Notes under the pieces: model-generated
Told to the model about the DNA's origin: nothing
The model's database searches: none
Seen by the model: only the letters and a program-made list of their open reading frames with translations
Part shown: one piece after another, positions 1 through 64,000 of the stretch
Layout of the letters: every line of letters starts with the position of its first letter
Position numbering within the stretch: position 1 is the stretch's first letter
Source: Cucumis sativus
Taxonomy: Eukaryota; Streptophyta; Magnoliopsida; Cucurbitales; Cucurbitaceae
Direction: 5' to 3'
DNA: 64,000 bases
Assembly: GCF_000004075.3 (NCBI RefSeq)
Contig: NC_026659.2
Location: forward strand, 5,022,001-5,086,000
Position numbers and translations under genes: made by a program

Positions 1-1500
1 GCCTCCTTTTCTTGGAACCTTTTTCGGTTGTGTGTTGTGTTTTTTAGTTTTTCTCTTGAGGAAAAAATAATTTGGTAAAGTTTGATTTCACCATGATTGA
101 AAATATATTTATTGTTCTCAAATTCAATTTAGAGTAGAGTTTGAATTTCTTGTTGTTAAGCTAACAAAAATGACAATCATCCAATTTAAAGAAAAAAACT
201 TGAAAACTGTAATTTTTCTAAAGAAAAATATAAGGTGAGCTTGAGATTTAAAGCACTAAAGTATTAGACTAAAATTATTAAATAAACGTTGGTGTGTAAC
301 CATTATCTGATGTATATAATGGTTTTACAACTAAAAATGTTTTGATAATTGCTCCAATCTTTTCATTTTGCAAATCTAGTTTAAACAAAAACACAAAAGC
401 AAACCCCAAACAAGTTCTTGCTTAATAATTAATTAAACCAAATAATTTGACTATTTTTAAAACAAACTTTTGGCCTCCAGTTTTGGTGTAGTTAGAATTT
501 GGACAATTTTACACTGAAAAGTTTTTAGTTTTGTTTCAAAATTTACACTTTTTTAACTCTGAATTTCTCACTATCTTTCAGTTGATATTGTGAAGTTGTC
601 TATTAATTGACTTAAAAGAAATACATGAATTACAATTGATGTAGTTTTCACTGACTTTTCTAATACAATTAATATTAATTAAAAGATATAATATCATATC
701 ATAATTATTTTAAATTAATGACAAAGAAGAAACGGAATATTAGTTCTCATGTGTAGAAATTAATAAAAGATATAAGATAAAATATTGAAATCTAAGAACC
801 AAATAAAAACTAAAGTAAAGTTGCAACGTTCTCAAATCATAAAGTTATAAAAGAGAGCTTATAATTTTCGAAATCCAAAAGTGAAGAAAAAAAAACCTAG
901 ACCCAAAATTTTAAGCAATTCAATTGATTTGCAAAATAATTCAGCATATTTGTTGGATACTGATGCATCATTGTCGCTTAAGAATGTGAAGTTTAAGTAA
1001 AATTGAAATCTAAACTACTACCTCCTCCTTCTTCCCTAACGTTCAAAACATTTCATTGGATTAAACCACCCAAAACACATCAAAGATTTTTGGTATCAAA
1101 GCTCACTTGAAAATTCAAAGTTGAGACTGCCGGTAAAAGAACACGTCTTACCTATAATACTCTTAAAGTTGGAAGTTCGATTTGCAGCCTCATTCAAAAG
1201 AAAAAAGGAGGATTTTGAGTGGTTTTTGGTTTTTGGTAATTACCATCTCTTTGACCACCAATGCTGCAAGCTCCATGATGCCAAACAAAAAAACACAATG
1301 ATCTGATACAAAATGTCAATAATTATCGAACAATGATGGTTCCATTCCACCTCATCCATCACTTTCATTCGATTCAACTCCCTCCATTTAAAATACCCAA
1401 AGTAAGCATACTACACTTAACATACCAAGTGCTTTACTAGCAAACTTTTTGATTCTGTACATTACTCAGCAAAGATAATACAAAATAATAGTAAGTACAT
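1..1500. other. AT-rich intergenic sequence, no gene seen
   Basis: No open frame here looks like a conserved protein. The sequence is strongly AT-rich with homopolymer runs. The right part probably lies beyond the 3' end of GNOM, whose transcript should run leftward past its stop codon at 1969; the exact polyadenylation site cannot be placed by eye. Confidence 0.5.
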
Positions 1501-1968
1501 GCTTCATTCAAGGATGAATGACAATATGCTTCCAGAATTCGGAATGTTAACGAAAGAGAAAAGACAAAAGATTGAAATCTATGCCTAATCATACGAGGAT
1601 ACGTATAACAACACTAACAAACATCATGGTTTAGAATGAGACTAAAATTCAACTCTGAGAACTCTGTGATCAAGAATTGTAGAATATAGAAGAAGAAACG
1701 CCTCTCCAAAAGAGATGAAAGCCTGGAAGTTCATAAAGCATACCTGGGGTGGTTCCGGGACACAAATTTACTTCATAACCATCCCTCTAATTGTAACAAA
1801 GGAGGCTCCAAGTATAGATTTGAAGTGCCCTATCTCCATTCTGTAAATTTAAGATTATCTGGATGGATACAGACTAATTCTAGACAAAAAAATTTAATCC
1901 TCATGGTCAAGTATATGCATTGCGACATCACTTGCCGAAAGAAGCTGAGATTTCTGTTTGAATAAACC

Positions 1969-4900
1969 CTACCCTCCAGTTCCAGCATTGTCGGATGCTA
2001 CCTTTTCAGTTGAAGAAACAGAGTTTGCTTCACTAGAAGTTAGACCACCTTTTTCACCCTGACCAAGTACACGGTTGGAATCTTGATCGGGGAAGACTTC
2101 CGATTGCAACGAGGGAGAAATGTTATTTACATGCAACCATGTGAGTTCCCACAGGCTATCTCCACCTAGAGCACTCCTCTGAACTAGCACCCCCTTAGTT
2201 TTCATAACAAGCAAGTTATTCTTGAGAAGTTCAGGCACCAACTCCTGAAGCTTCTCACTTCTTTTTCCTCTAACTTTAGCTTTTGCATACTTTTCCATTC
2301 GACTAAGAACACCAAGCCATAGCTTGCAGAAGGTTGTTAATTGAGAAAGATCCTGGAGCAACAGTAAGAACACTTTTGACAAGAGTTTCATGGCAAGGAT
2401 CAGCGTGCCTTCCATGTTTCTGTAATCTTTCTGAGAGTGTCCTTGTGCAATTTCTAATAAATCGTCAAGCATTGTGAAGATCACGAGATCAAAACACTGT
2501 AACCACAAATCATGTGGAAGGTTGATTTCATCAACACCTGTCAAGCACTTTTGCAATGACAATAGAGCCTGGTTCCTAACCTCCTCCCTTTGGTCCAAGC
2601 AAATTTTTCTCAACCCTTGCACAAGCCTCAGCCACATGTCTCCAATATCTTGTGACATTTTAATGGCTTCCTCCTCCCTTGCAGCTTCCTTACCCTCCTT
2701 AGCCCACCGTCCTAAACAATCAACAGATCCAGCCATAAGATCCAATGCACGCAAAGAGCGTTCCGCCTGTCCAACACGAGACTCAGCAAATTGCCTTGAG
2801 GCATCAATACAGAGGGTATAATTTGCTGGCAACAAGTGAGCACCGTCGGACACAATGAAGAGTAGAGCATCAAATCCTGCCTCAGAAGCCTCTGGATGTC
2901 GAGCTGTAATGGATAGTAGGGATGTTATTGTACGCCATCCTGATGGAGATCTAATATGAGAAGCATTTGCTTTCACTAGACGACTGACTTCCTGTGTAAT
3001 TTGCTCACAGTATGCATCTGCTACCCGAGCATCTAGCTTCAAGACAAGTTGTAGAGATCTCAAAAGTTCATCAGCAAGGTTCTCTTTATAAGGAAGCAAG
3101 CGCTGGCAAATCCGAAGAAGTCCGAAAACAGCTTTCTCCACCAGAGCACAGGGCATGACAGTTGACTGGACAATGTTAGATATATGATCATACACACCAG
3201 GCCAAAGAAGCACAATTCTATCTCGGTTATTCAAGGTAATGGCAATCAACAATTCCAGACAGAAGACTGCTGTATCTTCATCCTCAGGAGAGCTGTTCCC
3301 TTTCTGGGGCCGTCCTGCAGCCCATATCAGTGCTTGTGCCAGCTGTAACAGAGATTCAGCCTGTAGAAACTTGCTCTCTGTAAAAATGCTGTCAATATTG
3401 CACTTTTGAATGGTTTGAAGGGTGCGCTGATGAGCAGCAAGTTGTTGTTCGGTGGGCTGTGACCTTGGCTCCTCACTGTCAAGAGATAAGAGCTGACTGA
3501 ACCGACCCATTAGACCTGAGGATCTCTTGGGAGTTCCAATTGACTGTATATGTGCAGCAGATAAAGAACTCGTAAGAGGCTTTCCATGCCCAGCGTCAGC
3601 AGAAAGTTCTGATTCATCAGCTGCATCACTGGCCACACGAGCTGGTAAAAGACCAAGCTTGTGCAATCGCAAGATGCAATCAAGGATGTTTCTCCAACCT
3701 GTGCGAATGAAGTCACCATACCTGTTGGCTATGGTGAAAACGGTCATAGTAGCCATCCTAGCTTTTGTATCATCACCAAATGCCAGCACAGGCTCCTCAA
3801 CAGATGATGGGTTCATGAGGGTTGTGAACTTGCAGAGGGACACAACAAGATCGTCAAGTACATCTTCAAGGTGATGGCATGCAGAGATCTTTGCAACAGC
3901 TAAGAATCCATCAATACATGTTTGATAGACTTCTTCATGTTCTGCATGATCAAATACCACAGATATAGCAGCAATTGTTGGCCCTGACATTATAGCAAAC
4001 ATATCACGATCAAGATAGGCTTTAGAATCAGACACGATGAATGGAGAGGATTTCTTAGATTTATGCATCAGATCTATCCATCGGCTTGGGGTCATTTCAG
4101 GAAAACCATTTCCTTGCTCCGGAGTAGTACGAATCTCATTCTTACAGATTGAGTGATACAATTCAGAGAGGAAATCTCGTGGAAGATCATTGCCTCCATT
4201 TATGTGCCTGCTATTCCGAATGAAATCTTCTTCCGTCATCTTCTTTTTCACTTGAACATTGTGCTGATCTGTATTCAACATTATAAGTGAATAAGAAAGT
4301 AGAAGAGCAGCATCCTTATTTACAAGAATTTGAGGCGACTGTTCATAATATCTCTCAGAGAATGCCTCAAGCACCCTTTGTATCTTCTGTGATTCTCCAG
4401 GGAGTCGAAAAGTTTCCAAAAACAGCCGCAAAGCAGTATCCAAATTCATGTCCTGAAAATCAAAAGTCCAAGCAAATTCATGAAGAACCTGGACACAAAA
4501 CTCATCATGATTTCCAAGGAAGTCCCCAACCAGATTTTTATCCAAACCAGCAGTGTACCTGAAAAAGCATGCTACACTCTTGGGATCAAGTTTATCAGGC
4601 AAGAGATGGGTTCCTTGAAGGAACTCCAGTCCTTTCTTGGGATCACGATTAAAGTGATCGGCTCCAATCATCAAACGTCTCTTAATGTACTTTTTCCTTC
4701 TCACAAATGGAACCCATTGAGTAGGATCACTGTAATTTTCACATTTAACCATCCAGAAAGGAGTATATTCCTCAAGGTTCACAGGAGTATTTTCTAGTCC
4801 AGCTCCATTACCAATCCTCTCCGCCATTCCTTGTATAACGGCAATGAGACCATCCAAAGCAAGGATATGCATTGAAGACAAAGGACAATTAACTGGAAAA

Positions 4901-7616
4901 GCACTCTTGGACAGAAGATTAGCAAGATCTTCAAAGACATTACTGCAAGTTATGTCACAGTCTAAGTTTGCATACATCTCCACCATAAAGGTTTTCTGCC
5001 TACAGAAATCAACAAGAGCCTCCATGGCAACCTCCTGCTGCTGATATGAAGCCCCATACCTGCTCTGGGCAAGCCTCAAAATCACACATGAAAAGAAAGC
5101 CTCAAGCTGCAACTTCAGCTCAGTGCGCAGATGGTGGTAGAGATTGAGAACAATGCTACAAACCATTGAAAGGATTAGCGAGCTTGTTGACAAACCAAAT
5201 TGCATAAGGTTTCGAAATAATTCATCTTGGATTAAACTCAATAGCCTAGGGTGATGGCGGAAGGATGGGCCACCCAACTCTATTGCTGAATTTATCAATC
5301 CCAAGGCAAAGAGAGGAACATCTTCATCAAAAGCCATGGTATTTGACCTAGCTCCCAACTCCATATGCTCAACTAGATTTAACAATGAACAGAGGAATCG
5401 GAAAATTTCCACCATGCAGGGGACCCCATAAGGTTCATTCATAAGATGAAAGTCAAATGGAACCGTATCCTTCGCACTACCATCCTCAAGTAAATTTTCC
5501 TCCATTCCAGTTGCCATCAGACCTGATGAAGGATTAGAGTCAAAATTGTTGGATGATGATTGACCATCAAATTCATGGCCCACGTTGCCATTCTCCAGAA
5601 GCCTGTTTCCAAGCACATAGTCATCATTAGCCCCCCGGCCAGCCTGAACAAGAGAATAAATTTCATAAATTATTTTAACAATTTTGTACTAATTTTTGCC
5701 AAAGAGCAACTTGATAATTTCAATATCAAAATAAATAATGTGAGGAGTCATTCTAAATGTAAGAAACATTAACAAAAACATAAAAATGCAAAACCTTGTA
5801 TTGTGGACAAAAATTATTTTTGCTAGATAATTTTTTTTAAAAAACAGAAACAAAAACAAAAACAAAAAGATGTATCCATCAACTTTCACTTTCTCTTAGA
5901 CAAATTCTAACGCTCATTATCAACATCATCGTCAACGTGACTAATAGGAGTACCTAAACTTTAGCACTTATATGCATATATATAAATACGACACATATAT
6001 GGATAAGAAATAATTTCATTGATCGAATGAAATACCCAAGATATCCAAGGGTACAAAAGGTGATCACTTTATATAATTTAGGACCAAAATTTCAAAGAAA
6101 GTGAGCAAAACAGCTTCTTTGAAATTTTGACTCCACTCAGCCTTGCAAAAAAAATAAGCATAACAGCTTCTTTAGGAGACCCAAAATTGCAAAGAAGCTG
6201 TTATGCGTTTTTTCTTTTTCTTTTTTTGCAAGGCTGACGCAGTCAACGATCCAACTCATAAGAATGGGCAGATATCTCTCAATGTAAAAAAACTTTTCTT
6301 CCAATCTAATGGCATTTAATCACAGTTGTCCACAGAACATGAGCGCAAAGATAAAAATGACAGCAAGTACATTCTTTACCAAATTTCACTACTTATGACC
6401 TCAGTAATTGACATGGAACCAAGATGAAACACTGACGGTTAACACTGAAGATCCAACATTGTAAGTATATGTTTATTACCCAACAAAACTAAAAACTAAA
6501 CTGAGAAACCTGTAAACCGTGACCATGGTGCAACAGCTATCTCATACTTATAATAAAGAAAACCCAATCTTGATAAAAGCATCACAGATAAATGAAAAAT
6601 ATCACGTTCACTTTAGTCTTCAAAGGAGATTAAATTTAAAATGAAAAGGATATAACCAGTATTTCATACCCAGAGAGATATAGTAAGGGAACTTCAACTG
6701 AAAGAAAAAAGATACATACCATAAGGTAAACTTCAACTGAAAAAAAAATATATACTATAAGGTAAAGTAAAACTACCGTGCACAAAATGATAAATTTCTT
6801 TTCCATTAAGCTTCATCACACATCTAACTATCCCACGGTTTAAAATGTAGCTATTGAGAAATGCAGAGAATAAATTAGTACCTCCTGTTTGCTGGAACTG
6901 TTGCCATTGACCAGTGCACGTTCTGTGGTATTGATTTCTGAAAGATGTGAAAAGATACACCTAACAAGCTCATGAACTGTGTGGCGAGCTATCCGTTGCA
7001 ATAGCTCACCCTTGGTGGCTGCTTGATGCACTATGCGGAAACACGTATTAACAATTGTGCAGACATGCTGATTGCTCAACATAATGGATGCCTTACTTTT
7101 CATACAAGCAAGAAGGACCTGAAGTATTTTCATCAGGACCATTTCTTCTGATGCAGGATCTGTTAACTCAAATCTACAACAGGTAACAGCATCAACTATC
7201 AAGTGAACAGAGTCTCCAGCGTTCACAGTATTTTGATCAATCATGTCAAGAGTTAAAATCTTGTACACAGAGGATAAAGCAACCCCAGTAATAGGTGCCC
7301 CAGTTTCATCCGATCGAACTACATCTAAAAATGGTTGAAGATACACAGCAGGGTTGATTGTATGCCACGGATGCTGCCATGAATATATCTGTTTCCTTAA
7401 TGATTTCAGTGATTGAATTAAAGAGTGCTCCAATTGATCATCACCTGACATATATCGACCTCCCCATCTTACATTTCTTCTCATAACTGCCAATACAGCA
7501 CCAATTTCTGAATTAATCATGCAAGCCAATGCAGTTTTATTTGTATATGTGACATCACACTCCTCAGGTTCTTCCTCAATTGCATTGATTCCAGTTTGCA
7601 GCTTCAGGCGCCCCAT
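1969..7616 (-). CDS. GNOM: GNOM-type ARF guanine-nucleotide exchange factor
   Basis: Two coding exons on the minus strand, 7616-6882 and 5643-1969, joined in phase 0 across a 1238-bp GT-AG intron. They give about 1469 residues (Arabidopsis GNOM has 1451). The start is set at MGRLKL rather than the Met seven codons upstream, because known GNOM proteins begin there. The order seen is an N-terminal DCB region, the HUS box around NLDCDITC, and a SEC7 domain with the catalytic-glutamate motif FRLPGE and the segment SYSLIMLNTDQHN, followed by long HDS regions to a Ser/Gly-rich tail. The family activates ARF GTPases by GDP/GTP exchange on endosomal/Golgi membranes and drives polar PIN recycling. The Met in SLIMLNTD matches the brefeldin-A-sensitive GNOM form; GNL1 has Leu there. 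I see no frameshift or internal stop. Confidence 0.95.
5644..6881 (-). other. GNOM coding intron
   Basis: The donor follows CAG-GAG with GTACTA (6881-6880), and the acceptor is TTGTTCAG (ends 5644). The intron divides the DCB-encoding first exon from the rest of the protein, at the poorly conserved linker after SSSKQE. It is AT-rich and no other gene is visible in it. Confidence 0.85.
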
Positions 7617-8380
7617 CTTTGGATATGTTCCCTTCACCGTACTAAAGTTTGTTGAGTACTGTGAGAAGATTGAGTAGAAACCTTGCTAACTTGAGCAATC
7701 GCTGCTTAAGTGGAGAAGAGAAACATATTTATTAGCAATTCAAAATTCAACGAGCCCTAAATTAAAAGTTGGCATAAGAACTCCAGCTAAAATTTTCCTA
7801 GAAAGAAAAGATGTACTAGCACAGTTCCAAATTTAAAATTTCCCTAATCAATTTGAAAAATTAGATAACCCATCAAAGTTAAAATTTAAGTTCCACTAAC
7901 CAAATGAATAATAGATTGACTTCATATTTATAAGTTTCATTATAATAAAGATATCATTCCATAAACCACATCCCACAAAGATTGACGGGAGCAATCACGC
8001 TAGAAGACGGCTCATTTCAAGGAAGTAGATGTCTAAAAACTGTTTTTTGTTGTTCATAATAGGAAGTTCATGCTTTTCTATATTTTATTTTTTTAAGGTA
8101 AGAAATCAAACATTTATGAAGAAAAAGGAAAGAATTTACGAAGGCACTAGAAAAAGAAAAAAAAAAGACACCTAAACTAGCTACAAGAACTGGTTCTAGT
8201 TCAAAAGAATTAAACTAAGCTGATAAATACAGAAAGACCGATTAGCATTACATAAAGACAGCCTCTAACCTCTAAAAATTCGGCTATTCCTTTCAAGACA
8301 CATCCTACAAAATAGCACCCAAAAAAACAAACTAACAACAATAGCAATAACAAACAAACCACAAGTTCTTCCTTTATGAC

Positions 8381-8451
8381 TGTTGGTGATATATAATTAA
8401 TTTTGCCTTCAACCACTAACTTAAACTTTTGGATGAATTGATGGTTTAATA
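8381..8451 (+). repeat. 5' LTR of the TRIM
   Basis: 71-bp left terminal repeat, starting with TG and ending just before the primer-binding site. Its end reads TAATA rather than the canonical CA, probably by decay. Confidence 0.8.
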
Positions 8452-8649
8452 TGGTATCAGAGCAGGAGGTCCATCAAGGTCTTGTGTTCAAGCCTTTGCA
8501 TTGTCGTTTCCTCCCCAATTAAAATCAATTTCCACTTATTGTTCCTTTCAATGTTTCAAGCCCACAAGTACACAAGTGAGGTAAAATTGATTCCCACTTG
8601 TTGGGCCTTTCAAATATTTCAAGCGATCAAGCCCACAAGTGAGGGGAAG

Positions 8650-8720
8650 TGTTGGTGATATATAATTAAATTTGCCTTCAACCATCAGCTTAAGTTTTTT
8701 TATGAATTGGTGGTTTAATA
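8650..8720 (+). repeat. 3' LTR of the TRIM
   Basis: 71-bp right terminal repeat, same length as the left one, directly after the purine tract. By-eye alignment shows about nine substitutions and no indel against the 5' LTR, so the insertion is not recent. Confidence 0.8.
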
Positions 8721-10894
8721 ATGGCAAAAGAGAGAGTTCATCAAAACCTCCTCCACAATCGAGCAACAGTCCCTATCACACGTCACAACAACTCCAAACA
8801 GCCTAAAAGACTGACGCACAGGAAACAAACAAATAGGTAGCTCCTCCACATATTCCTATTGATGACAAAGTAAACACCACTGAAAACACATCACTAAGGA
8901 TGAATGTTGTTGGACAATATCCTGGATGTTCACTCTACCATGTAAAACTTATGGAGCAAAGGACTGCACTTTCTTAAGGTCTGCACCTTCCTAATAGAGG
9001 AAAGACCAAGGTGTTGGTGAAACTCAAAATTATGCTAGATCTAAGATTACATGGAAAAGAACCGACCACAACCATCAGTAGTCAATAATCATAAACATCA
9101 GAATGATCCTCTGTGCAAGCCAGATGAAAAGTCTGCAAAAGGGTAGGAGACAGGAATAGTATTGAGTTTGCTTTAGCCTTGAGTTCCAGAAGTCCGCATT
9201 CTTTCTTAATTTCTTTCTGATTATATAACAAAATCTCAAGTTACTAGAAACATGAGTCAAGTATAACACCACGAAAAACTTGGGAGCATACTCATCCATG
9301 AAAGTGCAACTTATTGGGTAAATTGATTGATGTCTCAAGCAATAATCTAAGAGTGTGGAATGTAAAGTTTGGGCCATCATGTCTTTCTTCTTAAAAGAAA
9401 CAACAAAGTTTGGACAGTAGGGGATGGGTCAGAGCGGGGATGAGAAAATCGCAAAGAAATGTAACTATTGAAATAGGCAACAAAACCTACTTGTTTTATC
9501 AGAAACTTCACCGGGAATTTTTTCATCATTTAACCTAGCACAAAGTGCATCGACTAAGAACTTTTTTGTGTCAATAAGTCTACACTCTCATTAATCGTAA
9601 TTGTAGTCGTCTTGGCAATGGCTGGAAACACGAACAACAATTTAAGAATGGATAAAGGAGAAAGAGAAAAATAGCACCCAAACTCGAAATTTGATGTAAA
9701 ATCTGATAAACCTTTGAAATACCCACCTTCATTTTTGCTCTCCAATATTCATATTTCAAATTTCATAACGGGAACACTTTTGAGAGCTATAATACGAATC
9801 TTGTATCTACAACGAGGAAAAGGGTACACAACCTTGTATATGGATCCAAATTCCACACACAAATTCGAGAAATCCAACAAATGCAACCTGACGCACACTA
9901 AATTATCATAGTTAAGCCCGTAAAAAAGAAAGTGTCAAATTACATCCGTGTCAACTAGAGGGAGGGTTGTTGGCAATTGAATAGAGTACGTTATAGTAAC
10001 TTCCTGAGCAACCCAGCAAGCGGTAATGAAGGAGAACAAAAGAGAATCCTACTCGATCACTCCGGCCACATAGATGTACAAGGAAATGTCTGTATACAAA
10101 TGAAACACAGAAATGGAGGCCAAAGATCTAGAAAGATACGAATTACCTGTAATGCGTAGAGGAGCAAAGCCGGTCAACACAGACAGGAAGAAAAGCAGAG
10201 ATCTAGGGAGAGATTAAAGAGCTTCACTTTTGGCAGTGTAAACTTGATCTGCCATCCATGGCCTAGATGCAAATCAAAACGAGAAATGCCTAGTAAACAA
10301 GAAATCTTGCATAAACTAGGAATTATCAAACTGAACATGGATCCAGGGGGAATTAGAATTTACCTAGATCAGAAACAATTGGAAGACGAAATGAAGGAGA
10401 GGTGGCGTCGGAATGGGCACGGCCGGAACGGCGGTCGGTAAAGGGCGGGGGTGAGCCGTAAGGGAGGCGACGGCCGGCGAGGAGTGGGGGATCTCCGTTT
10501 TCGCGTCTACGACAGTGCGAGTGGAGGAGGGAAGGGAAATTCTGAAAGAAATGAAAGAAAGAAATTTTGAGAGAGAAAAAAAAAAACAATGGGAGTATGT
10601 GGAATATGAATTTACTATTTTTTATTATTTTTATTTTTATTTTTAAAGCTTGGATTGAATTTTTCACTCCTCAAATTTTTTAAATTTCCATACTATCTTA
10701 ACATATGATATAATCGATCAATTTTATTTATACAACAGTTTTTTAAAAAATACTTACATTATACCAAGGACAATCTCAAAAGCAACAAAAACTCACATGT
10801 CCACCGTGAAAATACAAAAAAATATCTTAGTCAACATGCGACTAATCGGTCATTCATATATTACCGTCTAAACGAATTATTTACGATCATTTAG

Positions 10895-11115
10895 GTCATT
10901 ATACACAATTGTGTAGTTTTTTTTAATGATGAAAAAAAATACTTCAAATCTAAACGATCATGTTGATCATACTAAACGATCGTGTTGACTATGGTAAATG
11001 ATTGTTTAGATCATATCAACACAATTATGTAATTCTTTTTAAGCAATGAAAAAAATGCTTCAAATTTAAACGGCCGCGTTGACAATGATAAACGATCATT
11101 TAGATCATGTCAAAA
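10895..11115. repeat. Imperfect tandem repeats of about 120 bp
   Basis: Two adjacent units share the order ACACAATTGTGTAG (or ACACAATTATGTAA), an AATGATGAAAAAAA-type stretch, CTTCAAATCTAAACGATCA-like blocks and TTTAGATCAT. The second unit lacks one internal AAACGATC-type subrepeat. No coding potential is seen. Confidence 0.5.
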
Positions 11116-11939
11116 TGATATTTAAAAGATCTTGAAATTTTCGAATATGAGGAATATAAAGTAGCTTCAAAAAATCTTGTCAACAACAGTGAACATGAAG
11201 TAGAATACTTAAATAGAAGAATAAATCAGTTAAAAATATAAGAAAGAAAATCTGGAAATAGAGAATGAATAAATGACAAAGAAGAAAAAAAGAAAAGTGA
11301 CGAATCTTCCACGATATTCAAAGGCAAATATGGAAATTATCAAAATATTGTACCAGGTTTTTCATGGGTTTTTGTTTTTTTGTTACACGTACCGTAAATA
11401 TTTGTGTGTTTCACTACATTTATGAAAATTAACTTTTATATAATATAAAAAAATGTATGTATTTAAAATTAACATTAATTGTTTAATACATATTCCTTCA
11501 TACGTCAATAATATTTACATGCATATTTCTATAGATTCGATAATTGTTCTGATCTTTGTTATTATTCTTGTGATTCCCAAAATTGTTTGGACGTTTGTTG
11601 AATCTTTTAACAACTTTAGAAAATTGTTTTGTAAACTTAGTTGTGGAACGTGTTACAGTTCATTATAACATTTTTCTATCTTGATAGAAAGTCCTTCATT
11701 GTTTATGGAGTGAAAGGCAACAACTTTTTCCTTTTTTTGTCTTCTGTCGTAATTGAGCATCTCAAAAGTGTGTAAAGATCCAAACAATTCATCAATTTTA
11801 ATATTTCAATGTCTTAACTTTCCTCTGTTGCAGTAACTTTCATATAAAAACGTCCAGGTAGAGATCTTAGAACTTTTCTAACAAGTTTTGACAAATTGTA
11901 AGAAATTAATATCACAGGTCACATATTGTACGAGATACT

Positions 11940-12420
11940 TGTTAGAATTTATGTCATAAAACTTGTAGTTTGTAATCATATTCTATTCAATAAAGTCGTT
12001 ATTTATACTTTAATCTTAAAGTTAATAAACTAAGGACTCAAGACTATTATTTAGTAAATTTGAACTTTATTGAACTTTAATCTTAAAGCTAATAAACTAA
12101 GGACTCGAGGCTTAATCTTAAAACTATGAACTCTTGTTCGCACGAGATTATTCTTAGATCTGCATAGGTGATGACAACTCATTAATGTTGGCTCATTAAA
12201 CCTCCCATTTCAGGGTAAGATTGGGTGAATAATTGGGGACATAAGGTACAAGACGTAATTCACTCCTACCAGAGTTAGTAGATAGGTTTCTCTTAATGAC
12301 TTAATCCAAGTCTTAAACAAGGGGCCCCACCCTCTAGTTGGCCCGAGAGAGATTCGGTTTAGTAGTTGAACCTTAAACCATTTGTTCAATAGCGAAAGTT
12401 GTGCAAAACTAAATGATAGG
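11940..12420 (+). mobile_element. LTR-like retrotransposon fragment (possible solo LTR)
   Basis: The segment begins TGTTAGAATTTATG, as many plant Copia LTRs do, and contains a polyadenylation-like AATAAAG. A duplicated block around AATCTTAAAGTTAATAAACT occurs at about 12007 and again at about 12073. It continues into a GC-richer stretch (CAAGGGGCCCCACC near 12320). I recognise the general style from plant LTRs but see no matching second LTR, binding site or coding region. The right boundary is not determined. Confidence 0.4.
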
Positions 12421-12472
12421 TGAAGAATTGGGCGAATAAGATGAAGAGATGGGGAACAGACGCGAAATCGGT

Positions 12473-12668
12473 GATTTGGCGGTGAAGAAATATCCGAAGA
12501 AGATGAGAGATGGGTTTCAAATGGAACAAAAAAAAATTAGGGTTTCAAATAGAACGAATGAAACTAAACTGATTTGGTCGTGAAGAAATATCCGAAGAAG
12601 ATGAAGAGACATGTTTCAAATTGAACAAAAATTTCTTAAGGTTTCAAATGTAACAAACAAAGCTAAAC
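12473..12668. repeat. Tandem duplication, unit about 98 bp
   Basis: Two adjacent units begin GATTTGGCGGTGAAGAAATA (12473) and GATTTGGTCGTGAAGAAATA (12571). Both continue through TATCCGAAGAAGATGA and GTTTCAAAT blocks and end in an ACTAAACTGAT or GCTAAACCGAT motif. They are diverged, and no coding function is apparent. Confidence 0.65.
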
Positions 12669-13136
12669 CGATCGAAGTCCAAGAATGATTTGAATGTTTG
12701 CAGAGATTTTAACGTTTACAGAGATTAGATTGAGCTTCCCATTAATGACAATATGTATAATTTTATGTTTTTTTGAAAAAAATTATATTTTCATAGGGTT
12801 TAATTTGATGTGAGTTACGTGAACGATTACTTAAATATAGGTATTTTTATTTAGGATTTAAGTTTTTACCTGTGTAAGGGCATTTGAGCTATTGTCACAT
12901 CTATTTTTTTTCTTTTTCATATTTTCTGTTTTTCTATTATAATAATTTTGCTATTTTTAGGAAGTCCTAATTTTTCATTGTTCTTATAGGCTCTAAAATT
13001 AAATTGTCAATATTTTATATTTTACCCTACTTTTATCATTTACTTATATTTTCGCGTCATTTTCATGATAAATTTATTAATGACTACGTTTTTGTCATTT
13101 TTTTTAACAATGATACTATTTTTAGAATTAACTTGA

Positions 13137-13145
13137 GAGTACGGA
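13137..13145 (+). repeat. Left copy of 9-bp target-site duplication
   Basis: GAGTACGGA, directly abutting the palindromic element and repeated exactly at 14214-14222. The paralogous sequence at 17430-17439 has a single related copy (GAGAATATGA), as an empty site should. Confidence 0.85.
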
Positions 13146-14213
13146 GGATTTTTTTTAAAAATAATGTAAAATTTGAAACATATTTCAAAAATAGGGTAGT
13201 TGCAAAACTATTTTCAAAAATAGGTGTTTTGAGGTGAAGTCGTGGACGGGGTACACGACTTCCATGCAGTGGCCCCCACATACTCTATTTTTTCTTTATT
13301 TTTATATTTATACTACACTGGGCCCCACATTTTTTAATTTTCTCATTATTTATATACGTGGGTCCCACACACTTCACTTTTTCTCATTATTTATATATAC
13401 ATTTAAATTCTAAAAATATCTTTCTTTATTAAATTAATTTATTCTTTTTATTTTTTCTTTATATATATTTAAATATCACAATCTTCGATCTTCAATTTTT
13501 CTTATTAAATTCATTTTTCTAATTTAATTTAATTCTTTCTTAATCAAAATTATACATATATTTTTTTTTCCAATTTTCAATTTTTTTTAAAAAAATCTCA
13601 TATATTAACAAAACATGTTATTAAAAATATATTAAACAAATTAAAAGAGTAATAATAATAACTGTTATTATTATTACTCTTTTAATTTGTTTAATATATT
13701 TTTAATAACATGTTTTGTTAATATATGAGATTTTTTTTAAAAAAATTGAAAATTGGAAAAAAAAATATATGTATAATTTTGATTAAGAAAGAATTAAATT
13801 AAATTAGAAAAATGAATTTAATAAGAAAAATTGAAGATCGAAGATTGTGATATTTAAATATATATAAAGAAAAAAATAAAAAAAATAAATTAATTTAATA
13901 AAGAAAGATATTTTTAGAATTTAAATGTATAATATATATATTATATTATATGTGAGTATGTATATATAAATAATGAGAAAAAGTGAAGTGTGTGGGATCC
14001 ACGTATATAAATAATGAGAAAATTAAAAAATGTGGGCCCAGTGTAGTATAAATATAAAAATAAAGAAAAAATAGAGTATGTGGGGGCCACTGCATGGAAG
14101 TCGTGTACCCCGTCCACGACTTCACCTCAAAACACCTATTTTTGAAAATAGTTTTGCATCTACCCTATTTTTGAAATATGTTTCAAATTTTACATTATTT
14201 TTAAAAAAAATCC
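13146..14213. mobile_element. Mutator-like non-autonomous element, near-perfect palindrome
   Basis: The element reads GGATTTTTTTTAAAAATAAT from the left, and its right end is the reverse complement. The left arm spans 13146-13662 (517 bp) and the right arm 13664-14213 (550 bp), with one central base at 13663. The arms match base for base apart from scattered substitutions and one ~33-bp AT-rich insertion in the right arm near 13929-13965. Flanking 9-bp direct repeats GAGTACGGA (13137-13145 and 14214-14222) are the size of Mutator-superfamily target duplications. No transposase is encoded; two mirror-image 65-codon frames are by-products of the palindrome. Each arm contains a nested short stem, GAAGTCGTG paired with CACGACTTC. 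It ends about 245 bp upstream of the first mTERF start. Confidence 0.85.
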
Positions 14214-14222
14214 GAGTACGGA
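14214..14222 (+). repeat. Right copy of 9-bp target-site duplication
   Basis: GAGTACGGA, identical to 13137-13145 and directly after the right terminus AAAAAAAATCC of the palindrome. Confidence 0.85.
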
Positions 14223-14408
14223 AGTTATTTGTAAGTAAAATAAAATATATTTCCAGTAAAAAGAAATTAAGTTAATTATTATTTTTTAATTATCGATAAC
14301 AATTCCTCATTTCTTTGAAAGTTAAATAAAAATGATTATTTAACTAAATAATATATAATAAATAACAAATAATAATCTCTGTGGGGTGGGGATGTTCGCG
14401 GAGCTCCA

Positions 14409-14417
14409 AAACCCTAA
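14409..14417 (+). promoter_or_regulatory. Telo-box upstream of mTERF copy A
   Basis: AAACCCTAA, 40 bp before the start codon. Telo-boxes are common near the transcription start of plant genes for ribosome, translation and organelle-expression functions. The same motif is conserved in the tandem paralogue at 17614-17622. Confidence 0.45.
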
Positions 14418-14457
14418 CCAAAGCCCTTTCTTCATTTTCTTCCTTCCAAATCCCAAA

Positions 14458-15579
14458 ATGTCCAAAATTTCCTCCACATTTCTTCTACATTTCATCCATA
14501 AACGTTTTCTCACTGCCATTTCTACTCCTACATTGCCTTTACCCTCTGTTTCTACCATCCAATTCCTCACTAATTCATGTGCCCTTTCTTCAGGATCTCC
14601 TACCTCCGCCGGTCGAAAGCTCCAATTCGATGAAAAAAACATCCAGCAGTACGAAGCCATTATCGGTTTCTTCAGATCACATGGATTCGAGAATCCACAG
14701 ATCGCCAATTTGGTCTCGAGGCACCCTTCTATACTTCAATCCAGAGTATCCACCAATCTGAACCCTAAATTTGAGTTCCTCCAGGAAATGGGGTTCGTCG
14801 GTCCTTTACTTTCTAAGCTAATTCTATCAAACCCTTGGCTTCTTTTCAGGAGCTTAGATTCTCATTTGAAACCATCGTTTTCTTTCTGGAAGAATAATCT
14901 TGAATCGGTTGAACAAGTAACTGCTGCTATTTCTCGTTCTTCGTGGCTTCTAACTTCTGATTTTAAGGGTATCTTAAAATCTAACATTGATTTATTGGTC
15001 AGTGAAGGAGTATCTTCTAGGGCTATAGCGACATTGATTGTAGTGCAGCCTAGAACTATAATGCGAACAGTTGATAGAATGATTCAATTAGTGAAAACGG
15101 TTAAAGAATTGGGCTTTGAACCAAAAGCTCGTACGTTTGTTCATGCACTTAGAGTAAGGGGTTCAATGAGTGATTCAATTTGGAAGAAGAAAATAAATGT
15201 TTTGAAGAGTTTAGGATGGTCTGAGAAGGAGATTTTTGCAGCATTTAAGAAATTTCCACTTTATTTAACTTGTTCAGAGAAGAAAATGAGGGATGTTGCA
15301 GATTTCTGTTTCAACACTGCCAAGTTGGATGCAGGAACTCTAATTACTTACCCTGTGTTATTCAAGTTGTCAGTCGACAAGCGGCTCCTACCGATGTACA
15401 AAGTTCTTGAGGTTTTGAAGGTGAAAAATCTTCTTAAGAACAAAAAGATCGCTCGGGTGTTTGTACAAGGGGAGAGAGAATTTGTGGAGAAATATATTGT
15501 TAGGCATTTGGATGAAATCCCATATCTGATGGACATATACCGGGGCAATGTCACAGCCGAAACCAAATCTGTTGTATAG
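14458..15579 (+). CDS. mTERF-family protein, tandem copy A
   Basis: A single uninterrupted frame of 373 codons. The start is placed at MSKISSTF, because this Met and the frame after it are shared with copy B, whereas the in-frame upstream extensions differ. The N-terminus is rich in Ser, Phe and basic residues with few acids, as in a mitochondrial or plastid targeting peptide. From about residue 50 onward come degenerate ~30-residue helical mTERF repeats with landmarks such as HPSILQS, NLNPKFEFL and YPVLFKLSV. Family members bind organellar nucleic acid and affect transcription termination, splicing or RNA processing; the target of this one cannot be read from sequence. No intron, frameshift or internal stop is seen. 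The Mutator-like palindrome lies just upstream and could affect expression. Confidence 0.9.
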   Translation: MSKISSTFLLHFIHKRFLTAISTPTLPLPSVSTIQFLTNSCALSSGSPTSAGRKLQFDEKNIQQYEAIIGFFRSHGFENPQIANLVSRHPSILQSRVSTNLNPKFEFLQEMGFVGPLLSKLILSNPWLLFRSLDSHLKPSFSFWKNNLESVEQVTAAISRSSWLLTSDFKGILKSNIDLLVSEGVSSRAIATLIVVQPRTIMRTVDRMIQLVKTVKELGFEPKARTFVHALRVRGSMSDSIWKKKINVLKSLGWSEKEIFAAFKKFPLYLTCSEKKMRDVADFCFNTAKLDAGTLITYPVLFKLSVDKRLLPMYKVLEVLKVKNLLKNKKIARVFVQGEREFVEKYIVRHLDEIPYLMDIYRGNVTAETKSVV

Positions 15580-17240
15580 GATTGTAAAGTTGTAAGTTAA
15601 CAATGTTCTTATAGTTTAAATTTGAGCATCATGGTGTGTGTTCAAAGGGGAGAGCACTTTTGTTGCTATTAAGCCTGCCGTTTCTTCTTGAGCTTATCAA
15701 GATCTTTCTCTCTGTGTTTTCAGGTGGGAGAGTTGTGATGATTTTGCATCTAAATTAAGGTAGTTTGTTAGGTAAATCCATTTGGTGTATATTTGATCAT
15801 AGACATGTTAATCTTGAAATTTGAGGCTGGAGGCCTTTTTGTTTTTCCCTTCCTAATCTTCTACTCTTTCCTTGAACTTTTGTTAGGTTTGTAGACTAAT
15901 TTTGAATCCAATAATGTTGAAATAGAGGTGATTTTTTTCATTCATATTATGAGATGAGAGACATTAGACTTTTTGAATATTCTGACTTGGACTCTAATTC
16001 TTTTGCTATTCCAAATAACCATATTATTATAAGATTTGGGTAAATGACAAACATTCTGATGAAACTCATTTTTATTTAAACCGTTTGAATCATCATAGGC
16101 AAGATTCATCAAATTCTCCCAAGTCCATTCAAGTGTTTTTTGGGTAAATTTTGGGTTTGAATTGAATAAGCTGGCCACAGCTATATCCACTATCATAATT
16201 CTTTTTAGTTTTCATTTTAATTTTAGTATTGTAATAATTCAAAATAATGATATAAATTTTATTTTGTTAATATTAGCATTGTATTACTTGGTGAGTGTAT
16301 ATATATATATATAACCTAAATTAATATTTTTACATTTTAATCTAATTTAATCTAACCTAAATTATATAATCAACAATTTATCAACCAATGACTAATAATG
16401 GAATGTAACATAAAACATGATTTTCTCATACATTTGAACATTTTTCTAAAATAAAAAATAATGTAAAGGTAGAAACTAAGGTAAAAAATGAGTTGAGATA
16501 GAACTATTGACAAAAATACGATAATTTTGAACCCACGACTTAGTTTTTATTATTAATATATATAAATAATAAAAAATAAGATTTAGTTTATACATCCACT
16601 TTATTTTAGAAAAAAGTTTTATAGATTGATAACGTGAACTAAAAAATAATGAAAAAATAGTAAAACCGTTTTTTTTCAAAAATGGAAAAAATAATACAAA
16701 ATACAATAAATAAGAATTTGTGAGAACCTAAAATACTCATATATACACAGAATGTGAATTACTCTAAAATAAATCGTTATTACACTTCAATAACTTCATA
16801 AACACAATTACACATACACTATTATTTAATCAAAATTCAACCAGCCTTCATCTCCACCTTCCACCCTTCTCTTTTCAAGTCCAGATTGGGATTACATTTT
16901 ATTTTCTTCAATCGAGTAAATCTTAAAATAACATCTTGAAGCATAAAACTCTAATTTTCATCATGTATTTACATTTGAAGTATCAATCTCATCTTCAACT
17001 CCATCATGCATTTTCAAGAAGAACAATATAAACAAATTACAGTCTCATAGTCTCATTTGAAGCACGCAAACACTCATCTTCATTTACCATCTTTCATCTT
17101 CTTTGATCTTCAAGTCTATAGCATGCAATGCAATCTTAATTAAGTACATAGTAACATCTTCATTTAAATAAACTATGTTGCAAATGTTATTCTATCATTA
17201 CTGATAAATCATTGGACTTTGCTACAATTACAAATTTTTA
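15580..17240. other. Spacer between the two mTERF copies
   Basis: About 1.6 kb that begins with the 3' flank of copy A; the start of this flank is also similar after copy B. No conserved open frame is seen. Short TA runs occur near 16295-16315. The upstream homology to copy A begins near 17240. Confidence 0.55.
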
Positions 17241-17613
17241 ACATTGTTGTTATTTACTTAATTATTATTTCTAAAATTAGGATCCATTATAATTATCCTA
17301 AAATTGATAAATCGTCCATATTTTCACTTTGTCCCTGTCATTTGTTTATATTCTCACATCAGAATAAATTTATTAATGACCATATTTTCGTCATTTTTTA
17401 AAACAATGATTTAATTTTATAATTAACTCGAGAATATGAATGTGATTTGTAAGTAAAATAAATAAAGTATTTCCTAATAGGAATAAATAAAGAGAAATTA
17501 AGTTAATTAAATTTATTTAATTATCCTTAAACAATTACTCAATTATTTGAAATCATTCATAATTAGTTTTCTATGGGTTCATCTCAGTGGGGATGTTCGC
17601 TTCGTGGAGCTCA

Positions 17614-17622
17614 AAACCCTAA
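17614..17622 (+). promoter_or_regulatory. Telo-box upstream of mTERF copy B
   Basis: AAACCCTAA, immediately followed by a second AAACCCT, 36 bp before the start codon and at the position matching the copy A motif. Conservation in both paralogues supports a role in expression, though none is shown. Confidence 0.45.
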
Positions 17623-17657
17623 ACCCTTTCTTCATTTTCTTCATTTCAAATCTCAAA

Positions 17658-18779
17658 ATGTCCAAAATTTCCTCCACATTTCTTCTACATTTCATCTTTA
17701 AACGACTTCTCAATACCATTTCTACTTCTACATTGCCTTTACCCTCCGTTTCTACCATCCAATTCCTCACTAATTCATGTGCCCTTTCTTCGGGATCTAC
17801 TACCTCCGCCGGTCGAAAGCTCCAATTCGATGAAAAAAACATCCAGCAGTACGAAGCCATTATCGGTTTCTTGAAATCACATGGGTTCGAGAATCCACAG
17901 ATCGCGAATTTGGTCTCGAGGCGACCTTCGATCCTTCAATCCAGAGTATCCACCAATCTGAACCCTAAATTTGGGTTCCTCCAGGAAATCGGGTTCGTCG
18001 GTCCTTTACTTCCTAAGTTAATTCTATCAAACCCTACGCTCCTTTTCAGGAGCTTAGATTCTCATTTGAAACCATCATTTTTTTTTTTGAAGGAAATTCT
18101 TGAATCGGATGAACGAGTAACTACTGCTGTTTGTCGTTTTCCGAGGCTTCTAACTTATGATTTTAAGGGTGTTATAAAAAGTAACGTTGATTTTTTGGTC
18201 AGTGAAGGAATGCCTTCTAGGAATATAGCCAACATGATTGCAATGCAGCCTATTACTATTTTGCAAAAGGCTGATAGAATGATTCGAGTAGTGAAAACGG
18301 TGAAAGAATTAGGCATTGAACCAAAGGGTCCCATGTTTGTTTATGCGGTTTTATCAAGGAGTTCAATGAGTGATTCAACTTGGAAGAATAAAGTAAATGT
18401 TATGAAGAGTTTAGGATGGTCTGAGAATGAGATTCTGACAGCATTTAAGAGATATCCACGTTATTTAACTTGTTCAGAGGAGAAAATGAGGGAAGTTGCA
18501 GATTTCTGTTTCAACACTGCTAAGTTTGATCCAGGAACTGTAATTACTTACCCTATGTTCTTCATGTGTTCGGTCGAGAAGCGGCTCCAACCGAGGTACA
18601 AAGTTATTGAGGTTTTGAAAGTGAAGAATCTTCTTAAGAACAAAAAGATTGCTTGGTTGCTTTTACAAGGGGAGAGAAACTTTGTGGAGAAATGCGTTGT
18701 TAAGCATTTGGATGAAATCCCAAATCTGATGGACATTTACCGGGGCATTGTTGCAGCCGAGACCAAATGTGTTGTATAG
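17658..18779 (+). CDS. mTERF-family protein, tandem copy B
   Basis: An intronless frame of 373 codons, the same length as copy A, 3200 bp downstream in the same orientation and closely similar throughout. The start at MSKISSTF is chosen by comparison with copy A. The presumed targeting peptide is nearly unchanged, while substitutions cluster in the mTERF repeats: RRPSILQS for RHPSILQS, and many changes between residues 150 and 260. This could reflect relaxed or diversifying selection on the nucleic-acid-binding surface. The frame is intact, so both copies are probably functional. Upstream sequence from about 17240 aligns with both flanks of the palindromic element near copy A and lacks the element. 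Confidence 0.9.
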   Translation: MSKISSTFLLHFIFKRLLNTISTSTLPLPSVSTIQFLTNSCALSSGSTTSAGRKLQFDEKNIQQYEAIIGFLKSHGFENPQIANLVSRRPSILQSRVSTNLNPKFGFLQEIGFVGPLLPKLILSNPTLLFRSLDSHLKPSFFFLKEILESDERVTTAVCRFPRLLTYDFKGVIKSNVDFLVSEGMPSRNIANMIAMQPITILQKADRMIRVVKTVKELGIEPKGPMFVYAVLSRSSMSDSTWKNKVNVMKSLGWSENEILTAFKRYPRYLTCSEEKMREVADFCFNTAKFDPGTVITYPMFFMCSVEKRLQPRYKVIEVLKVKNLLKNKKIAWLLLQGERNFVEKCVVKHLDEIPNLMDIYRGIVAAETKCVV

Positions 18780-21060
18780 GATTGGTAAGTTGTAAGTTAA
18801 GAATCTGTCTTATAGTTTAAATTTGAGTATCGTCATCTTCAAAGGGGACAGCATTTTTGTTCTTCTGTTTCAAAGAAAACTGATTCTTCAGCTTTCCAAG
18901 CTGTAAGTTGTCATAGTTACCTTATAGTGTATTTTTCCAATGAATTTTTTTTGGTCAAGTATGCTATATTGCTCGTACACTTTATTTGTTTATATATAAT
19001 GGCATAACATTATAACAAATGGAAAGAAAATATACTTGATTTTAGAAAATAAAAAATAAATGGTTAACAAATGGGAACGGAACCTACTTTCTCATATTCA
19101 CCTAGTTAAAACTAAATGGGTTCTTAAAATTAAGAAGAAAGATTAAAAAGCTGTATTATTTCGAGTTGCTCCATTCCTAGGCTTGGTTATAGGATAATTC
19201 ATATATTCAATTTATAATTCATATATTCAAAATACATGAAATTGAACAATGACAAATATATTTGGAAAATTTTGGGGTTTGTTATATTGTAAATAATTTA
19301 TTAACAATATCGATAATTATTATTAAGATACACAATAAATATTTTTAATAACAATATGAAATTACATTTTAGATTAAATTCCTTAAATTCAACACAAATT
19401 AGGTTTATACGAATCTTGAAGATTTAATAGAATCTATTCAGCAACTGATAGAAGACTTTGAAGGGATCAAGAGTTTCAAGAATATCTTTCGGCTCTAAAG
19501 AGTTACAAGAGTGATAACATTTTGAATGTCTCCACAAATTGTAGAAGATATGAAATAACTGCAGAAATTATGTGAAGCTTTGATGATGATATGTGTTATT
19601 TTTCGAGTTTTAAGAGAAAAATAGAATTTTGATCGATTTTAACCATGATTGAGAAATTTGATTCAATTATAAGGTATTTGTTGTTATTTATTTAATTATA
19701 GGGTATTTGTTATTAATTAAATAATTATACTTAGGATTGAAGCTTTTGATTTAACTAGGACATTTAATACACTATTTCAACCATTTTTTTTTCATATTAT
19801 TTTGTTTTTCTATTTTATGAATTTAAATAAAAAATTGCCGTAAATAAAAAATAAACCTTATATTGTGCTATCTTTCTCGTCAATCCATTATTATTTATAG
19901 AGTTTTGTCTGAAGTGAGTATATCTCGGTTGGTCTATAGATCTGGGCCTTGTCTCAATAGTATTTGGGCCACAAATAGGCATATTACTCCATTGAACTTG
20001 GGCCCAGGCATTAAATCCAAAGTCAAAACTATTTTAGCGTGAATAAAATTTGACAAATTTGATTGTATTTATAAATTTTGTTTAAATGTTGGTACGTACT
20101 TAATTATTATTATGAATCTAATTATTGAATTTGTAGTTATTTCGTTATTATATTTAATGATAATGACGAAGATACACGACAATATTAGAATTGACCAACT
20201 TCTCTTTTCACTTTTTAGGGGACACATAAACATTTTTAGTAAGTCCAAAATTGGATGTTTATAACTTCATCGTTAGCTTAAAAAATGAATGATCTAAAAT
20301 TTAGAATTTAGAATTTGGTTAGTTGTACTTAGATAGTTGTAAGCATTTATGTCTCTACATAAATGAACATCGTAAGTTTTATTGACGTCTACTTAGTGTT
20401 TATACTCAGTAGTACTAATATCGTTTTTACTAGTACACATACCATATATGCATATATCTATAAGTTTGAGGACATTTTTTGAATTTGCATTGAGTGGGGG
20501 ATTTCTTATTTGAGTTTGTTTGAGTTATTTATATTTGGTAAGATTTTGTTCATTGTTTTTTTAAATATAGATTAGAGTGATAAAATAATATAACCTATTA
20601 GTTACAAATTTGAAAAAATCAGTATCTCTATTGACCATAAAACGAACCGTTTTGAAAAATTCATAGATACAAATCTAGAAATTTAAGGATTAAATTTGTA
20701 ATTTAACTCGATTTTAAATTTAACTAATGCATGCCATCATTTTATTTTTTGAGTTAAAAATACTTTATTTTTCTTGAGCTATAGTTGGCAACAATTTAGA
20801 GCATTAAAGCGAGCTTAGCTCAACGTAATAGACATCACCTCCTATCTAGAGGCAAGATGTTCAAATCTTCCGACCTCCAACTGTAAATGAGAAAATAGGA
20901 TAGTGACTTTTAATTTAGTTTGTTATTTTAAAAAATGCTCCTTATAACTTTTATATTTTTAAAAATGAAAAGAAAATTAGTGACCCATCATCTTAGCATT
21001 TAGAAAGTTTTGGATAAAAATAAAAACTAAATCCAATTCCCAAGTAATAACATAGTAATA
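18780..21060. other. Intergenic, mostly featureless AT-rich DNA
   Basis: No conserved reading frame. The only structured element recognised is the SINE-like sequence near 20808-20895. The last ~100 bp become CT-rich toward the zinc-finger gene. Confidence 0.5.
20808..20895 (+). mobile_element. tRNA-derived SINE-like sequence
   Basis: An A-box-like GCTTAGCTCAACGTAATAG (20813-20831) and a B-box-like GATGTTCAAATCTTCC (20856-20871) are spaced as in the internal RNA polymerase III promoter of tRNA-related SINEs. The downstream tail and target duplications are not clear, so the copy is old or partial. It cannot be a functional tRNA gene because the cloverleaf arms do not close. Confidence 0.5.
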
Positions 21061-21089
21061 GTAATAATAATAAAAAGAAGTCAAAACAC

Positions 21090-21122
21090 ACTCTCCTCTC
21101 TCTCACTCTCTCACTCTCTCAC
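21090..21122 (+). promoter_or_regulatory. CT-rich leader/core promoter tract
   Basis: A (CT)n-type tract with CTCACTCTCT units lies about 95-125 bp upstream of the zinc-finger start codon. Such pyrimidine patches and GAGA/CT microsatellites are typical of plant core promoters and leaders. The sequence CCTACATAAGAATA follows as a weak TATA-like candidate. Confidence 0.4.
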
Positions 21123-21214
21123 CCTACATAAGAATACCTTTTCGCCTCCTCATTCTTCATATTACACCCACACACTATTAACACTCACAAAAACAGAAAA
21201 ACCATATCCCCCAA

Positions 21215-21610
21215 ATGGCACAAACCCATCAATTATGGAGACAAATCCTCAAAACTACGTCTTATTGGGATCAAGAGAAAGCCTTTGCCGACGACGTTGC
21301 CGCCGTGTGGCCACCCAGATCCTACTCCTGCACCTTCTGTATGAGACAGTTCCGTTCAGCTCAAGCTTTAGGTGGCCACATGAATGTCCATCGAAGAGAC
21401 CGTGCTAAGCTTCAAAACCATCCTAACCGTCCATTCTTCATCAAACCAACAACTCCCACCTTTGATCTTCTCACTCACCACTTTTCTCCCAAAAACAACG
21501 ACTCTCCTCCTTTCTCTCTCAAAAAACCTAAACTTGCTTCCTCCTCCTCCTCCTCCTCCTCTTCTTCTTCTAATTCTGAGCTCCACCTTGACCTCGAGCT
21601 CAAACTATAA
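21215..21610 (+). CDS. SUPERMAN/RABBIT EARS-type C2H2 zinc finger with EAR motif
   Basis: A one-exon gene of 131 residues. A single zinc finger has C39, C42, H55 and H59 with the plant-specific QALGGH core (50-55), inside [11 protein letters not shown]...[14 protein letters not shown], the SUPERMAN-subfamily signature. A Ser run encoded by a TCC/TCT microsatellite (21538-21571) precedes a C-terminal EAR repression motif, LDLELKL, at the extreme end. The family represses transcription in the nucleus and sets floral organ and boundary fates. The stretch EKAFADD before the finger recalls RABBIT EARS, and the neighbouring tropinone reductase and PMT genes also match the RABBIT EARS neighbourhood in Arabidopsis. 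At 131 residues it is clearly shorter than Arabidopsis RABBIT EARS or SUPERMAN (over 200). Confidence 0.9.
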
Positions 21611-24444
21611 CTATTTCTACGTTCTTTCTTGTCTCAAAAATACCCGTATTCTCTTTTGAAAGTTACTTGATCTATTCCTACAAGACTTGGTCTGGGACAA
21701 TATTTGCTTCGAGAGTCATTGGTAGTTTAGAACTTTTGTGTAATGTTAAGAGATTTGATGTTGTAACCTTTGAAAGAATATAGATATTTTTGAAACAAAA
21801 TGGCGAAGGGTATATTATATATATTGTAATTTAGCATCATTGTTCATTTCTATTGTTATTTTAATTTCTTTGTTGTTGTTATCTTCTTCTCTCTTCTCTT
21901 CTGTTTATATCACTGAAAATGTGAAACTTTTTATCTTCTGGAAAAAGGCTTGTGAGGCACTGAGTTTCCATTTCATCCAATTGTATGTGCTTTTTTTTTT
22001 TTTGCAGTACTCTGATTCTCATTCTTTTGTATATAATTTCTTCATTCACTATGTGTGAAAAAGAGTTTTTCTCTGGTCCAATTTTTTTAGAACATATGAG
22101 GAAGGAAAAAGCCGAGATACTTCAATTTGATGTTACATTTTCATTGACACGTCAACACTTTCATCTATATTTTCACATCTAAGTTCAACAACATTGACTT
22201 GGGAGGATGAATTGAACTTTAAACAATACACAATATTTAACTTGTTTTTGAACACATAAAAAGATTCATTAATCAATATATACATATATTATCAGTATTC
22301 AATATATATTGAAAGTACTTTTTTTACCATGTAAAACCTAGAGAATTTCTGATTCTTACATATTTTGAGTTTTTACCTGTTGAGCTATACTCAATAAAAC
22401 AACAAATTACAAATACACAAAGAATAATAATGTAAGGTGACAAAATGTGTAACAAACCAATCTGGATAAAAGAAAAAAAAGTAAATAGATATATGAAGCA
22501 TTGAATTAATTATATTATTTGCAAAGTAATTGAAAGAATAGAAAATAATAAGATAAAGATGTTGAGATGGGGTTGTTGAATAGATTTAATATATATAGTT
22601 TATAATTTAAGAGAGATTATGTTTATATTTTATTTATATTATGGAGAATCACGGATTAGACATCTAAACAACTTTCCTCAATTGACTCTATATTATATTG
22701 TCTTCATTTCTTAGGTCATTTCTAGACTCAAAATGATATAAACAATTAATTACTTTTTGGGGTGTCAATTTTTTAGTCATCTACAAATGTGTTTATTTAC
22801 TTTATTTAATGCTTAATTGTTTGGATCTTTTCACTTAATCATTTGTTCCCAAATTGATTTATTTTCGTATTATCATATATTAATGAGTATTAAATATGCA
22901 ATCTTTTCTATATTATTAATTATGTTCACACTCCCGCAATACAAACTTCATTGACAAAATGCAAACCCAAACCCTATTCATTTATTCAACAAGTTGAATC
23001 TGAATGGGTTTCTTTTCTAACCAATATATGTGTGTATATTATTTTGTATATATTATGTAATTTATAGCTGTTTCTATCAAATCGTTCTCAATTCATTATC
23101 TAAATCTATATAGATAGTTTAGTGTTATTCGAATGTATTTTTAAATATAGCAAAATAAATTAAAATATTAAAAAATAATTTTAAAATACTATAATTTTCT
23201 GATTGTAAATGTAGCTAAATCTCTAAAGTAAACGTTGTTCAATCGTAATTATCATGACGGTTCGTTTTAAAGAAAAAACTAAATCAACCCTACCAAATTT
23301 TCATGTTTATATTGAAATAAGTTTAATCAATTCAAAACTTGTCTAACCCTAAGACTAAAAAAATATAAAATTTATACTTGATCATTAACTTTTGTAAGCT
23401 CTAAACTCAAGAGTTCACAGCTTCATTAACATCCCAAATATTTTCTCCTAGTTTTAGCTACATAAGAGTAGAGGAAAACAAAAGTAAAAAAAAAAAAAGG
23501 GTAAAAAAGTATAAAAGGATGTATGAGAGTAAAAGTGAAAAAGAACTAAAAAGTGGGTTTTGCAGTGAGAAGAGATATGGAAACCCCAAGCTTTTTGTGG
23601 TCAGATTTGAGAACTCTTCTTCTTCTTCTTCTTTTTGTTTTTATTCATTGCAAGTACCAGTGGATTTAACACAAACATATATATGTATATATCTATATAT
23701 ATCAGAATAAATAATTTAATAACCAAAAGAAGATATATAAATCTATAGATAAAAAGGTTTTATATTTTTATAAGAAAAGGTGATATGAAAAGGTCATATC
23801 TCCCTGATGACTGATAGTAAGGAACATACATCACTAACTTAACTTCAAATACCCCTTTTAACTGTTTTATTACCTTTCTCTTTTTCTTTCTTTTTTCCCT
23901 TTTCCTCTTTCCATTCCCCATAAATTCCCTTTTTCCATTTCCTAATCCAAATTCCTTTTTCTCTCTCTCTCTATGTCTTATCAAAATAGCTAAATTTTGG
24001 ATAATAATGCTTAAATTATTATCAAACACCTAACATCTTAAATCTTTACTAATCTACAAACTTATTCTTCATAATTTCTCTATTAAACTTTATTATAATT
24101 TTATTTTTCATTTGATCCATGATCGTTAATACTTAATATTTATATTAATATTCAATTTGTGTGTATGTGAATGTCGAATACATTGTCGAGTTAAAAGAAA
24201 AAAGTTAAACGAACTTATTAGACACACTAATACAATTAGTTTGGTCGATTCCTAGCCAGTCCTAGTTATTGTTTTTGGCTTTAAATTTGTAATTCAACTT
24301 TCTTTTTTCAAGCAAAGGAGATCACACCAACTACTTTTCTTACTCCTCATCTCACAAATGAGAGAAAATTATCCAAAAAAGCCAAAAAAAATTCTTTTCA
24401 AATCAAACAACATATCTGATAGAATATAACAAAGTTGCAATTTA

Positions 24445-24466
24445 TTATATATATATATATATATAT
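24445..24466. repeat. (AT)n microsatellite
   Basis: A run of alternating A and T of about 22 bp, followed by GTATGTATG. Confidence 0.8.
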
Positions 24467-24650
24467 GTATGTATGCATAGTTTAATTATATGGAAAAAGA
24501 GAGAACAGAAAGTCTTATCTCTCTATCAAAGCCACTATTTACGCGTCCTTTGTAATTCTTTATATCTTGCTTTAACCTACTGTTTGTGGGTTCTATACAT
24601 GTCTTTATATATAACATAATGTTTCCTATATACAAACAAAATTTAACCTA

Positions 24651-24900
24651 TGATTTTCAAATTCTATAGCTATGTAGACTACATACATATGTGCATGTAA
24701 CATTTTACATTTCAACTTAATTTTTTTCTCATCATTAATGCTTTTGTTTTGTGTTGAGGAACTAAATATATGAATTTCAAATCCTACAGCATAGGTAGCC
24801 ATATATATATATGTATATATATATTGTAACATTGTTAATAATATTTTCAACACTTTTCTTGTTTTGGATAACCACTATTAATGCTTTTCATGGATCTCAA
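24651..24900. repeat. Imperfect tandem duplication, period about 120-140 bp
   Basis: TGATTTTCAAATTCTATAGC (24651) recurs as TGAATTTCAAATCCTACAGC (24771). Downstream, ATTAATGCTTTT is repeated at 24734 and 24877. The second unit is longer because of an expanded TATATA stretch. Confidence 0.5.
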
Positions 24901-26229
24901 CCTTCTAGTGTTTGTATTTGAGGAATGGATTCTGACTTTCTAAATCTCAAGGGAACTTATAATTATGTGTATTTTGGAATGTAGGGATTGTTATGTTTGT
25001 TTTTAGATTGAGTAATTAAAATCTGATTTTCTCAAATCCATGCTTGAATTCTAATTTGTTAAACGTGAATTATTTATGGTAAAATTTTCAAGCTAAGCCT
25101 AGTGAATAATTAAGGATAAATAATAACATAGCTAAATTAGAGAAATTTATAGATAGTAGTAACAAATTTGAGTTTTCATAACTATGAACTGAACATGGGG
25201 TTAAACTTTGTTAGTTTATGAAACTTCTGAGTCCAACAATATAATTTCACAATCATCAAATCTCTACACTATATCATTATTTGTTCTCTTTCTTTTTAAC
25301 AAACTCATGTATGATAGTATAATAAGTGAGATATGAAGATTTAAACCTCTCCAATCTCTAAAACCCTTATGCACACAAGTTTAAGCTTAGGAAAAAAAAG
25401 GTTGTGAGGGGACAGATTTAAGTAGCTATTGACTTTGATGTGTTACCAAAAGGGGCAAATTTAGGCAGCAACAAGGGGTAGAGAGGGTGAAGTTACAGAG
25501 GCTGCAGAGAGTTTAATACTCATTACATTGTTGCTTTACATTACACAACCAAAAATGCCAAAAACAAACCACTGTGCCTTCATTCTATTGACTTCTTCTT
25601 CATAAGGAAAATTGACGAAACATCACTTTTGAGTTAAATGAGTTTGGTTCTCATAGAAAACCCAAAGGGCAGAGAGGCATTACATATTGCTGTATATAGA
25701 GAGAATTTCATGTAACTCAAACATACCCATTTTGGCATTAATAGGCCCAAAAAAGTAGTACTGATCAAGTTTAAAGAGAGAATTTATATTGATTTTCCAT
25801 GGAATTGGGCGGGTGTAGTATTTTCAGAAGATTTCACATGGGGTTTGCCTCTATTGCCCTGTTGTGCCACAGTTATGAATGTGTTTGGTTTGAAGGTTTC
25901 ATTGGGGAATTTGGTGGAAGAGGTCATGGGTGTGAGGGAATAAATGCTTCTTAGTAATTTCTTTCTTATTCTTATTTATGGGGTTTTCTAATTTTAGACT
26001 ATAAAAAGCTTTCATTGTATAGTGGTTTTTGTTTTGGGATTTGGGAATATAAAGTCAAGTCCTCTTGCCTGTTGCTTCCCAAAACCCTCCCCTACTCTCT
26101 CCCTTTTACTTCCTTTTCTTTTCTTTCTTCCTATGCCATGTTGCTTTCACATGTGAACTTCAATTATCTCAATTTTGGGTATGTATCCATTTAAATGTTG
26201 TATTATGTTTTACTTTCACACTCATAAAA

Positions 26230-26400
26230 TTTAAATTGATGCATACATAAAAAGTTTAAAAATTTAAAGTCCAAATTGATACAACTATTAGTTTAGAGTT
26301 TAAATTGAAATAACTCTCAAATTTCAGAGTTTAAACTGATATAATTATTATTAGTTTTATATTTAAATTGATGCTATCCAAAGTTCGGAGGTATAAATCG
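26230..26400. repeat. Degenerate short tandem repeats
   Basis: Several loosely spaced copies of an AGTTTAAATTGATA-like block with intervening AACTATTA or AACTCTCAA. They are diverged, and no coding function is seen. Confidence 0.4.
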
Positions 26401-28147
26401 ATATTTGTCCTTTTTTTTTTATTTCAACTTCTATCGGTTGAGTCTCTTTTATAATATAAAATTTTGTTGATTAATAAACAATAGGCAACATAAGCTTAAA
26501 TTACAACCATACATTAGTTTGTGTCTTTTTTTTTTTTTTACTTTTTGTAATTTGTTATTGGTAAATTTTAACATAAGAAAATTAAATATCAAAATATAGA
26601 GAACTAAATTGAAAACTTCTTTTAGAAAAATAGAGACTAAATTGAAAAATAAAAACAAAAACATTATAAATAGTTTACAATAAAATCATAAAAACATCAA
26701 ACAAAATAGATTTCAAAAGGAATATATATAAATTTAATGTTAAAGTCATTAAAAAGTATTTATATTAAACAATATTTCACTCAGTTTATTTGAAATTATA
26801 CAAAATATTATTTACAAGCTTTAATTTGTTACAATTTCAATAGCAGCAGAAATATAATCATGTCATTATAATCTTTTAGACTTTCAAAATTTCTTGTTTT
26901 GTTCCTCTATTTTGATTTTTAGTATATTGTTTTTTTTTCTTTCATTGGATAGATCTTTCCTTTCACTCGTCTAATGTTCATCTCTAATCTACGTGAACTT
27001 TTGAACTTATTTGAAATGATCTTCATGTTATTTTTACTAAAACACATACTTACAAGCTAGATCATGAGATTTTATACATATGACATTTAAATGATGGTAG
27101 TCACCTATAAATTTATCAAAATAACCCCATATGCATGTGAAGCTAGTTTGCCTACGAACTTCTTCTCGTTCTTGTCCTTCGTTACTTGTTCTTGATCGCA
27201 CAACATAATACTCAAAATTTCCGCTCCTTGCCTTTTTCTCTCACTCATGACCAACTTCTTGTTCATCTTTCTCTTATATATATATATATATGTATATATC
27301 AATGACCAAACAAAAGTCAACCTAAAAGTTCAAGACTGTGTTTGGTCGACAATCTAGATTTTGTTTTATGTTTTTAAATTCAGTAAGTTTAACAAATATG
27401 TATTTGACACGACACTTGGACTATGTTTTTGAAAAATGGTTTTAGATTATATGAACTAAAGAGTGAGAATTCTTAAAACAACATCCCTATACGTTTTCAT
27501 CGTATTAAATTAAAATTCAATATTTGAATCTAATATAACAAAAGCATAAGAAGCATGAAATACAACTTTGTGTAATTTAATCCATTACTTTCAAATTTTT
27601 GTTTCCAGACTCTAGATCCTTTGAAGGCTAGAAAAGATAAAAGATTGAACAAACTTTAAAAAAGTTAGAAGTATAAAAAAAATGATATTAAGATAGTTGG
27701 CCCAAGTTAGAATCCATCCTATGTGACAGTCTAGGCTATAAGGGCTCTCCAAATCTTTTATGTGCAGATGTTTCTCATAGTGTGGCTAATAGGCTACGGT
27801 GTTGTCCATTCACAAAATCATTAAAAGATCCAATAATTATCCATGGAATAGGTTATGTTTACCGAAGGAGAATGGGGAGCTCGAAAGGTTTTAACATGTC
27901 CCTAGTCACAAAACATGGCATTCATTTCTTCATTGGCATTAAGCCAAACTGTTATTTTTCAAATGTGTGGCTACCACAAAACCCTTCATGAGTTACTAAC
28001 TTAAAAGATTATCTGGTTCGGACGAAGATATGACGGGTGTTTGAATCTCCTTCGATTCAAATAACAAATGTGAGTTTGGAAGCTTATTGATTTGTTCAAA
28101 AGATGATATTGTTAGTATCATTCCTATTTGTAGAACTCTCAATCAAT

Positions 28148-28200
28148 CACTACAACAAAACTGTGATTCTATGACATTTAAAAACGGCAATGCATAAAAA
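28148..28200 (+). mobile_element. Orphan CACTA-transposon-like terminus
   Basis: CACTACAACAAAACTGTGAT matches the consensus start of plant CACTA (En/Spm) inverted termini. I did not find the facing end or a 3-bp target duplication, so this is at best a relic. Confidence 0.35.
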
Positions 28201-28730
28201 AAATTCAGAAAATTACATTTTTCAAGCCAAATTATGGTCACTGAGACCCCAATTTGTTTTGAATGAATATGACATTTGACCTATTTCATTTCAATTTCGT
28301 CTGATAAAATACAAGTAATGCAATCAAAAGAATCTCAATCTCATTCTAATTAATTTCCATTATCATCGCAGCTCATTTTCATTACTTAGGTTGGTTTCTT
28401 TAAAAGGAGAGACTTTGTTTTTTGGCTAAGTCAAAGTAGGAGTTGAATTTTGTTGATATGTGAAGATTTTTATTCGTTTATTTATTATCATTTTCGAATT
28501 TGAGTCTGAAATTTGAACCTTTGGACCTCTTAGTTGATAAGATATTGCTCATGGGCTGCGTCAGATCAGAAGGTTTAATGGGTTCACTCATTAAAAACAA
28601 TAAAATCGAACTGAGAGAGTGATAAGAGAAGCTGAGCAAACTTGAAAGAGTTGAGAAACACATTATTTAGCACAAAAGATTATTAAAGAAACACATCTGA
28701 CCAATGATATAAGAGACAGAACAACGTTTT

Positions 28731-31006
<2,276 letters not shown>

Positions 31007-31029
31007 CTAGATTTTGGGAGAAGAGTTTT

Positions 31030-33690
31030 CAATCACAAATTCGGAAAACAAAATTTAGTTGCACTCACACACACACATATATATATACGTCATCACAATG
31101 TTGTTATTATCGTTTGTTATATTTAGTGGGCATTTTCTACGCATTAAATCCATAGATGAATTAGAATTATATATTGGTGTTATTGTTATTACCATGATGT
31201 TTAACAATGACAATAAAACTTATAACTCACCTCAAACTTCATAATTATTTTTAACTTTTCTCAACTATCATCAATTTCATTCTTTAAATCGTATTAATTT
31301 TGTCAAAATAAGCAAAACTAATTCACACACCAACCATTACCATTACTAGAAATTGTTTTTCATGTTAAGAGATTAACATATTTATTTATGTATCTTTAAA
31401 TAAATAGATCACAATCTATATTGTGTGTTTTATATGTAAGTACCACACATTTTTTCTAAAAAATATATCATATGAGATAAGCAATTGAAAATTTAAGAGT
31501 TCTAATTCAAAAGAAAAATGAATTTTTATTTTTGTCAAATACACTGCATTTTTTAAATATTTTTTTAGATTTTTAATTGCTAAATAATTGAAAGTTATAT
31601 ATATTTATATATAGATTAGATATTTTGAGAGACTACTAAAGTTAAAATTGGAAGTTTAGATATTTATTAGCTATAATATTAGAAACTAAAAACTAAACTT
31701 GTATAAATTGAATCTAATTTTAAAATAACGATGGAATAAATAACAAAAACAAAAAAAAATTATATATTGAATGAAATGTTTATGACTTGATTTTCAAAAA
31801 CTAAAAACAATACCAAATTGGTTAGTAAACAAGATTAAAATTCAAAAAGTATTTATAAAAAACATGAATTTAAAATAAAAATAGAATTTGATTTTAGAGC
31901 ATTTTAAAAAATAGATTAGTAGTAAACATGAGCTTAAAAAAGAATAAAAAAAATAAAATATATATATATATATATATATAGAGGATTAGCTTAAGAATAT
32001 GGATTTTAGGTAGGTTGTGTGCATGTGTATATATATAGCAGTGCCCGTACGTGGCTCCAACAATTAATAAATCAGGAATCATCCTCAATGTAACTAACAA
32101 TAAGCAAAAGAGTTAATGGTAAGTAATGAAAACAAATATACAATTTACGTATATAACTTAGAACTTTACCTAACTCAAACCTATCTCGTATTTTGTCTCT
32201 TGTTACAATTAAAGTGGTGTATTATGGTTAAGAAATTCTTGAGAAAATTGAATCTAACAACCTGGTTGGTTTATAATACCTTTAGATCTAATTACTCAAT
32301 AACCCCTAAACAACAAGAAATCAATTCAAGAAAACAGTTTTGAAAAGATTACCTTGATTATCAAGATCAAGAGTAAAGAAAACTCGTGATTCAAATCACT
32401 TCACAAGAGGCTTGATCAATACCACTTAAATGATCTTGCCATGCAAATTCTAAAAACACAAGAAATTGCAAATGAAAAACTTTGCTCTCAACAAAGCTAA
32501 AGAAAATATTCAATTCATTAACTTATCAAATCTTTATTCCATGGAAGAAAAAGAGGCTTTTATATAGCCCTGATACCATAAACCCAAAGACATTGATGTA
32601 GTTCCATTCTTTCAAAAGTAATGTATTGCATAAACTTTAAATTAATAGAGGAGAGAAAGCAAAAGTTAGATATTCATCTAAAAACAAAAGTAAAGGAAGG
32701 AGATGTGAGCATTTACGAATATATAAAGGCATATTAATCTCCCTTTACTTCTAAATATTGATTGTTTGTAAATTGGTAATGGTATTATGTGTCATATTCA
32801 TACTTTTAACCTATACTTGTATTATCTATAGAACTAAGATGCTAAGTTATCTTTTGATGATCCTTAGTTTCAATTTGGTTTCCATCTTGTGATTGCATTA
32901 TTGTTTCAAAATGAAGTAAAATAAACATTATAATAGGATAGTTTAATTTGGTTTGATAGGTCACATTGTTGGAAAAACATAAAGGTTTAAATTTTAAACT
33001 ATTAGTTGAGAAGATTATTTCACTTTGATTTTGATAAAAGTACACCAGCTGCCTAATAGAAACCTACACTTTTCTTTCTTGTTGAATTCAAACCTTCAAT
33101 TTTAAGAAACAAAGATGCATGTCAATTGCCCTTTAGCTTTTCACCTTGACTTTAATCTATAATTCTAATGATTTAATTTCTTATATTTGAAATTGATTTT
33201 GTTAGAGTTTACTAAATCAACTTTTAACTTTAGATGCTCTAATCTTTTCACTTAATTTACCATGGTTGAACTAAAAGGTATTTTAAAAAGTAAAGTGGAA
33301 AAACAAAAACTCAAGCAATTGAACTTCAATGTGCTTTTTCTTAATTAGTATCAAATGAGATTTGAGAAGTTGTCTTTAACATCAAATTCGTGTTTAAAAA
33401 AAAACCACAACCCGTGCTTTCTTAGTTTGATAAAAACCTAAGGTGGACTAATCATAAGAATTTTATCAAATTATAGAGACTACATTCTTACGGTAAATCA
33501 TTGGTTGACTAAAATATAACTTTTTTCAAATTATAGGAACTAAATTCATAATTAAACTTATTAGATAACATGAGATACGTCTTAAAATCAATTGAAAATG
33601 AGAGAAGTAGATTATGTGATATTTAAATATGATATGATATTAGATAATATGTATAGGGTTTCAATGATCTCAAATCTAAATTGACAGTGA
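31030..33690. other. Intergenic AT-rich DNA
   Basis: Upstream side of the reductase gene. Apart from CACACACATATATATA near 31070 and a TA run at 31957-31980, nothing structured is recognised, and all open frames are short and without domain signatures. Confidence 0.5.
31957..31980. repeat. (TA)n microsatellite
   Basis: An uninterrupted TA run of about 24 bp, ending at GAGGATTAGC. Confidence 0.8.
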
Positions 33691-34110
33691 GAGGATACTA
33701 CAAAAAAATGTGTCTCTTCCAACATTTGAAATCGTCAGGAAATGCCCAAAAACGCATAAGGATATCAACTCTCGACAAGACGACGATCATTAGAAGATTC
33801 GTTGGGAGAACCCATCGAGAGAGGATTTCTCGATGGACAAAGGGGCGCTTTTGAAAAATAGCTCAAACTTCCAATGAGTAATACAAGTCGTGGAGAGATA
33901 CTAACTTTGGACGACATATTCATAAGTGTTACAAATTGTCCACATATCCCAACGGTTATACAACTGATTGAGAGATATTTGCAACACACAATTCTTGGAA
34001 CCAAGATTCCTGACGTGGACGATTCTGATTATTTAATTGCTTGGAGATGCGGGCATCCTTGTCACGAAATGTTTAATTCAATTTGTTTTTCTTTTTATTT
34101 TATTTGATTG
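33690..34110. other. Possible transposon relic with short hairpins
   Basis: It starts near ATACTACAAAAAAATG (about 33695), which resembles a decayed CACTA terminus, and contains the perfect stem CATCGAGA-GAGGATT-TCTCGATG (33812-33834). A GC-richer stretch follows, with a 77-codon plus-strand frame (33874-34107) that has no recognisable domain. It could be a fragment of a transposon or of captured host sequence; the evidence is weak. Confidence 0.3.
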
Positions 34111-34439
34111 ATTTTTTAATTCTCACCTCATCAACCTAAAGTTGAGAACAAATATTAATCAAATCAAATGATTTTTTCATATAAATAACAAAGTTAGTTT
34201 TACACTTATAGTATTCTTTGTTACGAAATTATAGAAAAGTTTGCAAAGAAGTGGTCTACAAAATACTTATGTCGGGGATATATAAAAGAAAATGTCTTCC
34301 ATCTCCAAAAAATATTTCCAAACATCATCTTCAAGCTTCATCTCCAAACAACACTTTTACCTACAATCACATTAAATAGAGTACGTTATATACAACATTC
34401 AAATTAGCTAATCGAGTTACCACAAAACCCTAATGAAAG

Positions 34440-34900
34440 CTCCAAAACAAGTTTGACAAAGCTCGATCTACCCCTCACAACATTGAAATAAGCAAAAAAT
34501 TTCAAGCAAAAACACAACAACCCTATTCGAGGCTACAAAACAAATTACACAAAACCCAACTCACCCCTCAAAACAACCAAACATCCAATGTTTCAATAAA
34601 ACATAAAAACAACCCAAGTAGAAATGCTCTAAGTTCAACCAAGCACATAAAGGCACGTAAAAGAAAACAATGATAAAAAAAAGTAACACTAAGCTTATCT
34701 CACCCCTCACTACATTCAAAACTCTAATCTTCTAGTAAACAAACGACCATCAAATTTAACTCTTCAATACAAGTTAGATAAAGTTGAATCCATCCCTCAC
34801 AACAACAAATAGCAAAATGAATGACCAAACAAACGAAAACCTCCTTCAACTATTTGAAACAAGTTAGACAAAGTTGAACTCACCCGTACCAATTAGAAAA
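34440..34900. repeat. Degenerate tandem repeats upstream of RID2
   Basis: Blocks resembling ACAAGTTAGACAAAGTTGAA followed by CTCACCCCTCACAAC recur at about 34447, 34548, 34690, 34768 and 34859, roughly every 90-140 bp. Between them are AACAAAT/CAAAACC-rich stretches. The copies are diverged and non-coding. Confidence 0.5.
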
Positions 34901-35059
34901 GTGAGTTTTAATGACACAAGAAAGGGTGAGATAGAGTGGGTCACTACAAATAAAAATATAAAATTTTTGGTGACATAATTTAATTTTCCATGGAGACAAT
35001 TTATTAATTATTAAAAAATTATCCTAATAAAAAAAAAAAAATTCCCTAACCCCTAAACC

Positions 35060-35439
35060 CAAACTCACTAGAAAAAACCCTCACAATCTTTTTTCGCCGC
35101 CGTCTGTCTCTCTCTCTCTCAAACCTTCACAATTTTGCGCCGCCGTCTCCCTCCTCCGTCTCCCTCTCGCAAGCTCCCTAAAAAAATCTCTCACAATTTT
35201 GCGCCGCTGCCGTCTCTCTCTCGCAAACGCTCTACGGTTCAGCTTCGCACGACTTTCCCTCTCTCTCGTAAAAGCTTCAGCCGCGTGAACTTGGAGTTTC
35301 CCTTTCTCTCGCAGACGCTTCATTCCCATTTGAAGGAGCCCACCAAACCGTGAATTGCTTCTCCTCCCTCCCTCCCTCCGTTTCGCACTGCCTTCATTCC
35401 TAGGTCTGGTCCATTCGTAGAAGGCTCACCAAACGCCAA
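35060..35439 (+). promoter_or_regulatory. RID2 leader exon with CT- and GCCGCCG-rich repeats
   Basis: Sequence just upstream of the first predicted splice donor (GCCAA followed by GTAAGA at 35440). A 25-bp motif resembling TCACAATTTTGCGCCGCCGT occurs three times (about 35081, 35127 and 35190) among CTCTCTC tracts. An imperfect telo-box-like stretch, CCTAACCCCTAAACCC, lies at 35044-35059, in keeping with a ribosome-biogenesis gene. A leader intron of about 1.2 kb to the acceptor at 36625 is predicted. Exon limits are inferred. Confidence 0.5.
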
Positions 35440-36677
35440 GTAAGACCTTTCTTCATCTGAACTTACATATTCGTGTATATTCTATTAACAAGTTTTCTGT
35501 AGTTCGTAATTCTTGTTTTTTTTTTTTTATCATCTTTTGGTGGGGTATGGTTGAATCTTAGATTGATTTTGTTTTCTTAATTTAGGCAATGCGATGTGCA
35601 TTTGCCTCTGATTTAGAGTTTATTGTTTGGTTTTTTTTTGGCAATTTTATCTCGAAATTGATTGAGAGTTGGGATCTTATGCCTTCTGGTTTAGTTCAAC
35701 TTGTTGTGAGTGGTTCTCGATTGTGTTCTTGTTCCCTTTGCAACTACAATTCTGGAGGGATATGGTCCCAAATTTCTTTGTTCTTTTATTTCCATACGAC
35801 TATTGAAATTGAAATTCTCGTAGCTAAGTGCGTTTTGGCCGTTTGGTTGTTTGCAAATTATTGGTCTGGCTGATGTTCGTTAGGATTGTCTTAGATTTCT
35901 TTCATAGTAATAGAAATGGCTAAAGTATGAACTTTGCAGTGTTTTGATTGATTGGTGCATCTTGGTATGGTGAAGTTTTTGTGTACCTAGGATACAGTTT
36001 GGTTGTGTGTTAGTTTTTTCTTGTAGGATTTAGTTTTGTTTATAGTAGCTAATAGCTAGATAGATGTCTGTAAAAGTTCCCTGGCTTCTGGATTATTGAA
36101 GACTTTGACAATCGTTTTTAAAATTGTTGAACGGGGGTAACGCTCATGAATTTGATATTCTATTCTTGATCATAATTTTGAGCCCTTGTACTTGTCTTCG
36201 ATAAGTATCATGTTTAAGATGCCTATCTTCTTAGTTAGGGAGATCGTATCCATTCTGCGGCCTTTATGAGTTGTCAAATTGTTGTCGAATTCTGATTGGT
36301 TAGTGAGGGGTGTCTGTGACGTATCATTTTGGCTGTCTCCATCTGGCAGCACCTTCGAGTGGTTGGTTGGATTTATTGAATTTTCTGATTTATAGATGTT
36401 TGTTGGGTCTATTTTAGTTTGCTTCTTATGAAAAATTGTTGTCTATTGGGACTTCTCGAACTGTTGTGTGCTAAAATTTTTCTTTTGATTTCTTGAATGC
36501 GTTATTCAATTGAGCCATTGTTCATCTGTATATATCGTTAGTCTTTGCTGACATTGCCTTGGTTTGTCCATTGTGGAACATAGAATGGATCTAGCTCACT
36601 TGATGGTCATACTTTTTGAATGTAGGTTTTAGTGAGTTTTTGAGGATTTGGAGTTATTTTCCTCGTTTGCTTGAAAT

Positions 36678-39600
36678 ATGACTTCAAGACCAGAACTGCA
36701 AGCTCCTCCAGAAATATTCTACAACGATGCAGAGGCTCGAAAATATACTTCATCCTCGCGTATCATTGAAATTCAGGTATGCCTACCAGTGATCTTTGAA
36801 TGATGCCTCTTCTAGTCTCAATTTTGTTCTTAGAAAGTGTCAGCAATATGGAATGCCTAGCTCAAAGGGCACAATCTAGTTATGGAAAAGGATTTGTCGG
36901 TGGAAAATTTAATTCAGGCTACTGACTTTGTTCCTGGCTTTTTGAAGCAGAGTGCTGCGTCTTTTCAAATAATAGAAGTGGTTTCTCCATGCTATATGAG
37001 TTTTCTTATCTGTTTCCTGGTGTATGTTGAAGGCAAAAATCACAGATAGAGCATTGGAGCTTCTTGCTTTGCCTGATGACGGAGTCCCCAGATTGCTTCT
37101 TGATATTGGTATCTGTCTTTCTCCATGTCCATGTATACTATAACTCTTCGAACGTTAAAATTGAAAGCTTCAAGTTCATATCTCTTACAGACTTCTGAAA
37201 TAGATAGTAAATCGTGGATGATGAGATGGACATGAATAGTATAACAAGCCATTTCACGTTCTCGCTGCTTTTGCAGTTCTTTATGAAACTCCGGCCAAAA
37301 GTGGATAGAATGATTTGGTTTGTTCAAGCAATGGATAATAAATATTTGGTTTTTCTCATGTGTCCTAGTGATGAATTTGATCATAATCTTCTATTTTTAT
37401 TTCCATGCTTATATACATCCTTTTAGTGTCTTATGGATTATGGATAATGAATTCAGTGTGAATGATTCATTCAAGTAGACTACAGTGTATTATTGTGTTC
37501 GTTAAAAGATGAGTGGACTTTTACCATGCTTTTCAGTTAGGATTCAGATTTCATGTTCAATTTTGGTTTGTAGTTTCAAATTCTTGTATGCCTTCAAAAG
37601 GATTATTCTGAACATGTATGCTCTTTGAATACTTTAGGCTGTGGATCGGGTCTGAGTGGGGAAACATTGTCTGAGCATGGACACCAGTGGATTGGTTTGG
37701 ATATCTCTCAATCAATGCTTAGTACGTGAATGATTTGAATTAATCTGAATATAATGTAGTCAAATATATTATTTACTTCTAGGAACTTTCTTCACTATGC
37801 CTTCTTATGTTTTTCTTTTTTCTTTTTTTAAAAAAATCAGATGTTGCATTGGAGCGGGAGACTGATGGTGACCTTTTACTTGGTGACATGGGTCAGGTAC
37901 TTCATTCGTGAGATTGCAAGCTAATTAGTTTGCATTTGCCTCTTTTCTAAGAAGGCAACCTAGTTAATTGTTAGCAGTCAATTTATTTCAAAGAACGTTG
38001 TTATTCTCTAGTAACAATACAATCAAAATCTAATTACTGCATGAGATGAATGTTATCTTATTTTAATAAGAATCCCGAATCCCGAATTTTTGCCTTCTGG
38101 TGCAGGGCTTAGGAATTCGTCCTGGAGTTGTTGATGGGGCTATTAGCATCTCTGCAGTTCAGGTATAATACTTGGCTTTTGTTTGTGGTTATTGAGTGAT
38201 CATCTATCATGGCAAGGTTGTTGTGGGGTTGAAGTTGCAAATTGTAATATTAGCATTAGCTTGCCTCATCCTTTCTGGTTCTTTTATGATTGTATGACCA
38301 ATCTATTAGCTTTGGAAGTTGAAGACGTGAAGTGCAGTTCTTAACTAAGTGTTTATTTAAAATAAGTTGATTGTTTGAGGAGCATGTCTCACTTCCACTT
38401 CGTTCTTACAGTTAGAAGTTCTTTCCAAGAATTACTTTGATGAAATATATATATATTAAACAAATTAGTTTCTTGTTAAATTTTAGGCTTGTAAACATAT
38501 TTCCTAATCCCTGTTCAATGTACCTGTGAAGTTAAAATTTCTGGACTTTGCCCTGCATTTATCTGACTAATTGATCTTCTATTTTTATTTAATTATTTTA
38601 TTTGTTATAATTTTACAGTGGTTGTGCAACGCTGACAAGTCCTCTCATAATCCTCGACTAAGATTGAAGTATGTGGTACAAATTTCTCACCATCCTTAAG
38701 AATAAACTGCATGCTGCTTGAAATATTTGACAGATGGATGTGAAATGAAAAACGTATTTACTAAGATTTTTTTGCTCAAATCATTTTAGGGCCTTCTTTG
38801 AATCACTATACAAATGCTTAGCTAGGGGTGCAAGAGCAGTGTTGCAAGTTTATCCTGAAAACGTACACCAGCGTGAGTTGATTTTAGGTTTTGCCATGCG
38901 AGCAGGATTTGCTGGTGGTGTCGTCGTTGATTACCCACACAGGTATGATTATGCTTGATATTTTTAATTAAACTTGTATCTTGAAACCATTATTCAAAAT
39001 TTTATCTACATTGCCTCTCGCTGATTTCAAGACAATGTAATGGAGGATATAACTACCTTGAATAGGATCTGTTCTATATGTTCTATAAGTTGTACAACCA
39101 TGTGAGTCCAAATGTCCAAAACAAGGAGGGTATATGCTAACTTTATTCTCGAAGCTAAAAAGGTTGCTAGATCAAGTGAAACGCAAAGCAAACTAGGTGA
39201 AATCTTATTGTGAGTCTGGAAGGATGTTCAGATGATGTTGATTATTGGTTTAGTTATTAGTTATCTTATAGGAATTTTGATGGATTTCTAACACAAGCAT
39301 TGATATATACAATACACAGTGCGAGGAGTAGAAAAGAGTACCTGGTGCTCACTTGCGGGCCGCCATCAATTAGTGCAACTGTTCCAAAGGGAAAAGATGG
39401 AGACTATGAGAGCTGTTCTGATGATGATATTGCTGAAGATGATGAAAATCAAACCGTATGTTCTCTTGCTGCCTATTCGCACAGCATGACTTTCTTTTGA
39501 TATATATGAATATCATATGGTTTAGATTTGAAAATGACTGTAAAATGCATCAATCGGATTGTAGGTCCGTATGGCAGCACCAAGGAAAAGGCAGAAAATC

Positions 39601-39720
39601 ACGAAGAGAGGCAAAGGAAGAGAGTGGGTACTGAAGAAGAAGGAACAGATGAGAAGAAAAGGAAACATTGTGCCTCCTGACTCGAAATACACAGCTCGAA
39701 AACGCAAGGCTCGCTTTTGA
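36678..39720 (+). CDS. RID2: 18S rRNA (guanine-N7) methyltransferase, RID2/Bud23
   Basis: Nine coding exons: 36678-36776, 37033-37108, 37638-37721, 37841-37896, 38106-38162, 38619-38668, 38790-38942, 39320-39455 and 39565-39720. All GT-AG junctions keep the frame and give 288 residues (Arabidopsis RID2 about 289). The protein begins [17 protein letters not shown], the conserved Bud23 start. The SAM-binding motif I, LLLDIGCGSG, sits at residues 54-63, with GLDIS as motif II. The C-terminal half has an acidic stretch ([12 protein letters not shown]) and then a very basic tail ([12 protein letters not shown]...ARKRKARF) of the WBSCR22/Bud23 C-terminal domain, acting as nuclear/nucleolar signal. 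With its Trm112 partner the family methylates one guanine in 18S rRNA during small-subunit maturation; in Arabidopsis loss impairs root initiation and callus formation. No defect is seen. Confidence 0.95.
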
Positions 39721-40020
39721 ATATTGCATTTTTCATTTTATTCTTGTGAGATTACTTAGGCTATTACATAAAGAGTTTTAAGAATTATTGAGCTTTGATT
39801 GAATTTTGTCTGTCCGTCTTCAAATTCAACCATATATATTTATGTATATTGTGAATGCATTGAAGGCAGAGTGAAATTTTGTAGTATCTGTTATCAGTTA
39901 TATTGTTGAGATTAGTTTAGTTTTTCTTATTTTGTTGTGTCTGTTAAGAATGAGTTACTATAGATAAAACCTTTATTAAATAAATAAAAGAGCGAATGAG
40001 AAATTACTTCATATTATAAA

Positions 40021-40469
40021 TATTAGAAAAATATAATAGATGTCCATTACCCATCGGCCATCAAGTAAGCAGCCATCAATCAAGCCACGTGTCGTCGTTT
40101 TTTAAATACTCAGTATCCAACATATGTCATTTCATTAAACATCCAACATTCATGCCACATATCATGTAAACATGGTCTCATAGTGGCTATGTAATGCTAC
40201 ATTCTTAATGGTCATGTAATGCTAACTTAAAAATAGTGGCATTTGGTGGAGTTGTAAGATGCATTGAATTGCACGATTTTCAATTCAATTCCCAAATAAA
40301 AGGGAAATACAATTCAATTCCCAAATAAAAGGGAAATAGCGGAGAAGTTTTGAGATTTTTAATTACTTCTTTATTTTCTAAATTTATTTATTTATTTATT
40401 TGTATAATACATATTATATTATTTTATTATTAATATTATATTTGTTCAGTTTTTGTATTTGGGTTTTCA
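40021..40469 (+). repeat. Probable 5' LTR of the Copia relic
   Basis: From TATTAGAAAAATATAATAGA to TTTTCA, just before a primer-binding-like TAACACTTTATCAACATAAA. Boundaries are inferred from the position of the gag remnant and the terminal CA. It includes the 29-bp tandem duplication below. No second LTR is present for confirmation. Confidence 0.5.
40281..40338 (+). repeat. 29-bp perfect tandem duplication
   Basis: A 29-bp unit, CAATTCAATTCCCAAATAAA plus AGGGAAATA, occurs twice without spacer at 40281-40309 and 40310-40338, within the probable LTR. Exact identity implies a recent slippage event. Confidence 0.85.
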
Positions 40470-42429
40470 TAACACTTTATCAACATAAAGCTACGCCTCT
40501 TTCGTCAAAGGTAGGTTCTAATTGTATATTAGTTTTTGTCTCTTGTTATGATAAAGATTATTTTACACATTTAATATATATTATAATTATAATATTTTAT
40601 AATAGCATTATCATGATAAATTTTACGAAATTAGAATTTACGATTCTTCACAATCACGGTAGCAATTATTTGTTCTAGTTTCTTAATACTGAAATACATC
40701 TCGCCAAGAATTTCAGAAATAAAGAAGGAAATGCAACGACCAGTCAACAGAAAGCGAAAACCATGATTTTTCTTCGTCATCACATTCCTTATGATTTAAA
40801 ATAAGAATATTTAACAATGAAAGATCCTCGTATATTGTGAAATAAATTGAAATTAAAATTAGTTAATCTTCCTCAAGCTCGTTATGATTGGATACATTCA
40901 AGTTCGTTATGATTAGATACATTTGAGGCTACAAGGTTTTAAATCAGTAAGTAATTCCAATTTTTGAATTATTCAGAATTAGTTTAAAATTGTTGTTATG
41001 TGGAGAGAAAATTACTGATATGGATATGTTGGAAAATATATTTTCTACTTTTCATATCTCGAATATGCTCCTACAGCATCAATATCGAGAGAATTTTTTT
41101 TATGAAAAATCATGAATACCGACCAACTAGAACAACACCATTCCCTGAATGTTGTGAATTTTAATCGGGAACGAGGTCGTGGTCGTGGTCATGGTCATGG
41201 CCGAGGAAGGGACCGTGGAAGAGGAATAAATAATTATTATTTTCGTGGTTGGTCGTTCTTATAATCCAAATTTCAAAAGAACCACACGAAACGATGATCA
41301 TAAAGGAAAAACTCCACAAAAATAAAAAAGTGATGAAGAAATATGCTAACGATGTGGAATGATTGGACATTGGTCACATGTTTGTGCTACATCGAAAACT
41401 TAGTTGACCTATATCAAACTTCCCTAGAGAAGAAAAAAGGAAAAAAATGTAGAAGTTAATTGTGTCTATCAATATAATGATATATTCGATCCATCCAACA
41501 TGGTTAATTTGGATGTGGTAGATTTCTTTGAAACTTCTGAAGAAAAAATCGAACACAATTGATGGAACAACAAATGTTTCTTTTAACTTTGAAAATATCT
41601 AGAATAATATTGTTGTTTTGTTATCTTTCTTCATATTTTGTTTTTATTAATATATAAGTATAGTTTACTTGTTGTAATTAGTTTCCTTTAAATGAAGAAA
41701 TAAGAATCATCTTCACACGTTGGCTAATTTAGAAATGAACAAAGAAGATCTATGTCTAGCAAACAGTGCAATCACACATACATGGTCATTCGAGCGTGTA
41801 ATATATATATGATTTTTGTTGGATCAAGATTTTTTATGTTTAATATACTCTTGAACCAAATAAGACTTTAAAAAAAATAAGACCAAGATATAAATGATTG
41901 AGAATTTCAAAAAAATATAAAAAAATTTGTAAAATAAGAGAAAAAAGACGATAGAAAGAAAAATAAAAATTACATGAAAAGAAAAAAAGATGGAAAAGAA
42001 GACAAAACGTGAAATATGTTCGAGAACATTTTATAGCGAATTGTAAATATCATGATGTTTTATTATAGTTATGATAATTATAAAAAAAGAAAAAAGAAAA
42101 CTATTTAAAAAACACTTTATCATTTTTAGTAAATGTAGATAATAAAAAAAATGTATAATGAATGGAAAAAGAAAACTTTTTTAAAAAAACACTAAATGTT
42201 AAAGTCATTTACGAAAATATGAAATGTTTGAATTGATAATAAATTTGAGAAAGCAGCAACCTTTTGCCACGCCATTTCCCAATGTCCCAAAACCCATAAA
42301 CAGAAAATCAACCGATGCTTACAAAACTTGCGATTTTCAGTGTAATTTTATACCCATGACTCGACGTTGACCTTTCTTTATACCCACAACCAAAGTACTC
42401 ACGAAAACCCTTCTACCTAAGCAAAGCTT

Positions 42430-43058
42430 TTTCTTGGTACTGACGGTTTTCAACTTTATTTGACTCTATTAAAGAAAGTGGCCAAGGTCGTCTTCAATGG
42501 CTGTATTGGAATACCACACCCACGACAACATCAAAGCTCTCTAGAGGGGTTGGCCTTCTTCAGCTTCATCCTCTTCGATTCTTACCTTTTTGCTTCGGGT
42601 AATGGTTTAGTTTCTGATGAATATGTCTTTAATTTCACTTAATTTTTTAGTTCTGATAGAAATTTAATCACGTTTTATAACCTTTAAATGGGCGTTTTCT
42701 ATCTTAATTCGTTAACGTGTTGTGTTTTAGATTGTGGGGTTTTTAGTTGTAGATGGTTGAATTCTACGTTAGCTCAACTTAAAGGGTGTCTTTCTTTGAA
42801 TTTGTTTGGTTATGTTTGCTTGTTTCAGAATGTGACTTTAATTTTGAGCAAAAAAGAGAAGACCCATGTTGAAGTTCTTGATGGAGATACTAAATTATGT
42901 TGAGAACGGTGAGGTGAAGAACAATAATTGCTATTTCGTAATGCTTTCAAGTTTTTCAAATTCACATTTTGCTGAACTTTTACTTGGTCTGATTCTTTTG
43001 CAGAATGTTTCTGGTTGAAATCTTGAGATCGTGTCCTGTCTTTATATAGAGAATCAAA
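42430..43058 (+). promoter_or_regulatory. HESO1 5' leader region with probable leader intron
   Basis: A GC-richer stretch ends in the donor TTCGG followed by GTAATG (42601). A matching acceptor, GATTCTTTTGCAG, ends at 43003 and leaves 55 bases of leader before the start codon. An alternative acceptor, TTGTTTCAG, ends near 42829. The transcription start is not defined. Confidence 0.5.
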
Positions 43059-46000
43059 ATGAATGGTCTCACACTGGACCGTGTCATAAAGGATATACTT
43101 CGTGTGGTTGAACCATTGCAAGATGATTGGACAGCTCGGTTTCAAGTTATCAACGAGCTGCGCAATGTTGTGCAATCTATTGAAAGTCTTCGAGGTTCTG
43201 CTTGTGTTCTTCAGATTTTTTTGTTTAAAGCCTTTTAATACAATCATAGAAAGGGTTGTTGAATCCATAGCATGATCTTGTGAATTAAAGTTATTGGGTT
43301 TTATTATATGACATTTTGGTTAACGGGTCAAAGCAGGTGCAACAATTGAGCCATTTGGATCCTTTGTATCTAACCTGTTTTCGCGATGGGGAGACTTGGA
43401 TCTCTCTGTTCAATTGAACAATGGTTCTTATACTTCAACTGCTGGGAAGAAGCGTAAGCAGACTTTACTGAGAGATATTCAAAATGCATCAAGGAAAAAT
43501 GGTGCTCTTCAACTACTCAATACTTCTTTCCTTTTCCCTCATTTTAGTTTGCTCAACTTAGGTGCTGGTAAGACGTCACTAGGAAAGTTTGGGTGAACTT
43601 AATCTTTCTTGATATTATGAAGTAGTTTTTCTTTACTATATTAGAGTTTCCAAGTAATTTTCAGTAATCAAAATTGAGGTTGATTTTCTGGCGAAGACAT
43701 TGCAAGAACTAAAATGAAACTATGACTGTAGGTTTCAAATATGTGTCACATAACTGCGTTCACTTTATTGAATGTTGGCTGTTTTCTTTTTTAACCATAG
43801 AATAATGGTATTAGCTGCCTTGTCATAGGACTGGCTTGCCTACTTATCCTTTGATTACTGTGTGGTAAGTGTCAGTTGTGAGGGAGGATTGCTCTCTTTT
43901 GGATTTTGGTTTACTTATTCCATGAAATTTCTCTTTTCAGGTCGATGGTACAAGCTACAACTAATCCCTCATGCTAGAGTACCTATTTTGAAGATCGAAC
44001 ATATTCAGCACAACATTTCCTGTGATATTTCCATTGATAATCTTGTGGGTCAAATCAAGTCCAAAATTTTGTTGTGGGTTAATGAAATAGATGGGCGCTT
44101 CCATGATATGGTTTTGCTTGTATGTTCTATTAGTTTAGCATTGCCAAACTTTTTAACTCTCTTTGCAAGAAGTGCTTCAATGTAATTATCCTCTCTAGCT
44201 TTGTGTAGGTCAAAGAATGGGCAAAAGCACATGACATCAACAATTCAAAACAGGGAACTTTCAACTCATACTCTCTCAGTTTGCTTGTGATATTTCATTT
44301 TCAGGTGGTCTTTCTTCCAATGCTTTTCTATCAAATGCTAGTACCTATCATGATATACTTGAATCCGTTCTTTGTGCCCTTCTTGGATGATCTCTATTGT
44401 GCAATTTGTTTGTCCAATATTTTTATTGCAATATGTCAATTTTGTTTTCTAGTCCTATTATTTATTATTAGGTTTTTCGCAGACATGCTCACCAGCCATC
44501 TTTCCTCCACTTAGAGACATATACCCAGGAAATGTTGTTGATAATCTCAAAGGTACTTTAGCTTTGAATTTGTTATCTGATGCAGCGTTTAAAAGGTCCT
44601 TTGAATTTGTAATAAAGAAACACAAGAATACTCCGAAAAGATATTCGTTATTTCCCTACAGTCTCTAAGAGAGCTATATTTTTTTAAATGTTTCATCATC
44701 CTACTATTGCTCATACTACTTTTTTCATATGTAGAAAGCTTCTGTACATTTTTCTATTAAGCCTTATAAAAAGGAGCTTGTACTTGTATGTATTAAAGTG
44801 GTGTTGTACATAAAGGGAAAAATGAAATCATCAATAAATCTAAAAAAATATTAGTATGTGAATTAAAATATAAAATAATCTGTCATGTATGCATTGAAGC
44901 AGGTGTGAGGGCTGAGGTCGAGAACGAAATTGCACGGACATGTGCTACCAACATAGCCAGGTTCAAGTCAAGAACAGCCAACAGAAGTTCTTTATCTGAA
45001 CTTTTTGTTTCATTCCTTGCAAAGGTAATTTTTTAGTTACACTATAGCTCTTATATTATGTTGGTTCTAATATTTTTTGACTTGGTATTTTCTCTTGCTT
45101 TATCTTAATTTCTATTTTTCTGTAAAATTATCGATTTGAGCATCTAATTATCACTTATTAGCTATATTTAGTTATATTGCCAATTCTAAAAGCAATGCTA
45201 GACCGCATTAAATAAAAGACCATGGAAATATTTGTCTTGTGGTTTTTTATAGACAAAATGTTTTGGTTATACCATGCTGTTATTACTTGGTTCACGAAAC
45301 TGATAAATTAGTCAGACCGATATTCCTTCTAAACAAATGCACATAAAGAGTAAAGAAGATGAGTTATATGCTATCAAATATCTCTATTCATGTTTTTTAA
45401 ACCGCTCTTTTATCTTTCCACCCAACATTTACCCATCATTATCATTCCAAATGAACTTAGGGCATGTTTAGGAGTGATTTTGAAAGAGCTCAAATCACTT
45501 TTGTCATGTTTATCACTCTAAAACATGCTTTTAATCTTTCAAAATCTATTTTAATAGTATGAAAGTCACTTTTAATAGTATAGAACTAAATATTAAATTG
45601 ATTCTGAACAATTGAACTCACATTTTTTAGAGTAATTTTGAAAACAAAAACAAAAACGTTAATCATTTCAAAATCACTCTCGAACGTGCTATGCTTTTTT
45701 TCCCTATGCACCAAAGTACAAAGAAGATTGTTTGTACATCAATTCCTCTACGTAATAGTAGGCACCTGATTTTGAAATGATCACTGAGTTGCTATTTATG
45801 TTTTTTGTCTCTTTAACAATCACAATCTTCTTCTTTTTCATAGTCAATTGTTATTGTTGTGTGTTGTGCAGTTTTCAGATATAAGTTCAAAAGCATCAGA
45901 GCTGGGAATCTGTCCATACACAGGGCAATGGTTGAAAATAGAAAGCAATATGAGATGGTTGCCAAAAACATATGCAATATTTGTAATCTCTCTTTGCTCT

Positions 46001-46621
46001 CTTTATGTCATATCATGCTTGCCATACGCACAAGATCATATTTCTTTTGCCTCTTCTCTGATATTGTGATTAAGGCCGGGTGTTGGGATGTTTGGACGTG
46101 GACAGGTTGAAGATCCATTTGAGCAACCAGAAAACACAGCCAGGGCTATCAACGCTAGGCAATTGATGAGGATTTCTGAAGCATTTCGGATGACTCATTT
46201 AAGGCTCACCTCAGTTTATCAAAATCGAAGTTCTATCCTAAATGATTTAGCCCGACCTCAAATATCGCAATTAATCATTAACTCATCTGGATCTGCTAGT
46301 GCTCCAGCATTCAATGTGGAAAATTACACCCCAATTCGTCCACAGGTTCATCAAGCCAGAGTAATGCAACCCCGTCCATGGATTCAACATCAGTTCCAGA
46401 ACAATATTCCCAGATTCAATATGGGAAACTTCCCCGCTATCAATTCACAGGCTCCTCATGCTGGAACTTCACAGTCTCATCCACTGGTTCAACACAAAAC
46501 GCCGAAAACAAAACGTATAGTAAGCAGTCCTAACGTTTTAAATGTGGGGGAGCCCTCAAAGACTTATAGTGGTCAAGGCCAGCAGAAGTGGAGACCGAGA
46601 TCTCAGAGACAGGTATTGTGA
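43059..46621 (+). CDS. HESO1: UTP:RNA uridylyltransferase HESO1
   Basis: Eight coding exons: 43059-43194, 43337-43501, 43941-44119, 44209-44304, 44483-44552, 44903-45024, 45872-45982 and 46106-46621. They give about 464 residues (Arabidopsis HESO1 about 511). The nucleotidyltransferase signature is FGSFVSN (52-58) with GDLD (64-67) supplying two catalytic Asp residues; the third is in CDISIDN (Asp129). VKEWAKAH and NSYSLSLLVIFHF mark the central domain, and VEDPFEQPENTAR the PAP-associated domain. The tail is Gln/Pro/Asn-rich and ends near KWRPRSQ, like Arabidopsis HESO1. The enzyme uridylates unmethylated small RNAs and RISC-cleaved mRNA fragments, triggering decay. The 3' end is uncertain: CAG followed by GTATTG could be a donor just before the TGA, adding a short exon. 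Confidence 0.93.
45460..45690. mobile_element. hAT-like MITE in HESO1 intron 6
   Basis: The left end GGGCATGTTTAGGAGTGATT and the reverse complement of the right end (AGCACGTTCGAGAGTGATTT) are imperfect inverted repeats enclosing about 230 bp of AT-rich, non-coding sequence. Termini of this type are common in small hAT-derived elements of dicots. No clean 8-bp target duplication is visible, so boundaries are approximate. Confidence 0.5.
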
Positions 46622-47736
46622 AGACACTGAACTTCATTGTTTTGACATTTGCTTTTGTGCACATAATTTGGATAAGAAAGCTGAAATGCTCCTCACTTGG
46701 GCATTGTCTGTTTCAATATCCTTTTCACTGCTTTTTTTGTGCTCACACCATTGGATCTACAAGAGATCACTAAAGCCATTATTTTCAGTCAGCAGATTAT
46801 GTTTTTCTGCTGCTACTGTAATTCTTACTTGGGAGACCATTGTTTGTGCTAGTCTATACCATTTTTCTGTTAAGCTCTATCTTTCTTCTTCCCCTTCAAT
46901 GAAGTGAAAAACCGAGTTTGAGTGAAAGGGATATTGAATTTATAGCAGTGGCCTTTGAACTCATGAGAGTTAAGCAACCACAGTGAATGGTCGTCTATCT
47001 TTGGCACAATCCTATTACTCATTTTTCTTTCACTGTCCTTTACATAATGAAAGGGACCTTTTTTCATAAAATTTTAAGATGCTTCTTTTAAGTGGTCTAC
47101 CTTGCAAAAATTGGCCTACAAATTGACATAGTATATAATTAAACCAGGGTTAAAATGGGTTAAAATATCACTTTGGTGATTATAATTCAGGTATGATTTC
47201 ATTTTATTTTTCAGGTCTCATTAAGTCCATTTTTTTAATATATCTCACATTCAATAATTAATGTTGGTTTGAACTTGAAGTTTTTTAATACTTTGTCATA
47301 CACCATGCAAATGTATTTTCAAAATTTATAGGCAGAATGATAAACTAAAACAATAATAGATAGGAAAGCACAGAAAAGTACAACTAAACAAAAAAGAGAA
47401 CACAAAATTTTCAAAATGGATTGAACATGTCTATGATGATTGATGAATATGATCAATTTCAATTGTTCACAATATCTAGTTATCCAATTCGCAGTCAAGC
47501 TGCTGTAATGCTATGCCTCTTCTTTTTAACTACAAAAACAACCCACCAAGGCACCAAATTTACCCAATAAACATTGTGCAACTGAAGGCCAATGGTTATG
47601 TAGCCTAAGCATACAATAATTTGATGCTTTCATGGCCTCTGGAGGTGGGACATTAGCCTGTGTTTACATCACCTAGTACTCGTTTTCAAGGATGGCCTAA
47701 AGGAAACTGTACTCAAATCAGCACATCCTTCAATTT
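46622..47736. other. Convergent intergenic region HESO1 / PMT
   Basis: About 1.1 kb between two tail-to-tail genes, so it should contain both 3' UTRs and polyadenylation sites. No further gene is seen. Confidence 0.6.
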
Positions 47737-50700
47737 TCATGTGTGCAAGAGGCGTTTTTCACCGATCAGTATCCTGTAACTTGCATGGGGTCCTTCGGAG
47801 GTATCACGCAGGCTAACACGCCAACCCATCGCCTTTCCAATGGCTTGAAGCTCATCCATGACAGCAACAGTATCACGGACGTATACTCGGCCCCCTGGCC
47901 TTAAGATCCGATCCATTTCGAGCATGATTGTTGACATACTGCATCTGATACCAGTTATCAAAGAGAGAATGAAGTAAGCAACAGAATTTCCAATGATGAA
48001 ATGTAACAAAATTCTTGAGTGTCAAATTAAAGTGATAATGATTAGGAACAACATCAACCATAGGATCTATATATACCCATAAAGCGTACCTTCTCATTTC
48101 GACTGAAAAAAGACCAGCTGCATGCAATAGATCATATGTTCTTGGGTATGTATCGAAAGGTTCACACCTGATAGATACATCACAAATAAGCTGTCATATA
48201 GCTTGAATTTATTTTCCTATCTGAATTTTGGATTAACAAACAGGAGGATTTATGTGATTCACATTCACTTATCTAAATTGACCTAGACATCAAAATATAA
48301 CGGTATTAACGTAATTTGAGAGCATCCTATAGTAAATATAAAGATAAATTGTTTGAGGATCAAATAGTTAGGCAGTTTTACCAATCATGAAGAACTCCAA
48401 GAAGTCCACGGTCGTATATGACGGGTAAGGTGTTCGGTCCACTCACGGGGACGACATTCATCACCCACGAATCCAATTTATGATCAATTAATGCTGCAGC
48501 AAACCTGTCAAATGACAAAAAATGACGACTAAATAATGGGAAGATAGAAGGATCCTGCTAGATATGATATAGGATAAACTAACCCTCCAAATCCAGCTCT
48601 CATATCCATTACATTCCTTAGTCTTATCTTCTTCCAATGTAATGCACGCACATAGCTTCCTATAATTTCATTCCAATATTTAGATTCTGCCGTGAAGAGC
48701 TCATTTCTAGAAATATATGCATCATATTGAATGCTCTGGAGCCTATCTGGAGGAGTCTGCAAACGTGCAGGCCATTTCGTCACATTTCTGCCAAAACCAT
48801 TTTCTGGCAGCCGAGTAATGCAAGGCTTCAGCTTGACATACCTTAACATGACAAAATGTAGAAAATCCAACGATCAGAACTATGATTGTAAGAAAAAGGT
48901 CAAGGTCAATAGATGTGATGAAATTTGAAAAGCCGTCATTGAAGCTGTTCTTTTACCCAGTTCAGAACTATCTTCACATAAATATTAAACAAGCAAATAC
49001 GTTCACTAGGAACAGACCATTTGAGACTTTTTTCACATGTTTATTTTAAGCAAAACGCCACATTAATCCAGATGCAAGAGTACAGTTCAAATAGAAAAAA
49101 CCTAAATGAATAACGACTTCCCTTCAGATAAATTAGCTCTAGTGTATGAAAACAGTTCAATGCAGTTCAATACAATTTCAAGGAAACTGGGTAGCGCTTC
49201 CTATTTATTGCAAGTGAAATTCTATTTTCTGTCAATAAAAAAACTTTTGGATCTGATATATAACTGACTAATCAAAATCTAGTGTGGATAAAAATATATT
49301 CATCCATTCAACTACCATTTCATCAAAAGAAATGAGGATTGATATATGCATATTACCAAACTTTATCTGGATCATCGTCTATGTCACAAAGTGGAGGCTT
49401 AACTTCTGCATCACGGGTAAGATAGCAGCTATTATTCATTGGCTTTTGCCATATTGCTATATATCCATCCTTTTTCACGAACTTCCAGCAGAGACGAGTG
49501 GTAAGGTTAATCATCTCTGGTAAGAGAAAAACGAGAGCTGTATTTAATATTGAAAGTTCTGAAGAAAATTATATGTGCTAAAATATTTATAGACCAAAAT
49601 AACGCAGACGTTTAGTTGACAATGATAACAGAGATCAAATCACTTCACAACCTTTCTATATTTCTTATATTGTCATGCCAATTTTCTTGAGTTTAATAGA
49701 CGGAAATACAAAGCAAACTAGCCAATTACTAGGATAAAGATCAACAGAAAGAGAGAAATTGGCTGAAATCGAGGATATAAAAAAGACTTCACAAAGTTAT
49801 TGGAACTTAACGACTCTGACTGACCATAGGCATTAAGCTAGAAGAAACAGCCAACAGATATTATAGTCACAGGCAGACCTTCCCACTGCTGTTCCAAGGC
49901 TTCTTCGTGCTTGTAAACAGGTTGTGCTGCCCAAGCAAAGTATCCTCCAGCCCTTAGCATTCTGTCAACCTCCAGCAATAGAACTCCATCTTAAAGTCAG
50001 AAGGTTTAGAGAAAATTCGACAATCAGAAGACATTACAAATAATAAATCATCATTTGACATTGAATACTATTTAGTACATTGGATCAATAAGTCTTCAAT
50101 GGAAAAAATAATGCGAGTACACAGATATGAATAAGAAGGAGAGAGTAATGAGACGATCATACCATCACGAGTCCAATTAATTCTACATCTTGAACAATGT
50201 ATCAAGTCAAAAGCCTGACTTGGATACAGTAAACGACGAGTAGAAAATGCTGCAACCATTGCAGGAACACCACGTTCAAGAGCAAATTGAATTTGATTCT
50301 CGTGAACATCTTTAGGAGCAATTGACATTGTTACCACATTCCGTGACAGCAGGTAGGCACCAAAACTTGCAACACCACACCCAATATCCAAGACTACTCG
50401 TGTATGACTACCAAAAGCAACATCAGGAACAATCTACAGAACAAACAAAAAGTTCATCATTACAAAAGAAAACCAATCCAAAAGCTGCATTCATCTAAAA
50501 TGTGCAGTAATTGTTTATTAACTTACTTTAGATATATGATCCAAGTATTCATTTGCACCATGAATGAATTGTGTACCACCTCCAGGAAATTTAAATTTAT
50601 CTTTGTCCCGGGAAATCCAGTTTTGACCCCCTTTGTCATCAACCAAACGGGTATGAGGAACATTGTTGAACCATACCTACAATATAGTACGCTCCAACTA

Positions 50701-51910
50701 TTAAGTCTGAAGAGTTGTTTAGTTGTGAAGTCCAAAGTGTAAGGAGTTAATAAGCAATGAAATTGATGCTTTTTAGTTGTGGGAATCATATTAAGTTTAA
50801 GAATTTTTTGGACCAAACAAATAGTGAAAACAATTCCACTCCTCCCAATCCCTACTCCTTGGACCAAGTATGTCCTGATACTTTTGCGGGACATATGCTA
50901 TAAAAGAAAATTAACTAGTAAAAATTTTCTATCCAACTAGAAAAATACAAAAGCGCTAATCAGTCAACCTTTTTAAGCATATCAGCTGTACATATAAAAC
51001 TGACGGAAAATAAAATAAAATGATATAGCAATTAATATTAAACATATAATGTAATACTAATACAGCCTGCAGAAATACTAGAATATCATTTTTAATATTA
51101 TAACAGCAGAGCAACTGACCAAACCAACAAGACCAGTAGCAATCAATGACACAAAACATTTTAAAATGAGAAAAAAAACTTCAAGTTATAATAACAGATT
51201 AGATGAAATCTACGTACTGCACAAAAGAATACCTCATCACGGCTCCTTGGCCAGGGAATTGGCATTTTATATCCTTTCGGTGCCGGAACTAAGCAGCTCA
51301 ATCCCCCACCAGAATCAGGGCAATGCCGCTCGAACTTTTCCCCCTTTTCCGTTGACTTCAGCTGCTTAATGGCATCCACATTATCCAAGCAAGGTATGTA
51401 CTCCCTCATGCTCTTTGGGCAAAGAGCAAACTTCTTGATCCTAATCTTGGCAGACCCACTCTCATCCGTCCCACTCTCAGTCTCATTCCCCCAATTCTCC
51501 GTTAACTCGGGATCCAAATCCCCCACCTCAAACTCGTCAGCCATCGTTCCATTCTCGTCCACGATCCCGAATCTCTGCACCGAATCAGAGGGAGGAGGCG
51601 TCGGTGGAGGAGGAGATGAAGGAAGAATCGGAGATGGGAGCGGGGCAGAGGCGGAAGAAAGGGGCTTTTCCGGAGCTTCACGGGTTAGATTCAGTTCGAT
51701 CAGAGAAGAAACATTAAAGAGGGTGTCGTGATTAGGCGAGATTGACACTGAAGGAGGAGGATATCGAGTTTCAGTGAAGAAGATGAGCTGTGGGTACCCA
51801 TCAGACCAATGCTTACCCAGGTAAAAGAAGGTGAGGGAGATTAAAATGAGGGCAGAGATCTTGAAGATCGATGGGCTCTTCAGTGAATCGCAAATGAAGA
51901 AAGGTTTCAT
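47737..51910 (-). CDS. PMT11: Probable Golgi pectin methyltransferase PMT11/PMT12
   Basis: Nine exons on the minus strand: 51910-51233, 50676-50527, 50433-50163, 49989-49879, 49516-49357, 48841-48584, 48504-48382, 48167-48090 and 47944-47737. All join in frame to give 678 residues (Arabidopsis PMT11 about 694). A short cytosolic N-terminus precedes one membrane anchor (about 15-34, [15 protein letters not shown]), a Pro-rich stem and then the DUF248/Methyltransf_29 domain: [18 protein letters not shown] motif [12 protein letters not shown] (Asp292), [13 protein letters not shown], the second half motif MRAGFGG, and the C-terminal [11 protein letters not shown]. Such type II Golgi proteins are thought to methylate pectic polysaccharide; QUA2/TSD2 is the studied relative. 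The fourth exon's donor is GTCTGC, weak but required by frame. It lies tail to tail with HESO1. Confidence 0.93.
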
Positions 51911-52230
51911 GGTTGTTTACGAACAGAAAAGCGAAAAGTGAAGAAGGGAGGGAGGGTTCTTCTTATCCACTGAGACAATGGAACTTGGTAACAGAGTTAC
52001 AGAGTCTCGTTTCCCCGGCGAACAGTTGTAAGTTTCCGATCGGAGAGATTTGAAAGAAAGGGTGGGTATTGAGAATTACCCGCCAGAATGATGGAGGTTG
52101 GGAAGAAATTGAAAATGATAAGAAGGAAAAAGGTCCATGGGAGAGAGAGAGAGAGTGAAACGGCAGCTTTGTCTGAAGCTCACTAGGATTCCAACTGTGT
52201 TCAATGCCCACCTCAACGTCCCTTTTCATT
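51911..52230 (-). promoter_or_regulatory. PMT11-like leader and core promoter
   Basis: GC-richer sequence upstream of the start, including a GA/CT run at 52138-52157. It is likely leader plus core promoter. No upstream frame resembling a conserved protein is seen, and the transcription start is not located. Confidence 0.4.
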
Positions 52231-53024
52231 TTACCCTTTCTTCTCTCTCTTTTCATACTTACATCAATATATGACATCATTTTTCTTTTAATTAAACATA
52301 TTAAAACCTTTTTTCTTTTTCTTTTTTTTTTTTTAAATTTTAAAGCCTCGATTTTAGGATGTAATACCTAAAATCAATTCTCTCTAATTTGACCACTGCT
52401 AAAATCTCTAATGAAAAAAGAAAAATCTTAATTATATTTATATTAACTTAGTAAAGTACCATGAGCCTAATATCATTATCTCGATTTACAAAAAAAGATT
52501 TAATTAGACGTTTTTATTCATCATTTCTATAAGACAACATTTCTATAAGACAACATTTAGACGTGTATGGTAAAATAATCATGTAAATGTTGATAGATAT
52601 TTAAAAAAATGAAAACTAACTACAAAATATAAAATATTGAAAAGTAACTAAAAAATTTACATATCAATAATTGTAAATTGTTTATTGTAGAATGAGGTGG
52701 ATACAAAAAACTAGAAAAACAAATAATTAAACTAGCATAACATAATAAGAATAGATAAATGATGACATAAAACATAAAACAACATAATGGAAAAGAAAAT
52801 AAAGGAATAAAAATAAAGCTTTTCAAGTGGATAAAGCTTTAGAGAAGACGAGAGGACAATAGGGAACTTAGATGAATGAATGTTAAGGAGAAATTATGTG
52901 AAAATTTAATGACAAATATTCGAATGAAAACTTGTGATTTCTTAAGAAGGTAGATTTTACTATGGTGAAGAAGAAAATCAAAAACTTCACTTGAATTCTC
53001 TTGAACTAACACAGACTATTGTAA

Positions 53025-53028
<4 letters not shown>

Positions 53029-53073
<45 letters not shown>
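53029..53073. repeat. (TA)n microsatellite
   Basis: About 22 uninterrupted TA units, the longest simple repeat in the window and probably polymorphic. Confidence 0.9.
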
Positions 53074-53075
<2 letters not shown>

Positions 53076-53185
53076 TAAAATATTAGTGGAAATCTCAAAA
53101 TTTCATGAAAACGAGAAAAAATCAAAACTTCCACACTACCATCGAAATCTCGAAATTGTACACTATCATGTTTCAAAGCATAACA

Positions 53186-53203
53186 CTAAACCCTAAACCC
53201 TAT
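53186..53203 (+). repeat. Short interstitial telomere-like motif
   Basis: CTAAACCCTAAACCCTAT contains two consecutive copies of the plant telomere unit CCCTAAA. It lies about 110 bp from the TA microsatellite, in non-coding DNA. Confidence 0.6.
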
Positions 53204-53887
53204 CATCTTCTATCAGACAGAGAATATGTCTGAGTTCAAAACTAAATCCCTTGTGTGTGGAGACTAAGATTAGGGCTAAGACCTGCATTTCTAAAATATG
53301 AATATCAAGCCAAGTTAGTCTGGCGCATTATCGAGGCTAAAAGTTTCACTTCAAAGTAAAATGCCAAATGCTCATTCATATTATATGGCAACCCATGAAT
53401 CTTATAAACCATTCCAAATATTAAACCCAAGAAAAAGAAAGGCGAGTGCAATGGTTATAGTAAGAATTATTATATGACATAACATCAAGATTCTTCAAAT
53501 CATCTGTCAAAGTTATCATCACTTTTGAACTGAAGTACAGAGTTTATAGGAGAGCCTAAAACAGTTTGAATTCTAGAGGAAAGTGAACTTGTGAGAATGA
53601 TGGTCTTTCTTATGGTTCTAACTTCATAATATATGGTATACAAATAATCTACCTCAATCAGGAACTGGTATCTCCTGTCCCCATCAGCATTTATATATGT
53701 AAAATTTCTTCCTAATATGATAGCCTCTGACCATTAAAGAATGAGTACATACATGAATGATGAATGTACATGCATATGGATGAAAAGAGCTATTGTCTAT
53801 GCATTTACAAAATGAATCTACCATTTTCAAAGAAGGGGCCAGCTAAACTAACAAAACTTTGATGAAGCTAGGATAGAGGCTAGGAAT

Positions 53888-56800
53888 TTAGGTGGGTGAT
53901 TCAGCCAAAAGAAGGGTGTGCCACCATCCGCACGCGACGTTTTTAGAATTGCAATTCTCCATTGGGACTTCGACTGGAATATTGCGGTCGATTACATCAC
54001 CCAAACCTAGCTGCAGTGTGTAAGTGGAGGCTTCTAAGATCTTCAATATCGAAAGGCAATGATTAACTACAGAATTGTTGTGGCAATACGCAACAAGCAC
54101 CAAACTAAAAACATACCTGGCCATACTTGTTCCATCCCCAGCAAAACACTTTTCCATCCTCTAGAAATTGCAGAAAAATCAAAGTCAGAATGAATATTGC
54201 ACAAAAATGTGTAATCAACCAATCAAAGTTCAAATATAGTGCATAAAGTTTAGAAAAGTCCAATTATAACGTATTTCTTTAGAAGTCGTTCTTGAAAACC
54301 ATGCAAGGAGAAAAGGTATATATTAGTCATCTTTTTTATCTTTTTTTCTAATAGATATCTTCTATGCAGACACTATTTCTTCTAAAACTCGAAGTTCAGA
54401 AGAAGAAACTAACACAAATTGACTAGATCTGGACAACCCATATAAAAATTCCATTTCTCTCCAACAAACAATCTTTTAGAGTTGAGACACTTGAACATTT
54501 TCATCTCAGTGAATTGATGGCGGGATCTCATGAATCAGAAAAATAGACTCCATGTGCAAGAAGATGATGAAGTACCTGATACTATAGCACTATGACGAGC
54601 CCCACATGATACAACCTTTGCATTTACATTTTCCACACTCGGTGCATCTAGAAGTCTTGGAAGTGTCTGCATTTATGAAAGGAAAATAATGCATAATATC
54701 AATAACATTTTCCAACTTTAGATCTCGTAGGATCGTAATAAGATAATCAACAAAGATCTGACATGCTAAAGCAAGCATCAATTTAGTGAAGCATATACCT
54801 CGGCTTGATCAGCACCGGTTCCTAACTGCCCAAATTGATTTCCGCCAAATGAATATATATCACCATCGGAGGATATACAGACTGTGTGCCACAGTCCAGC
54901 AGCGACACTCTCGATCCGGATGCCAAGTAATGAGGACACACATGTTGGACTTAACTCATCATCTGTACACCCTTGCCCACACTGTAAGACATAAATTAAA
55001 CGAAGAATATAGCAGCAGCACAAGCAAAAGAGAGAGTATGGGAAAAGGAACAGAAAGAATTATCTCTTTTTGATTGAACTTGATCTTGACGATCTACATC
55101 TACATATCTTTTTCTCCACCATATCTACTTTACCTACAGATTGATTCTGAAGATTGGTCAATTGTGTGAACTCCTGCTGATGTTGGGTTGTACAAAGGAT
55201 TAAACTAGCTAACTTGCTAATGAAGTAGGGACATGGCTATTGAATACAAGGTAAAATAGAAAAAAGGATCACAAGTAAAAAAGGAAAACAGGTAGATGGG
55301 CACTCTTGAATGATAGTGGAGAGAGAAAAATCCACCAAAATTTGTTGGTCTAACATTATATGTACAATGGTGAAATACAGGAGTCATACGTATTGACAAC
55401 TGATGGTTGATTCAACAAATATAGGACCTATTTGGATGGACTGAAGGAAAAAAAAGTTTTTAAAAAGGTCATTTTTTTAAAACTCTTTTGCTAAAAACTA
55501 TTTAAAATACTCATAAAATTGTTTCAAAAGCTATTTTGATTGGTTGCTAAACACTTCAATCTTTCCAAGATGACTTATTTACAAAATCAAACGCCTGAAA
55601 AGTTAACTCAAACAGAATTGACTTTCTAAGTGTATAAAAGCAAGAAAAATGTTTATAAGCACTAAGAAATTCAATACCTATGGGCCCTAAATTTATAAGG
55701 ACGGGTTTTTTCTTATAGCATTCAGTTAAATGGATTATCTTCCAACCCATTTGTGCAAAATCAAGAGTTCCAGAATCATAGGAACAAAAAAGCATCTCAA
55801 ATAAAAACTGAAGATCCTGCAATATAGATTCAGCTTTACACAACCATATTCAATGAACTAGAACTCCTTAACAAGCTTCCTATAAAGACTTTAGCAGCCA
55901 ACAAATTTAAGTGGCACAGAATACAAGAAAGTTGATCGATTGTTGAAAGTAAAAGCTATCATGTTAGTAGGATATTCAATAGGAGATTACTGAGTGGTAA
56001 CGGAGAGCATGTTTTGTCATTCAACAGGGTTAATCAAAAGATGGGAAAGAAGTTGACACAAAAAACATTGGACGGAAGAAGATATATTCCAATAATATAT
56101 TCAGTGAGGTCCACCATCACTTGAAAAGGATTGGGTGGTGAATAAGCACAAGAAAGATGCCCAGGTGCTGTCTAATTGCTGATTTGTGGTGGGAGAATTT
56201 TTGGGACTTCTAAACATGCCATGAGTCATGGGACCAAACCAAGGAAAGCAACTTTACAGATACAAATGATATGAGTCATAACCACTTAGATATGTACAGA
56301 ATTAGTTCAGAGAATTAAATGATCTTGCATTAAATGATCAATTGTGTCATATTAATTACACAATATGCATTAACCGATAAATGAAATAAAAGGTACACAA
56401 AAAAGAATGCCAAGGAAGAAATGGAATGTGTTGGAAGAGAATACTGAGAATGAACATAAATCATGAAACAAAAGAAAAAGAAATTCCCACGATGGGAAGT
56501 GTTAGAATGAATGAAAATGGTGAGAGAAAAATGTTATAGTGAAACAAAGCACGTGTTAAGAAAATGACATGATAAATTCACCTGTCCGTACAGCCCCCAA
56601 CCAAACGTCAGCAGTGCCCCCGCATCTGTGGCATACAAGAGGAGAAATATCAAATATCCGAATACTAACACTTCAACGACAGTACGAAAAAACACAGGTC
56701 TAGACCAATCAAGCACCAATGTTTCATATGAATACAGAAATTAATGCATAAAACATAACCCCCAAGGACACTTCTTAACAAAAAAGAAAACATAAGTTCA

Positions 56801-59640
56801 ATGTTCTAAAGGCGAGATTTAATTTTCGTTAATCTACCAATTAAAAACTATACCATATGAGATCGCTGCACATATGAATATGTAATTCACAAGTACTGAT
56901 CAAAGTATTTAAGCTTTTCCACCAGTTTTTACCTTATAAATTTTATCATTACTTTTCCAAAATTTTATTGTGATCTACAGAAATCAACAGAAAAAAAATA
57001 TCACAAACCTGTCACTGCTGCACTATGACGCCCTCCACAAGCAATTCCCTTCACATAGCTTCCAGGAATTCTACTACCTTGACCCTCTAAGCTTGCACTT
57101 CCTCGAGCAAGAGCTGCAGATCTATCTTTGCCAAAAGAAGAGGACTCGATGCAAGGTATAGGATGTGGAGAGGAAACCATACGAATGCGGGAGCCCAAAC
57201 CTAGCTGTCCTTCTCCACCATAGCCCCAACCCCAGACCTGTCCCATATCTGAAACTCTGAAGACATTAGGGTCCATTATATGTTGTGTATTTAATGTTAT
57301 TCTAGTAAACTGTTCCAAAAGAAAAAGAAGAAGGGCGTTTAGATTAATATTTCATGGGGGTTGAATAGAATCCACTAGGACAAGTTTGGCACTATTGGTT
57401 CCAAAATTTACTTGAGATATTTTTTTATAAACCAGTTTGAATGATTCAGTCTAAAAGTATATACAAATATAGATTGACTAATTATACCAACCGACATGCT
57501 ATAAATCAGGTGGACAACATTAATTTATAATATATTAGACTTACCTGACAAAGCCAATGTATGACGCCCTCCTGCAGAAACCGAGGTGATTCTAACTCCA
57601 GGATTAAGAGTAACAAGACAGGGAACTGCAGAGAGAGTCTCATCACTTGATGACGAACTCTCAGCTGCAAGCTTTGCTGATGAAACCCTTCTCCTCTTAG
57701 TACTTTCCGCTCCACCAGCTCTAGCTTCAATACTGGAGACAACACCACTAGATCGTGAAGCTTGTAAACGAGGGCTGACTGCCACAAAGAACATGAAAGG
57801 CCAGTGAGAAAAACCTTGAAAAATCTCTTATCATAAGTAAGTTTGAACAGTACCTTGATCTATCACGGAAGAAGACTGCCTCTCTAATACATCCCTTTCA
57901 TAGGCAGCCCCAGCGGACAGATCGGTAAACATCTTTCCAGAAGGAACACACTCTTTCCATCCCCACGTGTAGACTTCTCCTCTGTCTGGAACATATACAG
58001 AAGAAACGTCAACAGACCAGTTCACTTGCCAATACAATAGGCATAAAAAGGATGTAACGTAACCAAACTTTGAACCGCAACTTGGAGTACAAAGAAACAT
58101 ATTTCTTTATTTCCCTTCATCTGGTGAGGGCAATGACTAAAGAACTTAACAACAAAAAGAGAAGTCGACGTGTAGGAGCCTGGAGCTAATCATTAGTTTT
58201 TCAAGAAAACCCATCACGATGATTAAAAAAAATCAATAACATCCATAAAAGTCCCCATTTCTCCAAATAATCTCTTATATAGCTATAATTCCTACAAATG
58301 TACAAGATTTTTTAAATTTTCTATGAAGTGAATTTATTTTCAGATTTTACGGGCTGCTTCAGAAAACACTGAACAAACATAAAGACTTTACGATTGTCTT
58401 GTTTGTGCACCATCCATACGTAACTTAACAGGATTTCATCTTCTTGCTCTTTTCAAAGAGAAGAAATGGTTTACCTGTAATAGCAACAGTGTGGGCCCAA
58501 CCTGCAGCTGCTTTTACTATAGAAGCTTCTGTTGGAAGAGGAAAAGGCTCTGGAGTTTCCTTGAGAAGAAAATTGAAATATGCTAACAGGTCAGTTCATT
58601 AACAACTAACAGTAAAAACATTTTAATTCAACGAACATTGACTATGGCTCATACCCCATGCTTGCCAGACGTCACATAGCTTTGACCAAGATCATCTGTT
58701 GCGCCCCATGTAATGAGTTTTCCATTTGCTGGTTAAATGAGGAAACACAAGACTAAATATCAAATAAAAGGAAGAACTACATTGTGAGAAAAACAGAGGA
58801 AAACTATATAATCCAATAACAGCAGTCATAAGCAATCAATGAACACAATTAACATGAGAATAGGCAGTTATATGAATTGTTCGAGTGTAAAGTAAATCCC
58901 AAAAAATGTAACCAATTAAATAGATAAAACACTGAAAAGACATTCAGGAGTAAAGTTTTCAAACAATTTTGTTTTAAAAAGCAATGCATAAGAAACGACA
59001 ATCCTTCGTCAAAAAAAAAAAATGAAGAATGTACTCCTCTTCAATCTGGAGGGGAGGGAAAGAAAAAAACATATAGTAAAGAACAAAATCTTAAGTCAGA
59101 AGAATAAGAAAGATTCCCGAATCAACTCAATTCACCCATTGCAGAAACAACTCCAAATCTGAACAAAACAAAGAAAAATCGGAAGTGAAATGAGTTAAAT
59201 ATCAACATTTCAGGAAAAGGAATTTCAAATTTCCACAACCCAGAAACCAAAAAAACCCCCAGAACTCAAACTCGAATTCCTCACTCATTGAACAAACTTT
59301 CAGCCAGCAAAAAAAAAGAAAGAAAAAAAATTCACAAAGCCCAAAACTTCCAACAAAAAACACCAAAAGCCATAAAAAGAATCAGAAAACAAGTTTCAAA
59401 GAAAAAAAAAAAACCAGAAATGGCTACAGCGAAGCCGCAGCCACCACCACAAACATCCCTCCAACCATGAGCGTCAGTAGCATCTTTTCCCGGAAGTCGA
59501 ACGACCACCGGCGAGAGCAAGGGCGACCTCTGAGGCAAAGCTCCAGGAAGATACCCCCACATAAAAACAATCTTGTTGTCCTTAACATCCTCTTCCATCC
59601 CCACGATCTCATCTTCTCCTCGGCTCCCCTCGCCATTCAT
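53888..59640 (-). CDS. TCF1: RCC1-repeat protein, TCF1-like
   Basis: Eleven exons on the minus strand: 59640-59415, 58728-58655, 58559-58475, 57985-57854, 57778-57545, 57248-57009, 56625-56582, 54981-54799, 54666-54576, 54160-54117 and 54010-53888. All are in frame and give 491 residues, close to the ~490 of Arabidopsis TCF1 (At3g55580) as I recall it. Seven-bladed RCC1 repeats are visible through motifs such as KLITWGATDDLGQSY, GEVYTWGWKECVPSG, QVWGWGYGGEGQLGLGS, LLTFGWGLYGQ, YSFGGNQFGQLGTG and VFCWGWNKYGQLGLGD, with AGGRHTLALS-type strand ends. A basic insertion (STKRRRVSSAK) between blades could be a nuclear signal. TCF1 is a chromatin-associated, cold-induced regulator of lignin genes. 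Assignment to TCF1 rather than another RCC1 protein rests on remembered similarity. Intron 7 is 1.6 kb. Confidence 0.88.
55430..55692. mobile_element. Possible MITE in intron 7 of the TCF1-like gene
   Basis: GACCTATTTGGATGGACTGA at the left and AAATTCAATACCTATGGGCC at the right look like decayed inverted ends around ~260 bp with TTAAAA-rich sequence and a GTGTATAAAAGCAAGAAAAA block. Similar sequences are abundant in dicot genomes. No clear target duplication, so low confidence. Confidence 0.3.
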
Positions 59641-59892
59641 ATCGATTTAGTGGGCCAACAATAAAAAAGAAAAAAGAAAAAAGAAAAAAAAAACCAACAC
59701 AAAGAACAGATGCTAATTTCTTAGAGTATTGTGCGGTTTCAATGGAAACAGAGAACTGATTTGAACTTTGGTGGACTTAGGGAAGTGATACAGAAAGAAG
59801 AAGAAGAAGAAAAAAGAAATGCCCTAAGGTTAAAGACATATCAAAAAAGAAAAAAAAAGGAGAACGTATCATTTTCGGGGGAATGGGGAGGG

Positions 59893-60080
59893 CCACGTCG
59901 GATGCCTACGTGGTATTATTGACAAGTGGGAAGAGTAGAGCCATCAGATCCATGGGAGAATTGTAGCCAGGAGTTAGGGAGAAGTTTCTGGAAGGTGGAG
60001 TGTGTCGAAGGTCGTTTCTTCTCTTTTTCAACAAATTTTGAGCTATATCGTGGCAGCTTAAATAACCTTCCACGTGTCGG
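59893..60080 (-). promoter_or_regulatory. ACGT-core elements upstream of the TCF1-like gene
   Basis: Three ACGT motifs lie 250-440 bp upstream of the start codon: CCACGTCGG (59893-59901), TACGTGG (59907-59913) and the G-box/ABRE-like CACGTGTC (60071-60078). Such clusters bind bZIP and bHLH factors and are frequent in stress- and ABA-responsive plant promoters. Confidence 0.45.
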
Positions 60081-60239
60081 AAGGCTGTTCGAAGCTCCAA
60101 TCATTATAACTTTGGCATTTGCTTTGCTTTCATCTCAGCTACCCCAACTTCTTTCACTACCTCTACACGTCATCCTGCTCCCTTGTCCGCATCACCCTCC
60201 TGGGTCCCATCTATTTCTAACGTTTTTTTTTTAACACTA

Positions 60240-63200
60240 TTTTCCAATTGCTTTCCCCTTCTTTTTTTCCTTTTATATTAATCATAAATAAATGGCCAAA
60301 ATTAATTTTTGTACCTTCAACTTCTCAAATGTCTCCTTTTTTTTAATTTCAACATTTAAATTTATTTAATTCACCTCTAAAGGAGTCAATTCTCATCAAT
60401 TATCTTTTCCCTTTTCTTTCTTCTAAACTCTCCCTCTCTTCTTATTATTATATGTTTTCAAGTTCATTACTAAATTTTGCTTAATCAACAAGGATCAATA
60501 TTAAAACCTTGGGATCACGCATGTCTCTAGTTATCATTATTTCAAACAAACTTCTATAATTATAATTAACTCCAGTGTTTAAACTATATTGGTGTAAGGA
60601 GAGTCGTTGATTAGATTACTAACTATTATAACGTTAACATAAATGTGTACTTATTAAGAAGTCAGTAAAAACATATTGTCGATTTTTATATTTTAATACT
60701 AATTGAAGTATCATATTACAATATATATTAAATAATATTTTATAACTACTATCAAGTTATGGGTTCAAGTAAGTCCAAATTCTATAATAAATTTATCATG
60801 AATCGATTTTAAAATATGAAATTGTTGACATATACGACCAAGGTTTAAATATTCATCTATCGAAATTGTTGTAGTTAATTATTTAACCGTGGTCTAAATT
60901 ATACGATACAATAAAGTAGGGGTTGATGGAAAAGAAATATAAAATAAAGTAGGGGTTGATGGAAAAGAAATATAAAGTTTGATGGATGACCACAAAACTT
61001 ATAGAGTGAGTGGTTAAAAATTCATTTTGTCCATATTATATATTTTGTTGGTTGGCATTTTAAAGTCATGCCTCATAAGTCCATACATTTATCCTGCTTT
61101 TCAGAAAGTTTTAGAGCACTATTGATAAAAGAAATTTAGTGTAACAAGTGTGTATATATTATACACATTTAAAGTATAGGTTTCTTAAAGATTATTTAAA
61201 AATAGACAAAACTAATATCATTTTTGCCTTCATTTTTATTTTATTGTTTAGAACTATAAGTGGTGGTGTTATTTATTTTATATTTAAAGTATATTTTCTC
61301 TTCTTTTACATACTTTCATTTCAATATATCTTAAATTTCACAAGAAACTTTATGTAGTAAATATCAATCTATAATCTTTCATTTTAAATATAACGTGCTA
61401 CCTTAAAATTGTTTCTTTAATATTCTATATAAATATAATTAAAAGCATAAGAAAATATTGTATTAGATAAATTCAGTTTGATCTTTTTTTTTAGATATAA
61501 AGAAAACAAACAATCACGATCTAATATTTTTCAGATCTTAGGACAAAATTTCTAATGTCTAAAGAACAATAAGAAACTAACCAATTAAGAAAATTGGAAG
61601 ACAACAAAAAAAAAAACGACCACATAAAATCCAAGTGAAGCCAAGGTATTGACCTCACCATTCTAGTTTCGATAGATAAAACGTAAGGAAACATTGGTAA
61701 AAACATTTATGGGATCCCAATTATTCAAAAGCAATTCATATGAATCATAATCTATCACTTTCCTCAGTTAGATTTTTAAAATGCTAAGCACATTTGATGT
61801 CACATCTAGTAGTCCACTTCAACATCAATAATTCCATATCAATATCATAGCGTCAATTTTAATTGATATTGAATTGCATTTCACATCATAAATATTAGAA
61901 ACCATTGAAATTAATAATTTGAATCGTGACAATAAATGGTAAACACCTATAATATATTAATATAACATTAATTATTTATCATTAAAAAATTAGATTATAA
62001 ACTTTTAGGGGCTGTTTGGCTCTAGAATTGGAGAGTGGAGTAACTTATTTTAATCAACTATACGTTTGACCCTAATATCATGATAATACTTGGATTAAGA
62101 TTTTCATAATCCTAATATTATGATAATACTATTTCTTACTCCCATTTCTTCTCTTCTTCGCACCCCTCTCTCACTAAGCTCCAAACATTTAGTAAGTAAA
62201 AGTAGAAAATCAAGTCAAAGCGAGAATAGCAATCACCACAAAGGAAAGCAATACCAACAACAAAATGTAAGATAATAGTGTGGAAAGTCTATAAATTATT
62301 CTCCACCTCTCCTCCAAGTAGAGAGATAATATAGATGGTGCGTATAAACGGGTCAATTTTAAAATCTAGGGAGCAATACAAATTATTCTCCATATTGACT
62401 GAACAATAAATTTTTATTTTATTTCATCAGATCAAATCTGAACCATCAAAAATTGAATTAAACTTAATGAAAAAAGTAAGGTGCTAGAAAACCAATAGAA
62501 AATAATTCCACAAACAACGTAGGTTGAAATGTGAGCCTCTGAAAATGAGTGGTCTTTTAAAAAGTCCCAAAAATAAAGAAATAAAAAGTTAGTGGTGAAT
62601 TACTGGATAGGGCTTTGTAAAGCCACGAGTTTCGGGCCATTAACCCTCCTCAATTTTGGGCCTCAAATTATGGGCCAGCTCGGCCCTATTTTAAATGACG
62701 TGGCATTTCCACATCGTTTCATGAAAATCAATCAAATGATTATAAGATGCCGCCGGTCCTACGAGAAGATCCGATTAGAGTTTGTTGATGAGCGGGTGAG
62801 ATTGGGTTGGACGTCAAAAGATAAGGTGTTCCGGACGTACAGGATGGAAGTTTAAGTAAGGGTCCAAGTTATAAGACGTTCACGTAATCATATGGTGGGG
62901 TCTAATTTTGATATAAAAATGATATTGTGGTTAAGAAGAGAAGGTTTAGTAAATGATTGAATGGGTCAAGTGAACGACATGTGGTAGTAGGTTTAGATTT
63001 CACTTTCGACATGTCGGCCTACCATAACTTCTAAACGCAAAGCTAAGCCACCGCTTCTAGTTCTTACCCCAATTTGGCAATTAGGATCCCCCGTGCATTC
63101 CGTACATTTTGGAGGAGATTGCAATTATTGAACGACTTTTTTTTCTTTTAAATCTTAAATAATAAATAAAATACTATTGATTTTGAAGGAGCAACGAGTG

Positions 63201-64000
63201 TTATTAACTCAGAGTTGAGTGCCAAATTTAAATTTTAACTCATAGTTGTACAATTATTTATCAACCAAAGCTAATATTTACTGACAAATATTGGTTTCAA
63301 ACTGTAAGTCTGAAAAAAAAAAATCCAAGTAAAACAATAATCAAATCTCAACACTAAAATTGTAATGTTTTAAAATTTGGATACTAAATTCAAGTCAAAC
63401 TAATAATATAAGATGTAAATGAGTAATAATTTTAAAATTTAAGGATCAAACTATAGAAATTTAACTTAAAATCTAACAACCAAATAAGTGTTTTTGATTT
63501 TTATCTTAAAATTTCCATTAACATAAAAATTGTATGTTAAATTTTGTTATATAACAATTTTTTTATAACAAAAATTATCTTTTGATAAACTTTCGTATGA
63601 AAAAAATTCCAATAAAAATATTTTCACCAAGATTTATTTTTTTTAAGAGAGACCTATATTTAATTGATATTATATGTCTTGTAATAAAAGTTATTAAAGC
63701 TTTACCGACAAAACATTATTTTAATTAAAATATAATTACGTTAAAAAGGTGAAATGGAAGAAATCTATATCCTCAAAAAAAAAAAAAAAAACTATAACAA
63801 TATTTATATCGAAATGATTTAAATTTAACGGTACTTTTAAAAATATAACAAATAGTAAAATATTTACAATCAATTATTAATTGTAATGAGGATATACAGT
63901 ACCAAAAATGTTGATTAGAAAAGGAGGAACAAGTAATTGTGTCCATTAATCTAACATCTTTCTTTTTATTTACTATTATTTTAAAATTTTAGATTAAATA
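60240..64000. other. Right-end intergenic region, no gene recognised
   Basis: Nearly 3.8 kb, mostly AT-rich. A 26-bp stretch near 60911 (AATAAAGTAGGGGTTGATGG plus AAAAGA) is directly repeated near 60944. A sequence near 62008 (GGGGCTGTTTGGCTCTAG) resembles a hAT-type MITE end, and CCTAATATCATGATAATACT at 62072 recurs as CCTAATATTATGATAATACT at 62111. A GC-richer patch at 62592-63110 has an 87-codon frame without recognisable domains. Confidence 0.45.

Follow-up and report, generated by a model that had tools for sequence, protein, structure and literature searches.

What is the 1068-bp stretch that lies upstream of one of two tandem mTERF genes and folds back on itself along almost its whole length, and how did it come by this form? 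We addressed this in a window of 64,000 nucleotides (the whole stretch of DNA analyzed, G000:C5:5022001–5086000), with the genome searched for related sequences amounting to 226.6 Mb in 88 contigs. The locus is real, well delimited, and young, and is a spacerless palindromic derivative of a family of non-autonomous Mutator-like elements (MULEs). In our judgment, it is probably a young MULE from a spacer-bearing family that inserted after the duplication of the mTERF gene, was mobilized in trans, and turned into a palindrome via the copying of one arm.

The element occupies positions 13146–14213 (no strand assigned), beginning with GGATTTTT and ending with AAAAATCC, termini that are common to its siblings. 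It is made up of a left arm of 517 bp (13146–13662, plus strand), a single central base (13663), where the full-length siblings have a spacer of ~410–455 bp, and a right arm of 550 bp (13664–14213, minus strand). Recomputation bore out the near-perfect inverted repeat described in the initial annotation, as well as the exact 9-bp repeats GAGTACGGA on either side (13137–13145 and 14214–14222). Compared to the siblings, the right arm is full-length, while the left arm is without 33 bp that are present in both the right arm and the sibling consensus. Between the two arms there are 6 substitutions over 516 aligned sites and three indels, namely the 33-bp gap, which is confined to the left arm and flanked by short direct repeats, and two 1-bp indels recognized from the block offsets; hence, the earlier claim of a single ~33-bp indel stands for the gap itself but not for its being the only one. 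A nearly palindromic subterminal motif, GTCGTGGACGGGGTACACGACTTC, is found in the left arm at 13239–13262 (G000:C5:5035239–5035262, plus strand), with its right-arm copy at 14097–14120 (G000:C5:5036097–5036120, minus strand). The element contains no open reading frame of 100 or more amino acids, the matches listed from a genome profile search include none to PF10551 in the window, and an Rfam search of 12500–18800 returned 0 matches at gathering scores.

With 1067 of its 1068 bases within the arms, the inverted repeats span practically the entire element, which thus acts as a fold-back. We do not file it as a classical Foldback element because its arms are without modular short direct repeats: in the 20 of the 26 repeat families listed from which this result is drawn, the arms contain a few imperfect, mostly AT-rich repeats that are ~74–86% alike. 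Arms of that modular make characterize classical Foldback elements, an instance being the composite repeats of Tm1 in the excerpts of PMC3169594 used here.

MULEs typically display target-site duplications of 8–11 bp, usually 9, and long terminal inverted repeats, often greater than 100 bp. The window copy has a duplication that is exact in 9 of 9 bases and terminal inverted repeats of 517 and 550 bp, and the same genome contains a related element with matching ends and a MULE/MuDR transposase (L081 198–7180). Its identity as a MULE, as originally proposed on the basis of the sequence, is almost certain.

The initial annotation had called for a genome search with the termini and named family ends lying outside 13146–14213 as grounds for rejecting its reading. 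Our search recovered both related elements and the transposase-bearing relative L081, and the siblings terminate at the same bases as the window copy. With up to 3 mismatches allowed, the first 54 bases of the element were located 65 times in the genome (33 times in forward and 32 times in reverse orientation), compared to 0 for the reversed-pattern control, which excludes chance; a search with the left arm likewise gave at least 65 matches (best 40 of 490 candidates scored). The GTCGTGGACGGGGTACACGACTTC motif (24 bases, up to 3 mismatches) is found at 181 genomic sites per strand, again with 0 in the reversed control. Pairing of the 65 ends yielded 26 elements and left 13 ends unpaired. Among the paired elements, 21 have lengths of 1456–1539 bp and 5 of 1008–1217 bp, the latter being the window copy, L039, L046, L050, and L089. 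The usual copy has the same termini as the window element and consists of an arm of ~549 bp, a spacer of ~410–455 bp, and an inverted arm of ~549 bp, a plan fully present in 16 of the 20 loci first fetched. The palindrome is, thus, not the usual form of the family; the long form with a spacer is the rule. The spacer of the siblings contains a second, ~80% similar copy of arm positions 348–547, in which it can be likened to MULEs with multiple terminal repeats, whose inner part has extra copies of the terminal repeat; a palindromic spacerless derivative was not found in the excerpts of PMC3310237 that describe them.

An exact target-site duplication was found in 18 of the 19 siblings with both ends, one of these being of 10 bp; 16 of the 19 were scored as exact, with L037 and L046 added by eye (one boundary G assigned to the element). 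Inspection of the flanks showed exact duplications in L089, L090, and L091 too. The family is recently amplified in this genome. The mean arm divergence is 1.19% within an element as against 1.24–1.40% between elements, and strong homogenization of arms as a general habit of the family was not seen in this comparison. In the underlying alignment, the right arm of L046 is poorly aligned (68–70 mismatches); this copy was excluded from the private-change and diagnostic-site counts on 18 siblings given below and included in the 25-element substitution comparison. L040, which is without a left end, was excluded from the duplication, consensus, arm-divergence, private-change, diagnostic-site, and substitution counts; L083 and L084 stand outside the target-duplication count, and the truncated copies L082 and L085 outside all arm counts. 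In the portions of the open-access literature consulted, we found no description of this family. Two individual copies deserve mention. L089 (65–1183; G000:C2:19073414–19074532) is another copy with almost no spacer; it forms an inverted repeat with itself over 1119 bp at 92%, and its central filler overlaps a 22-bp stretch that matches arm sequence exactly, as expected from template switching. L031 (G000:C5:17013291–17014797) has perfect ends with no recognizable target-site duplication and may have arisen through recombination between copies.

The transposase-bearing relative is a MULE of 6983 bp (L081 198–7180 = G000:C3:18364797–18371779) with the 9-bp TATATATAA, a low-complexity sequence, on each side. 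Its MULE transposase match at C3:18368259 is flanked by two exact GTCGTGGACGGGGTACACGACTTC sites, and its 606-aa frame matches MULE (PF10551, E = 4.3e-20), DBD_Tnp_Mut, and SWIM. The first 19 bases of this element are identical to those of the window element; the ends of the two are 81% alike over 119 bp and, at the other side, 75% over 122 bp, and they share an identical block of 30 bp. The transposase frame has full-length matches at 93–100% in at least 7 places, including itself (best 40 of 51 candidates scored), and the 119-bp end has at least 42 genomic matches (best 40 of 307 candidates scored). Judging from the shared ends, the most likely mobilizer of the family in trans is an L081-type MULE, which would cut and paste its non-autonomous relatives at these ends. 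Both ends of L081 carry multiple occurrences of the GTCGTGGACGGGGTACACGACTTC motif, which may be a binding site for the transposase.

L081 also has a 285-aa frame with the plant mobile domain (PMD) (1711–2568, minus strand; E = 9.8e-61) directly downstream of the transposase frame and on the same strand. The excerpts of PMC5418596 consulted describe the capture of PMD by MULEs in grasses and Amborella, and the L081 frame may be a further such case, in a cucurbit-like genome. In size and repeat length, L081 resembles CsMULE (GenBank MG558001) from the cucumber CsMYB60 gene: the accessible part of PMC6305189 gives CsMULE a length of 6994 bp, terminal repeats of 117 and 115 bp, and duplications of 9 bp, and attributes to it the reduced expression of the host gene, perhaps through methylation. 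A different partner, a MULE that is abundant and has an intact ~810-aa frame, was considered and set aside after a stretch of 9901 bases around one copy was examined (L092, G000:C3:39180600–39190500; intact 806-aa transposase frame, with many places in the genome equaling its transposase score). This stretch, which may not include both ends of that MULE, contains neither the GTCGTGGACGGGGTACACGACTTC motif nor a match to the ends of the family, and at a threshold of E 1e-5 it shows no inverted repeat. A neighboring frame in it resembles what we take to be an Ulp1-type protease.

Among described elements, the closest anatomy that we found is that of MuTAnT from Medicago truncatula, as presented in the excerpts of PMC4486113: a non-autonomous MULE with a 292-bp form made up of two almost identical 144-bp arms, 9-nt duplications, a larger transposase-bearing relative, and a preference for TA microsatellites, 90% of its members being 200–300 bp long. 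The two are alike as dicot non-autonomous MULEs with folding-back arms, 9-nt duplications, and a relative with a transposase, whereas MuTAnT differs in its much shorter arms and TA preference, and the palindrome is the exception in the window family. The same excerpts class foldback MULEs such as FARE from Arabidopsis, which have long inverted repeats, as MULEs; FARE is also named in the references of PMC3169594, in the part seen. FARE1 has long palindromic repeats at both ends according to PMC4486113 (again in part), in contrast to the window element, which is one palindrome throughout and is without an array of short units. Thus, the detail of the window element is new, while its kind, the fold-back MULE, is known.

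When did this copy insert? The element ends 244 bp before the probable start codon (ATG at 14458) of mTERF copy A, whose frame occupies 14386–15579 on the plus strand (mTERF, PF02536, E = 3.8e-38); mTERF copy B lies downstream at 17547–18779 (plus strand) and is 94% alike over 300 nt. The left flank (13063–13122) aligns with 17359–17418 upstream of copy B at 82% of 60 nt, the right flank (14214–14244) with 17432–17462 at 84% of 31 nt, and a MAFFT alignment showed the copy B paralogue to be continuous across the target. The spacing differs between the paralogues by 1078 as against the expected 1068 + 9 = 1077, i.e., by one extra base. Hence, the natural empty site that had been recognized upstream of copy B is upheld, at about 17432–17440. 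The earlier statement that the paralogue carries GAGAATATGA at the target is right as to the site but not as to the exact 9-mer: aligned base for base, the counterpart of the duplicated 9-mer is GAATATGAA (17432–17440, no strand assigned), which differs from that 9-mer in 3 of 9 bases and is overlapped by GAGAATATGA.

The best-aligned flank blocks of the two mTERF copies are 16–18% diverged, whereas the window arms are only 5 (left) and 8 (right) substitutions away from the sibling consensus. This argues for insertion after the tandem duplication, which is the simple reading, and agrees with the recent origin first offered, next to repair by gene conversion, as the meaning of the near-identity of the arms; a non-autonomous MULE would then have inserted upstream of mTERF copy A once the pair already existed. 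The other reading first offered, in which the element predates the duplication and yet was never in copy B, contradicts itself, unless a precise loss is assumed. The left flank (13004–13132) is in itself a dispersed repeat with 12 matches in the genome, including itself and the mTERF copy B site; the other 10 are 70–80% alike, and 8 of them end at 13131–13134, just ahead of the target duplication.

We then come to the palindromic form. Set against a consensus built from 18 full siblings, the window copy is without the entire spacer and joins its arms almost exactly where the arm–arm homology of the siblings stops, with a C and a G at the center matched across the arms (arm position 548 or 549, by alignment). 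An exact-match pattern that placed the ends of the two arms no more than 30 bases apart, which copies with altered arm ends would escape, found the window copy alone. First, all 5 substitutions of its left arm are present in its right arm too, compared to 28 of 79 for the 20 full-length siblings summed; L046 shares 4 of 5, with a left arm that is not intact. Among these five changes, two are private (arm positions 150 and 549), being absent from all 24 other elements compared, one occurs in a single further element, and the remaining two are widespread, in 11 and 17 others. Private changes of this kind, present in both arms, were found in 1 of the 18 full siblings, which has one; in another alignment, the count is 2 for the window copy, 2 for the divergent L090, and 0 for the remaining 23 elements. 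Second, at the three sites with the largest left/right contrast among the siblings, both window arms show the commoner right-arm state; none of these sites is fixed on both sides, and one is weak, because the gap that the window arms show there is likewise the most frequent state among sibling left arms (9 of 18). Third, the whole-arm distances slightly favor the right-arm type (10 to 6 for the left window arm and 9 to 8 for the right), in a test that assigned 27 of 36 sibling arms to their true side.

The sharing of five out of five left-arm changes, set against 28 of 79 in the siblings, gives modest support to the copying of one arm onto the other as the probable event, in place of a mere deletion of the spacer. 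The loss of the spacer would have come about through aborted gap repair or template switching, with the inner parts of both arms copied from one arm and the outermost bases retained. The template would probably have been of the right-hand type, and on this specific form of copying, our opinion is evenly divided. Since site 55 differs between the window arms (the A of the right arm is found in 13 other elements), the outermost part of the arm may have escaped copying or changed again. A subsequent 33-bp deletion between short direct repeats in the left arm would have broken the symmetry. Our confidence in this overall account is lowered by the weakness of one of the three diagnostic sites and by the wide occurrence in the family of two of the five changes.

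A rival account, in which the spacer was simply deleted between short AT-rich repeats that terminate the arms and ordinary gene conversion kept or restored the likeness of the arms, is possible but on balance rather unlikely. AAT/ATT triplets at the arm ends permit slipped joining, the whole-arm distances give no clear assignment of both window arms to the right-arm type, and L089 is nearly spacerless, its aligned arms being 47 bases apart, yet its arms share few changes (3 of 14 and 7), so the spacer can be lost by another route. Yet, deletion alone should leave one left-type and one right-type arm, whereas all five left-arm changes are shared, two of them private, and the central C and G agree on both sides. 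An assembly artefact, in which the true locus has a spacer omitted by the assembler, is improbable even though long palindromes are difficult to assemble: the arms are kept distinct by the 6 substitutions and the 33-bp gap, the symmetry ends exactly at the transposon termini with the 9-bp duplication intact, unlike in a fold-back read, and both arms carry two changes seen in none of the 24 other elements. We likewise give very little credence to the spacerless palindrome being ancestral to the family, with the 1.5-kb copies representing a later gain of the spacer. The arm junction does lie almost exactly at the limit of sibling arm homology, and the ~80% copy of arm positions 348–547 makes the long form itself a product of duplication; however, the long copies prevail (21 of 26), the other short copies break elsewhere, and the two changes present in both window arms but absent from the 24 others mean that those elements do not descend from the window copy in its present state. 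It was on account of these private changes that this possibility was set aside. The locus offers a clean case of a spacer-bearing MULE turning into a near-perfect palindrome, for which a natural empty site and sibling copies are both available, and the comparison with siblings provides a way to separate simple deletion from one-arm copying.

The nearest precedent for one end being copied onto the other is Mu killer of maize, which the excerpts of PMC3440606 describe as a deleted, partly duplicated Mutator element with both terminal repeats from the same end; it has inverted partial copies of the transposase gene, is proposed to form a hairpin RNA, and silences MuDR. A one-end origin of the window element would be in line with the right-arm state at 3 of 3 sites (one weak) and the 5 of 5 shared changes, the whole-arm distances being nearly equal. 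Mu killer carries part of the transposase gene according to these excerpts, whereas the window element is gene-free and, having no frame of 100 aa or more and none of the listed PF10551 matches, shows no inverted transposase gene fragment. That the spacerless copy, formed by aborted repair beside a promoter, is a natural silencing trigger for its own family, with its 21–24-nt RNAs directing methylation, strikes us as a highly unlikely proposition. Were it true, RNAs from the 30-bp block shared with the L081 MULE would guide the methylation, with the autonomous copies and mTERF copy A as its targets.

A transcript across the element is predicted to fold into a hairpin: the RNA minimum free energy of the element is −745.7, compared to −159 to −180 for 5 mononucleotide shuffles, which preserve base composition only. 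Read-through transcription would yield an RNA hairpin of ~0.5 kb, and the palindrome would then be a plausible source of siRNAs, as suggested earlier. Mu killer, with its proposed hairpin from a rearranged Mutator element, and CsMULE, with its link to reduced expression of a cucumber gene, serve as precedents. Lying less than 250 bp from a gene with an element-free tandem twin, the element constitutes a natural test of whether a hairpin leads to small RNAs and methylation at a promoter.
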